Part shown: positions 1 through 41,191 of the stretch, one piece after another
Layout: each line of letters opens with the position of its first letter
Position numbering within the stretch: position 1 is the first letter of the stretch
Assembly: GCA_021772915.1 (NCBI GenBank)
Contig: JAJFLB010000070.1
Location: 1 to 41,191, forward strand
DNA from: Gammaproteobacteria bacterium
Lineage (GTDB): Bacteria > Pseudomonadota > Gammaproteobacteria > Xanthomonadales > SZUA-36
Reading direction: 5' to 3'
Length of the DNA: 41,191 nt
Program-made: the position numbers and the translations under genes
Notes under the pieces: generated by a model
Database searches by the model: none
What the model saw: the letters and a program-made list of their open reading frames with translations, nothing else
Told to the model about the DNA's origin: nothing

Positions 1-141
1 CATGACCAAAGACGAGCTGTCGTATCGGGCGCTGCACTCGACCGGCGACTACGCTCTGATCCTCGAGGGTGTCGTGAACAAGGGTCTGAAAACGGCCTAC
101 GACACCGTGCGCCAACCCTGGCGCGCCGTCGCGGTGCAGAA
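1..141. repeat. Left copy of 141-bp terminal direct repeat
   Basis: These 141 bases recur without mismatch at 41051-41191. Both copies lie inside the same reading frame of the protease-capsid fusion gene, so joining them restores one intact gene. This is the signature of a circular assembly graph reported with one k-mer of overlap, giving a 41,050-bp unit genome. It is unlikely to be a biological terminal repeat. Confidence 0.95.
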
Positions 142-919
142 CAACTCCGAGGACTTCAACCCGCGCAAGGTGCTGACCCTGCACGAGGGCGGCGAGCTCC
201 AGCACAAGCTGGAGAACGAAGAGTGGGAGTTCTCCAGCGTTTCCGAGAGCCGCGAGCAGTGGCAGCTGGAGACCTACGGCAAGGCGTGGGGGATCAGCCG
301 CAAAGCGGTGATGAACGACCGAATCGGTGCGTTCCAGCAGATCCCCACCAAGTTCGGGCGCGCTGCCGGCCGCAAGGAAACGAAACTGGTCATGGCGCTG
401 ATCACGGCGCCGGTGACCATGGCTGACGGCAACCCGCTGTATCACGCCAGCCACGCCAACCTGGGCGCCGGTGCGCTGAGCGCCACGACTCGCGGACCGA
501 TCAACGCCGGCCGTAAGGCTATGACGGTGCAGGTGGATCTGGACGGAAACGACATCGGCGTGCGACCGCGCTACCTGTTCGTTCCCGAAGAGCTCTGGGA
601 CGAGGGTTCGCAGATCGTCTCGGCCAAGACGGTGCCCAGCGCACCGGGCAACGTGAACCCGTACGCGCCGGATGGCGACAACCCGCTGCAGCTGCTCACC
701 GATCCGAACCTCGATGCCGACAGCCTGACGGCCTGGTACCTGTTCGCCGATCCGGCCGAAATGGCTGCGCTCGAGTACGGCTACCTGGACGGCCAGGACG
801 GTCCGACGATCGAGCGCGAGGAGAGCGTGATGCGCGACGGGATCACGTTCGTGGTGCGCCACGACTTCGGCGTGGGTGCTGTCGAGCACCGCGCGACCTA
901 CCAGAGCACGGGCGTCTGA
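1..919 (+). CDS. Prohead protease-major capsid fusion, C-terminal part (capsid domain)
   Basis: This is the 3' part of the gene that begins at 39672 and crosses the junction. Base 1 is the last base of a codon, and the ATG at 2-4 is codon 461 of an inferred 765-residue protein (2298 bp with stop), not a true start. These 305 residues correspond to the capsid-forming domain of prohead protease/major capsid fusion proteins seen in phages with lambda-type terminase and portal. The capsid domain should assemble the icosahedral shell after the N-terminal protease cleaves the polyprotein. The cleavage site is not evident. The assignment rests on the N-terminal protease half, on gene order (portal, this, cement protein) and on overall sequence character. 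Confidence 0.85.
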   Translation, partial: MTKDELSYRALHSTGDYALILEGVVNKGLKTAYDTVRQPWRAVAVQNNSEDFNPRKVLTLHEGGELQHKLENEEWEFSSVSESREQWQLETYGKAWGISRKAVMNDRIGAFQQIPTKFGRAAGRKETKLVMALITAPVTMADGNPLYHASHANLGAGALSATTRGPINAGRKAMTVQVDLDGNDIGVRPRYLFVPEELWDEGSQIVSAKTVPSAPGNVNPYAPDGDNPLQLLTDPNLDADSLTAWYLFADPAEMAALEYGYLDGQDGPTIEREESVMRDGITFVVRHDFGVGAVEHRATYQSTGV

Positions 920-927
920 GCCTGAAC

Positions 928-962
928 GGGCCCGCCGCGCCGGACGCCGCGCGCGCGGGCCC
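928..962 (+). terminator. GC-rich hairpin after capsid gene
   Basis: GGGCCCGC (928-935) pairs perfectly with GCGGGCCC (955-962), nine bases after the capsid stop codon. No T-run follows, so it is not a classic intrinsic terminator. It could attenuate read-through or protect the abundant capsid mRNA. Confidence 0.35.
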
Positions 963-1026
963 ATACTTCACAGCACGCACGAGACCTGCGGCCTGACGAG
1001 GCACGCACCCACCGAGAACCAAAGCC

Positions 1027-1377
1027 ATGCCCGCCAACTTCAAAGGCCACGGCCGCACTCTCAAGTTCACCGTTGCCGGCTCGCCGACCACGACAAACGA
1101 ACCCCTGCTGGTCGGGGCGAAGTTTGGTGTGGTCGACGTCGGCAAGGCGGTGGGCGCGGAGTGCATCCTGCACACCGAGGGCCGTTTCGAGATCGTCGCC
1201 GGAACCACCGTCGTGGCATCGCCCGGTGCCGCGGCCTACTGGGACCCGACTCCGGGTGAGGTCGTGACCGCGACCACGGCCGGAAACTTCCTGATCGGAT
1301 ATTTCTCAAAGCCCAAGGCGAACGGCGAGGTTGTCGCCGAGGTGTTCCTGGAGAACCGCGCGCTGATCGCGCTCTAG
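1027..1377 (+). CDS. DUF2190-family capsid cement/decoration protein
   Basis: A 116-residue protein, mostly beta strands rich in Gly, Val and Ala. Residues about 24-45 (PLLVGAKFGVVDVGKAVGAE) carry the 'LVG..FGV' core typical of DUF2190 proteins, which decorate and stabilise expanded capsids. The length (about 110 aa) and the place immediately after the capsid gene fit the family. The ATG at 1027 is chosen because it follows GAGAACC. A longer overlapping frame starting at 876 has arginine-rich, non-phage-like composition and is a shadow. The role is inferred from family and position. Confidence 0.8.
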   Translation: MPANFKGHGRTLKFTVAGSPTTTNEPLLVGAKFGVVDVGKAVGAECILHTEGRFEIVAGTTVVASPGAAAYWDPTPGEVVTATTAGNFLIGYFSKPKANGEVVAEVFLENRALIAL

Positions 1378-1389
1378 GAGAACACAGCG

Positions 1390-1752
1390 ATGTCGTGGGC
1401 CAGGGTTACGCAGCTCGCGCAGCGGGCCTGGCTGACGACATTCAACGCCGGCGCGACCGTGACCTACACACCAGGTGGGGCGGGCGCGCCGGCTGCATTC
1501 CAGCTGCCGCGGCACTTCTCTCGAGACCAGCACCTAGCTGTGGATCTGGACAGCCGGCTGCGGGTCGGCATGCGCGGGCCGGAGCTGCACGTGCTCGAGG
1601 CCGATCTGATCGCTGCCGGGCTGACCGGGACGGACGACATCGACACCGAGCTGGATAGGATCACCGTGGGCGCGCAGCTCTACGGGATCAGCGACTACCA
1701 GCCCGACGGCCGCGGGGTCGTGGTGTTCGAGCTGGTCGAGGCCGCGTCGTGA
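1390..1752 (+). CDS. Head-tail connector/attachment protein (lambda FII-like position)
   Basis: A 120-residue protein between the cement protein and a tail-terminator-like gene. In lambda-type heads this position holds the attachment protein that caps the portal and gpW ring. The C-terminal half (VLEADLIAAGLTGTDDIDTE onward) ends in a pattern in which strands reading YGISDYQPDGRGVVVFELVE resemble the last beta strands of phage attachment proteins. The start is supported by AGGAG at 1377-1381, and the end overlaps the next gene by 4 bases. Identification is mainly positional. Confidence 0.6.
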   Translation: MSWARVTQLAQRAWLTTFNAGATVTYTPGGAGAPAAFQLPRHFSRDQHLAVDLDSRLRVGMRGPELHVLEADLIAAGLTGTDDIDTELDRITVGAQLYGISDYQPDGRGVVVFELVEAAS

Positions 1753-2333
1753 GCCTGCAGCGCAAGGCCATCCGCGAGGCCCTGGTGGCCTGCCTGAAAG
1801 ACGAGACCAGCGCGGGCGACGCTGTCGAGTCCAACCGCGGGCGACCGGCCAAGCGCTTCGGATCCGAAAGCCGCGCGATCACCATCTACTATGCCGACGA
1901 GGACGCTGGCGTGTCGAAGGGCAGTGAGGCCTACGTGCACGAATACAAGCGCACGATCGAGCTGGCGGTGGAAATGCACGCCGCTCGCCGCCGGGCCCAG
2001 GGCGACGATGGCGACGAGACCGACGACGCAGTGGACGAGCTCGGGCAAGAGCTCGAGTGCGTGATCCTGCAGGACACCACGCTGGGCGGCGCCGCCCCGG
2101 GTGGCGGACGCTACCTCCGAACGGAGTTCGATTTCAGCGCTCGAGGTCGCCAGCTGATCGGCCAGGCCGCCATGGTCTGGGAGTTCGTTTTCTACACCAG
2201 CGCCGACGTCGGCGCCGGGCCGCAATCGCTGACGCCGTTCCAGCGGGGTGTCCTCGACATCGACGCGCAACCGCCGCAGGGCGAGGTCGATACCGACGAC
2301 GTGACGGTGGACACAAGCCTGCCCCAGACCTGA
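1749..2333 (+). CDS. Tail terminator/completion protein (Mu gp37-like position)
   Basis: A 194-residue acidic protein starting at GTG 1749, coupled by a 4-base GTGA overlap to the upstream connector gene. The N-terminus (SLQRKAIREALVACLKDE) is an amphipathic helix followed by strands (ITIYYADEDAG, KRTIELAVEMHA), the usual layout of tail-completion proteins that cap the tube and sheath and join tail to head. It directly precedes the DUF2635 and sheath genes, as gp37 does in Mu. No diagnostic motif was seen, so this is inference from layout and order. Confidence 0.6.
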   Translation: MSLQRKAIREALVACLKDETSAGDAVESNRGRPAKRFGSESRAITIYYADEDAGVSKGSEAYVHEYKRTIELAVEMHAARRRAQGDDGDETDDAVDELGQELECVILQDTTLGGAAPGGGRYLRTEFDFSARGRQLIGQAAMVWEFVFYTSADVGAGPQSLTPFQRGVLDIDAQPPQGEVDTDDVTVDTSLPQT

Positions 2334-2360
2334 GCGCTCGCGACGGGCCCCCACTGGTGC

Positions 2361-2366
2361 TAGTCT
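2361..2366 (+). promoter_or_regulatory. Leaderless-type -10 box (TAGTCT) for 2376
   Basis: TAGTCT lies 9 bases before the ATG at 2376 and no Shine-Dalgarno sequence is present. The bases just upstream (CCCCCACTGGTGC) closely match those upstream of the protease-capsid gene (CCCCAACTGGTGC near 39646). Confidence 0.5.
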
Positions 2367-2375
2367 CCAAAAACC

Positions 2376-2618
2376 ATGGCCAAGCGATCACAGACCACGA
2401 CCACGCGAATCGCCCCCGCTGCCGGCGTCAAGCTCCGGACCGAGTCCGGAGCGCTGGTGCCCGAGGCGGGCATTGCCGTGCCGAGCCCGCTGCGGTCCTA
2501 TTGGCATCAGCACCTGCTCGATGGGGCCTGTTCCTGCGACGACTGGGCGGTGGATAAGAAGACCGGCCACGTGATCGCCAAGGGGCATGGCTCGCGCCGT
2601 TCCTCCCGTTCCGACTGA
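2376..2618 (+). CDS. DUF2635 protein, Mu gp38-like
   Basis: An 80-residue protein. Residues 12-53 (IAPAAGVKLRTESGALVPEA, then a PSPLRSYWHQHLLDGAC segment) match the DUF2635 layout 'P..G..VRD..TG..LP..G..VP...YW...L.DGDV'. In Mu, gp38 is the small gene immediately before the sheath gene, as here. Its function is unknown in the family. This copy carries a longer C-terminal tail with CSC and a basic serine-rich end. It has no Shine-Dalgarno and is preceded by a TAGTCT -10-like box. Confidence 0.75.
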   Translation: MAKRSQTTTTRIAPAAGVKLRTESGALVPEAGIAVPSPLRSYWHQHLLDGACSCDDWAVDKKTGHVIAKGHGSRRSSRSD

Positions 2619-2641
2619 CCCAGACCGAGGACTAGAACCCC

Positions 2642-4102
2642 ATGGTGCAGTTCACCCAAATCTCCGACACGCTACTCGTGCCGGGCATGTTCACCGAGTT
2701 CGATGCGAGCAACGCAGACTCGGGTCCGACGCTGCAGCCCTACGACGTCCTGCTGGTCGGCCAGCACACCAAGAGCCCGGCGCCTGCAGTGGCGGCCAGC
2801 CAAGTGTTCACGGTCGCCGAGGTCGAAGCGATCGCGGGGCGCGGCAGTCAGCTGGCGATGATGGCGGCCGCCTATTTCGCCAACAACACGATCACGTCGG
2901 TTTCGATTATCCCGATCGATGACGATGGCGCGGCCGCGCCGGCGACGTCCGACATCGTGGTGACGGGCCCGGCCACGGCCACGGGCTCGCTGCGGCTGAT
3001 CATTGCGGGGTTCCAGGTCAACGTCGGGGTGACCAACGCCGACAGCGCCAACACGATCGCCACCGCGATCGGCGCGGCCGTGACGGCCAACCTGGATCTG
3101 CCGGTGACCGCGGCCGTGGTCACGAACACCGTCACGCTGACGGCTCGCAACGATGGCGAGGCCGGGAACGATTTCCGGGTGTTCCTGAACTACTTCACTG
3201 GGCAAACCACCCCGGCGGGTGTGGGCCTGACGCTGAACCCGTTCACGGGCGGCACGACCAATCCGGCGCTGGCGCAGGTGTTCGCGGCGATCCCGAACAG
3301 TCAATACCACGTGATCTGTTCGCCCTACACCGACACCACGAGCATGGCGGCGCTCGAGACCGAAGCCGATGCCCGCTGGGACGCGTTGAAGGCCATCGAG
3401 TTTGCGTACCTGGGCTGCCGCCAGGACACGGCCGCCAACCTGATCACGTACGGCGACGCGCGCAACAACGAACACGTGGTGGTGTTCGGGGTCAACAACA
3501 GCCCCAGCCCGCCGCTGCAGCTCGCGGCCGCGGCCGCCGGGCAGATCGCCCGATCGGGGGAGCAGGACCCGGCGCTGCCGTTCACGAGTCTCGAGCTCGC
3601 CGGCATGCTGCCGCCCTTGCCCGCGGACCAGTTCAGTTTCGCGAACCGCCAAAACCTGCTGCTGGACGGAATGGCGACGTTCCGCTACGGCTCCGGGGGC
3701 GAGGTTCAGATCGAGCGCGCGCGGACCAACTACCAAACCAGCGCGGGCGGCTCGCCCAGCTCGGCCTACCGCGATCTGAACGTGCACCTGATCCTCAGCT
3801 ACCTGCGCTTCGACTGGAACGCGCGGCTGACCAACGGCTTTGCCCGTTTCAAGATCGGCGATCCCGAGATCAACTACGCGGCCGGCTCGCGCGTGATCAC
3901 CACGAAGAGCGCCAAGGCCTTCGGCGTGAACGTGCTGGCGCGCTGGGCGCTGCAGGGTCTGATCGAGGACTTGGCTTCGGCCAAGGCCTCATTCACCGTC
4001 GATCGCAACGCGGCCGAGGGCGGCCGCCTCGACTTCCGTTTCGGGCCGGATCTCGTGAACGGGTTCCGCATCGGCGCTACGCAAATCGCATTCATGCCGT
4101 GA
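2642..4102 (+). CDS. L: Contractile tail sheath protein (Mu gpL-like)
   Basis: A 486-residue protein, close to Mu gpL (about 495 aa). It opens with VQFTQISDTLLVPGMFTEFD, the classic sheath N-terminus (I.....PG.y.e.d) forming the inter-subunit arm. The middle is a variable Ala/Thr/Val-rich domain. The C-terminal third (LNVHLILSYLRFDWNARLTN through the end) contains the conserved sheath core that lines the tube. It polymerises around the tail tube and contracts on infection. It is followed by tube and chaperone genes in canonical order. Confidence 0.93.
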   Translation: MVQFTQISDTLLVPGMFTEFDASNADSGPTLQPYDVLLVGQHTKSPAPAVAASQVFTVAEVEAIAGRGSQLAMMAAAYFANNTITSVSIIPIDDDGAAAPATSDIVVTGPATATGSLRLIIAGFQVNVGVTNADSANTIATAIGAAVTANLDLPVTAAVVTNTVTLTARNDGEAGNDFRVFLNYFTGQTTPAGVGLTLNPFTGGTTNPALAQVFAAIPNSQYHVICSPYTDTTSMAALETEADARWDALKAIEFAYLGCRQDTAANLITYGDARNNEHVVVFGVNNSPSPPLQLAAAAAGQIARSGEQDPALPFTSLELAGMLPPLPADQFSFANRQNLLLDGMATFRYGSGGEVQIERARTNYQTSAGGSPSSAYRDLNVHLILSYLRFDWNARLTNGFARFKIGDPEINYAAGSRVITTKSAKAFGVNVLARWALQGLIEDLASAKASFTVDRNAAEGGRLDFRFGPDLVNGFRIGATQIAFMP

Positions 4103-4144
4103 TCGCGGCGCCAACACGACCAACCGAACCAAGGAACCGAAGCC

Positions 4145-4504
4145 ATGGCCGACCGCAGAGGTGGAGTGATTGCGCTGCTGATCGATGGCGAGCGCGTCGA
4201 CGTCAAGGGAAACGTGACCTACAACCTGGGTCTGGACGCAAACGAACCGATCCTCGGTGCGAGCGGCCCGCAAGGGTACAAGTCGGTGCCCCAGGTGCCC
4301 CGCTGCGAGGGGACTCTGACCGACCGCGCTGGCCTGGACGTCGCCGAAATGATGCGCAAGTCTGACGCGCAGATCGTGCTCGAGCTCGCGAACGACAAGT
4401 CTATAGCGTTCCAGGATGCGTACTTCGGAGGCGAGGGCGACATCACCACCGAAGAGGGCGAAATCAGCTTCCGGTTCTACTCCGACAGCGCCGAGGAAGT
4501 CTGA
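4145..4504 (+). CDS. M: Tail tube protein (Mu gpM-like)
   Basis: A 119-residue protein, almost exactly the size of Mu gpM. It begins MADRRGGVIALLIDGERVDV and has the tube-family features 'G.......DG....KG.vTYnLG', a central substrate-like strand pair, and a C-terminal FQDAYFGGEGDITTEEGEIS stretch typical of the Mu tail-tube family. It stacks as hexameric rings to form the DNA conduit inside the sheath. The start follows AAGGAACCGAAGCC. Confidence 0.92.
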   Translation: MADRRGGVIALLIDGERVDVKGNVTYNLGLDANEPILGASGPQGYKSVPQVPRCEGTLTDRAGLDVAEMMRKSDAQIVLELANDKSIAFQDAYFGGEGDITTEEGEISFRFYSDSAEEV

Positions 4505-4619
4505 CCCACGAGCACCGGCGGGCGCCTCTTCCCTCGCCCCCGTCGGCTTTCCACCAGTTACTCGGCCCGCCCAGTTTTCATTCGCTGGGCGGGCCAACCC
4601 AAAACCCCGGAGGAACCCA

Positions 4620-4955
4620 ATGCAAGACCAAGACGCCGACGCCGTGGACGTGACCGAGGACGGCCTGGCCGATTTCGACTCGCTGGTTTGGCCCCATGTG
4701 ATCGAGCTCGACGAGCCGGTGACGGTTGGCAAGGGCAAGCGCGAGCGGACCTTGGAGGAAATCGAGTTCAAGGAACCGACGTCGGGCATGTTCTTCGACC
4801 TGCCCACGAACGATCAGCTGCTCTCTGACTTCTTCAAGGCCGCCAGCAGCATGACCGGGCAGCCGATGGGCGTGCTACGGCGGCTCAGTCCGACCGATGG
4901 CGGCAAGGTGCTACGCATCGTCAAAACGGTGCTGAACCGATTTCTCAGCGAGTGA
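4620..4955 (+). CDS. Tail assembly chaperone, short form (Mu gp41-like)
   Basis: A 111-residue acidic protein of the Mu gp41/tail-assembly type. The core VIELDEPVTVGKGKRERTLE followed by IEFKEPTSGMFFDL has the 'L..P........i..l..repta.d' pattern of the family. It lies between tube and tape-measure genes and should act during tape-measure folding and tube polymerisation without entering the virion. The start at ATG 4620 follows GGAGGAACCCA. An in-frame extension upstream to 4416 overlaps the tube gene and is not used. Its 3' end overlaps a gpE-like frame, suggesting a frameshifted long product. Confidence 0.88.
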   Translation: MQDQDADAVDVTEDGLADFDSLVWPHVIELDEPVTVGKGKRERTLEEIEFKEPTSGMFFDLPTNDQLLSDFFKAASSMTGQPMGVLRRLSPTDGGKVLRIVKTVLNRFLSE

Positions 4956-5103
4956 GCTGATCGACAACGTCGCCCTGGTGGGCTGGTTCTACCGCTGGAA
5001 CCCCGACGTGATAATGGCCCTGACGCTGCCCGAGCTGCGCAGGTGGGTCGACCTGGCGCGCCACGCCGATAGGATGATCGCGGCCGAACGGCCGCCGGTC
5101 TGA
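4945..5103 (+). CDS. gpE-like chaperone extension made by frameshift
   Basis: A frame open from 4936 to the TGA at 5101-5103 encodes LIDNVALVGWFYRWNPDVIM and continues ALTLPELRRWVDLARHAD, the gpE pattern (small N-terminal helix, F.W.P....M...EL..W). It has no credible start codon or Shine-Dalgarno. It is in the +1 (equivalently -2) frame relative to the chaperone gene, the same relation as the -2 shift known in Mu. A likely slip site is CGA-TTT-CTC at 4938-4946, where the Phe tRNA on TTT could move +1 onto TTC. The fusion would be about 160 residues. Independent initiation at CTG 4957 or GTG 4978 is less likely. Confidence 0.7.
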   Translation, partial: SASELIDNVALVGWFYRWNPDVIMALTLPELRRWVDLARHADRMIAAERPPV

Positions 5104-5106
5104 CCC

Positions 5107-6657
5107 ATGGCCCCCAAAAAAACGTTCGAGCTGGGCGTACGCCTAGGCCTGCAGGATCGACTGATCCAACCGCTGCGCCGGATGAACCGCCGGCTGCAGC
5201 AGCTCGGACGACCGATCCGCAGGGCTCGCCTGGGCCTGCGCCGCATCGCGACCGAGGCCGGGTTTTTCAAGCTGACGCGCTCGATGGGCGGGGCGGTTCG
5301 AGCGGCGCGGCGCGTCGGGTCGGAGCTGTTTTCCGTTGTCGGGAAGCTGACGCTGGTGGCCGGGGTGGCCGCCGCCACCGGGGCGGCCCTGATCGGTTCA
5401 TTCGTCAGCACGGCGGACGAGATCAGCAAGACCAGCGTGCGGCTGGGCATCGGTGCCGACGCTCTGCAGGAAATGCGCTTCGCAGGCGAGCGGCTGGGCA
5501 TCACCACGAGCGAGCTGGATACAGGCTTCGATGCGCTGGCGCGACGCATGGGCGAGCTGCGCGTGGGACAGGGCGGGCTGGTCACGTTCCTGCAGCGCTC
5601 GAACCCCGCACTGCTCGAGCAGCTCAAGCTGACCACCGGTCTGGAGCAGGCGCTGGGAGTACTCCTGCCGTCGATCCAGGCCCTGGCCGACGACACGGAC
5701 AAGGCGGCGCTGGCGGGCCAGGCCTTCGGCCGCTCGGGCGTCCGGCTCGTGAACCTGGCCAACGCGGCCGGGTCCGAGCTCGCGGACCTGCGCCAGGAGT
5801 TCCGAGACCTGGGCGGGAGCATCGACGCGCTCGGCCTGCAGGTGGGGGTCGACGCGCGCGACGCGTTCACGAACCTGCGAGCGGCTGGGCTCGGTCTGCG
5901 CAACCTGTTGGCCGTGGAGCTCACGCCCGAGGTCATCAAGCTGTCGGAAGAGCTGAAAGCGTTCGTGGTCGAGAACCGGCCACGCGTGCAGGCCTTCGCG
6001 GCCGAGTTCGCACGCGAGCTGCCCGGCCGCCTCGAGCGCCTGCGCGCGGGGTTCCGCGAGCTACGCTTGCAGCTGCAGCCCCTGCTCGACCTGGGCTCTG
6101 AGCTGGTCAAGCGTTTCGGCCTGGTCAAGATCGTGGGCGCCACGCTGGCGTTCGTGATCGGCACGCAACTGGTCATTGCCGTGGGCAGCCTCTCCGTTGC
6201 ACTGGGCGCGCTGTCGCTCGTGATCCTGTCGACACCGGTTGGACTGTTCTTCACGGCGGCCGTTCTTGGTGCCACGGCCCTGTCGGCTGTCGTGATCAAG
6301 CTGACCGAGGCGAGCAAGACGTGGGGCGAAATCTGGCAGCAGGTCGTGGACAGCTTCAACGCCAGCTTTGGGCCGATCTTCGACAAGCTCGGCGAGTTCT
6401 CTGGCCGCGTCCAGCGGGCCTTCGGCCGGCTGTTCGGTGACGATGACTCCGCGGCCCTGCCGAGCCTGGCGCCGCAACTGGCCGGCGCCGGCGCCGGCGG
6501 TGGCGCTGGATTCGCGTCGGGCGCGGGTGCACAGCTGGGCGAGGGTGTTCTGCGCGTCGAGTTTGCGGGAACCCCACCCGGCACGCGCGTGGACACCGAG
6601 GGCGCTGCGGGCGTGGGCCTGCCGATCGAGACCGACGTCGGATACCAACTCGGGTAG
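5107..6657 (+). CDS. Tail tape measure protein
   Basis: A 516-residue protein placed directly after the chaperone pair, as for Mu gp42. The N-terminus is strongly basic and helical (residues 1-60). A hydrophobic segment follows around residues 78-97 (GKLTLVAGVAAATGAALIGS), then long amphipathic helices. There are further hydrophobic stretches near residues 339-400 and a Gly/Ala-rich C-terminus (GAGAGGGAGFASGAGAQ). It sets tail length and is ejected ahead of the DNA. At about 1.5 angstrom per residue the length predicts a tail under about 80 nm, shorter than lambda's. The start at ATG 5107 lies 3 bases after the gpE-like stop. Confidence 0.9.
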   Translation: MAPKKTFELGVRLGLQDRLIQPLRRMNRRLQQLGRPIRRARLGLRRIATEAGFFKLTRSMGGAVRAARRVGSELFSVVGKLTLVAGVAAATGAALIGSFVSTADEISKTSVRLGIGADALQEMRFAGERLGITTSELDTGFDALARRMGELRVGQGGLVTFLQRSNPALLEQLKLTTGLEQALGVLLPSIQALADDTDKAALAGQAFGRSGVRLVNLANAAGSELADLRQEFRDLGGSIDALGLQVGVDARDAFTNLRAAGLGLRNLLAVELTPEVIKLSEELKAFVVENRPRVQAFAAEFARELPGRLERLRAGFRELRLQLQPLLDLGSELVKRFGLVKIVGATLAFVIGTQLVIAVGSLSVALGALSLVILSTPVGLFFTAAVLGATALSAVVIKLTEASKTWGEIWQQVVDSFNASFGPIFDKLGEFSGRVQRAFGRLFGDDDSAALPSLAPQLAGAGAGGGAGFASGAGAQLGEGVLRVEFAGTPPGTRVDTEGAAGVGLPIETDVGYQLG

Positions 6658-6660
6658 GGT
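6655..6660 (+). promoter_or_regulatory. Possible -10 box (TAGGGT) for 6667
   Basis: TAGGGT lies 6 bases before the ATG at 6667, and no Shine-Dalgarno is present. The TAG is also the stop codon of the tape measure gene, so the match could be coincidental. Confidence 0.3.
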
Positions 6661-6666
6661 GCACCC

Positions 6667-7872
6667 ATGGCGTTCCAGGACCTGCTGCGCGAGGCCACCT
6701 ACCAGTCCGTGCCGTTCGGCGTATTGGTTGACTCCGAGACAGCCGGCGGCCGGCGGCTCGTGGAGCATGAGCTGCCCGGAACCACCAACATCAGGGCCGA
6801 CGACACGGGCGGCCGACCAATCAGCTTCCAACTCGAGGGCTGGATCGTCGGCCAGGGCGAGGACGGGGACTATTTCGATGCGCGGCAGGATCTGATCGAC
6901 GCGCTGCAGGACCCCGCCGGCGGAACGCTTGTCCATCCCTACTGGGGAACGCAGCGCGTCAACGTGCGGCGCTGGCGTGTACGTGAGTCGGCGCGCGCGC
7001 TGCGTGTCGCCCGGATCACGGTCGAGTTCGTGCGCAGTGGTGAGGCCGTTTCTCCGCTGCCGCTGCGGGCCAGTCCGGCGCAGGCTGATTTCGCGGCCAT
7101 GGCGATCAGCGACGCCAGCGCCGACGTCGCCCTGGAGGATCTGGTGCTCGAGGGCCCCGGCGTGATCGAGAGCGTGCGCGAGGCTGCGAGCTCGGCCATT
7201 TCGGCGGTGGGCGCAGCGATCGCTCAGCTGGACGTTTTCTCGGGTATCGCGGCCGAGGCCCAGGCCCTGGGTGGGCAGGTCACGAGCCTGATCGACGACG
7301 CCAGCCAGCTCGCTACCGCGCCGCTCGCGGTGGTGGCTTCGGTGCAGGGTGCGGTGGATGGAATCATCGACTCGGCCCGCAACTTCGCTTCCGCTCTGGA
7401 CGCGTACGAGCAGCTATTCGGACTGAGCCCGGATCCGCTCACCGGTTCACCCATTCCGATCGGTGCCCTGCAGGACGGAGCGCGCACGGCCATCACCGAC
7501 CTGGCCCTGCGGCAGGCGGCCGCTGGCGCTGTGCGCGCGGCCGCTCGCGTCGACTGGGAAAGCCTGGACCAGGCCGAGGAAGCGCGCGTGCGCCTGGGCG
7601 ACCAGCTCGACACGCTGATGGCTACCGCACCGGCGTCGGTGGTCAGCGCCATGCAGGCCGCGCTGCTGGCGCTCTCGGAGACGGTGCCGCCCTCAAACGT
7701 CCAGCTGCCGCGCGTCGCGACGTTCACGCCACGCGTCAGCATCCCGGACATGCTGGTGGCCTACCGGCTGTATGGCGACGCTGGCCGAGCTCCCGAGATC
7801 CAGGCCCGCAACGGCCTGGTGCGCCCGGCGTTCGCGCCCGGCGGCACGCCGCTCGAGGTGCTGAGCTCGTGA
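6667..7872 (+). CDS. N: DNA circularisation/tail protein (Mu gpN-like)
   Basis: A 401-residue protein whose N-terminal 115 residues match the DNA_circ_N domain. The matching stretches are MAFQDLLREATYQSVPFGVL, then the HELPG...D.GG....F.L.GW..G.DY...RD.L..AL pattern (here DYFDARQDLIDALQ), then a GGTLVHPYWG motif and an R-rich strand. In Mu this protein is part of the baseplate hub region despite the historical circularisation label. The C-terminal two thirds is Ala-rich and helical and ends in a LysM-like strand region (VSIPDMLVAYRLYGDAGRAP). It overlaps the next gene by 4 bases. Confidence 0.85.
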   Translation: MAFQDLLREATYQSVPFGVLVDSETAGGRRLVEHELPGTTNIRADDTGGRPISFQLEGWIVGQGEDGDYFDARQDLIDALQDPAGGTLVHPYWGTQRVNVRRWRVRESARALRVARITVEFVRSGEAVSPLPLRASPAQADFAAMAISDASADVALEDLVLEGPGVIESVREAASSAISAVGAAIAQLDVFSGIAAEAQALGGQVTSLIDDASQLATAPLAVVASVQGAVDGIIDSARNFASALDAYEQLFGLSPDPLTGSPIPIGALQDGARTAITDLALRQAAAGAVRAAARVDWESLDQAEEARVRLGDQLDTLMATAPASVVSAMQAALLALSETVPPSNVQLPRVATFTPRVSIPDMLVAYRLYGDAGRAPEIQARNGLVRPAFAPGGTPLEVLSS

Positions 7873-8150
7873 GCGGGATGGTTCTGGCGCGCGACCGGTG
7901 GCGCATCAACGCAGACCACGAGGCCGACCTGGGGCGCATCGTGGAGATTCGCTGCCCGGGCTGCGATCTCTGGTCCACGCTGTGGATGGAGAGCGGCGGG
8001 CATGGCATCGGACACGACGGCCACGTGACCCCGTCCGTGGTTTGTCCGTTCGAGCACGTGCAGTGCCGGTTCCACCAGTTCGTCCAGCTGGCGGGTTGGG
8101 CTCAATCAGGCGAGCAGGCCCGGCCGCGGATCGATCGGGGTGGTGACTGA
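7869..8150 (+). CDS. Small Cys/His protein inserted in baseplate operon
   Basis: A 93-residue protein beginning at GTG 7869 (4-base overlap with gene N) and ending in TGATG with gene P, so it is translated within the baseplate operon. It has a CPGC knuckle near residue 29 and a second cluster reading VTPSVVCPFEHVQCRFHQFV, consistent with one zinc site. Mu has no gene between N and P. The 'TPS.....C.FH.....G' ending is reminiscent of small uncharacterised zinc-binding phage proteins of the DUF6527 type, but this is only a resemblance. It could be a baseplate accessory subunit or an unrelated insertion. Confidence 0.7.
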   Translation: MSGMVLARDRWRINADHEADLGRIVEIRCPGCDLWSTLWMESGGHGIGHDGHVTPSVVCPFEHVQCRFHQFVQLAGWAQSGEQARPRIDRGGD

Positions 8151-9304
8151 TGGCCGCCACGTTCGGAGCCGAGAACGCTCACCTGCAGGACCGGGATTAT
8201 GTCCAGGTCTATGTCGACGGCGCAGCGCTCAGCGGGTGGAAGAGCGTCAGCGTTTCGCGCTCGCTGACGTCGGCGGCCGGCTTCTTCCAGGTCGAAATCG
8301 ACCCTGCGGAAACACTCCCGATTCAGCAGGGTCAGGAGCTCGAGGTGGCCATCGGGCCCGAGGGCGAGACCCGGCTATTGGTCGGGAACATCGACGACAC
8401 CGACCACGTGCACAGCAAACGCCGGCACAGCTACCGCGCGACCGGTCGCGATCGCGCCGGCGACATGGTCGACAGCGCGGCCGCGCTCAAGCCGGGCACG
8501 TGGAGCAACGCCACGATGTCGACGGTCCTGCAGGACCTGGCGCGGGATGCAAAGTCGAGGGTCGACCTGGTCGACGTTCCCGACGTCACGCTGACGCGCT
8601 TCGCTGTGGAGCCGGGCGAAACCGCATGGTCGGCCGCTGAGCGGATCTTCCGCGAGCAGGGGCTAATGGCGTTCTCGGGTTCCGAGGGAAACCTGATCGT
8701 GACGCGGGCCGGCTCGGCGCCGGCGGCGCGCGTCGAGCTGGTCTACGGCTCCAACATCCTCGAGGCGCGGCACAGCGTTCGGGGCCAGGGGCTCTTTCAC
8801 ACCTACCTCGTGCGGGGTCAGCAGCCCGGCACCGACGCGCTATTCGGTGAGACCGCGGCCCACGTCGAAGCGCAGGCCGTCGACGAGCTCGTGCGCCGCG
8901 ATCGCACGCTAGAGATTCTGGCAACTGGTGCGCTCAGCCAGCAGGACGCGCAGGCCCTGGTCGAGTGGGAGGCCACCGTCAGGTCGGCGCGCGCCGATGC
9001 CTATACGGTCATCGTCCCGTCAAGCTGGCGTCAGAACCGCCCGCCCGAGCGCGTCGACACCGGCCCGCTGTGGGAGATCAACCAGTTGGTGCGCCTGACC
9101 CATCCGTACCTGCGGGTGGACACCGAGCTGCTGGTGCAGCAGGTGACTTTCGCCAGCCGCCCAGCGACCGGCAACACGACCACGCTCGAGCTCGTGCGCC
9201 CCGATGCCTACCAGTCCAAACCGACGATCAGCCCGCCGGCGCCGCCGCTGACCGACGAGGAATATCGCGACCTGCTCGAGGCGCTTGGGAGCCCGCCGCC
9301 GTGA
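8150..9304 (+). CDS. P: Baseplate hub protein (Mu gpP/gp44-like)
   Basis: A 384-residue protein of the gpP/gpD/T4 gp27 hub type. The N-terminus contains YVQVYVDGAALSGWKSVSVS followed by RSLTSAAGFFQVEI, the first hub beta-barrel. Two later sections (DLVDVPDVTLTRFAVEPGETAW and a GSNILEARHSVRGQGLFHTY strand set) match the second barrel. It forms the trimeric hub joining tube and spike. The TGATG start overlaps the small Cys/His gene, and the stop overlaps the GTG of the spike gene by 4 bases. Confidence 0.88.
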   Translation: MAATFGAENAHLQDRDYVQVYVDGAALSGWKSVSVSRSLTSAAGFFQVEIDPAETLPIQQGQELEVAIGPEGETRLLVGNIDDTDHVHSKRRHSYRATGRDRAGDMVDSAAALKPGTWSNATMSTVLQDLARDAKSRVDLVDVPDVTLTRFAVEPGETAWSAAERIFREQGLMAFSGSEGNLIVTRAGSAPAARVELVYGSNILEARHSVRGQGLFHTYLVRGQQPGTDALFGETAAHVEAQAVDELVRRDRTLEILATGALSQQDAQALVEWEATVRSARADAYTVIVPSSWRQNRPPERVDTGPLWEINQLVRLTHPYLRVDTELLVQQVTFASRPATGNTTTLELVRPDAYQSKPTISPPAPPLTDEEYRDLLEALGSPPP

Positions 9305-9996
9305 ACGAACAGCAGGCCCTATTAGAGTTTTTGTTGCGCGCTAACCGGCCGCTGCGGACGCGGCTGGCCGGCGTGGTCCGGCGCGGGATTGTCCGGAACG
9401 TTGACGACTCCGCAATGGTCCAACTGCTGCAGGTCGAGACGTTGAAAGGGCACCTGACCCCGGTGGACGTCGAGCGTTTCGGGCTGTACGGGTTCAACAG
9501 CGTCCCGCGCGTGGACACCGAGGCCGTGGTGCTGCAGGTCGGTGGGGCGCCCGATCACGTGCTGGTGATCGGCCACGAGGACCGCGGCGGCGCCAGGCCC
9601 ACCGGTCGCCAGGCCGGCGAGGTGCACCTGTACCACCACGAGGGCGCGCTCGTGGAGCTGCTCAACGGTGGTGACGTCCGGGTGAGCACGGGCACCACGG
9701 TGCTGACCCTGCACGATGACGGCACCGCGACGCTGGACGCTGACCTGACGGTGAACGGCGACGTGCAGCTGAACGGCGACCTGGATATGACCGGCGACGC
9801 CACGCTGAGCGCCGGCGACCTGGTCGCCACGGCCGGGGATATCACGGCCACGGCGGGCACGGTCTCGGGCGCTTCGGTTGTCGATACGACCGTGGCCACG
9901 TCAATTCAGGCCATCCGAACGGCCTACAACGTGCACAACCACACGGTGACCACCGCGCCGGGGACATCCGGCGGGACGTCGGCGCCGCTGCCGTAA
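9301..9996 (+). CDS. Baseplate spike, Mu gp45-like central spike
   Basis: A 231-residue protein starting at GTG 9301 (4-base overlap with P). Residues about 22-110 form the OB-fold domain. The C-terminal part has repetitive Leu/Val/Gly/Asp strands (TLDADLTVNGDVQLNGDLDM and onward) of an intertwined beta-helix. It ends close to an HxH motif (VHNHT) that in P2 gpV and Mu gp45 tips coordinates iron. It pierces the outer membrane. A longer in-frame upstream extension to 8965 lies entirely inside the hub gene and is not used. Confidence 0.88.
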   Translation: MNEQQALLEFLLRANRPLRTRLAGVVRRGIVRNVDDSAMVQLLQVETLKGHLTPVDVERFGLYGFNSVPRVDTEAVVLQVGGAPDHVLVIGHEDRGGARPTGRQAGEVHLYHHEGALVELLNGGDVRVSTGTTVLTLHDDGTATLDADLTVNGDVQLNGDLDMTGDATLSAGDLVATAGDITATAGTVSGASVVDTTVATSIQAIRTAYNVHNHTVTTAPGTSGGTSAPLP

Positions 9997-10023
9997 GGTC
10001 CTGGGCGGCCCGCAGCACTTGGT

Positions 10024-10029
10024 CTAGGA
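10024..10029 (+). promoter_or_regulatory. Leaderless-type -10 box (TAGGAT) for 10039
   Basis: TAGGAT lies 9 bases before the ATG at 10039 in a 42-bp gap. There is no Shine-Dalgarno sequence. The upstream CACTTGGTC resembles the other sites of this class. Confidence 0.5.
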
Positions 10030-10038
10030 TCGTCCACC

Positions 10039-10521
10039 ATGGCGGTGGACCTCGAGCTGCTGATTCGCGACGACACCGGGCACGCCGATCTCGTGTTCGC
10101 GAACGGCGACCTGGTGCTAGAGCGTGGTCTGCGCTCGATGGTTCTGGTCGCGCTGTTCTCGGATGCGCGCGTGCCCGAGGGTGAGAGTTTCCGCGGCGAC
10201 GACCCGCGCGGCTACTGGGCCGAGGAGCCTACCGACCCCTTCGGATCCCAGCTCTGGCGCCTGGACGGTGGCAAGCTGACCACCCTCGAGGTCGTGAAGG
10301 CGCGCGAGTGGGCCGAGCTCGCGCTGCAATTCATGACCGCCCAGCGAATCGCCGCACGCGTGCAGGTGGCCGTCGAGCGTGTCGCTCGCGAGCGCCTGCT
10401 GTGGCAGATCAACCTGACCCGCGGCGACGGCGCGCGCTGGGCACGGCTCTGGGACACCGAGGCCCGCCGCCTAGAGTTCTTCACGGACATTTCGCAGTTC
10501 CAGCTGCTCGCCCACGGATAG
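10039..10521 (+). CDS. Baseplate wedge protein (Mu gp46-like)
   Basis: A 160-residue protein of the gp46/gpW (T4 gp25-like) wedge family. It has the N-terminal DLELLIRDDTGHADLVFANG strand segment, and the region SQLWRLDGGKLTTLEVVKAR with 'GS.LW.L' characteristic of Mu gp46. The remainder is a helical region with a C-terminal wedge strand pair (VERVARERLLWQINLTRGDG). It begins wedge assembly around the hub. The gap upstream carries a -10-like box, so this gene may start its own transcript. Confidence 0.85.
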   Translation: MAVDLELLIRDDTGHADLVFANGDLVLERGLRSMVLVALFSDARVPEGESFRGDDPRGYWAEEPTDPFGSQLWRLDGGKLTTLEVVKAREWAELALQFMTAQRIAARVQVAVERVARERLLWQINLTRGDGARWARLWDTEARRLEFFTDISQFQLLAHG

Positions 10522-10524
10522 CCC

Positions 10525-11616
10525 ATGCCGTTCGACGCTCCCGAGCTCGAAACCATTCGACTGCAGATGCGCGGCTCGCTGGCCGCCAAGCAGTTTCTAG
10601 ACGCCGACGGAAACCTGGTCGTGGTGGGCCCGCTGCCGCCGCGCTCGGTGCTGGGCGTGCTCGCGGCCGACAACCCCGCGGCGCAGTTCAGCCTGCTGCA
10701 CCGGCACGCCGAACGAAACGCGCTCGACGGGGTCCCGCTCACGTCCACCGGCCAGCGGCTCGAGGACTGGGCCAGTACGTTCCGGGTCAACCGCCGGCCT
10801 GCCACGTTCGCGAGTGGAACCATCGACCTTACCGGGGTGACCGGAACGCTGGTCCCGACCGGCACGACCTGGCGCCGGACCGACGGGCGCTTGTTCTCGA
10901 GCATCGCCGACGTGACGGTGGCCGCCGGCGTCGCCAGCGTTACGGTGCGAGCGGACGAGGTTGGGCTGGCGTCGAACACGGCCGCGGCCGCGACGCTCTC
11001 GCTGGTCGTTCCGATCGCTGGGCTGGACACCGACGCCACGGTGGACTCGAACGCGATCGGCGCCGGCGCCGACGAGGAAACCCTGGACCAGCTGCGCGCG
11101 CGGCTGCTCGAGTTCCTGCGCCAGCGCCCCAACGGCGGATCGGTCGCGGACTACGTCAGCTGGTCGAAAGAGGTCCCGGGCGTCACGCGCGCCTGGGCGC
11201 TCGGCCACCACCTGGGCCCGGGCACCGTGGGCGTGGCAATCGTCAACGATGGCAACGCGCCGGCGATCTCGCCCAGCGCGCAACTGGTCAGCGACGTGGC
11301 CACGCTGATTGGGACGCGTCGGCCGGTGACCGCGCAGGTGACGGTTTTCGCGCCCGGTCTGACGCAGCTCGATCCGCAGATCCAGATGAAGCCGAACACG
11401 GCGACGGTGCAGCAGGCGGTGACGCAGGCGCTGGACGATCTCTTTCTGCGCGAGGCCGTGCCCGGCCAGCTGATGCCGCTGACCCATATCGCCGAAGCAA
11501 TCTCGAACGCGGCCGGCGAAGAGGACCACCGGATACTGGCACCGCTGGCTGACGTGCAGCCGCTCGCCGGCGAGCTGCTCGTGACCGGCACCCCCGTATT
11601 CTCCACGCTGCCCTGA
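10525..11616 (+). CDS. Baseplate J-like protein (Mu gp47)
   Basis: A 363-residue protein of the baseplate_J family (P2 gpJ, T4 gp6 core). Typical features are the helical N-terminus, TSTGQRLEDWASTFRVNRRP, a pair of beta domains (SGTIDLTGVTGTLVPTGTTW), the ATDLDNNA-like segment at TDATVDSNAIGAGADEETLD, then LRARLLEF and the SWSKEVPGVTRAWALG element with W and G spacing seen across the family. It bridges wedges around the baseplate. It starts 3 bases after the gp46 stop and overlaps gp48 in TGATG. Confidence 0.9.
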   Translation: MPFDAPELETIRLQMRGSLAAKQFLDADGNLVVVGPLPPRSVLGVLAADNPAAQFSLLHRHAERNALDGVPLTSTGQRLEDWASTFRVNRRPATFASGTIDLTGVTGTLVPTGTTWRRTDGRLFSSIADVTVAAGVASVTVRADEVGLASNTAAAATLSLVVPIAGLDTDATVDSNAIGAGADEETLDQLRARLLEFLRQRPNGGSVADYVSWSKEVPGVTRAWALGHHLGPGTVGVAIVNDGNAPAISPSAQLVSDVATLIGTRRPVTAQVTVFAPGLTQLDPQIQMKPNTATVQQAVTQALDDLFLREAVPGQLMPLTHIAEAISNAAGEEDHRILAPLADVQPLAGELLVTGTPVFSTLP

Positions 11617-12335
11617 TGAGCGACGCAGCGCAATTCTGGTATGAGCGCCTGGCTCGGCAGCTGCTGCCGCCGGGCAAGCTGTGGCCACGGGGTGAGTACC
11701 CGTCCAACTTCGCCGCGCTGTTCGAGCTGTGGGCCGAGTTCCTGCTCGAGGTGGACCAGCGCATCGAGCTCGCCGCGACTGAGGCCAACCCGCTCACCAC
11801 GCAGGCCATGCTGACCGAGTGGGAAGGGAGCGTAGGACTGCCCGGCAGTTGCACCCCGATCGCCGAAACGCTGATCGCTCGCCGAGCTGCGGTGATCGGT
11901 CGCGTGACGGCGCCGCCGGGGAGTACTCCAACCGACCTGGTCGAGCTCGCCGCGGCCGCTGGCTACAGCGTCACGATCGAAGAGCACACGATCACCGACT
12001 GTGAGCTGGGCACCTGCGTGTCACCGGTCAACGGAACGGTGGGCGATCAGTTCAGCCCGGCCGCACCGGACGCATGGGCCTACGCGTACACCGTGCACGC
12101 ACCGAGCTATACCGTTTTCTGGTGGGGCCCGGGCTGCCTGGTCGGTGAGCCGCTGGCGTCGTGGGACAACAGCGAGGTGCTCGAGTGCATCATGCGCGAG
12201 GCCAAGCCCGCCCACACCTACGTGCTGTTTGCCTACGATCTCTCGTTCGTCGGCTTTGCGCCGTGGACCGACGCGGTGCCGCCGCCGGCGAGCGCTGCGG
12301 CCTGGACCCCGCCGACACCTACCGCAATCGTCTGA
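11616..12335 (+). CDS. Baseplate protein, Mu gp48/YmfQ-like (DUF2313)
   Basis: A 239-residue protein. The N-terminus YERLARQLLPPGKLWPRGEY is the family's diagnostic 'LLPPG.aw' motif, followed by a helical region (EFLLEVDQRIELAATEANPL), TEWEGSVGLP and the IARRAAVIGRV helix. The C-terminal half is beta-rich with three Cys and ends in a Pro-rich tail (VPPPASAAAWTPPTPT). It corresponds to P2 gpI/Mu gp48, linking wedges to fibres. It is placed between J and the first fibre gene and overlaps J by 1 base. Confidence 0.87.
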   Translation: MSDAAQFWYERLARQLLPPGKLWPRGEYPSNFAALFELWAEFLLEVDQRIELAATEANPLTTQAMLTEWEGSVGLPGSCTPIAETLIARRAAVIGRVTAPPGSTPTDLVELAAAAGYSVTIEEHTITDCELGTCVSPVNGTVGDQFSPAAPDAWAYAYTVHAPSYTVFWWGPGCLVGEPLASWDNSEVLECIMREAKPAHTYVLFAYDLSFVGFAPWTDAVPPPASAAAWTPPTPTAIV

Positions 12336-12346
12336 GGCTCACCCAA

Positions 12347-13642
12347 ATGGATCGAATCCAACACCCGACCGCAGGCGCGGGCCAGAGCTGGACCGCCGGC
12401 GACCCCGCGACTGGCGCGCAGCCGACCAGGTTCACGCCCGAGTTCGTGCAGGGCGTGCAGGAAGAGCTGCTCACGATCATCGAGCAGGCCGGCATGGTCG
12501 GGGACATCACCGACAACACGCAGGTCTACCAGGCCATTCGCATCCTGCTGAACCGCGGCAGCAACCTGGTGATGAACCCCAGCATGGTCGTGAACCAGTA
12601 CTTCGGGGCACCCGACAACGCCACGGCCGATACGCCGCTGTGGGTCGTGGACCGGTTCGCGGTGCAGGCCGACCTGACCGTGGCCGGGGTGGGCGATTGC
12701 GACGCCACGTGGAACCCGGCCAACACGGTCGCGGCGACGCCGGACAGCTTTCCGGCCGACCTGGTGGGGTGGGCTGAGCCTTGGTTCCCGCAGGCCTGGC
12801 TCGAGGTGCGCTACAACACGAAGCCGACCACCGACGGGATGGTGTTCCAGCGGCTGCCGTTGACCGACGTTCTGAGCGCTGGCCAAAGCCTGCTGTACCT
12901 CTCGAACAGCGGCGAGGCGGCTCAGACTTTGACCAGCCGCCAGTTCACGTTCGCGGCGATGGTCGACCTGGACAACAGCGTGGAGTGCCACCTGGAGCTG
13001 GTGCTGAACTACGGCAGCGGCGGCAGCGCGCGCGAGGTCCTCGAGACGTCGCCCACGTTCGCCACGTCGGCCACCTGGAAGCGCCTCGAACACACTTTCA
13101 CGATTCCCGATCTGAGCGCCAAGACGTGGGGCCCGGTCGACGAGCAGTACCTCGAGCTGCGGCTGCGCGTTACGAGCGTGTCGGGCGGAATCATGATCTT
13201 TCGGACGACCAACTGGACGTTCCAGGTGGGCGAGCTCGCGCCGCCTGTCCCGCCGATCGAGCTGTGGCAGGAGTTCGCTCGCTGCGCTGCGTTCTACGAG
13301 ACTTCAAACGGCCCGAGCATGGGGATTCAGAACCACCCCGACCTGGCCACGGCGCCGGTGCGGCGCTGGTACCTGCACTCGAACCAGAGCGTGGGACTGC
13401 TGGACGATTTCATGCGCTACCACAAGCGCAACGCGCCGGTGGGCACCGACACCAAATGGTTCGACAACGCCGGTCTGATCGACGCACTGACCGTGGGGGG
13501 CGTGAGCGCGCAGGCGCTGGGATCGGTGGTCGGAACGGGAGCGAACCCGATGGTGCCCAATCCCGACTTCACGGTGGCCCAGGGCCCCGACGAGGTCGAA
13601 GCCGGCTGGGTCGTGGATCAAGAGTTCAAGAACGAAAACTGA
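12347..13642 (+). CDS. Tail fibre-type protein with jelly-roll carbohydrate-binding domain
   Basis: A 431-residue protein. Residues 1-75 are a baseplate-attachment domain (FTPEFVQGVQEELLTIIEQA followed by NTQVYQAIRILLN) of the sort found at the N-terminus of many fibre proteins. Residues about 75-290 (beginning GSNLVMNPSMVVNQ) look like a CBM4/9-type galactose-binding jelly roll: N-terminal 'NlvmNp', paired strands, WKRLEHTFTIP, LELRLRV. The C-terminus (WQEFARCAAFYETSN onward) is a receptor-binding or knob region. ATG 12347 is used because an upstream extension to 12161 lies inside gp48. It is likely the host-recognition protein in the gene S position of Mu. Confidence 0.8.
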   Translation: MDRIQHPTAGAGQSWTAGDPATGAQPTRFTPEFVQGVQEELLTIIEQAGMVGDITDNTQVYQAIRILLNRGSNLVMNPSMVVNQYFGAPDNATADTPLWVVDRFAVQADLTVAGVGDCDATWNPANTVAATPDSFPADLVGWAEPWFPQAWLEVRYNTKPTTDGMVFQRLPLTDVLSAGQSLLYLSNSGEAAQTLTSRQFTFAAMVDLDNSVECHLELVLNYGSGGSAREVLETSPTFATSATWKRLEHTFTIPDLSAKTWGPVDEQYLELRLRVTSVSGGIMIFRTTNWTFQVGELAPPVPPIELWQEFARCAAFYETSNGPSMGIQNHPDLATAPVRRWYLHSNQSVGLLDDFMRYHKRNAPVGTDTKWFDNAGLIDALTVGGVSAQALGSVVGTGANPMVPNPDFTVAQGPDEVEAGWVVDQEFKNEN

Positions 13643-13648
13643 CCCGCA

Positions 13649-13945
13649 TTGGCCCCCATCACCAAAAACACGACCGTCACCGTCGGGCTGGTGCTCGCTC
13701 TGATCGCGGGCCTGGTGGCTGGCTTCGGCCTGCTGGATTCGCGCTTCAAAGATGTAGGCAAATCGCTGGGCGAACTCGGCGACAGCGTCACCGAAATCAC
13801 GTTCTCGCTGCGCGAGATCCGCACCAGCATTTCCGGGCTCGAGAAGCGCAGCAACGGAATGCTGAGCTATCGCGACTTCGACGCGTGGGTGCGGCTGCTG
13901 CAGGCCCAGAACCCCAATCTGGAAATCCCGGCAATAGACGGCTGA
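13649..13945 (+). CDS. Small membrane-anchored coiled-coil protein (holin-like candidate)
   Basis: A 98-residue protein from TTG 13649. One membrane segment lies near residues 11-28 (VGLVLALIAGLVAGFGLL), followed by a charged helical region with heptad-like Leu/Val/Ile spacing (LGELGDSVTEITFSLREIRT). The N-terminus is short and the rest would be periplasmic or cytoplasmic. Position after a fibre gene and small size suit a holin or accessory lysis membrane protein, but no family was recognised. There is no clear Shine-Dalgarno, so the TTG start is uncertain. Confidence 0.55.
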   Translation: MAPITKNTTVTVGLVLALIAGLVAGFGLLDSRFKDVGKSLGELGDSVTEITFSLREIRTSISGLEKRSNGMLSYRDFDAWVRLLQAQNPNLEIPAIDG

Positions 13946-13973
13946 TTCCCCACGATGCGCATTTACGTCGTCA

Positions 13974-14306
13974 ATGAGATACGTTCCCGCTCTGCTCGTC
14001 GCTGTCGTCGCGCTCGTCCTGGTCGGCTTTGCGGTCACGCTGCTGCAGGTCGATACCATGGTGCGCGTGGTGTCCGATGTCCGGGGCGACCTGCAGCCCA
14101 GTGAGCTCAAACTAGCACCCAGCCCAACCGGACCTTTGGAGGTGACCGTGAACCAGGCCCAGCCGTGCGTGACGTTGAAGAAGACCGTGGACGGAGTCGA
14201 GATTTCGATGCCGTGCTGCAAGCTCGAGAACGAGTCATTCGCCGAGTTCGCTGTGCGCTGCCGCGACGACTTCGACGAGTTTTGCGCGGCCTGGGAGGGG
14301 CGTTGA
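13974..14306 (+). CDS. Small single-pass membrane protein with cysteines (spanin-like candidate)
   Basis: A 110-residue protein with an N-terminal membrane segment (residues 4-25, VPALLVAVVALVLVGFAVTL). The likely exported domain of about 85 residues contains five Cys, including a CC pair. It follows directly after another small membrane protein, so the two may form a lysis cassette (holin/antiholin or spanin-type). No lipobox is evident. A differently framed ATG at 13954 yields an Arg-rich peptide and is rejected. The function is an inference from topology only. Confidence 0.6.
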   Translation: MRYVPALLVAVVALVLVGFAVTLLQVDTMVRVVSDVRGDLQPSELKLAPSPTGPLEVTVNQAQPCVTLKKTVDGVEISMPCCKLENESFAEFAVRCRDDFDEFCAAWEGR

Positions 14307-14310
14307 GCTC

Positions 14311-14778
14311 GTGACCTTCCTGGCCTACCCGCGATCGCTCGAGAAGCTGGGCAACGGCGAGCTCGACCTGACGACCGACGACGTGCGGGCGATCCTGCTC
14401 ATGACCGGCACGGACGCGCTGTCCAACTATGACGCCGAGTTCGTGGACGACCTGGACGCCGGCGTGCCGCTGCGCTTCGACGGGGTGGGCTACGCCGACA
14501 CGGCGCTGACCGGTCGCGCGAGCTCGTTCTCGTCGAGCAGCACGCAGCTCTGGGCAACCTGGACCGCGGCCCCGTTCACGCTCGCTTCGTTGCAGCCGGG
14601 CACCGACCAGATCGTGGCCGTTGCCTACGTTAAGTGGGTCACGAACGACTCGGATAGTCTGCTGCTCTCGGTCACCGATGAGGGCGGGTTTCCGAAGGAC
14701 GCGACCGGGCAGGACTACGAGGTGGATCCCAGCCTGGGGTTCTACCGCATCGGCTCGCGCCCCGTGCTGACGCTGTAG
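14311..14778 (+). CDS. Phage structural-type protein
   Basis: A 155-residue protein from GTG 14311, four bases after the preceding stop. Its layout, an N-terminal element reading LGNGELDLTTDDVRAILLMT, then 'FDGVGYADTALTG', then a strand-rich centre and KWVTNDSDSLLL, matches a widespread class of small phage virion-associated proteins ('..iDl.tD.ik..L......'). They usually lie among tail-fibre genes, as here. The exact role is unknown. It is probably a fibre accessory or minor tail component. Confidence 0.65.
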   Translation: MTFLAYPRSLEKLGNGELDLTTDDVRAILLMTGTDALSNYDAEFVDDLDAGVPLRFDGVGYADTALTGRASSFSSSSTQLWATWTAAPFTLASLQPGTDQIVAVAYVKWVTNDSDSLLLSVTDEGGFPKDATGQDYEVDPSLGFYRIGSRPVLTL

Positions 14779-14790
14779 GGGCTCGAGCTC

Positions 14791-15528
14791 GTGGTGCAGA
14801 TTCTCGTTCCGGTTGCCACGCTCGACCCAGGCGAGTGGTCGGTGAACGGTGCGCCCACCACGCACGAAGCGATCGACGAGGGCACCGACACGCCCGACGA
14901 TGCCGGCAGCTACCTGCAGGCCTTCGGCGGGTTCGCGGCCGGCACGGTGCGGCTGGCGACCGGTGAGACTCCCTCGAGCACCAGCGGCTGGCAGCTGAAA
15001 GTGCGCTGCACCATTTTCGTGGGCACGCCGCAGAACATGCGCGTGCGGCTGTTCGAGGGCGCGACCGAGCTGCTGACGTGGAACCCAAACTGTGCGGTTG
15101 GCACCTGGAACACGCGGGTGCTCGACATCGACCCGGCCGACGTCGCCGGAGTGTCCGACTTCGCCGACTTGCGCGTGGAGCTCTTCACGAGCGACCTGCC
15201 GCTGTTCGATTTCTTCCGGGTCTCGACCGTCGACCTGCACCTGCCCGACGCTCCGGTGGGCCCCGACAACCCGCTGGTGGCCAACCGCCTCGAGGCGCGG
15301 CTCGGCGATCGCGCCGCGACGCAGCGCGCGGCTCAGCAGTCAGCGCAGCTGCTAGACGTCCCGGCGTCGGCGGGCCAGAGCGAAACGGCCGCCCTCGAGG
15401 CTGAGCTGCAGGCGGCGCGCTCTGCCGCTGTGCACATGCGCGCGTCGGGGCAGGTCGCTGTTCCGGTCATCGCGCCCGCTTCTGCCGTCGAGCTCGTGGC
15501 CGGGCCGGACGAGGTCCTGCTGATCTGA
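14791..15528 (+). CDS. Putative minor tail/fibre accessory protein
   Basis: A 245-residue protein from GTG 14791. The N-terminal 150 residues form a beta-rich domain of jelly-roll appearance (TLDPGEWSVNGAPTTHEAID, then VRLFEGATELLTWN, then DLRVELF). This resembles repeated domains in phage structural proteins that report a sample's 'mean and spread'-like strands. The C-terminal 85 residues are an Ala/Gln/Glu-rich helical region (NRLEARLGDRAATQRAAQQS onward), then a hydrophobic end. No family was assigned. The context is fibre/tail. Confidence 0.6.
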   Translation: MVQILVPVATLDPGEWSVNGAPTTHEAIDEGTDTPDDAGSYLQAFGGFAAGTVRLATGETPSSTSGWQLKVRCTIFVGTPQNMRVRLFEGATELLTWNPNCAVGTWNTRVLDIDPADVAGVSDFADLRVELFTSDLPLFDFFRVSTVDLHLPDAPVGPDNPLVANRLEARLGDRAATQRAAQQSAQLLDVPASAGQSETAALEAELQAARSAAVHMRASGQVAVPVIAPASAVELVAGPDEVLLI

Positions 15529-15555
15529 GGGCTGGCGGGTCGCTAGCAGTTGTCC

Positions 15556-15561
15556 TAGCCT
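15556..15561 (+). promoter_or_regulatory. Leaderless-type -10 box (TAGCCT) for 15569
   Basis: TAGCCT lies 7 bases before the GTG at 15569 in a 40-bp gap. No Shine-Dalgarno is present. The predicted transcription start would fall at or next to the start codon. Confidence 0.5.
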
Positions 15562-15568
15562 GACGCTC

Positions 15569-15925
15569 GTGGCTCAGATCCAGGATCAATTCGCGTCCGG
15601 TTCCGTCGGGGTCAGGCTGCCGGCCATCGCCAAGAATGCCGACGGCACGGTGCGCCCGATCAATGACGCCACGTCCCTGACGCTAGTGATCGAGCGACCA
15701 GGTGGGCTCGCGCCGCTGGTCTACACCGAGACGCCGCCCACGGGGCTGACCAATCCGGGCTTCGAGACCGACGGCACCGACGGGCTGATGAAATACGACA
15801 CGATCGCCGGCGACCTGGACGCGATCGGGGTGCACCGCTGGCAGCTGACGATCGAGGGCCCGGGCTACAAGTACCCGAGCCGGCTTGGCGCGTTCAACGT
15901 GTTCGCGTCGCTCCCGACATCCTGA
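15569..15925 (+). CDS. Small beta-rich virion-associated protein
   Basis: A 118-residue protein starting at GTG 15569. It reads as a single beta-sandwich: VGVRLPAIAKNADGTVRPIN, SLTLVIERPGG, then YDTIAGDLDAIGVHRWQLTI and a last strand KYPSRLGAFNVFAS. This two-sheet plan with 'G.w...L....G..y.S....F.V' resembles the N-terminal domains of phage baseplate upper or fibre-linker proteins. It is set between minor tail genes and the second fibre. A -10-like box and absence of a Shine-Dalgarno suggest its own leaderless transcript. Confidence 0.65.
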   Translation: MAQIQDQFASGSVGVRLPAIAKNADGTVRPINDATSLTLVIERPGGLAPLVYTETPPTGLTNPGFETDGTDGLMKYDTIAGDLDAIGVHRWQLTIEGPGYKYPSRLGAFNVFASLPTS

Positions 15926-15938
15926 CGAGGAATCCCTG

Positions 15939-16268
15939 ATGCAGTTGGACGAGAACGAGGCCGCGGACAAGGGCAGCACGACGAGTGGCGAGCGCCACGT
16001 GGCTCTTGCCGTCTTCGACGGGCTGGACCTCGAGGGCGTGGAGGGCGAGCAGCTCGGCAAGATCAAGCGCGCCGTGCTGGTGCTGGTCCAGAGCGTCGCG
16101 CGCAAGCTGGACGGGACCGACCCCGAGGGTGCCGGAGCTGAGATCGCGACCCAGGCCCTGGGCGCAATCGAGGACAAGGGCGTGCGTGCGCAGGTGCAGA
16201 GAGTCGTGGGCAAGGAGCTCGAGGAGCTCGCGCGTCGAGCGATCGCGAGCGCTTTCGAGCGGCTGTGA
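15939..16268 (+). CDS. Small helical protein of unknown function
   Basis: A 109-residue, highly charged, all-helical protein. The start at ATG 15939 follows GACGAGGAAT. An in-frame ATG at 15885 lies inside the upstream gene. Residues 45-109 form two amphipathic helices (KIKRAVLVLVQSVARKLDGT and VQRVVGKELEELARRAIASA) likely to make a coiled coil or helical bundle. No membrane segment or motif was recognised. It is cotranscribed with the beta-rich gene upstream, in the region between fibre genes. Confidence 0.6.
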   Translation: MQLDENEAADKGSTTSGERHVALAVFDGLDLEGVEGEQLGKIKRAVLVLVQSVARKLDGTDPEGAGAEIATQALGAIEDKGVRAQVQRVVGKELEELARRAIASAFERL

Positions 16269-16339
16269 GAGTCGAGATTGAAACGATGATCCAGCTGGCC
16301 CGGCTCTCTGCGCCGCAGGGGTCGGGCCGGCGCTGCTGA

Positions 16340-16345
16340 TAGGCT
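16340..16345 (+). promoter_or_regulatory. Leaderless-type -10 box (TAGGCT) with upstream hairpin
   Basis: TAGGCT lies 7 bases before the ATG at 16353, and no Shine-Dalgarno is present. Just upstream, an imperfect hairpin pairs 16294-16302 with 16323-16331 (GGCCCG/CGGGCC core, 20-base loop). It may end the previous transcript. Confidence 0.5.
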
Positions 16346-16352
16346 CCAAAAC

Positions 16353-17438
16353 ATGCACCTGCTCGACGGCCCGAACACGAACCCGCCCGGCAACATCACA
16401 GCCGGCAACCCGCACACCAGCCGCCCCGCGTCCGAGATGACTGCCGAATTCCTGCGGGCTGTGCAGGACGAGCTCGCCAACGTGATCACCGGCGCCGGCT
16501 GGACGCTCGACAAGGCCAACAACGGGCAGCTGCTGCAGGCCATCAATTCGCTGGCCGGGTTCAGTTCCCAGGCTCGAGCGGCGATCGGCCAGGCCGTGTT
16601 TCCCAGCCCCTACTCGGCGATCGCTCCATCGCTGGGCACGCGCCAGGTTCAGAGCTGGGGGCAGAACCAGGAATGGTTCGCAGGCCTCGCGACCGAAGGC
16701 CCGATCCAGGGCACCAACTCGGGCGGGTCAGGTCCGGGCGCCACCGACAACACGAGCGAGGCGAACGAATACGACACTTGCCCGAACCCGGGCAGCCTGT
16801 ATCCGTACCAGGTGTGCGCAAGCCAGATGGTCCTGAACGCCGGCGGCAAGTGCCCGGCGGCCTACTGGAAGCAAGGCCGCAACCACTACGCCAGCGGGTT
16901 CATGCTCGGCCCGTCGATGCTGATGAACGGCGCACGGCTCGAGTTCCTTTGGGAGGGCGACTACCTGGCGACCGAGTCCAATCGCACGCTCGAGTTCGTG
17001 GTGGAGCCGGACACGATCGTGGCCGACGCGGCCGCGGGTCTGACGAGCAAGGCGGTTGGGTTCCAGTCGGACACGCTCGCGAGCTCGCCGCAAGCGGCCG
17101 CCAACGTTTGGCAGGCCTGTATCGGGATCACGCCGCTGGCCTACACACTCTCGAGCCCGGACCTGGTGTCCTTCGTGGTGGACTTCTTTTTCCGCATGGG
17201 GCGCACGTCGGCCGACGTCAACCACGTGATGTCGCACGGCATGCGGCTGGTGACGATCAACCTGGGCGACGTCGATTTCGTGAAGAGGCCGCAGCTCTGG
17301 GGCGCTCGCTTCAAGACCACCGACGCGGGCACCACGATCGGCGCCGTCGGTGCTTCGGACACGTCCAACCAGGGGCTGAACACGTCGCTGGTCCGCTGTC
17401 GAACCTTCCGCACGCTCTACTATCCCAGCGTCTGGTGA
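16353..17438 (+). CDS. Second tail fibre-type protein
   Basis: A 361-residue protein. Residues about 12-68 (NITAGNPHTSRPASEMTAEF, then LRAVQDELANVITGAGWTLD, then NNGQLLQAINSL) repeat the attachment domain of the fibre at 12347, so both should dock at the same baseplate site or family of sites. The remainder is a Ser/Thr/Gly-rich beta domain with a Cys-containing segment (CPNPGSLYPYQVCASQ) and a C-terminal strand-rich region. It lacks a Shine-Dalgarno and carries an upstream -10-like box. It immediately precedes the esterase-like gene, suggesting a receptor-binding plus receptor-modifying pair. Confidence 0.75.
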   Translation: MHLLDGPNTNPPGNITAGNPHTSRPASEMTAEFLRAVQDELANVITGAGWTLDKANNGQLLQAINSLAGFSSQARAAIGQAVFPSPYSAIAPSLGTRQVQSWGQNQEWFAGLATEGPIQGTNSGGSGPGATDNTSEANEYDTCPNPGSLYPYQVCASQMVLNAGGKCPAAYWKQGRNHYASGFMLGPSMLMNGARLEFLWEGDYLATESNRTLEFVVEPDTIVADAAAGLTSKAVGFQSDTLASSPQAAANVWQACIGITPLAYTLSSPDLVSFVVDFFFRMGRTSADVNHVMSHGMRLVTINLGDVDFVKRPQLWGARFKTTDAGTTIGAVGASDTSNQGLNTSLVRCRTFRTLYYPSVW

Positions 17439-17442
17439 TCCG

Positions 17443-18630
17443 ATGCCGAAAACCCTGTTCAACCTGACCGACGTGGACGTGCCCCGCAACTCGGGCGCGG
17501 ACAGCTACGCCGATCGCTCGTGGTGGATGACCCATCCATCGGGCATGTGCCAGGTGTACGTCTGGCGTGCGGATGGGCCGTTCACTGACGCGCCCGTTCT
17601 GCTGATCAACCACGGCGGCAACTACCACAATCCGGGCGACCGGGCCGTGCAGCCGCCAACGCTTGGCGCGAATCTGACGCAAATGTGCATCGATCTGAGC
17701 GCCGCCGGCTGGTGCGTTGTCTCGATCGACTACCCGCCCAGCCCGTCGCTCATCGATGGCGCCAGCAGTGAGAAGCGCACGCACTACCCTGCGAGCATGT
17801 GGCCCGAGCAGCACGTTTGGCACGGCCTGGCGGTGCAGTACTTGAAGCGCAACTGGAGCGGCGAGGCGGGCACGCTCAATACCACGCCGTTCGGTGAGGA
17901 GCTTTGGGGCACCGGTAACACAATCAACCCGTCGGCCATCGTGTCGTGGGGCGGCAGCGCCGGCGGCAATGCCGCGCTGTGCTCGGGCTTGATCCCGGAG
18001 GGGTTGTACGCCTACCTGAGCTCGAAGGTCGCCCAGAACCAGGACGTCTATTCGGCGCAGGTCTCGCACCGGCCGGCGGCCGTGATCGCCGACGTTGCGC
18101 AAGTCGACTTCACGCAGTTTTTCATTCAGACGGGGACCGATGTCGGCACGCCGTTCGCCGAGGACATTCACCAGGGGTTCAGCCGCCCGGCGTCGGGCCG
18201 GCACTGGTCCGAGCTACCGGTGGACGTGCGCATGGCAGCGAGCGCCCATCACCTGCTGATCCGCACGAGCGAAACGGGCGAGCTGTCCACGCGCTGGATC
18301 GAAAACCAGCGGCTGCCGCTGGCGCTGTTCTGGGGTTCATCCGACGGCGGTTCTGATGGCGACCAGCTCGATTTCACCGACTACCAGCCGGGGCGGGTGT
18401 TGGACGGATCGCTGGGCGCCGGCAAGGCGTTCGATGATCCGCACCACTGGTTCCAGGGTGCATTCGGTCCGCTCGCGCAGCGCTGGGGCGACCCGCGTTC
18501 CATCTGGTTCGCGGGCGATGCGACGCAGAACCCCGACCCGCTGACGCAGTTTCCGACCACGTCAGCGGCCTACTCGCTGGCCAACCGCACGTGGCTCCAG
18601 GAGCAGGTGGGGATCGCCGCGGGCGTCTGA
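17443..18630 (+). CDS. Alpha/beta-hydrolase esterase in tail module
   Basis: A 395-residue enzyme of the hormone-sensitive-lipase-like alpha/beta-hydrolase type. Visible features are an oxyanion HGG (residues 57-59, NHGGN), a strand and turn VVSIDYPP, and the nucleophile elbow GGSAGG with Ser172. Asp301 and His334/335 (DDPHH) are plausible remaining catalytic residues. There is no signal peptide. Located directly after a fibre gene and before the late terminator, it likely acts as a virion-borne or lysis-time esterase, for instance removing acyl groups from surface polysaccharide or cleaving envelope lipids. The substrate is unknown. SGNH esterases are the usual tail esterases, so this fold is unusual. 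Confidence 0.8.
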   Translation: MPKTLFNLTDVDVPRNSGADSYADRSWWMTHPSGMCQVYVWRADGPFTDAPVLLINHGGNYHNPGDRAVQPPTLGANLTQMCIDLSAAGWCVVSIDYPPSPSLIDGASSEKRTHYPASMWPEQHVWHGLAVQYLKRNWSGEAGTLNTTPFGEELWGTGNTINPSAIVSWGGSAGGNAALCSGLIPEGLYAYLSSKVAQNQDVYSAQVSHRPAAVIADVAQVDFTQFFIQTGTDVGTPFAEDIHQGFSRPASGRHWSELPVDVRMAASAHHLLIRTSETGELSTRWIENQRLPLALFWGSSDGGSDGDQLDFTDYQPGRVLDGSLGAGKAFDDPHHWFQGAFGPLAQRWGDPRSIWFAGDATQNPDPLTQFPTTSAAYSLANRTWLQEQVGIAAGV

Positions 18631-18712
18631 TAGACTCGCGTAGGAATCGCCAGCCATTCGATTCTTCTGGAGGCACCCGCTCGGCAACAGCTCGCCGGTC
18701 GGGTGCCTTTTC
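18631..18712 (+). ncRNA. Candidate ~70-nt structured RNA with own -10 box and terminator
   Basis: TAGACT (18631-18636) sits just past the esterase stop. About seven bases further, a predicted RNA would fold into hairpin 1 (GAATCG 18644-18649 with CGATTC 18659-18664). A single-stranded CTGGAGG follows, then hairpin 2, the terminator. The unit could be a small RNA, or simply the 3' untranslated end of the late mRNA. Confidence 0.35.
18672..18711 (+). terminator. Intrinsic terminator of the late/tail block
   Basis: GGCACCCG (18672-18679) pairs perfectly with CGGGTGCC (18700-18707) around a 20-base loop and is followed by TTTT. It separates the esterase gene from the early region. Confidence 0.85.
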
Positions 18713-18714
18713 CG

Positions 18715-18720
18715 TAGCCT
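18715..18720 (+). promoter_or_regulatory. Leaderless-type -10 box (TAGCCT) for 18728
   Basis: TAGCCT begins four bases after the terminator T-run and ends 7 bases before the ATG at 18728. The arrangement is terminator, promoter, start codon with no room for a leader. Confidence 0.55.
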
Positions 18721-18727
18721 CGAGGGC

Positions 18728-18994
18728 ATGGGCAACCAAAAGCCGATGGACGACCGGCAGCTGCGCGGGCTGGTGAACATGGACCAGTCGGAAGCGGACC
18801 TGGTCCTGCTCGAGCTCGCGCGCACGTTTCTGCCGCACGGGCCAATGCGCCGACAGATGGCCTTGCCTGATCGGCCTCGAGCCATCGGCCTCGAGCGCGG
18901 TTGGGTTATGGCCACCGGCCCCACCCTGACGTTGCGAGGTCGGCGCGCGGTTGGATCGGCCATGGGTCGCCACGGGCTAGCCTGGACCCACTGA
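18728..18994 (+). CDS. Small protein, first gene after late terminator
   Basis: An 88-residue basic protein. It is helical in the N-terminal half (LRGLVNMDQSEADLVLLELA) and short-stranded and Arg/Gly-rich in the second half (ATGPTLTLRGRRAVGSAMGR). No family was recognised. Placed alone between a strong terminator and the repeat-bearing non-coding segment, with its own leaderless-type promoter, it is a candidate early regulator. Its TGA overlaps an ATG (TGATG at 18992-18996) that opens an 18-codon frame running through the 11-bp repeats, which may be a coupled leader peptide or chance. Confidence 0.55.
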   Translation: MGNQKPMDDRQLRGLVNMDQSEADLVLLELARTFLPHGPMRRQMALPDRPRAIGLERGWVMATGPTLTLRGRRAVGSAMGRHGLAWTH

Positions 18995-19008
18995 TGGGAC
19001 GGTCCCTG

Positions 19009-19041
19009 GCTTGTGGACAGCCTGCGGAAAGCCTGTGGAGA
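19009..19041 (+). repeat. Three 11-bp tandem repeats (iteron-like)
   Basis: GCTTGTGGACA (19009), GCCTGCGGAAA (19020) and GCCTGTGGAGA (19031) follow each other without gaps, sharing GCYTGYGGA. An 11-bp period places each copy on the same face of the helix. The core TGTGGA resembles half of a DnaA box (reverse complement of TTWTNCACA), with mismatches. Confidence 0.75.
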
Positions 19042-19101
19042 ACCCGGTGATTTCGCCCGCTCCTAACCGCTCCCGTGCGCCCAACTTGCACCCTTCAATC
19101 T

Positions 19102-19125
19102 GAACCCTCGAACCTGCGAACCGAC
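19102..19125 (+). repeat. Three 8-bp tandem repeats
   Basis: GAACCCTC, GAACCTGC and GAACCGAC are contiguous and share GAACC at exact 8-bp spacing. AACCCT (19103-19108) can also pair with AGGGTT (19126-19131), so the array sits in a potential stem-loop. Confidence 0.6.
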
Positions 19126-19354
19126 AGGGTTGCAGCCGTCGGCCGTCAGAGGTGGACAACCTGCCCGCGGCGGGAAATTCCAGAAGGGTGGCTTGGCAGG
19201 ACCTGCTGCCCAAGGGTAGGTTCGAGCGCATCGGCCTGAGTGGAAGAGCTGCTGCGAGGGCCGCCGGTGACGTTCGGGCGCCAGGGCAAAGTGCCCGGGC
19301 AGCGTCCGCCGGCGGGCTCGCGGCCAACAGGCCGCAACCCCACCGGAGGAAACG

Positions 19355-21412
19355 ATGGCGCACAATCTCGCCACCCCGCTCGAGCTCCTGCAGTCCGCGG
19401 CCGAAACCGGCCAGTACATTTCCCGCGACGTCGGGCAGAAGCTCCTGACGATGCTGAAAGGCCTCGAGCGACGCAGCTCGATGCAGGCCGAAGCGCTGCG
19501 CGATGCGTTGGACCGTACCGGCTGGTCGGTTTCGCCGGGACTCTCCGACCCCACCCCGCAGTCGCTCGAGGACTGGGAGGACCCCGCGCAGCGGCTGGAG
19601 TACTCGCGCCTGGCCGACGAGCTCGAGGAGTCGCAAAAGCTCAACGGCGAGTTGTCGAACGTGGCCGCCGCTGCCCAGACGGAGCTAGGACAGGCGTGGG
19701 AGGTGCTGCGCGAGCTGCTCGGTCCTCGCCCTTTGTTCGGTCCTGAGTCGACGTCGAACCCCGAGCCGCGGGAGACGTTGGGCGAGTACATACGCCGCAC
19801 GCTGCTCGAGCCGTGCAAGGCCTTCGAACCCGACTACGAAGAGCGGGTCAACGGGGCGCTGGAATCTCTTCTGTCCGTTCCGTCCCAGTACCTTCACCCC
19901 CAGAGCCAGCGTGATCTCGCGGAGGGTTTCGAGCGGGCCATGCGCGGGCTGCGCGTCAACCGCGCGGCCTGGACCGAGCTCTACAAGGAGAATCCCGCGC
20001 TGAGTCGGCAGAACAACCTGCTGCACGACCGCATCGAGGAGCTGGAGCGGCGGCCGCTGCGCGCTCAGCCCGATGACCCTCGTGGAATGGCACACGATCC
20101 GCTCGACGAGCTCGACGTGCTCGCCGATGGGATCAGCGATCCAGTGCAGCGCGACCAGGCGCTGGGCAAGGTCCTATCCGCTCGCCAGAACCGTGACGCG
20201 TGGATCGAGGCGGCCAAGGCGAATGTGACCGCCTGGGCCTATGAGCGTCGCCAGCGTCTCGAGGACGAGTTGCCCAGCTTCTCGAGCGATCGCGGGTCTG
20301 CTGGTATGGCCGACGTCTTCGCTGGGATCGCACTAGGGAAGGCCACCGAGGCCTACGTCGAGGGCACGGCAATCGAGGTGACCGGCAGCGGGACCTTCAC
20401 GCCGCCAGGCGGACCGTCAATTCGGCAGCGGGTGGAGGCTGCAATGGACGTCCTGGCCGGCCGGCTGAGCGGGGTTGACGATGCGCCCAAGCTGTTGGCG
20501 GCGCACGCTGCGCTCCGAAACCGCCTGCAGCAGCTGTTCCGCGAGCACGAGCTGCTCGGTCGATCCTGGGCGGATCGGGGGGCGAGCATGGCGGGCCTGG
20601 GCGAGCAGCTCGCCGCGGCGCGTCAGACCATCGAGCGGCTGCAGGGGGAGGTCCTCGCGGATCCCCCGTCCACCGTTCCCGCCTATTCGGACAACGCCGC
20701 CGATCTCGTGGCGTTCGCTGGGCGCGGCGATCAGCTGACGGTTTTGGCGGCTGTGACCCTGCAGCCGCGTGAGCTCGGCGAGCAGCTGCAGAACCTTCTG
20801 CAGGGTCTCGAGGTCAAGCTGATCGGCGGTGGTCGCTACAAATACTGGCGTGGAACCTTCACGGACGAGCTGGGCACTACCTGGGAGTGCGCCGACGAGG
20901 ACCTGGGCGCCGTTGTCGAGCTGATCGTAAAATCGCCCACGCAGCCCGACACGCCGAACGTCGAGCAGCCCGACCCTGGCACGCCGACCGTCGAGCAGCT
21001 CGCCCACCGCGTCACGATGCTGTTTTCGCCCGGTGGCCTGGAACCGCCCGCCTATTTCTGCCTCGAGGATCGCGGCCCGGCTGGTGCATCGCTGGTGCTG
21101 CGGCAGGGTTCCGGGACCGCTGGGCCGATCAAGGGCTCGTCCGTTGCCGACGTGCTCGAGAAGTGGGGCGCTCGTGGGGCTGACGGCAACCCAGCGGATC
21201 AGCTTCGGTTCGCGGCCGTTGTCCAGCTGTGCGCGCTGCTGCACACGCCGGCGACGTCCATTGTCCGGATCTCGCGGGACGAGCTGGGCTGGGCGGTCAC
21301 GCAGCTGCCAACCCAGGACGGCAGCATGATCGCCACCTATGGCGCCCGGTGCGCCCACGCCGAGAACACCCTCGAGGCGGCCGTGCGGCTCGCCATCGGC
21401 TGGGACTCGTGA
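19355..21412 (+). CDS. Large protein of unknown function, first gene of the main early operon
   Basis: A 685-residue protein, the largest non-structural product. The start is fixed by GGAGGAAAC 4 bases upstream of ATG. Residues 1-120 and about 180-300 are helical and charged with coiled-coil character (EYSRLADELEESQKLNGELS, then RIEELERRPL). Another helical region spans about 380-450. A Pro/Glu linker with a duplicated motif (PNVEQPDPGTPTVEQ, near 535-550) separates a C-terminal domain of mixed strands and helices. No nucleotide-binding, nuclease or HTH motif was recognised. The position right after the putative origin suggests a role in replication or host takeover, but this is conjecture. 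Confidence 0.75.
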   Translation: MAHNLATPLELLQSAAETGQYISRDVGQKLLTMLKGLERRSSMQAEALRDALDRTGWSVSPGLSDPTPQSLEDWEDPAQRLEYSRLADELEESQKLNGELSNVAAAAQTELGQAWEVLRELLGPRPLFGPESTSNPEPRETLGEYIRRTLLEPCKAFEPDYEERVNGALESLLSVPSQYLHPQSQRDLAEGFERAMRGLRVNRAAWTELYKENPALSRQNNLLHDRIEELERRPLRAQPDDPRGMAHDPLDELDVLADGISDPVQRDQALGKVLSARQNRDAWIEAAKANVTAWAYERRQRLEDELPSFSSDRGSAGMADVFAGIALGKATEAYVEGTAIEVTGSGTFTPPGGPSIRQRVEAAMDVLAGRLSGVDDAPKLLAAHAALRNRLQQLFREHELLGRSWADRGASMAGLGEQLAAARQTIERLQGEVLADPPSTVPAYSDNAADLVAFAGRGDQLTVLAAVTLQPRELGEQLQNLLQGLEVKLIGGGRYKYWRGTFTDELGTTWECADEDLGAVVELIVKSPTQPDTPNVEQPDPGTPTVEQLAHRVTMLFSPGGLEPPAYFCLEDRGPAGASLVLRQGSGTAGPIKGSSVADVLEKWGARGADGNPADQLRFAAVVQLCALLHTPATSIVRISRDELGWAVTQLPTQDGSMIATYGARCAHAENTLEAAVRLAIGWDS

Positions 21413-21849
21413 ACCGCGTCAAGTACGCCGCGCGCACGACCGTCTCGGTTGAGCGATCGCGGGCCGAGCTCGAGCGCGAGCTGAAACGCTTCGGGGCGGA
21501 ATCGTTCGCGTTCGCCGACGAGCCCGCCGGCTGGACGATCGCCTTTCACCTGGCCGGGCGTGTCGTGCGTATGAACCTCTTCCGGCCGCGGGCAGCCGAG
21601 CTGGACCCGCCCCCCACGATGAAGGGGATCGATGCTGCGGTGCAGCAGGAGTGCAGGCGCCGCTGGCGTTCGCTGCTGCTGCTCATCAAGGCCAAGCTGG
21701 TCGCGGCCGCCGACGGTGGCGTGACGAGCCTCGAGCGCGAGTTTCTGGCCGACCTGGTTCTGCCGTCTGGCCTGACCGTGGAGCACGAGCTGCTGCCGAA
21801 GCTGACCACCGGCGACGAGCCGCCCCTGCTGCTCGGGGGGCACCGATGA
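21409..21849 (+). CDS. Conserved phage protein, function unknown
   Basis: A 146-residue protein from GTG 21409, overlapping the upstream stop by 4 bases. It has the order of a recurring phage family: YAARTTVSVERSRAELEREL, 'RFGAESFAFAD', a strand pair ending in VRMNLFRP, then the helical segment RWRSLLLLIKAKLVAAADGG followed by 'EREFLADLVLPSGLTVEHELLPKL'. The family is common in early regions of tailed phages but has no assigned activity to my knowledge. The in-frame ATG upstream (21229) lies inside the 685-aa gene and is not used. Confidence 0.75.
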   Translation: MNRVKYAARTTVSVERSRAELERELKRFGAESFAFADEPAGWTIAFHLAGRVVRMNLFRPRAAELDPPPTMKGIDAAVQQECRRRWRSLLLLIKAKLVAAADGGVTSLEREFLADLVLPSGLTVEHELLPKLTTGDEPPLLLGGHR

Positions 21850-21917
21850 GCCGCCCGCTAGACCGGATGGATGCGCTGACGGGCGTCCAGGACCGGAGCG
21901 GTGAGGTCAACGGATGA
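21846..21917 (+). CDS. 23-codon mini-gene in coupled operon
   Basis: An ATG at 21846 overlaps the previous stop (ATGA), and its own stop overlaps the next ATG (ATGA at 21914). Together they encode a 23-residue peptide (MSRPLDRMDALTGVQDRSGE and three more). Both junctions have the geometry used by all neighbouring genes, which argues for translation. It may be a functional microprotein, a translational relay, or a remnant. No homology is judged. Confidence 0.45.
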   Translation: MSRPLDRMDALTGVQDRSGEVNG

Positions 21918-22420
21918 GCGAAACACACGAGCTGGCCTGCCTCACCTGCGGGCAGAAGCTGTGGATAGGGCAAGGCTCCGGCCCCTTCTTTACGACCTAC
22001 ACCGAGCGAGACCCGGAGGGCCGCCGCTACCTCGACCTGTTCCTGTCGCGCCACCGAGGGCCAGAGCACCACCTGCTCGTGCTGAGTGACCACGAGGAGA
22101 ACGTGACCGCGCACCTGGTCGATGTCGAATGGGGGCCCGACCGGCAAGTACTGCGGCGCCAGCGCACGTGCCGCGCTTGCGGCTGCACGCCCCTCGACTG
22201 CTCGGGCTGCGCCGAGAGGTCCGGCGGCTGGCCCTGCTGCTGGGTCGAGGCGGATCTCTGTAGCGCGTGCGTCGTGCCTGTCTATGGCGCGAACGGCTTG
22301 TGTGGATGGAAGGTAGCTGATGGCCCGCAGACGGTGCCGGACGGATCCCTGCCCTGGTGGGTGAAGCAGTGCCCCGGATGGCTGGACCGGCCCGACGACG
22401 TGGGGCAGGGGCAGGCATGA
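21914..22420 (+). CDS. Zinc-binding protein with two Cys clusters
   Basis: A 168-residue protein. The N-terminal CLTCGQKLWIGQG element (one CxxC) is followed by 'LDLFLSRHRGPEHHLLVLSDHE', a layout seen in small phage proteins of unknown role. The second cluster, TCRACGCTPLDCSGCAERSG then WPCCWVEADLCSACV, has the pattern 'C..CGCT...C..C.....PC.WVE.DLCSAC' common in phage-encoded zinc-binding proteins. It is likely a DNA/RNA- or protein-binding accessory factor. It is coupled at both ends by ATGA overlaps. Confidence 0.7.
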   Translation: MSETHELACLTCGQKLWIGQGSGPFFTTYTERDPEGRRYLDLFLSRHRGPEHHLLVLSDHEENVTAHLVDVEWGPDRQVLRRQRTCRACGCTPLDCSGCAERSGGWPCCWVEADLCSACVVPVYGANGLCGWKVADGPQTVPDGSLPWWVKQCPGWLDRPDDVGQGQA

Positions 22421-22683
22421 GCAAGCGCCGAGCTCACATTTTCCAGTTGCAGTACTCGGCCGGCACCTGGCGGGCCTACTGCGGCCGAACGATCCAGAGC
22501 ACGGGCGCCGAGGCGGGCTGCCGCTTCGTGGGCTTAGAGCGTGTCACGTGCCTGGTATGCCTGCGCAATCTCCGGACGTCGGCTGTGCGCGAGCTCGTTC
22601 TGTGGACGAGAGCGCTCGACGGTGCATCGGATCGGCTGACCCTGCTCGAGCACCGAACAGCCCGCGGACGGAGGTTGGCATGA
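22417..22683 (+). CDS. Small Cys-containing protein
   Basis: An 88-residue protein starting at ATG 22417 (4-base overlap). It has the form 'HIFQLQYSAGTWRAYCGRTI' then 'CRFVGLERVTCLVCLRNL', with four Cys that could bind one zinc ion. 'WRAYCGR......C..V.C..C' is a common small phage pattern thought to be structural. The C-terminal 30 residues are basic and helical. The function is unknown. Confidence 0.6.
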   Translation: MSKRRAHIFQLQYSAGTWRAYCGRTIQSTGAEAGCRFVGLERVTCLVCLRNLRTSAVRELVLWTRALDGASDRLTLLEHRTARGRRLA

Positions 22684-22889
22684 ACAAGAAAGAGCGGGAG
22701 GCGGCCTACCGAAACCTGGGCCGGTCCAGGGTTCAGCAGGCGCTCGAGCAGTTGCGATCGGCTGTTTGGATGCAACGGCGTGAGGCCCCCGACGCCGAGC
22801 GCCCGTACACCGACTCGGCCACCGACGAGCTCGTGCGCATCATGGAAGAGCTGCGCACGCTGCACAGAAACCGGAGGCGCAAGGCATGA
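22680..22889 (+). CDS. Small basic helical protein
   Basis: A 69-residue protein from ATG 22680 with 4-base overlaps at both ends. It is all-helical and highly charged (NKKEREAAYRNLGRSRVQQA, then TDELVRIMEELRTLHRNRRR), ending in a polybasic tail that could contact nucleic acid. No family was recognised. The alternative start at 22548 lies inside the upstream gene. Confidence 0.6.
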   Translation: MNKKEREAAYRNLGRSRVQQALEQLRSAVWMQRREAPDAERPYTDSATDELVRIMEELRTLHRNRRRKA

Positions 22890-23098
22890 GCACCGCCCGC
22901 GATCACGTGCAAAAGGCCTGGTGCGAGCTGCTGCTGGCGCTGCTGGCCGATGCTCGTTTCCAGCAGCTGACCGACCCCGAGCTCGCGGCTGCGCAGCAGT
23001 CGCTGGGCCTACTCTCTGGCGGTTTCGGGCTCGACCCTGAGCACGCGGCCAAGCTGATTTCCAAGCTCGCGAAGAAACCCGGAAAGAGGAAACCATGA
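22886..23098 (+). CDS. Small helical protein
   Basis: A 70-residue protein coupled by ATGA at both ends. It is predicted to be two or three helices (DHVQKAWCELLLALLADARF, then DPEHAAKLISKLAKKPGKRK) with a Lys-rich C-terminus. There is no membrane segment, and no motif was recognised. The ribosome-site-like GAGGCGCAAGGC precedes it. Confidence 0.6.
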   Translation: MSTARDHVQKAWCELLLALLADARFQQLTDPELAAAQQSLGLLSGGFGLDPEHAAKLISKLAKKPGKRKP

Positions 23099-23691
23099 CC
23101 ATCGACACGGGCGACAACTGGGCGTTCGATCCGGGCGAGATCACCCCGGGTGGCTACACCGACCCGCACGACACGATGGCGCTGGGCACGCTCGAGGCTG
23201 CGGTTGGATTTCTACGGAAGTCGCACGGCCGGATGGCCAAGAACATCCGCAAGCTCGAGCGCGAGATGCAGCGGCTGGGCTGGCCCCTGAGCGCGCAGGA
23301 GTACGCTGGCAACCCCTACAAGCGCCGCCAGTTCGCGCGCGACGTGGCGCACGAGGCCAAACGCCGCTGCCGCCGGCCCTACAACCGTGCCGGGCGTCGG
23401 GCCCACGCGGTCAGACACGCGGCTTTCGAGGGGGCCCGGGATGATCTCTGGGGCTGCCGCCGCTCGATCAATCCGGACCGCATGGTGCTGTGGGGCTGCA
23501 GCGCTGGGTCGACGTCGCTAAGGACTGAGCCGCTGCCGCCTCGGTGGGAGGACCCGCTGGCCGAGTGGGAGCTCGAGGAGATGCGCGAGGCCGACGCGTC
23601 CCTTGAGGGCCTGTCCCGAGCGATCCGCAGCACGCCAGGCGATCGTTCGATCAGGCCGATACCTCCCGACCCGAACGCGGCCATTCGATGA
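23095..23691 (+). CDS. Arg-rich protein of unknown function upstream of initiator-like gene
   Basis: A 198-residue protein. GAGGAAACC precedes the ATG, which also overlaps the previous stop. The middle (residues 40-115) is strongly basic and helical (LRKSHGRMAKNIRKLEREMQ, then 'AHEAKRRCRRPYNRAGRRAHAVRH'), suggestive of nucleic-acid binding. The C-terminus is acidic and Pro-rich. It overlaps the winged-helix gene by 4 bases, so stoichiometric coproduction is likely. No family was recognised. Confidence 0.65.
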   Translation: MTIDTGDNWAFDPGEITPGGYTDPHDTMALGTLEAAVGFLRKSHGRMAKNIRKLEREMQRLGWPLSAQEYAGNPYKRRQFARDVAHEAKRRCRRPYNRAGRRAHAVRHAAFEGARDDLWGCRRSINPDRMVLWGCSAGSTSLRTEPLPPRWEDPLAEWELEEMREADASLEGLSRAIRSTPGDRSIRPIPPDPNAAIR

Positions 23692-24686
23692 CGGCCCAGC
23701 TGGCTCTTCCCTTCGGTTCCGGCCAGGAGCGACACACTGCGCCGCTCGAGCTGTTGGCTGGTCGCTCGCGCCACCTGGCTACGGTGGTCGAGGCGACCAG
23801 CCGGCGCGGTCCTGTACGCAGCCGGCGGGCTCAGCTGCTGCTGCTGCTGCTGCGCCTGCGCTGCCCGACCGATTCGCGCCCGAAACACAGCTGGTACGTC
23901 CCGGGCGCGGTTGCGCGGCTCGGCGCGGAGGGCATCCGCCGCGCGTGGAAAGGGTTCTTCGGCGAGGAGCCGCCCAGCCTGCGCACGGTGCGCAGCTATC
24001 TGGGCCTGCTCGAGCAAGCCTGCGCGATCGTGCGTGAGCCTGGCGAGCCGATGCCGTGGCACCCCGACCCCAAGCACCCCGAGCGGCGCCCGCGCTACCC
24101 GGACACGTTCCACGTGGTCGAGAGCGAGCGGGCGTCCCGCTGGTGGGCCGATGTCGGGCACCAGCGCCTGGACGAGCTCGGCGAGCGCCGGCACCTGTCC
24201 AGCTGCTGGCGGGCGATGCTGGGTGACTGGCGCAGCGAGGTCTCCAAGACGCAGCTGGAGCTCTACCGGCTCGAGCGCGTCGACGAGCTCGACGAAATCA
24301 GCCCGGCAGAGCGTTCCACGGAGCTCGTGGCGTCGCTTCGCTGTGCACGCGGCCCGTTCGACCTGCTCGCCGCTGCGCGCGCTGCAGGCGCTCACCTTGG
24401 CCACGTGGCGTCGATCGAGCTGGCGGCCGACACGTCGCGGCTGGCCGCCTCGCTGGCCATGCTGGCGATAACGCTGCAGCGAGAGGAGCGTGGGCGGGCG
24501 ACCACGCGCGTGCGGTCTCGCGGCCGCTGGTTACTGTGGGCGTTCCGACACGCCACACCGACCGAACACGCCGCGGCGCTCGAGGCGCTGCGGTCCAACC
24601 CTGGAGGAAACCATGACGACCCATCGACCGAAGACCACCCCCGACTGGCTCAAGATTCCGACGCGCCGCATGGCGCGCCATGCTGA
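23688..24686 (+). CDS. Winged-helix protein, putative replication initiator
   Basis: A 332-residue protein. Residues about 72-145 resemble a winged helix-turn-helix: LRTVRSYLGLLEQACAIVRE reads as recognition helix plus following turn, and RPRYPDTFHVV as the wing strands. This is the order seen in plasmid RepA-like and phage replication-initiation proteins ('s.rTvrryL..Le..G.I.r......tY.l'). Other parts are helical and Arg/Leu-rich, including six consecutive CTG codons at 23835-23852. No helicase or polymerase is encoded, so it may recruit host machinery to the repeat cluster at 19.0-19.1 kb. A transcription-regulator role is the alternative. Confidence 0.55.
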   Translation: MTAQLALPFGSGQERHTAPLELLAGRSRHLATVVEATSRRGPVRSRRAQLLLLLLRLRCPTDSRPKHSWYVPGAVARLGAEGIRRAWKGFFGEEPPSLRTVRSYLGLLEQACAIVREPGEPMPWHPDPKHPERRPRYPDTFHVVESERASRWWADVGHQRLDELGERRHLSSCWRAMLGDWRSEVSKTQLELYRLERVDELDEISPAERSTELVASLRCARGPFDLLAAARAAGAHLGHVASIELAADTSRLAASLAMLAITLQREERGRATTRVRSRGRWLLWAFRHATPTEHAAALEALRSNPGGNHDDPSTEDHPRLAQDSDAPHGAPC

Positions 24687-24837
24687 ACCGCCGCTGTCGC
24701 GCGACGTCGACAACCTGGCAACCGTCGCCACCGCGCTCGTTTGGGTGGCGTTCTGGCTGCTGCTGTTCCGGCTGATCGACTGGCGCGCGCTGGCCGACTT
24801 CCTCGAGCTGCTCGTGCAGCTGGCGGTGACGGCATGA
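24613..24837 (+). CDS. Small membrane protein
   Basis: A 74-residue protein at ATG 24613, fixed by GGAGGAAACC directly upstream, although it overlaps the previous gene by 74 bases in another frame. The N-terminal 35 residues are polar and basic. Residues about 38-57 (NLATVATALVWVAFWLLLFR) form a membrane segment, followed by an amphipathic hydrophobic tail. The strong ribosome site indicates separate, probably high, expression. It could be an inner-membrane effector such as a superinfection-exclusion protein; this is speculative. Confidence 0.65.
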   Translation: MTTHRPKTTPDWLKIPTRRMARHAEPPLSRDVDNLATVATALVWVAFWLLLFRLIDWRALADFLELLVQLAVTA

Positions 24838-25295
24838 CTGCCTCTGTAGTCGTGTTTTGCCGGGACTGCGTCGAGCTGTCGAAGCGCGAAGCGCTCGGTT
24901 TCTACAGCAGCTATTCCCCGGGCATGCTGGGCCCGATCTGCTACTCGTGCGGGCGCCAGACTACTCGGCAGGTCAATGCCGGGGATGGTCCCACGGTGGC
25001 CATGCGCTTCGACGGCCCCCTGGCCGACGGTGCGGTGGCCACGATCCTCGATTCGCCCGAGCACCAAGGCGAGCTGTACCGCGATCACCTGCAGGCCGTT
25101 GCGCTGCGCGAGCTCCGGCGCATGGTCGGCGGCGCGGTGGTCGGCTGCACCCTGGACGCCACCGGATGGCCCACGTTCCGGTTCTCGGTCATGCGCAACC
25201 GCGAACACCTGCGGATCTCGAGAGCGCTTCTCGCGCTCGTCAGAGACTGGGGCACCTGCTCTCGGCCGCTCTGCGATGATGGGGGCGCATCGTGA
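24834..25295 (+). CDS. Zinc-ribbon-containing small protein
   Basis: A 153-residue protein starting at ATG 24834 (ATGA overlap). It has an N-terminal zinc ribbon: CRDC near residue 10 and CYSCGRQTT near residue 37, separated by a loop with FYSSYSPGMLGPI. The C-terminal 90 residues form an alpha/beta domain (ELYRDHLQAVALRELRRMVG, then TLDATGWPTFRFSVMRNREH). An in-frame ATG at 24741 lies within the upstream gene. The function is unknown, and no enzymatic motif was seen. Confidence 0.65.
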   Translation: MTASVVVFCRDCVELSKREALGFYSSYSPGMLGPICYSCGRQTTRQVNAGDGPTVAMRFDGPLADGAVATILDSPEHQGELYRDHLQAVALRELRRMVGGAVVGCTLDATGWPTFRFSVMRNREHLRISRALLALVRDWGTCSRPLCDDGGAS

Positions 25296-25630
25296 ACCGC
25301 GTACGCGTTCCGGACCGGCCGCAATTGCTCAAGCCGCGCGAGCTGCGCAGCTGGCTGGTCAAGCTGGCCCAGCTGATGCGCGACGACGTCAACGGCCGCC
25401 AGGTGGTGGCCCAGGCGCTCGACGAGGCTGCAGAAGGTCTCGAGAGCTCGACGGCCACGTGGCTCTACCGTGGCTGGGGCAATCGGCTGCGCGAGCTGCT
25501 CGAGCGCCTGCGGGGCGTGCTGGCTCTGCTGCTCGCCGCGGTGCTGATCGCTCTGCTGACCGGCGCATTCGTGCGCTGCTGCGAGCTCGGGTACGGATGG
25601 GGCAAGGCCCTGCTGGGTGGTGCATCGTGA
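25292..25630 (+). CDS. Membrane protein with helical cytoplasmic domain
   Basis: A 112-residue protein from GTG 25292, overlapping by 4 bases on each side. Residues 10-70 are helical and charged (KPRELRSWLVKLAQLMRDDV). One membrane segment follows (LRGVLALLLAAVLIALLTGAF), then a short Cys- and Gly-containing tail (CCELGYGWGKALLGG). The N-in topology makes the helical part cytoplasmic. Neighbouring small membrane proteins (24613, 25627) may act with it. No family was recognised. Confidence 0.6.
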   Translation: MNRVRVPDRPQLLKPRELRSWLVKLAQLMRDDVNGRQVVAQALDEAAEGLESSTATWLYRGWGNRLRELLERLRGVLALLLAAVLIALLTGAFVRCCELGYGWGKALLGGAS

Positions 25631-25806
25631 AGCGGCACGAATACGACGACTGGTGCGATCGGCTGGCCGACCGCGAGCGGACGCCGGGCGTCGGGCCCTC
25701 GCGGTCCGTGCTCGAGGACATCGAGCACCGATCTGGTATCGATGTCGGCGAGGTGCTGCTCGTGCTGGCTCTGATCGCTGCCGCAACCATCGGGGGGGCG
25801 TTCTAG
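25627..25806 (+). CDS. Small C-terminal-anchored membrane protein
   Basis: A 59-residue protein from GTG 25627 (4-base overlap). The N-terminal 38 residues are charged (VKRHEYDDWCDRLADRERTP), and the last 19 are a hydrophobic anchor (GEVLLVLALIAAATIGGAF). Longer in-frame ATGs upstream lie inside other genes. It is probably membrane-associated and tail-anchored. The function is unknown. Confidence 0.55.
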   Translation: MKRHEYDDWCDRLADRERTPGVGPSRSVLEDIEHRSGIDVGEVLLVLALIAAATIGGAF

Positions 25807-25808
25807 CT

Positions 25809-26204
25809 ATGGACGGAATCGACAAACTAGCCGCTGCGGCCGGCATGAATCCGCCGGAGCAGCCCGCCGAGTACCTGGATCCGGCCGCGGCGCTGGCCCA
25901 GGCCGTTAGCGCCCAGATGTTCCTGGTGGGCGTCTCGATCGAGGGCGCCATCGTGCTGCTCTACATCGCGAGCTCGTGGCCGAGCCCGGGCGACAAGCTG
26001 CAGCTGTGCCTGCGCGAGCTGACGGCGGTGCGCTGGCCCTGGGTGACCGTGGACGAGGTCGCTTGGCCTGCTGATCCCGAGACCGGGCGCACCTGGGTCG
26101 TGCTGCTCTGCAAGAAACCGGCCCGGATGGCGAGGAATCTCGACCAGCTCGACGCTCTGGCTGTCCGGATGGAAGGGGGGGCCCGATGCCCATGCCCCCG
26201 GTGA
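25809..26204 (+). CDS. Conserved-looking small alpha/beta protein
   Basis: A 131-residue protein from ATG 25809, two bases after the previous stop. The N-terminus is Ala/Pro-rich and helical. The middle has a hydrophobic strand (MFLVGVSIEGAIVLLYIASS) too short and broken to be a clear membrane span. Strands with Trp follow (VRWPWVTVDEVAWP, TWVVLLCKKPARMARN). Its 3' end overlaps the next gene by 19 bases. No family was assigned. Confidence 0.55.
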   Translation: MDGIDKLAAAAGMNPPEQPAEYLDPAAALAQAVSAQMFLVGVSIEGAIVLLYIASSWPSPGDKLQLCLRELTAVRWPWVTVDEVAWPADPETGRTWVVLLCKKPARMARNLDQLDALAVRMEGGARCPCPR

Positions 26205-26470
26205 AAGTGACCCTTTGGCGCCGTGATCGCCCGTGGGAGGTCGGCTGCTGGGAGTGTCCCAAGGTCGAGGTGGCCGGTCATGAGGGCTGGGCCTGGCCCG
26301 GCGCGCTCTGGTCCGAAGCCGAGCCCGAGCTGCTCAGCCTTATGTGCAGCGAGCGCACCATGCTCGCGCTCGGCAATGAGCCGATGCGCGTGACCACGGT
26401 TCTGATGCTGTGCGTCGAGCCGTCCGACCCCGTGACGGCTCTGGTGGAGGTAGCACCGTGGCCAGGATGA
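26186..26470 (+). CDS. Small Trp/Cys-rich protein
   Basis: A 94-residue protein. Of two adjacent in-frame ATGs (26186 and 26192), the first gives MPMPPVKVTLWRRDRPWEVG. CWEC near residue 21 forms one half of a possible metal site. The rest is mixed strands with many Trp and Leu residues. It overlaps both neighbours slightly. The function is unknown. Confidence 0.5.
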   Translation: MPMPPVKVTLWRRDRPWEVGCWECPKVEVAGHEGWAWPGALWSEAEPELLSLMCSERTMLALGNEPMRVTTVLMLCVEPSDPVTALVEVAPWPG

Positions 26471-26742
26471 TCGCGCCCGCTGAGGTGTTCCACCCCGAGC
26501 GCCGATCGAAGTGCCGCGGCTGCGGCGCCCCGATCGTGTTCGTGAAGCACAGCAGGACTGGCAACACCATGCCGCTCGAGCTGCTCGGCGCAGAACCCGC
26601 CGCGCCCGGTGTGGACGGGCGCCCGCGGTTCGCTCTAATGCCGCACCACGCTCGTTGTCCCAAGGCCAGCGAGTTCAGAAAACGCCAAGCCCGGCGGCGC
26701 CAACAGCCGGGCCTGTTCGACGAAATAGAGAGGAAACCCTGA
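26458..26742 (+). CDS. Small zinc-ribbon protein upstream of ParB-like gene
   Basis: A 94-residue protein from GTG 26458, which has GGAGG 7 bases upstream. An ATG at 26467 in the same frame would instead give a 4-base overlap. The domain reads CRGCGAPIVFVKHSRTGNTM, PLELLGAEP and HHARCPKASEFRKRQARRRQ: a CxxC knuckle, a 'G..mPl' strand and a second half-site (H..CP.A..FR). This is a recurrent small zinc-binding protein of phage early regions. It ends in TGATG with the ParB-like gene. It is probably nucleic-acid binding, by analogy. Confidence 0.65.
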   Translation: MARMIAPAEVFHPERRSKCRGCGAPIVFVKHSRTGNTMPLELLGAEPAAPGVDGRPRFALMPHHARCPKASEFRKRQARRRQQPGLFDEIERKP

Positions 26743-28406
26743 TGGAAGCAACCGAACGAAACGCGCTCGGGCTCGCGCTCGAGCTGATCGACGAGAACCC
26801 CAACAACCCCCGCGCGGCGATCACCGACGACGACGTGCAGGACCTGGCCGCGAGCATGCGCGAGCAGGGGCTGCTGCAGCCGGTTGTCGTCGTGCCCGAC
26901 GGGGACCGCTACCGGCTCCGCATCGGCCACCGACGCGTGCACGCTGCGCGAATGCTGGGCTGGACCGAGATCCGGGCCGAAGTCGACGAAGCGAGCGACG
27001 CGAGCCAGGACCTGGTCGTGGCTGTCGTGGAGAACACGCAGCGCGAAGGCCTGGGAGCTCTGAACGAGGGCCGGGCTTGCCAGCAGATGCTCGAGGAAAA
27101 CAACGGCGACGTGGACCTGGTCGCCAAACGGGTCGGACGCTCGCGCCGCTGGGTGGCGCGCCGGGCCAACCTGACCACGCTGGCGCCGGAGGTGATCACG
27201 CTGCTGTCAGATCCGCCGACAGCTCGAAAGGTCAAGTCTGGCCCGGGATGGGGAGGCGGCACCGGTCAGGCAACGCTCGGCGAGCGCGCCCAGCTCTGGC
27301 CTGCCGCATGGCTCGAGGAAATCGCGCTGCTCTCGAAGCCCGACCAGGTCGAGCTGATCGACCTGCTGCAGGATGAGCCGTGCGATACCCTCGAGGAGCT
27401 GCGCTTTCTGATGCGCGACCAGCTGCGCGCGCTGTCGATGGCGCCGTGGAACCTCGAGGACGAGAAACTGGTGCCGGCGGTAGGTGCGTGCATCAGCTGC
27501 GACCGGCACAGCGCCGCCTCGCCGGGGTTGTTCGACAACCCGGAAACGGAGGGCATCAAGGGCGCCACCTGCCGGGATGGTCGGTGCTTCCTGGGCAAGC
27601 TACGGGCCTGGCGGCAGGCTCGGGTCGAAGAGGCCCGCGAGAAGCATGGCGCCGACCTGGCGCTGATCGCGAAAAGCCCGCACCAGCTCGAGGAGGGCGT
27701 GGATTACGAGGGCAAGCAAAGGCCCGGCTACTTCTATTCCTGGTCGGCTGCCAAAAAGGCCGACAAGGGCGCCCGGCCGGTCATCGTGCTCGACGCGGAC
27801 ACGCCCAAGGTGCGCTGGATGAAGCCGGGCGGCGGCGGCGCTCCCTCGGGCTCGTCGAACGGCTCGGAGCCGGGCAAGCCGAAGACGTTGCGGGAGCGGC
27901 GCGCCAACATGAACCGGCGCCGGCGGGTCAAGGCTGGCGATGCTCTGCACGAATTCGTGGTCGAGCTGACCGAGGCCGACGTGTTCACTGCCGACGACTG
28001 GCACGCGCACGGGGTCCAGCTGGCGCTGATCTTCGGGCTGCAGTACCCGGCCTGGAGCCGCGACGTCGACAAGCTGAGCGCGCTCGAGGGTTCGGCAGCG
28101 CGGCAACGTCTCTGGGAGGGCATGGTGGGCGAGATCGCGAGCAGCGCGCGCTCGGCGATGGCGGACGGGACCAAGCCGGACGAGCCTGCCTTGGACGTGC
28201 TGGACGGGCTCGTGGGCACCGATTGGAAAGAGGCGCTAGCGAAGTCGACCGCGGATCTGCCCGACCCCAAGAGCTGGGCGAACCTGAAAGCGGACGGAAC
28301 GCCGAAGGCGGCGCCGAAGAGCAAGGCCAAGCGCAAGGCGAAGGCCTCGCGCAAGGGCAAAACCACCACTGAGCCGGTCGACGCCGGCGAGGAGCCGACC
28401 CAATGA
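26742..28406 (+). CDS. ParB-like protein with C-terminal zinc cluster
   Basis: A 554-residue protein. The N-terminal ParB/Srx domain has 'NPR' (residues 22-24), the GHRR box (62-65) and the ENTQRE box (97-102), matching nucleotide-binding motifs of ParB-type CTPases. An HTH follows near 121-145 (VDLVAKRVGRSRRWVARRAN). Cys250, Cys253, Cys277 and Cys282 make a zinc knuckle of the sort found in some plasmid/PRTRC-type ParB relatives. The C-terminus is Lys/Ala-rich. There is no ParA gene nearby. It may act in partition, as a transcription regulator or at the candidate origin. GAGAGGAAACC precedes its TGATG start. Confidence 0.8.
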   Translation: MEATERNALGLALELIDENPNNPRAAITDDDVQDLAASMREQGLLQPVVVVPDGDRYRLRIGHRRVHAARMLGWTEIRAEVDEASDASQDLVVAVVENTQREGLGALNEGRACQQMLEENNGDVDLVAKRVGRSRRWVARRANLTTLAPEVITLLSDPPTARKVKSGPGWGGGTGQATLGERAQLWPAAWLEEIALLSKPDQVELIDLLQDEPCDTLEELRFLMRDQLRALSMAPWNLEDEKLVPAVGACISCDRHSAASPGLFDNPETEGIKGATCRDGRCFLGKLRAWRQARVEEAREKHGADLALIAKSPHQLEEGVDYEGKQRPGYFYSWSAAKKADKGARPVIVLDADTPKVRWMKPGGGGAPSGSSNGSEPGKPKTLRERRANMNRRRRVKAGDALHEFVVELTEADVFTADDWHAHGVQLALIFGLQYPAWSRDVDKLSALEGSAARQRLWEGMVGEIASSARSAMADGTKPDEPALDVLDGLVGTDWKEALAKSTADLPDPKSWANLKADGTPKAAPKSKAKRKAKASRKGKTTTEPVDAGEEPTQ

Positions 28407-28609
28407 GCAGAAGCAGACTCGCGGACGCGCTGCGTGCGGCCGAGGACAAGATCGAGGCCGCCGAGCACCTGTACGATCTGGCCAAGGCCGAAGAGAAGCG
28501 CCGCAAGACCGAGCTGGCCGCAGCGGAGGGACTGCTGCGTCGCATCGCCAAGGGCGAGGACCTGGGCCCGCTGTTCGAAGAGCTCGAGGTGGACGATCCC
28601 GGGGCCTAG
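28403..28609 (+). CDS. Small coiled-coil protein ending the early operon
   Basis: A 68-residue protein with a 4-base ATGA overlap to the ParB-like gene. It is a single long charged helix (DKIEAAEHLYDLAKAEEKRR, then TELAAAEGLLRRIAKG) with heptad spacing, so a dimeric coiled coil is likely. It has an acidic C-terminus (EELEVDDPGA). The function is unknown. Coupled expression suggests a ParB partner, by inference. Confidence 0.6.
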   Translation: MSRSRLADALRAAEDKIEAAEHLYDLAKAEEKRRKTELAAAEGLLRRIAKGEDLGPLFEELEVDDPGA

Positions 28610-28628
28610 ACCGGATCCGCACGCACGA

Positions 28629-28634
28629 TAGGCT
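28629..28634 (+). promoter_or_regulatory. -10-like box (TAGGCT) in leader of 28698
   Basis: TAGGCT lies in the 88-bp gap before gene 28698. Unlike the leaderless sites, it leaves a leader of about 55 bases ending in a Shine-Dalgarno (AAGGAAACTCCG). Confidence 0.4.
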
Positions 28635-28697
28635 GGGCGGCACTCTGCGGCCGCTCAGCCGCCGCAAACCCCAACCAAGCAAACCAAGGAAACTCCG

Positions 28698-28997
28698 ATG
28701 GCAAAGAAGGCCAGCCGAAAGCCGAGCCCGCAGCGCAGCATGGAGCTGCCCGAGGGCCTGCCCGAAAAGGGCGACGTGGTCGCATTCGCGCAACTCCTGA
28801 ACGGACCGACCACGCGCATCGTGCCCGCCACGGTTACGGGCGTCGACAACGCCAAAGAGCGTCGGCTGAACCTGCAGCTGATGACGCCGAACCGGCTCGA
28901 GCTACGCGGCATTCCGCCGATGACGAAAACGGGCCAGTGGAAGGTGTGGCGTCACGTCGACGCGGCCGAGGCCAAGGCCTGGGGCGTCGCCGACTGA
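28698..28997 (+). CDS. Small basic protein of unknown function
   Basis: A 99-residue protein with a clear ribosome site (AAGGA). The N-terminus is Lys/Ser-rich. The centre is strand-rich (KGDVVAFAQLLNGPTTRIVP, then LNLQLMTPNRLELRGIPPMT), suggestive of a small beta-barrel with OB-like length. A WKVWRHVDAAEAKAWG end follows. It is transcribed from its own leader and ended by a strong hairpin terminator about 70 bases downstream. No family was recognised. Confidence 0.6.
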   Translation: MAKKASRKPSPQRSMELPEGLPEKGDVVAFAQLLNGPTTRIVPATVTGVDNAKERRLNLQLMTPNRLELRGIPPMTKTGQWKVWRHVDAAEAKAWGVAD

Positions 28998-29064
28998 AGC
29001 GAACAGCGGCGCCAGCTCATGCGGTTGCCCGACCGTTTGGCGCCGGTGTGGGGTTTCCTCCCCC

Positions 29065-29102
29065 GCGGGGGGCTCGCTTCGGCGGGCCCCCCGCATTCGT
29101 TT
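29065..29102 (+). terminator. Intrinsic terminator with UUCG tetraloop
   Basis: A 13-bp stem is formed by 29065-29077 and 29082-29094, with a GGGGGG/CCCCCC core and one G-T pair. It is closed by C-TTCG-G, the very stable tetraloop. ATTCGTT follows as a weak T-run. Confidence 0.8.
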
Positions 29103-29148
29103 GAAACGAACGCCCGAAAACCCCGAAACGAACGCCCGAAAAACCCCC
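29103..29148 (+). repeat. 22-bp tandem repeat upstream of 29162
   Basis: Two head-to-tail copies of a 22-bp unit share GAAACGAACGCCCGAAAA followed by CCCC (unit 2 has one extra A and one extra C). They occupy the space between the terminator and a TACGCT box, i.e. the usual position of activator or repressor sites. Confidence 0.75.
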
Positions 29149-29154
29149 TACGCT
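29149..29154 (+). promoter_or_regulatory. Leaderless-type -10 box (TACGCT) for 29162
   Basis: TACGCT lies 7 bases before the ATG at 29162, directly after the tandem repeat. No Shine-Dalgarno is present. Confidence 0.5.
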
Positions 29155-29161
29155 GGGACGC

Positions 29162-29860
29162 ATGGCCGAGGTCCTCGAGGTGCGGGCGAGTGCGACGCTG
29201 GGCGACTTCGACGACGTCGTGCAGGACCTGATCCGCGAGCAGCTGCCTTTCGCCATGGCGCTGACGCTGACCCGCACGGCTCAGTTCGCGCACCGGGTTG
29301 TTCGCAAGCGCGTCGGGCGCGTGTTCACGATCCGATCTCAGCGCGTGCCCAAGGGCATCCGAATCCAGCGCGCCGAGAAACGCGATTTCCCGAGCTCGCA
29401 CGCCACCGTGGGCACGGTCGACCAGTTCATTGCCCGGTTCGAGTTCGGTGGCGATCAGCGGCCGCTCGGCACGGGCCGGTTCGCGGTTCCGTCGCGTCTG
29501 ATCAGGCGCACGGCTACGGGCAAGGTGCGGGTGAGTCAGCGCCCCAGCGCACTGCGCGAAAAGAAGACCACGTTCCTGGAGAGCGGGCCCGACACGGGTG
29601 CTGCGATCGCGCGTAGGCGCGGGAAGCGAGCTCGAGACCAGCGGCAGCTGCTGTACTTCCTGCGGCCCCGCATCCGCATCGACGACCGGCTGGAGATGGC
29701 CAAGAGCGTGGAGCAGAGCGCGAACCGCCGCCTGGGCCCGGAATACGAGCGCAGCATGGCCATCGCGATCAAGAGCCGCAGGGCCCAGCTGGGGCGGTTC
29801 TCGAGCGATGAGGCGCGGTTTTTCTTCCTAAAGGCCGAACGGGCCATCAACGGGGACTAG
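29162..29860 (+). CDS. Phage morphogenesis-type protein in early region
   Basis: A 232-residue basic protein. The order FDDVVQDLIREQLPFAMALT, LTRTAQFAHRVVRKRV, FTIRSQRVPKGIRIQRAEKR, then a beta segment (DQFIARFEFGGDQRPLGTGR) and an Arg-rich helical end resembles a phage family found among minor tail/virion morphogenesis genes ('LPFA.A.aLt.tA....', 'F......GG...P'). Finding it far from the structural block, under its own terminator, repeat and promoter, is odd. It may be a virion protein relocated by mosaicism, or it may act early. The assignment is tentative. Confidence 0.6.
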   Translation: MAEVLEVRASATLGDFDDVVQDLIREQLPFAMALTLTRTAQFAHRVVRKRVGRVFTIRSQRVPKGIRIQRAEKRDFPSSHATVGTVDQFIARFEFGGDQRPLGTGRFAVPSRLIRRTATGKVRVSQRPSALREKKTTFLESGPDTGAAIARRRGKRARDQRQLLYFLRPRIRIDDRLEMAKSVEQSANRRLGPEYERSMAIAIKSRRAQLGRFSSDEARFFFLKAERAINGD

Positions 29861-29877
29861 CGGCCGGGCCCGGATCA

Positions 29878-29990
29878 GGTGTAGGGTCGAGGGCGAGACG
29901 TCTCGGGGCTCGCCGGGGTTTGGCTGTCATCATCAGCAGCCGTTCCGGGTGGGACCGGCCCGGCGGGCCCCGGACACCTACACCAGGAGG
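29878..29990 (+). promoter_or_regulatory. Regulatory gap with -10 box, palindrome and distant inverted repeat
   Basis: The gap before 29996 holds TAGGGT (29882-29887), a perfect 12-bp palindrome CGAGACGTCTCG (29894-29905), and an inverted repeat GGTGTAGG (29878-29885) / CCTACACC (29977-29984). The second arm directly abuts the AGGAGG ribosome site (29985-29990). Repressor binding, DNA looping or RNA folding near the ribosome site are possible. Confidence 0.4.
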
Positions 29991-29995
29991 AACCC

Positions 29996-30676
29996 ATGGG
30001 GATCGAATTCGATCCGAAGAGCTACGAGCCGGGCGCACCCGTCACGCTCAAGTCGCTGCAGGCGCTGCAGGATCTGCTGCTGGCGCTGCTGCCCAAGAAC
30101 ATCAAGCTGGCCACGTTCGTGTTCGAGGCCGTCGCCGGCCGCTGGTGGCCGCCGCGGGGCAACACGTTGCGCGAGCGAATGCTGCTGATGGACGCTGCGC
30201 ACGTCCACCTGGCGTCGGGCGCCGTTCTGCTGGCTGAGGTTGCGGCCGAGGCCATGGAAACCGACCTGCTGTGGGTGACTTCTGGCGAGACTCTCGGCGA
30301 AGCGATCAGCAGAGCCGTGCTGGACCCGGATCTTCTGGCCGGCTCTCGGGTCGTGGTCGAAGCGGCGCCGACGCTCGAGATTCCCTGCGAGCCGCGGCTG
30401 CCGATCACCATGGTCGAAGCCAGGCGCTTGCTCGAGGCTATCGAATGGTGCGAGCAGGAAGGCCAAGCGATGTCGCTGCCCGAGGACGGGGCGCTTTGGG
30501 AACAGGTCACGGTCGACACGGTCCACCCCGAACGGGGCATGTTCCGGGCCGGTCAGACGATGCCCAACGACTCGAACCTGCAAGCGATGAACGCACGGCA
30601 CGACGAGTTGCGCGAGAAGCTGAAAGCGTTCGCAGGGGTGACTGACGACGACGACGACGACGGCGGTGCCACGTGA
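29996..30676 (+). CDS. Protein of unknown function, first gene of second early operon
   Basis: A 226-residue protein with the strongest ribosome site of the window (AGGAGG, 5 bases before ATG). It is mainly helical: LKSLQALQDLLLALLPKNIK, MLLMDAAHVHLASGAVLLAE, AISRAVLDPDLLAG. The acidic C-terminus includes a run of Asp residues. No catalytic or binding motif was recognised. It starts a four-gene operon joined by 4-base overlaps (29996-31687). Confidence 0.65.
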   Translation: MGIEFDPKSYEPGAPVTLKSLQALQDLLLALLPKNIKLATFVFEAVAGRWWPPRGNTLRERMLLMDAAHVHLASGAVLLAEVAAEAMETDLLWVTSGETLGEAISRAVLDPDLLAGSRVVVEAAPTLEIPCEPRLPITMVEARRLLEAIEWCEQEGQAMSLPEDGALWEQVTVDTVHPERGMFRAGQTMPNDSNLQAMNARHDELREKLKAFAGVTDDDDDDGGAT

Positions 30677-31008
30677 CGAACGTGAAATGGCCGCACCTTC
30701 GGGTTTGGTGGCTCACGAGCTTTGACGCTGAGCGGGCTCGCGGACCGCTGCCGCTCTACATCACCGACGAGTTGCGCTCGATGGACGGGCGCCCCAAACG
30801 GCAACGCTTGTGGGTACCGCCAGGGCTCCCAAAAGTGTCGGTGTCGTCAGTCGCGGAATGGTCGCGAGACGAATTCGAGGATCCGGACGATACCGCCGGG
30901 CTCGTGTTTCTGGAGGCCGATCAGCCGCTCGTGGAGCTGGCGAACGTGGGGTTCGTGTCCGATCTCGACCTAAAAATCGTCTGGCGAAACGGGGGCATGG
31001 TTCTATGA
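30673..31008 (+). CDS. Small protein of unknown function
   Basis: A 111-residue protein from GTG 30673 (4-base overlap). It is Trp-rich with mixed strands (NVKWPHLRVWWLTSFDAERA, then LYITDELRSMDG) and an acidic centre, and ends ATGA with the next gene. No family or motif was recognised. Confidence 0.55.
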   Translation: MTNVKWPHLRVWWLTSFDAERARGPLPLYITDELRSMDGRPKRQRLWVPPGLPKVSVSSVAEWSRDEFEDPDDTAGLVFLEADQPLVELANVGFVSDLDLKIVWRNGGMVL

Positions 31009-31274
31009 GACCCGTGACGGCCGGCACCAGGGCGCTGGGCCACGTTCGCCCGCTCTGCTGGGCGCGCAGTGATCCTTCCGACCATGGCCTGAAACGCCAA
31101 CCGCTCGCGCATCTGATCGTGGTGCAGCACGGCGAGCTGGACGTGAGGCCCGCCTGCGGGCGCGGACGGATGGCGGAGTACTTGCCGACAAGACCCGAGC
31201 GCGTGCCCTTCTGTGGCAAGTGCGCTGCAACGCTGATCGGTCGGGAATGCGGACCGGATTGGAGGCGGCAATGA
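31005..31274 (+). CDS. Small Cys/His-containing protein
   Basis: An 89-residue protein from ATG 31005 (ATGA overlap). Residues HVRPLCWARSDPSDHGLKRQ, then a strand, then CGRGRMAEYLPTRPERVPFC and GKC form a plausible split zinc site (C...C...CxxC). This small-protein style recurs in the other early operon (22417, 26458). The function is unknown. Confidence 0.55.
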   Translation: MRPVTAGTRALGHVRPLCWARSDPSDHGLKRQPLAHLIVVQHGELDVRPACGRGRMAEYLPTRPERVPFCGKCAATLIGRECGPDWRRQ

Positions 31275-31687
31275 ACCTACGAGCCGCGATCGATAACACC
31301 AGGCGGCTGGTGCGCCAGTACACCCGGGGTGCTCAACGGACCGAGCTCGAGGCCGCGCTCGGCGAGGTTCGACGGCTGCAAGTGCGGCTTGAGGATGACC
31401 TGACCCGCGCTCTGAATCGCACCCGCGGCCGAGCAGCCCGGCGTGACGGCGGGCCATCGCTCGAGGCGATCTTGCAGCTGCTGCACGAGAACCTGGCCGA
31501 GACAGGCGCCCACCTGCAGGCGGGAACGGACGGCTGGTCGGTCGTGATGGTCTGGGACGCACCCGTGTCCGAGGACCTGCTGGCCGAAGGCTCAACGCTG
31601 GACAAGCTCGTGCGGGCCTGGTCCGCGCGCGGGTTCAGCCTTCAATACGGAAAGCCCGCCGGGATGGTCGAGCCCGAGGGCTCCTAA
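31271..31687 (+). CDS. Coiled-coil protein of unknown function
   Basis: A 138-residue protein from ATG 31271 (ATGA overlap), last of the operon. The N-terminal 70 residues are a basic coiled-coil helix (RTELEAALGEVRRLQVRLED). The C-terminal part is a small alpha/beta domain (GWSVVMVWDAPVSEDLLAEG, then a GFSLQYGKPAGMVEPEG end). A small hairpin (GGCCAG/CTGGCC, 31693-31708) follows the stop without a T-run. No family was recognised. Confidence 0.55.
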   Translation: MNLRAAIDNTRRLVRQYTRGAQRTELEAALGEVRRLQVRLEDDLTRALNRTRGRAARRDGGPSLEAILQLLHENLAETGAHLQAGTDGWSVVMVWDAPVSEDLLAEGSTLDKLVRAWSARGFSLQYGKPAGMVEPEGS

Positions 31688-31741
31688 AGCCAGGCCAGCA
31701 ACCTGGCCGAACAGGCTGGGATGACCTACCAAGAGGAAACG

Positions 31742-32065
31742 ATGGCCAAGAACCTGAAACGCATGCGAGAGCTGAGCACGGAGCTGGCCGCGCTCATCGA
31801 CGCCGAGGGCGAGGTGGCAGATCAGCTGCAGCTCCCGCCAGAGCGGGAGATCGCGGGCTGCACACGCGAGGCGGATTACATCGGCGACGCTGTGGGCGGG
31901 CCCGCTGAACGTGCACGGCTGCGAGACTGGTCACTAGCGCAGGTGCTCTCGGCCGTGGACGAGCTCGAAGCTCTGGCCGGGCTGCAGCTGCCTGATGGTC
32001 CGCGGGTGGGCCAGCTGGCAGAGCTGGTGCGCAAGGGCGTCCGCGGGTCCTTCCCCGGGGTCTGA
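31742..32065 (+). CDS. Small helical protein
   Basis: A 107-residue protein at ATG 31742, chosen because GAGGAAAC precedes it. An in-frame ATG at 31721 would add seven residues. It is helical and acidic (LSTELAALIDAEGEVADQLQ, then LAQVLSAVDELEALAGLQLP). No motif was recognised. It precedes the operator-like inverted repeat and the Acb2-like gene. Confidence 0.55.
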   Translation: MAKNLKRMRELSTELAALIDAEGEVADQLQLPPEREIAGCTREADYIGDAVGGPAERARLRDWSLAQVLSAVDELEALAGLQLPDGPRVGQLAELVRKGVRGSFPGV

Positions 32066-32107
32066 GAGACATGGGTGACGCGGACCACCGAAAGCGCCTA
32101 GTTAGCC

Positions 32108-32129
32108 GGTGGTAACCGGCGTTACCACC
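32108..32129. promoter_or_regulatory. Perfect inverted repeat, operator candidate
   Basis: GGTGGTAAC (32108-32116) and GTTACCACC (32121-32129) are perfect arms around CGGC, lying 18 bp upstream of a TACAGT -10-like box. This is the size and position of a dimeric repressor operator. No T-run follows, so a terminator is unlikely. Confidence 0.55.
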
Positions 32130-32146
32130 CCGGCGGGTTTCGTCGC

Positions 32147-32152
32147 TACAGT
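32147..32152 (+). promoter_or_regulatory. -10-like box (TACAGT) for the Acb2-like gene
   Basis: TACAGT is preceded by TTACCA (32122-32127, within the inverted repeat), which could act as the -35 at 19-bp spacing. The leader is about 80 bases and ends in GGAGGAAACC. Confidence 0.4.
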
Positions 32153-32241
32153 TGGGGCGCTGGCCGGGTAGGCCCGGGCGCGGCCGCGTCCGGTTCAAGG
32201 CCGAACCCGAGCCAGCCCAACAACCCGAACCGGAGGAAACC

Positions 32242-32643
32242 ATGCGCGAGTTCACCGACGAGCAGCTGGACGAGATCGTGGCCGAGCTGCGCGGCACTCA
32301 CGGGCCTGGCCCGTTGGGCGAGGCCGTCGCGGCAATCGAACAGCTGCGCGGCCAGGCCGCCCAGCCGTCTGCACCCCGATCGGAAAACCCGCCGGACTGG
32401 GCAGCGCGCCCGCAGATCACCGAGCGCCAGCTGCACAACTGGTTTCGCTACCACAACCCCGCCGAGCATCAACTCGGCCAGGCCGAGGCCGTGACCCGGT
32501 ACGAACAGCTGCGCGCCGGCGGTGGCGAGCTCGCTCGGCTGATCGTCGAGCTGACCCCGCCCGGTGCCGACCAGGCCGCGGCCGTCCGGCTGGTTCGTCA
32601 GGCTGTGATGACGGCCAACGCGGCGCTGGCCTGCGACTCCTGA
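32242..32643 (+). CDS. Acb2/Tad1-type hairpin-domain protein, putative anti-CBASS/anti-Thoeris sponge
   Basis: A 133-residue protein, with its start fixed by GGAGGAAACC. Residues about 58-131 show the Acb2/Tad1 hairpin layout: LHNWFRYHNPAEHQLGQAEA, RYEQLRAGGGELARLIVELT, then PPGADQ and VRLVRQAVMTANAALAC, i.e. 'f.YH.P...q..rY..iR..g..la..i....P......ai..iR.avm.ANaaiA'. Known members form hexamers that sequester cyclic (oligo)nucleotide signals of CBASS or Thoeris, blocking host abortive defence. The N-terminal 55 residues are an extra helical segment and Pro/Ser linker. It has its own operator/promoter region. Domain identity is likely; the ligand is unknown. Confidence 0.75.
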   Translation: MREFTDEQLDEIVAELRGTHGPGPLGEAVAAIEQLRGQAAQPSAPRSENPPDWAARPQITERQLHNWFRYHNPAEHQLGQAEAVTRYEQLRAGGGELARLIVELTPPGADQAAAVRLVRQAVMTANAALACDS

Positions 32644-32665
32644 AACCCCCAACCCCGAGAACCAC

Positions 32666-33922
32666 ATGAATCTGCGCAAGCTCCTTTCTCCGCTGTTCGC
32701 GATCGCGCTGCTGGCAGGCACGCCCGGAGCCGAAGAATTCCACGTCTACCCGGACCGGCTCGAGGACGCGGCCGGCCAGGTCGTGCCGAAAAGCTGGAAG
32801 TTCAAGCCGAGCCAGTCATTCGCCCAGGCGCTGTTCCTGGCCGGCGCGACTGCAGGCGGCGACGTTGTTTGGATCCACGGCGACGTGGTCGGCAACGGCA
32901 ACGTGACGCTCGGGCAGTACGCCAACCCGCTCGGCAACAAGCTGGGCGGACTGGTCGGCTGCCAGGTCCTGGCCGCGACTTCCGGCGCGCGCATTCCTGG
33001 GCTGAACGTGTTCCAGCAGCACGAGGTCTCGGGGCTGTTGTTCCGCGGCCTCGAGATCGCGGCGAACACCGACAACCAATGCGTGAAGTGGGGCAAGAAC
33101 CAGCCCGCAGAGCACCGCGATTTCGTGTTCGTGGACTGCCGTTTCGACGGGTTCTCAACGCAGGTAGGGCAAGCCGCGTGGGGCCTGCAGGTGGGCGGGC
33201 CGATCGTCGGCCTGGACGTAGTCGATTCCGATTTCGTCGACTTCCGAGAGCACGGCGGATACATGCACGGCGCGGCCTGGTCGACCTACGACGGCTGCAC
33301 GTTCACGCGCTGCGGCTACACCGGCACGCAGTGGACGAACCGCGCGTGGGAGGGCCGCCCTTCGTACGGAACCAACACGGTCAAAGACTGCACCTTCACC
33401 CAATGCGGTGAGGGCGGCGCTGCGTCCGTGACTGTCGGCGGGCACACCGGGCTATTCGTCGTCGAGAACATCACCGTGGACACCGACCACCCGACTGGTG
33501 GCGTGCTGTTCTACTGGGAGGGCCCGAAGCCGAAAAACACGCAGGGCCCGACCGACGTTGGCGCGTGGCGCGACGAAAACGGTTGGGGTATCTCCGAGGT
33601 CATGATGATCGGGCGCTCGTCGATCCGGATGGGTGCGAAGGCTTTCTACCTGACGTCCTTCAACGATGTCGGCCGCGTGACGATCGGCCCGATGCAGTTT
33701 CACGCGACCGACGCGCCCAAGCCGTGCATTTGGATCCACCGACCCAAGACCGGCCGCGGTATCGGGCAGCTGGTGCTGGGCATGGACTCCGGTTCCGATG
33801 CCGTCTGGAACGGGAACGAAAAGGTGCGAGAGGTCGACACGGCTTGGCCCGACTCTAAGGTGGACGACCACGTGCAACAGCGCCCGCCGGCGCGAGCGCT
33901 GCAGCCTGCTGGCGGTGGCTGA
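32666..33922 (+). CDS. Secreted right-handed parallel beta-helix protein
   Basis: A 418-residue protein with a classical signal peptide (MNLRKLLSPLFAIALLAGTP, likely cut after GA at residue 22) and no lipobox. The rest has short repeating coils rich in Gly, Asn, Val and Asp (GLLFRGLEIAANTDNQCVKW, FVFVDCRFDGFSTQVG, VDSDFVDFREHGGYMHGAAW, TFTRCGYTG, TVKDCTFTQCGEGGAAS), typical of pectate-lyase/tailspike-like beta-helices that bind or cleave polysaccharides. Sec export is unusual for a phage protein. It lies between the Acb2-like gene and the methyltransferase. It could alter the surface of the infected cell or be released as a depolymerase. No catalytic residues were assigned. Confidence 0.75.
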   Translation: MNLRKLLSPLFAIALLAGTPGAEEFHVYPDRLEDAAGQVVPKSWKFKPSQSFAQALFLAGATAGGDVVWIHGDVVGNGNVTLGQYANPLGNKLGGLVGCQVLAATSGARIPGLNVFQQHEVSGLLFRGLEIAANTDNQCVKWGKNQPAEHRDFVFVDCRFDGFSTQVGQAAWGLQVGGPIVGLDVVDSDFVDFREHGGYMHGAAWSTYDGCTFTRCGYTGTQWTNRAWEGRPSYGTNTVKDCTFTQCGEGGAASVTVGGHTGLFVVENITVDTDHPTGGVLFYWEGPKPKNTQGPTDVGAWRDENGWGISEVMMIGRSSIRMGAKAFYLTSFNDVGRVTIGPMQFHATDAPKPCIWIHRPKTGRGIGQLVLGMDSGSDAVWNGNEKVREVDTAWPDSKVDDHVQQRPPARALQPAGGG

Positions 33923-35272
33923 TTGAGCGGATCGAACGGAATGCCCAGCGCGCAGCGCATCGAGCTGCGCCCGTTGGCTGAGGTCCTCGAGGGGCGGCAG
34001 GCGCGCAACGCCAAACTGCATCCGCAGGAACAGGTCGAGGCGCTGGCCGCCTCTATTCTGGAGTTCGGTTTCCTGGACCCGGTGCTGCTGGATCACGGCC
34101 AGGTGATCGCGGGGCACGGCCGGTTGGCCGCGGCCGAGCTGCTGAACCTCGAACGGATCCCGGTCGTTCCGCTCGACCACCTGAGCGAGGGCCAGCGCCG
34201 CAAATTCTTACTGGCCGCCAACAAACTGGGCGAAACCGGTTGGAATGCCCAGCTGCTGACGGACGAGCTGCGAGCGCTGACCGGCGAGGGTGTCGACGTC
34301 GGCACGCTTGGCTGGAACGATCGCGAGCTGTCGCGGCTGCTCGAGGAATCGGAGCTGGCCATGCTGCGCGAAATGCGGGGCCTCGAGGTTCCGCCCGACA
34401 TGGGTAGCTCACCCGATGAGCCCGACCGCGTGCCGGCCGGCGAGTCGTTCGGCCCGGTCAAGCGCCCCACCGTTCAGCCCGGCGACTGCTGGCACCTGGA
34501 CGGGCACCGCGTGCTTTGCGCCGACAGCACCAAGCGCGAGCAGCTCGAGCCGTTGCTTGGCAAGCGTCGGCAGGTCGCCGCGGTGGTGACCGATCCGCCC
34601 TATGCAATCTTCGGCTCGAGCACCGGCGCCGCGCCATCGGTGGCCGACGACCGCATGGTGGCACCGTTCTGCCATAGCGTGCTCGAGCTCGTCGACGACG
34701 CGCTGGAAATGCACGGACACGCGTACGTGTTCTGCGACTGGCGCAGCTATCCGACTTGGTGGCAGGCCATGCGCGGCCTGAGCCTGGTTCCGAAAAACCT
34801 ACTGGTGTGGGACAAGGGGCCCGCCGGCGTCGGCTCGTTCTGGAACAACAGCCACGAGCTCGTGGTGATGTTCGCGCGCGAGCTCGAGAAGCGCATGAGC
34901 GGGCAGCACCGCTCGGGCACGTCCAAGAAACCGCGGCGCGTGCACGGGTCCAGCAACGTGCTGCGCTTCGATCGCGTGCGAGGTGGTGCCAAACAGCACA
35001 GCGCCCAAAAGCCGCAGGCGCTGGTGCACGAGCTCGTCACCAATAGCACCTACGAGGGCGAGCGCGTGCTGGACCCGTTCGCTGGCTCGGGCACCACCCT
35101 GATGGCCTGCGAAGAGATCGGCCGCGCGTGCTGGGCCGTCGACATCGAACCCGGTTGGGCGCAGCTAGCCATCGAGCGCTGGCAGCGTGAGACCGACGCG
35201 CGCGCGCTGCTCAACGGCAAGCGCGGCCAGACCCTCGAGGCCGTCAAGGCTCGTCGGCGCAAGAAACGGTAG
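33923..35272 (+). CDS. ParB-domain DNA methyltransferase
   Basis: A 449-residue protein from TTG 33923, overlapping the upstream stop region. A second in-frame start is ATG 33941. Residues 11-115 form a ParB/Srx-like domain (ASILEFGFLDPVLLDHGQVI, AGHGRLAAAELL). The methyltransferase domain follows: DPPY at 224-227 (motif IV), a substrate region with AQKP near 361-364, and DPFAGSG at 384-390 (motif I, SAM binding). The order IV then I marks the beta class of N6-adenine/N4-cytosine enzymes. It probably modifies phage DNA against restriction, with specificity unknown. The adjacent terminase genes raise a possible link to packaging sites. Confidence 0.9.
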   Translation: MSGSNGMPSAQRIELRPLAEVLEGRQARNAKLHPQEQVEALAASILEFGFLDPVLLDHGQVIAGHGRLAAAELLNLERIPVVPLDHLSEGQRRKFLLAANKLGETGWNAQLLTDELRALTGEGVDVGTLGWNDRELSRLLEESELAMLREMRGLEVPPDMGSSPDEPDRVPAGESFGPVKRPTVQPGDCWHLDGHRVLCADSTKREQLEPLLGKRRQVAAVVTDPPYAIFGSSTGAAPSVADDRMVAPFCHSVLELVDDALEMHGHAYVFCDWRSYPTWWQAMRGLSLVPKNLLVWDKGPAGVGSFWNNSHELVVMFARELEKRMSGQHRSGTSKKPRRVHGSSNVLRFDRVRGGAKQHSAQKPQALVHELVTNSTYEGERVLDPFAGSGTTLMACEEIGRACWAVDIEPGWAQLAIERWQRETDARALLNGKRGQTLEAVKARRRKKR

Positions 35273-35275
35273 CGC

Positions 35276-35956
35276 GTGGCGAAGCGGAAGAAGAAGGCCG
35301 CGAAGAAGGCGGCCCGCAAGAAGGCGCCCCGGAAGAAGAAGGCCGCCGCGAAGTTCGACGCCGAGGGCAAGCTGGCCACGGGCGTATCGGGGCGGGCCTA
35401 CGCGCGACACCGGGAAGTTTCGTTCCAGGCTGTGCTGCGCGCCATTCGCGAGGGTCGACTAACCCGTTCGGTCAACCGCACGCCGCGCGGGCACTACCGC
35501 ATCGACGTGGAGCTGGCCGACGAGGAGTGGTTGCAGAACACCGACCCGCGGCAGGCCGCTCGGGCTGCGAGTACTCCAACCGGCCCGCGCCAGGACGATC
35601 TATTCGGGGACCTGGGCACGGCTCCGGTCGCGGGCGACAAGGGCGACGCGGCAAACCGCGGACCGAGCAAGGCCCAGCTGGACCGGGTCCGGACGTTCTG
35701 GGACACGCGCCGCGCCCAGCTCCAATTCCAGCAGCTCGCCGGCGAGCTCGTGAATGCCGACGCGGTGCGGGTGCGCGTGCATAGCCTGGCCGTCGAAACC
35801 CGCGAGGCTGTGATGACGACCGTGGGCACAGCCAGCTCCGAGCTCGGGCTGACTCACGACCAGCGCCTGCACCTGCAGGCTGCGATGGAGCGAGCGCTGC
35901 ACGATGTCGTCGGCCGAGCTCGTGGCATTGCGGACGGGGCCCGTGGAGACCGCTGA
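35276..35956 (+). CDS. Terminase small subunit-like protein
   Basis: A 226-residue protein from GTG 35276, placed directly before the large terminase. Residues 1-26 are a Lys/Ala tract (KRKKKAAKKAARKKAPRKKK). A short HTH-like segment follows (GRAYARHREVSFQAVLRAIR, then LTRSVNRTPRGHYRID). The C-terminal 85 residues are helical (RTFWDTRRAQLQFQQLAGEL, then VHSLAVETREAVMT), as in Nu1-type small subunits that recognise packaging sites and recruit the large subunit. Its end overlaps the large subunit gene by 53 bases in another frame. Confidence 0.75.
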   Translation: MAKRKKKAAKKAARKKAPRKKKAAAKFDAEGKLATGVSGRAYARHREVSFQAVLRAIREGRLTRSVNRTPRGHYRIDVELADEEWLQNTDPRQAARAASTPTGPRQDDLFGDLGTAPVAGDKGDAANRGPSKAQLDRVRTFWDTRRAQLQFQQLAGELVNADAVRVRVHSLAVETREAVMTTVGTASSELGLTHDQRLHLQAAMERALHDVVGRARGIADGARGDR

Positions 35957-37886
35957 CCCCGAAGAGGTCGTCACGGCCACCTGGTGCGCTGGCATCGAAC
36001 CGCCGCCACCCATGACGGTGACCGAGTGGGCCGACCAGCACCGCGTGCTGACTCGCCGCTCGTCGAACGAGCCAGGGCCCTACCGAAGCTCGCGCACGCC
36101 GTTTTCGCGCGCGATCATGGACGCGCTCAGCCCGCAGGATCCCTGCCAGTTCGTTTCGGCGATGACGGGCACCCAGGTCTCCAAGACGGAAATGGGCAAC
36201 AACTGGCTCGGGTTCACGATCGATCACGACCCCTGCAGTTTCATGGTCGTTCTGCCGACCGTCGACGTCGGCAAGCGGCACAGCAAGACGCGGGTGGAAC
36301 CGATGATCCGCTCGAGCGCCAAGCTCGCGGACAGGGTCGCGCCGGCGAAGAGCCGCGACAGCGCGAACACGGTTCTGGAAAAAGAGTTCCCGGGCGGGTC
36401 GGTCGTGATCACCGGAGCCAACAGCGGGGCCGGGCTACGCTCGACTCCGGTGCGCCGGCTGCACCTGGACGAGATCGACGCTTACCCGCTCGAGATCCCG
36501 GGCGAGGGTCCGCCCATTGAAATCGCGATCGCGCGAACGGACACCTACGGCGACACTCGCAAAATCTACCGCTGCAGCACGCCGACGGTGCGCGAGTGCA
36601 GCCCGATCGAGGAAGCCTACGAGGACAGCGATCGATCGCAGTACTGGGTGCCCTGTCCCGATTGCGGCGAAATGCAGGTGCTCGAGTGGGCCGGCTTTCA
36701 CTTCACGCCGTGCTCGGGCTGTGGCGAGGATCCCGAAGAGAAGCCCGACGCCGAGACGCGCGCGCGCACCGCGCACATGCACTGCATCGAGTGCCGCGCT
36801 CGCATCGAGGAGACGAGCAAACCGTGGATGTTCGAGCGCGGCGAGTGGAGAGCGCGCAACCCCGAGCGCACCAAGATCCACCGCGGCTTCCACCTGTCGT
36901 CGCTCTATTCCCCGTTGGGCTGGCTCTCGTGGGCTGCGCTCGCGCGGCAGTGGCTCGACGCCCAGGGCGATCGCGAGAAGCTACGCACGTTCACGAACCT
37001 GCGGCTGGCCGAGACTTTCGAGGACGTCGGCGCCGTGCCGCCGCCCTGGGAGATTCTCTACGCCCGTCGCGAAACGTACCCGCAGGGGCAGGTGCCCGAG
37101 CGCGCCCAGGTCCTGACGATCGGGGTGGACGTCCAGGGTGGTGGTGCGGCGCGGGTCGAGGCCGAGCTCGTGGCGTGGGCCCCGGGGCTTGAGAGCTGGT
37201 CGCTGGGATACTTCACGATCCCGGGCGAGGTGGGCAACGCTGAGGTGGACAACGAATTGGCCCGCCTGATTACGTCGACCTGGCCGCGCGTCGGTGACCC
37301 CAGCGTGCGCCTGCCGGTCCGGATGACGGCCATCGACGCCGGCTATCTAACCCAGGCCGTCTACCAGTTCTGCGAGCGCCACCGCGCCGCCGGCGTTGTC
37401 CCGGTGATGGGGCAGCCGCAGGGCGGGACACTGATCGGTCAGCCCAAGCGCACCGATATCATGCGCAAGAGCGGCAAGAAAACCCGCGGCGCGGTGCGCG
37501 TGTTCCCGGTCTTCGGCAACGTGGCCAAAACCGAGCTGTACAGCTGGCTGCGGCTGGAGCCGCCCAAGAAGGGGCAGCCGTTCCCGGCCGGCTGGTGCCA
37601 TTTCCTGCAGTACCCGGATTCCTGGTTCAAGCAGCTCACGTGCGAGAAACAGCGCCGGACCTACGAGCGCGGCCTGCCGGTCTACCGCTGGGAGAAACCG
37701 CCCGGTGCAGCGAATGAGGCGCTCGACTGCAGGGTGTACGCCCGGGCCGCCGCGTCGATCGTGGGCTGTGACCGCTGGACCGAAGCCCACTGGGAGCAGT
37801 ACGCTGCCAAGACGTCGGGAGCGCAGAAGCACAAGCCGAAGCGCCGCGACGATGAACCGAGTCCGTTCGACCGATTCCGACGCTAG
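35904..37886 (+). CDS. A: Terminase large subunit (lambda gpA family)
   Basis: A 660-residue ATPase-nuclease that packages DNA into proheads. A variant Walker A lies at residues 86-95 (AMTGTQVSKTE). Walker B is LHLDEID (186-192). A zinc region has CPDC near 251, PCSGC near 269-273 and CIEC near 294. The nuclease begins at GVDVQGG (Asp409), with a second acidic site in MTAIDAGY. Length and motif order match GpA. ATG 35904 is used although it lies within the small-subunit gene; ATG 36012 (MTVTEWADQHRVLT) is a possible later start. Confidence 0.95.
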   Translation: MSSAELVALRTGPVETADPEEVVTATWCAGIEPPPPMTVTEWADQHRVLTRRSSNEPGPYRSSRTPFSRAIMDALSPQDPCQFVSAMTGTQVSKTEMGNNWLGFTIDHDPCSFMVVLPTVDVGKRHSKTRVEPMIRSSAKLADRVAPAKSRDSANTVLEKEFPGGSVVITGANSGAGLRSTPVRRLHLDEIDAYPLEIPGEGPPIEIAIARTDTYGDTRKIYRCSTPTVRECSPIEEAYEDSDRSQYWVPCPDCGEMQVLEWAGFHFTPCSGCGEDPEEKPDAETRARTAHMHCIECRARIEETSKPWMFERGEWRARNPERTKIHRGFHLSSLYSPLGWLSWAALARQWLDAQGDREKLRTFTNLRLAETFEDVGAVPPPWEILYARRETYPQGQVPERAQVLTIGVDVQGGGAARVEAELVAWAPGLESWSLGYFTIPGEVGNAEVDNELARLITSTWPRVGDPSVRLPVRMTAIDAGYLTQAVYQFCERHRAAGVVPVMGQPQGGTLIGQPKRTDIMRKSGKKTRGAVRVFPVFGNVAKTELYSWLRLEPPKKGQPFPAGWCHFLQYPDSWFKQLTCEKQRRTYERGLPVYRWEKPPGAANEALDCRVYARAAASIVGCDRWTEAHWEQYAAKTSGAQKHKPKRRDDEPSPFDRFRR

Positions 37887-37898
37887 GAGCAGCCGCCC

Positions 37899-38105
37899 AT
37901 GGCTTGGCAGATTGACGTGGTGACATCGCTGGCCGAGCTCGAGCAGGCCTACGCGTCGGGGGTGAAAACGGTCATGTATGACGGGCACCGCTACGAGCTG
38001 CGCGGCCAGGCCGAGCTGGCTGCGTTGCGCGAGGTGCTGAGAGCGGCCGCGGGCCTGATCGACAGCAGCCGCAACCGAGTGCTGGGCGGATACCGGAAGG
38101 ACTGA
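37899..38105 (+). CDS. W: gpW-like head-tail joining protein
   Basis: A 68-residue protein. SLAELEQAYASGVKTVMYDG followed by a strand (HRYELRGQ) and a helix (AELAALREVLRAAAG) has the small alpha+beta plan of lambda gpW, and the C-terminal RNRVLGGYRKD parallels its basic flexible end. gpW is added to the portal after packaging and is required for tail attachment. It lies between large terminase and portal as in lambda. AGGAG (37887-37891) supports the start. Confidence 0.85.
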   Translation: MAWQIDVVTSLAELEQAYASGVKTVMYDGHRYELRGQAELAALREVLRAAAGLIDSSRNRVLGGYRKD

Positions 38106-38108
38106 CGC

Positions 38109-39641
38109 ATGGAATTGCTCGACGCATTGCGCTCTGGCGCCAGGACGATCGGCCGCGAGCTGCTGCGCGCCGGCGGCAGCAGCGGTGCCCGCACCGGTCT
38201 GCGCAAGTACGAAGCCGCGGCCAACAACCGTCGCACGCGTGGCTGGCCGATCGCCAAGGGCTCACCGTCGGCCGAGCTGCAGAGCTGGAACCTGGACGCG
38301 CTGCGCGGCCGCGCGCGTTACATGGCCCAGAACAACGCATGGGCGAACCGTGCCGAGCGCCTGCTGGCCAACAACGTGGTGGGCTCGGGCATCACGCCCA
38401 AGCCGTTGACCAAGGATGTGGACGAGCGCGAGCTGTATCGGCTCGGCTGGGGTGGCTGGGCCGAGACCACCGAGTGCGACGCGGCGGGCCTGCAGGACTT
38501 CTACGGCCTCCAATGGCAGATCATGCTCGAGGTCGTCGAAGCCGGCGAGGTCCTGGTGCGCTTGCGCGAGCGCCGGCCCACCGATGGCTTGCTCGTCCCG
38601 CTGCAGCTGCAGGTCCTCGAGGCCGACCACCTGGACACGCTCAAGACCCAGGCCCTGAACGGCGGCGCACGGATCATTCAGGGCGTCGAGTTCGATGCGC
38701 TGGATCGGCGCGTGGCCTACTGGCTCTTCCCCGAGCACCCGGGCGAGGTCGGGCTGATCCCACGCTCGTTCCAATCGGTGCGGGTCCCGGCCAGCCAGGT
38801 GCTGCATATCTTCGCGGCCGACCGGGCTGGGCAGGTGCGTGGCGTTCCGCGCGGGGCGGCCTGCCTGCTGGCGCTGCGAGACTTCGACGCGTTCGCGGAC
38901 GCGGTTGGCTTCCGCCAGGTCCTGGCCAACGCGTTCGTGGGGTTCGTCGCTGGGCAGTCCGACGATGACCCATATGGCATCGGCGGCGAGACTCCCGCGA
39001 CTGGAGAGGCCGCCACGGCTGACGAGCCCGAGCAGGAGGATTTCCGCCCGGGCACCTGGCGCCGCCTCAAAATGGGCGAAACGGTCACGTTCAGCGATCC
39101 GCCCGAGCCGGAAAATTTCGAGGCTTACAGTCGGGTCACGCTGCGGCAGATCGCGGCCGGCTACGGCGTGTCCTATGAGGCGCTCGCGAACGATCTGCGT
39201 GGGGTCAACTTCTCGAGCGGGCGCATGGGCTGGATCGAGTTTCAGCGCGAGATCGTGGCCTATCAGATGCGGGTGCTACGGCCCCGGCTGCTGCAGCCGG
39301 TCTGGCAGGCCTTCACGCGCCAGGCTGCCCTCGCCGGTGTGGTGAACGAGCGGGTACCCGCCACCTGGCAGGCTCCGCGCCGCGCGATGCTCGATCCGGT
39401 CAAGGAGCTGCGGGCTATTTCGGAGGGCGTGCGCACGCGCATGTTCAGCTGGCAGGGTGCGCAGCGCCAGCTCTCGGCCGACCCCGACCAGGTGCGCCAG
39501 GAGTTCAAGGAAGACGACGAAGCGTTCGCCGCTCTGGGGCTCGACTCGCCTGGCGAGGAGCCGACCCCGGCCACGTTGAAAGACTCCGAGGGGCGCCTGG
39601 GCGAGGTGGACGTACCAGAGGAGCCAGTGGCGCGTTCTTGA
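38109..39641 (+). CDS. B: Portal protein (lambda gpB family)
   Basis: A 510-residue protein. The N-terminus (ARTIGRELLRAGGSSGARTG, then YEAAANNRRTRGWPIAKGSP) contains the lambda-portal motif 'Y.aa...r...gW'. Family blocks follow: LRGRARYMAQNNAWANRAER (joining helices), VVGSGITPKP, the GWGGWAE segment, LQDFYGLQWQIMLEVVEAGE, and a C-terminal helical region ending in an acidic tail. Twelve copies form the DNA portal vertex. It starts 3 bases after gpW. Confidence 0.93.
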   Translation: MELLDALRSGARTIGRELLRAGGSSGARTGLRKYEAAANNRRTRGWPIAKGSPSAELQSWNLDALRGRARYMAQNNAWANRAERLLANNVVGSGITPKPLTKDVDERELYRLGWGGWAETTECDAAGLQDFYGLQWQIMLEVVEAGEVLVRLRERRPTDGLLVPLQLQVLEADHLDTLKTQALNGGARIIQGVEFDALDRRVAYWLFPEHPGEVGLIPRSFQSVRVPASQVLHIFAADRAGQVRGVPRGAACLLALRDFDAFADAVGFRQVLANAFVGFVAGQSDDDPYGIGGETPATGEAATADEPEQEDFRPGTWRRLKMGETVTFSDPPEPENFEAYSRVTLRQIAAGYGVSYEALANDLRGVNFSSGRMGWIEFQREIVAYQMRVLRPRLLQPVWQAFTRQAALAGVVNERVPATWQAPRRAMLDPVKELRAISEGVRTRMFSWQGAQRQLSADPDQVRQEFKEDDEAFAALGLDSPGEEPTPATLKDSEGRLGEVDVPEEPVARS

Positions 39642-39659
39642 CGTGGCCCCAACTGGTGC

Positions 39660-39665
39660 TCTACT
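39660..39665 (+). promoter_or_regulatory. Possible start-proximal promoter for capsid gene
   Basis: TCTACT lies 6 bases before the ATG at 39672, and no Shine-Dalgarno is present. It is a weaker hexamer than the other sites, but the upstream CCCCAACTGGTGC shares twelve bases with the region upstream of 2376. Confidence 0.3.
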
Positions 39666-39671
39666 GGCCGA

Positions 39672-41191
39672 ATGACCGCTTCGGCCATGACGATCGATCT
39701 GGCGCCGCATATCCGCGCGCTCGGCACGCCGCGCAGCGTCGATAAGAAGGCTCGCACCGCGAGCGGGGTGGTGGCTTCCACCGGTCCGTCGTTCGAGTGG
39801 GACGAGGACATCGGCCATTTCGTCGAGTTCCTGAGTTTCGTTCCGGGCCACGTGAACCTGCAGCGGCTCGAGCTCGGCGCGCCACTGCTCGACTCCCACG
39901 GCCGGCACGATCGTGCGGCCAAAATGAACGGGCCGAGCCTCGAGGATCAATACGGGGTCGTGATCGGCACGACCCTCGAGCCCGACGCTCTGGTGTGCGA
40001 GTTCAAATTCGACGGCACCGAGCGGCGCCGGTGGGTGTTCGATAACGTCGCGGATGGAATCTTCCGCAACTTCTCGCTGGCCTACAACGTGCACCGCTAC
40101 GAAGCGATCGGTCAGGACGAAGAGCTGCAGCTGCGCGCGCTGCACCCCGAGCTGGGCAGCGTTCCGGCCGGCGTTCCCTTCCTGCGGGCGGTGTCGTGGA
40201 CACCGTTCGAAGTCACACTGTTGCCCATTCCGCAAGATCCGACCGCGCGCCTGCGCGGGTTCACGGGCACGGATCGCCAACCCTGTAGTTTCGTCGGGTT
40301 GACCGGCGACCAAGCCATGACCATCAAGAGCGGCGCGAAGACGCGCAAACGCAGCATGGAAGCCGACCCCAACGCTGCAGGCACGGCGGCCGCCGCGGCC
40401 GTGGAGCAGACCGAGGAAGGCACGACCGAAACCACCGAGGGTGAAAAGCCCACGGACGACGAAGTGCGCGCCCAGGCCGAAGCGGCGACCGCTGCCGCTG
40501 CAGCTGCCGCGTCGACCGATGCGGAGGGCGCCGAGGATGGCGCGGCCGCGACCGGCACCGAGTCCACCGCATCCGAGGCTGCCGCGGAAACTGTCACGGC
40601 CGGAACCAGTCAGCGATCCATGACCACGGCCAAGCCCGACGAGTACGCGCTCGAGCTCGCCAAGCTGACGCGCATCGCGTCGGATGTCGTGCCCGACCAG
40701 CTGGCATTCGTCGAGGGGCACCTACGAACCCGCACGCCGCTGCCAGCGGTGCGCGACCAACTGCTGACGCTCCGCGCTCAGCGTTCAGAGCAACCCGCCG
40801 GCGGGCTCGCCGGCAAGACGGAGACGCGCGGCATGCACACGACTCGACCCGGACACGTCAGCGTTGGCGAGGACGAGCAGCACCAGCACGTCCGAGGCAT
40901 CACCACCTGGCTGCAGCATCGCTGCGGCTACCTTCCTGCCGTCGACGGCCGCCGGGCGGATCTGCCCGAGCACGCTCGCGGGTTCCGGAACATGGGCCTG
41001 CTCGACGTTGGGCGCTTCCTGCTAGAGCAGCGCGGGATCTCGACCCGCAACATGACCAAAGACGAGCTGTCGTATCGGGCGCTGCACTCGACCGGCGACT
41101 ACGCTCTGATCCTCGAGGGTGTCGTGAACAAGGGTCTGAAAACGGCCTACGACACCGTGCGCCAACCCTGGCGCGCCGTCGCGGTGCAGAA
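39672..41191 (+). CDS. Prohead protease-major capsid fusion, N-terminal part (protease and linker)
   Basis: This gene runs off the right end and continues in frame at 2-919 (765 residues in total). Residues 1-215 are a prohead maturation protease of the U35/S78-like type: His76 in LLDSHGRHD and Ser135 in FRNFSLAY are the likely catalytic pair, with the following acidic strand (TPFEVTLLPIPQDPTARLRG) completing the domain. Residues about 235-325 are a low-complexity Ala/Glu/Thr region that probably acts as scaffold or delta domain and is removed. The remainder begins the capsid domain. A single polyprotein keeps protease, scaffold and shell in fixed ratio. The start is ATG 39672, with no Shine-Dalgarno; a second in-frame ATG (39687) is five codons later. 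Confidence 0.87.
   Translation, partial: MTASAMTIDLAPHIRALGTPRSVDKKARTASGVVASTGPSFEWDEDIGHFVEFLSFVPGHVNLQRLELGAPLLDSHGRHDRAAKMNGPSLEDQYGVVIGTTLEPDALVCEFKFDGTERRRWVFDNVADGIFRNFSLAYNVHRYEAIGQDEELQLRALHPELGSVPAGVPFLRAVSWTPFEVTLLPIPQDPTARLRGFTGTDRQPCSFVGLTGDQAMTIKSGAKTRKRSMEADPNAAGTAAAAAVEQTEEGTTETTEGEKPTDDEVRAQAEAATAAAAAAASTDAEGAEDGAAATGTESTASEAAAETVTAGTSQRSMTTAKPDEYALELAKLTRIASDVVPDQLAFVEGHLRTRTPLPAVRDQLLTLRAQRSEQPAGGLAGKTETRGMHTTRPGHVSVGEDEQHQHVRGITTWLQHRCGYLPAVDGRRADLPEHARGFRNMGLLDVGRFLLEQRGISTRNMTKDELSYRALHSTGDYALILEGVVNKGLKTAYDTVRQPWRAVAVQ
41051..41191. repeat. Right copy of 141-bp terminal direct repeat
   Basis: Identical to 1-141. Residues 461-506 of the protease-capsid fusion are encoded in both copies. 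Removing one copy closes the circle at 41,050 bp. Confidence 0.95.

What the first reader, a model, noticed from the sequence alone, without database searches (positions are those of the whole stretch)
32108..32643. Operator-controlled Acb2/Tad1-like nucleotide sponge with N-terminal extension
Seen: residues 58-131 follow the Acb2/Tad1 hairpin pattern (F.YH.P, P..AD, R.AVMTANAALA) in a 133-aa protein. A perfect 9-bp inverted repeat precedes its promoter-like box. Known: Acb2 binds CBASS cyclic nucleotides and Tad1 binds Thoeris gcADPR. Inference: an anti-defence gene with its own control, whose extra 55 residues could tune oligomer or ligand.
Basis: partly seen in the sequence, partly recalled or inferred. 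Interest (0 to 1): 0.75.

Follow-up and report, generated by a model that had tools for sequence, protein, structure and literature searches.

The report
Phage Acb2/Tad1-type sponge, extended variant
A phage gene here encodes a small helical protein of the family that soaks up bacterial alarm molecules; it belongs to a branch of that family for which no test was found and whose binding-pocket residues differ from the known sponges, so what it binds is an open question.

Summary
Window 32242-32643 encodes a 133-aa protein whose C-terminal half is an Acb2/Tad1 hairpin domain (PF24729, 32 bits, cut-off 27). It is neither a plain Acb2 nor a plain Tad1. It falls in a distinct branch, here called "ADQ" after its core motif, which holds 76 of 182 F.YH.P-type sequences compared; 73 of the 76 come from IMG/VR contigs. 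The four hexamer-interface residues of T4 Acb2 are kept in P0001. Of five cGAMP contacts only the tyrosine and, as Arg, the basic residue are kept. My reading: an oligomeric nucleotide sponge whose ligand is untested and probably altered. The 58-residue N-terminal extension is coding, has a good ribosome-binding site, is predicted to be two helices, and has no relative that I found. "Operator-controlled" is not supported: the 9-bp inverted repeat exists, but the window holds six such repeats against 5.3 expected, no promoter-like site was found, and 0 of 72 relatives carry its core upstream. The contig closes to a 41,050-bp circle; its binning with this host is doubtful.

The parts
32242..32643 (+). 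gene for the 133-aa hairpin protein (P0001), stop included
   Evidence: ORF; PF24729 over cut-off; phrog_1454
32416..32640 (+). Acb2/Tad1 hairpin part, residues 59-133: short helix, loop with F.YH.P, two long helices
   Evidence: tblastn relatives match from about residue 59 on; AlphaFold2 helices 61-69, 81-104, 109-131; domain alone
32470..32487 (+). six-residue insertion (residues 77-82) in the loop after F.YH.P, shared only with L131 among the 37 sequences of alignment A6
32242..32415 (+). N-terminal extension, residues 1-58, predicted helices 6-19 and 24-40 then a linker with a short helix 52-55
   Evidence: no relative found
32232..32236 (+). ribosome-binding site GGAGG
   Evidence: sequence
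32108..32129 (.). perfect 9-bp inverted repeat with 4-base loop in the gap upstream; function unknown, not shown to be an operator

Best explanation
P0001 is a phage counter-defence sponge. The C-terminal helical hairpins assemble, probably into a hexamer as in Acb2, and bind a nucleotide immune second messenger between subunits without cleaving it, so that the host's effector is not switched on. Shown by computation: domain membership, coding extension, branch, hexamer-interface residues kept, tyrosine and basic residue of the dinucleotide pocket kept, other contacts replaced. Inferred from characterised relatives: oligomer, binding, anti-defence role. Inferred and weakest: that the branch-wide replacements (R to A at 109, E to D at 110, T to R at 116, E to R at 119, W to T at 124, P0001 numbering) give a ligand range unlike that of Acb2 or Tad1.
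For: PF24729 above cut-off, and matched by 37 of 37 members of alignment A6 at E<=0.001. Profile comparison of the ADQ branch with the T-type (GREK) branch: 99.5% probability, E 1.2e-22; the GREK profile matches PDB 9ptq 'Acb2 homolog 43' at 2.8e-8 and Tad1 chain 7uav at 0.0021. Predicted: a short helix plus two long helices, as PMC10419184 describes Acb2 (passage). In the viral structure library 8 of the first 12 rows are named Acb2/Tad1 hairpin proteins, but the best E of any row is 0.055. Hexamer-interface residues of T4 Vs.4 (L29, A66, A73, A77; PMC10097602, passages) map to L97, A114, A121, A125 (last helix); across the branch A114 is kept in 72, A121 in 74 and A125 in 76 of 76, while 97 is L in 38, F in 33, M in 5. 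cGAMP contacts Y8 and K23 map to Y70 (Y in 71 of 76) and R91 (R in 76 of 76). Neighbouring genes of relatives are unlike each other: 14 Pfam families, each hit by 1 of 74 neighbouring ORFs scanned, as expected of a mobile accessory gene.
Against: Three of the five cGAMP contacts of T4 Vs.4 (H11, R79, F82) map to P73, A127, A130. R67 and T74, invariant in the 7 Acb2 sequences aligned, correspond to A109 and R116; T68M of T4 Acb2, at the position equivalent to T74, lowers binding affinity (PMC12657230, passage). Direct profile comparison of the ADQ branch with Acb2 proper is not significant (0.6%, E 0.099), nor with T4 Vs.4 (0.3%); the link runs through the GREK branch. The ADQ profile finds no PDB chain at E<=5. 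Foldseek lists no Acb2 or Tad1 chain for either model. No SMODS cyclase was found in the bin, though the bin may not be the host.
Confidence: 0.68

Rival explanations
1. An Acb2/Tad1-type sponge with the ordinary known ligands (CBASS cyclic di- or trinucleotides, or gcADPR); the branch's changed residues are neutral or compensated. (This shares the sponge step with the best explanation and differs only in ligand.)
For: Same Pfam domain and predicted hairpin; tyrosine and basic residue kept; PMC12043709 (passages) reports broad and varying ligand ranges within Acb2 and Tad1.
Against: Positions not used to define the groups split almost cleanly: 110 is D in 76 of 76 against E in 100 of 101, 109 is A in 67 of 76 against R in 100 of 101. 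That suggests selection for something different. Sampling favoured the two extremes, so the split may look cleaner than it is.
Confidence: 0.3
2. A hairpin-fold protein that has left nucleotide binding and now does something else, for example scaffolding or regulating a phage process through its N-terminal helices.
For: Three contact residues lost; no direct profile link to Acb2 proper; an N-terminal extension with predicted helices seen in no relative.
Against: The branch is tightly conserved at interface and pocket-equivalent positions in unlike neighbourhoods; most of the 75 rows printed have five or fewer residues ahead of the domain.
Confidence: 0.22
3. A repressor-controlled anti-defence gene.
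For: A perfect 9-bp inverted repeat at 32108-32129 ends 112 bases before the start codon; 40 of 2000 shuffles of the gap hold such a repeat; the gap folded as RNA is more stable than 198 of 200 shuffles (z -3.0).
Against: No promoter-like site (a simple consensus scan); window-wide count of such repeats at chance, 6 against 5.3; single copy in the window; 0 of 72 relatives carry GGTAAC..GTTACC upstream, 1 of 72 any perfect 9-bp stem with loop 3-8 against 0.5 expected. An RNA stem is as likely as an operator.
Confidence: 0.07

Closest known systems
Acb2 (PaMx33 ORF24, T4 Vs.4), CBASS cyclic-nucleotide sponge
   Same: Hairpin domain, short helix before it, Tyr and basic residue of the dinucleotide pocket, the four hexamer-interface residues named for Vs.4
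   Different: Lacks the residues equivalent to Vs.4 H11, R79, F82 and to PaMx33 R67 and T74; has a 58-residue N-terminal extension; no direct profile significance
Tad1 (for example 7uav), gcADPR and cyclic-nucleotide sponge
   Same: C-terminal hairpin; similar length (PDB chains of 123-138 aa); an Asn three residues after the Met of the last helix (N126, aligned with the last N of ...EEALMWMN)
   Different: Tad1 is described with an N-terminal antiparallel beta-sheet (PMC12043709, passage); here the N-terminal part is predicted helical
F.YH.P T-type (GREK) branch of the hairpin family (Paenibacillus, Gordonia and mycobacteriophage proteins, some annotated as cyclic nucleotide sequestering)
   Same: Colinear over 67 columns, 99.5% profile probability; F.YH.P loop and final ANAA.A
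   Different: Core SREKxxAxTxLEEAxMWANAAIAR against SADQxAAIRKVREAVMTANAAIAC here; mean identity of P0001 34% to it against 52% to its own branch

Membership tests
Acb2/Tad1 hairpin domain (PF24729) | profile score above the curated cut-off | tested here: met
   32 against 27 bits; 33.7 in the own-genome search
Acb2/Tad1 hairpin domain (PF24729) | two long helices after a short helix | tested here: met
   AlphaFold2 models, mean pLDDT 86.2 and 87.8; prediction only
Acb2 in the narrow sense | cGAMP contacts as in T4 Vs.4 (Y8, H11, K23, R79, F82) | tested here: not met
   2 of 5 kept (Y70, and R91 for K23); P73, A127, A130 differ (last helix)
Acb2 in the narrow sense | R67 and T74, invariant in the 7 Acb2 sequences aligned | tested here: not met
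   A109 and R116
Acb2 in the narrow sense | hexamer-interface residues (L29, A66, A73, A77 of Vs.4) | tested here: met
   L97, A114, A121, A125 in P0001; 97 varies in the branch (L 38, F 33, M 5 of 76)
Acb2 in the narrow sense | homohexamer that binds cyclic nucleotides | not testable with these tools
   needs protein; the tool folds single chains only
Acb2 in the narrow sense | match to a solved Acb2 structure by fold | tested here: inconclusive
   not among Foldseek's rows, nor among the 11 entries shown by VIA-align; hairpin proteins head the viral library list, best E 0.055
Tad1 | N-terminal antiparallel beta-sheet before the hairpin | tested here: not met
   predicted helices 6-19 and 24-40, no strand; no relative aligns over the extension, so this rests in effect on one sequence
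Tad1 | binds gcADPR | not testable with these tools
   needs protein
ADQ branch (named here) | D110, R116, R119, T124 in P0001 numbering, and grouping on a tree | tested here: met
   76 of 76 on one side of a split, support 0.922; with six switch columns left out 74 of 76 and one T-type sequence, 0.943

The most novel reading that the evidence does not exclude
The ADQ branch is a widespread set of phage sponges, seen mostly in metagenomic viral contigs, that kept the hexamer of Acb2 but rebuilt the pockets for a different immune messenger, possibly one not yet assigned to any known sponge; P0001 adds a helical N-terminal module to it.
Probability: 0.33. Interest if true: 0.72.

Novelty: new variant of a known kind. 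Interest (0 to 1): 0.45.

Why it matters
Sponges show which nucleotide alarms phages must silence. A sizeable branch of the same fold with a conserved but different pocket, here drawn mostly from metagenomic viral contigs, would point to a messenger or defence not yet covered. It can be tested with one expressed 70-residue protein and a panel of ligands.

Tried and rejected
Relatives of the whole protein: none by tblastn in 50,697 phage records (E<=0.01) or 72,556 plasmid records (E<=1); none by single-protein scans of IMG/VR (28 pattern matches, 0 confirmed) or GTDB contigs (340 matches, 0 confirmed); no PDB chain by phmmer. Among 41 related genomes the only match besides its own was weak (E 0.003) and inside a 1026-codon frame; set aside. 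PF24729 itself rings in 2 of 39 genomes of the family and 8 of 369 of the class, 7 of these over the cut-off, own genome included in both. The N-terminal part alone: no phage match at E<=10, no other frame of the window.

Extension in relatives: tblastn spans of L134, L158, L162, L174, L185 and L202, among others, reached back to residues 13-41 of P0001. For L185 and L202 the open frame begins after those spans begin, so they include chance segments; the others were not followed up. Longer N-termini occur in some relatives (for example L133, L166, L188, L200, L208 and several loci with Cys pairs); they look unlike that of P0001, and starts there were picked by a simple rule.

Host clues: SMODS 0 of 1; SAVED 0 of 1, silent in the controls too, so uninformative; four TIR_2 matches, not identified further because four stretches of the bin have 46.6-53.7% G+C against 68.1% for the phage. 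Those stretches were chosen for their TIR genes and may be atypical.

Synteny: 10 TerL relatives in IMG/VR (25-43% identity in best segments); no hairpin gene in the DNA held for any of the 10, some of which hold little upstream DNA. Too distant to date the gene's arrival. Rfam: no match in the window. tRNA: none.

Sampling caveat: the sequences compared are the 80 best matches to P0001, the 80 best to a Paenibacillus phage protein, 25 relatives of a Streptomyces phage protein and 14 phage records; intermediates are under-sampled. L208, Lactococcus P1046 and L044 are partly intermediate. Of 211 sequences collected, 17 repeats of identical letters and 12 Acb2/Tad1-side ones were left out, giving 182. 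An alignment of Acb2-side sequences to the combined profile was poor and was not used.

Full report
The observation. Window 32242-32643 holds a 133-codon gene with GGAGG five bases before its ATG. The other in-frame starts ahead of the hairpin, a GTG at codon 13 and a TTG at codon 25, have no such site. The C-terminal half matches Pfam PF24729, Acb2/Tad1 hairpin domain, at 32 bits against a curated cut-off of 27, and phrog_1454 at 8.6e-12. G+C by codon position is alike in the N-terminal 58 residues and in the hairpin part, so the extension looks coding.

The inverted repeat. GGTGGTAAC-CGGC-GTTACCACC is at 32108-32129, once in the window even with three mismatches allowed. Perfect 9-bp repeats with loops of 3-12 number 6 in the window against a mean of 5.3 in 30 dinucleotide shuffles. 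With arms of at most five G or C, shuffles give a mean of 0.13 and the window has two. Of 2000 shuffles of the 176-base gap, 40 hold such a repeat. No sigma-70-type promoter was found in 31600-32700, although such a scan may miss promoters of a G+C-rich host. Of 72 relatives with at least 150 upstream bases, one has a perfect 9-bp stem with loop 3-8 (0.5 expected) and none the core GGTAAC..GTTACC. The gap folded as RNA is more stable than 198 of 200 shuffles. So the repeat is there; its being an operator is unsupported.

Which branch. A scan of IMG/VR with alignment A3, led by P0001, found 571 pattern matches, of which 346 encode a relative by tblastn at E<=1e-3 (relative to the candidates only); the best 80 were kept. 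The four best rows are 48-58% identical in their best segments. They share a core unlike that of the F.YH.P proteins of Paenibacillus phages and mycobacteriophages. In 182 distinct sequences, 76 fall in what I call the ADQ branch, 101 in the T-type or GREK branch, and 5 in neither. Grouping used positions 116, 119 and 124, so counts there are circular. Positions not used to group show the same split: 109 is A in 67 of 76 against R in 100 of 101, 110 is D in 76 of 76 against E in 100 of 101, 131 is C in 50 and L in 22 of 76 against R in 98 of 101. On a FastTree tree all 76 ADQ sequences lie on one side of a split with support 0.922. With six switch columns removed, 74 of 76 still do, with one T-type sequence among them, support 0.943. 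P0001 is 52% identical on average to its branch and 34% to the other. Its nearest neighbour is L131 (support 0.558), which shares a six-residue insertion in the loop.

Where the branch occurs. Of the 76, 73 are IMG/VR loci, one is P0001, and two are cultured-phage records, Tunturi_1 and ScoobyDoobyDoo; the sampling was mainly of IMG/VR. A tblastn search of cultured-phage records with one ADQ member found 91 records, all under 60% identical; 53 are Paenibacillus phages, whose two fetched members (Pahemo, Tripp) are T-type. I fetched four records after that search: two are ADQ, two (S-2L, Chidiebere) have the T-type core. How rare the branch is in cultured phages is therefore not settled.

Link to the characterised sponges. 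The ADQ profile aligns with the GREK profile at 99.5% probability, E 1.2e-22. The GREK profile aligns with Acb2 proper at 75%, E 2.4e-5, and finds PDB 9ptq 'Acb2 homolog 43' (2.8e-8) and Tad1 entries (from 0.002). ADQ directly against Acb2 proper is not significant, nor is ADQ against T4 Vs.4, and the ADQ profile finds no PDB chain at E<=5. Pfam's own model takes in 37 of 37 ADQ members scanned.

Residue test. PMC10097602 (passages) gives for T4 Vs.4 the cGAMP contacts Y8, H11, K23, R79, F82 and the hexamer-interface residues L29, A66, A73, A77. Vs.4 was read from the T4 GenBank record. The register of the last helix is the same in MAFFT and in two weak profile alignments; that of the first part rests on MAFFT and on the profile alignments with PaMx33-type Acb2. 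The interface residues map to L97, A114, A121 and A125, all kept in P0001. Of the contacts, Y8 is kept as Y70 and K23 as R91; H11, R79 and F82 become P73, A127 and A130. The last two are A in the GREK branch too (101 and 97 of 101), so they mark the whole F.YH.P group. Changes special to the ADQ branch are R to A at 109, E to D at 110, T to R at 116, E to R at 119, W to T at 124. R67 and T74 of PaMx33, invariant in the 7 Acb2 sequences aligned, are the equivalents of 109 and 116. T68M in T4 Acb2, at the T74-equivalent, is reported to decrease binding affinity (PMC12657230, passage). From recall only: R67 belongs to the trinucleotide pocket of Acb2.

Structure. AlphaFold2 on 73 aligned sequences gives helices 6-19, 24-40, 52-55, 61-69, 81-104 and 109-131, mean pLDDT 86.2, pTM 0.57. 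The domain alone gives 87.8 and 0.77. The extension rests in effect on a single sequence. In the viral structure library, 8 of the first 12 rows are named Acb2/Tad1 hairpin proteins, but no E is under 0.05. PDB searches did not return Acb2 or Tad1.

Surroundings. The contig's ends are identical over 141 bases, which most simply means a circle of 41,050 bases. It encodes a Mu-like contractile tail, a lambda-type portal, a gpA-type terminase, a ParB-like protein and a ParB-methyltransferase fusion. No integrase was seen among the proteins scanned, which are not all of them. The sponge gene lies between a 114-codon ORF of unknown function and a 418-codon protein with a weak beta-helix match, upstream of methyltransferase and terminase, all on the + strand. 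The phage has 68.1% G+C, four stretches of the bin 46.6-53.7%, so the host suggested by the bin is doubtful. Of 74 neighbouring ORFs of ADQ relatives scanned, at most 14 match any Pfam family at 1e-5, and no family is met twice, which fits a gene that moves between unrelated phage cassettes.

Literature. Seen: part 1 of 2 of the full text of PMC13348362 and PMC11953737; passages of PMC11722364, PMC12043709, PMC12657218, PMC12657230, PMC10419184 and PMC10097602; listings. The papers behind (Huiting 2023, Cao 2024) are not held. Searches for 'Acb2 homolog' (1 paper, a review), for 'hairpin domain' with Acb2 and Tad1 (0) and for Acb2, homologs, cyclic and metagenomic since 2025 (0) found no test of this branch in the held library, which lacks most subscription papers.

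Verdict. A real, somewhat divergent member of a known kind. The interest lies less in this gene's supposed operator or extension than in the branch it exposes.

Noticed in passing
window 1-141 and 41051-41191: The two ends are identical over 141 bases: the contig most likely closes to a circle of 41,050 bp, so a complete phage genome rather than an integrated prophage.
   Followed up: yes
window 1-41191: G+C 68.1% against 46.6-53.7% in four stretches of the same genome bin: the phage may be mis-binned or from another host.
   Followed up: partly
window 33923-35272: ParB N-terminal-like domain (weak in Pfam, strong in PHROGs) fused to an N6/N4-type DNA methyltransferase, next to the terminase genes; a second, 631-aa ParB-like protein at 26511-28406.
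   Followed up: no
window 32666-33922: 418-aa protein with a signal-peptide-like start (by eye) and a weak right-handed beta-helix match (1.3e-3, below the cut-off), just downstream of the sponge gene.
   Followed up: no
loci L065, L084, L093, L208: Some hairpin relatives carry N-terminal parts with paired Cys motifs like small zinc ribbons (by eye): the domain may be fused at its N-terminus to different modules in different phages.
   Followed up: no
L216:1501-1698 (cyanophage S-2L): A hairpin-family frame lies just ahead of and overlapping the start of a gene annotated as tail assembly protein, and is not annotated as a gene of its own.
   Followed up: no
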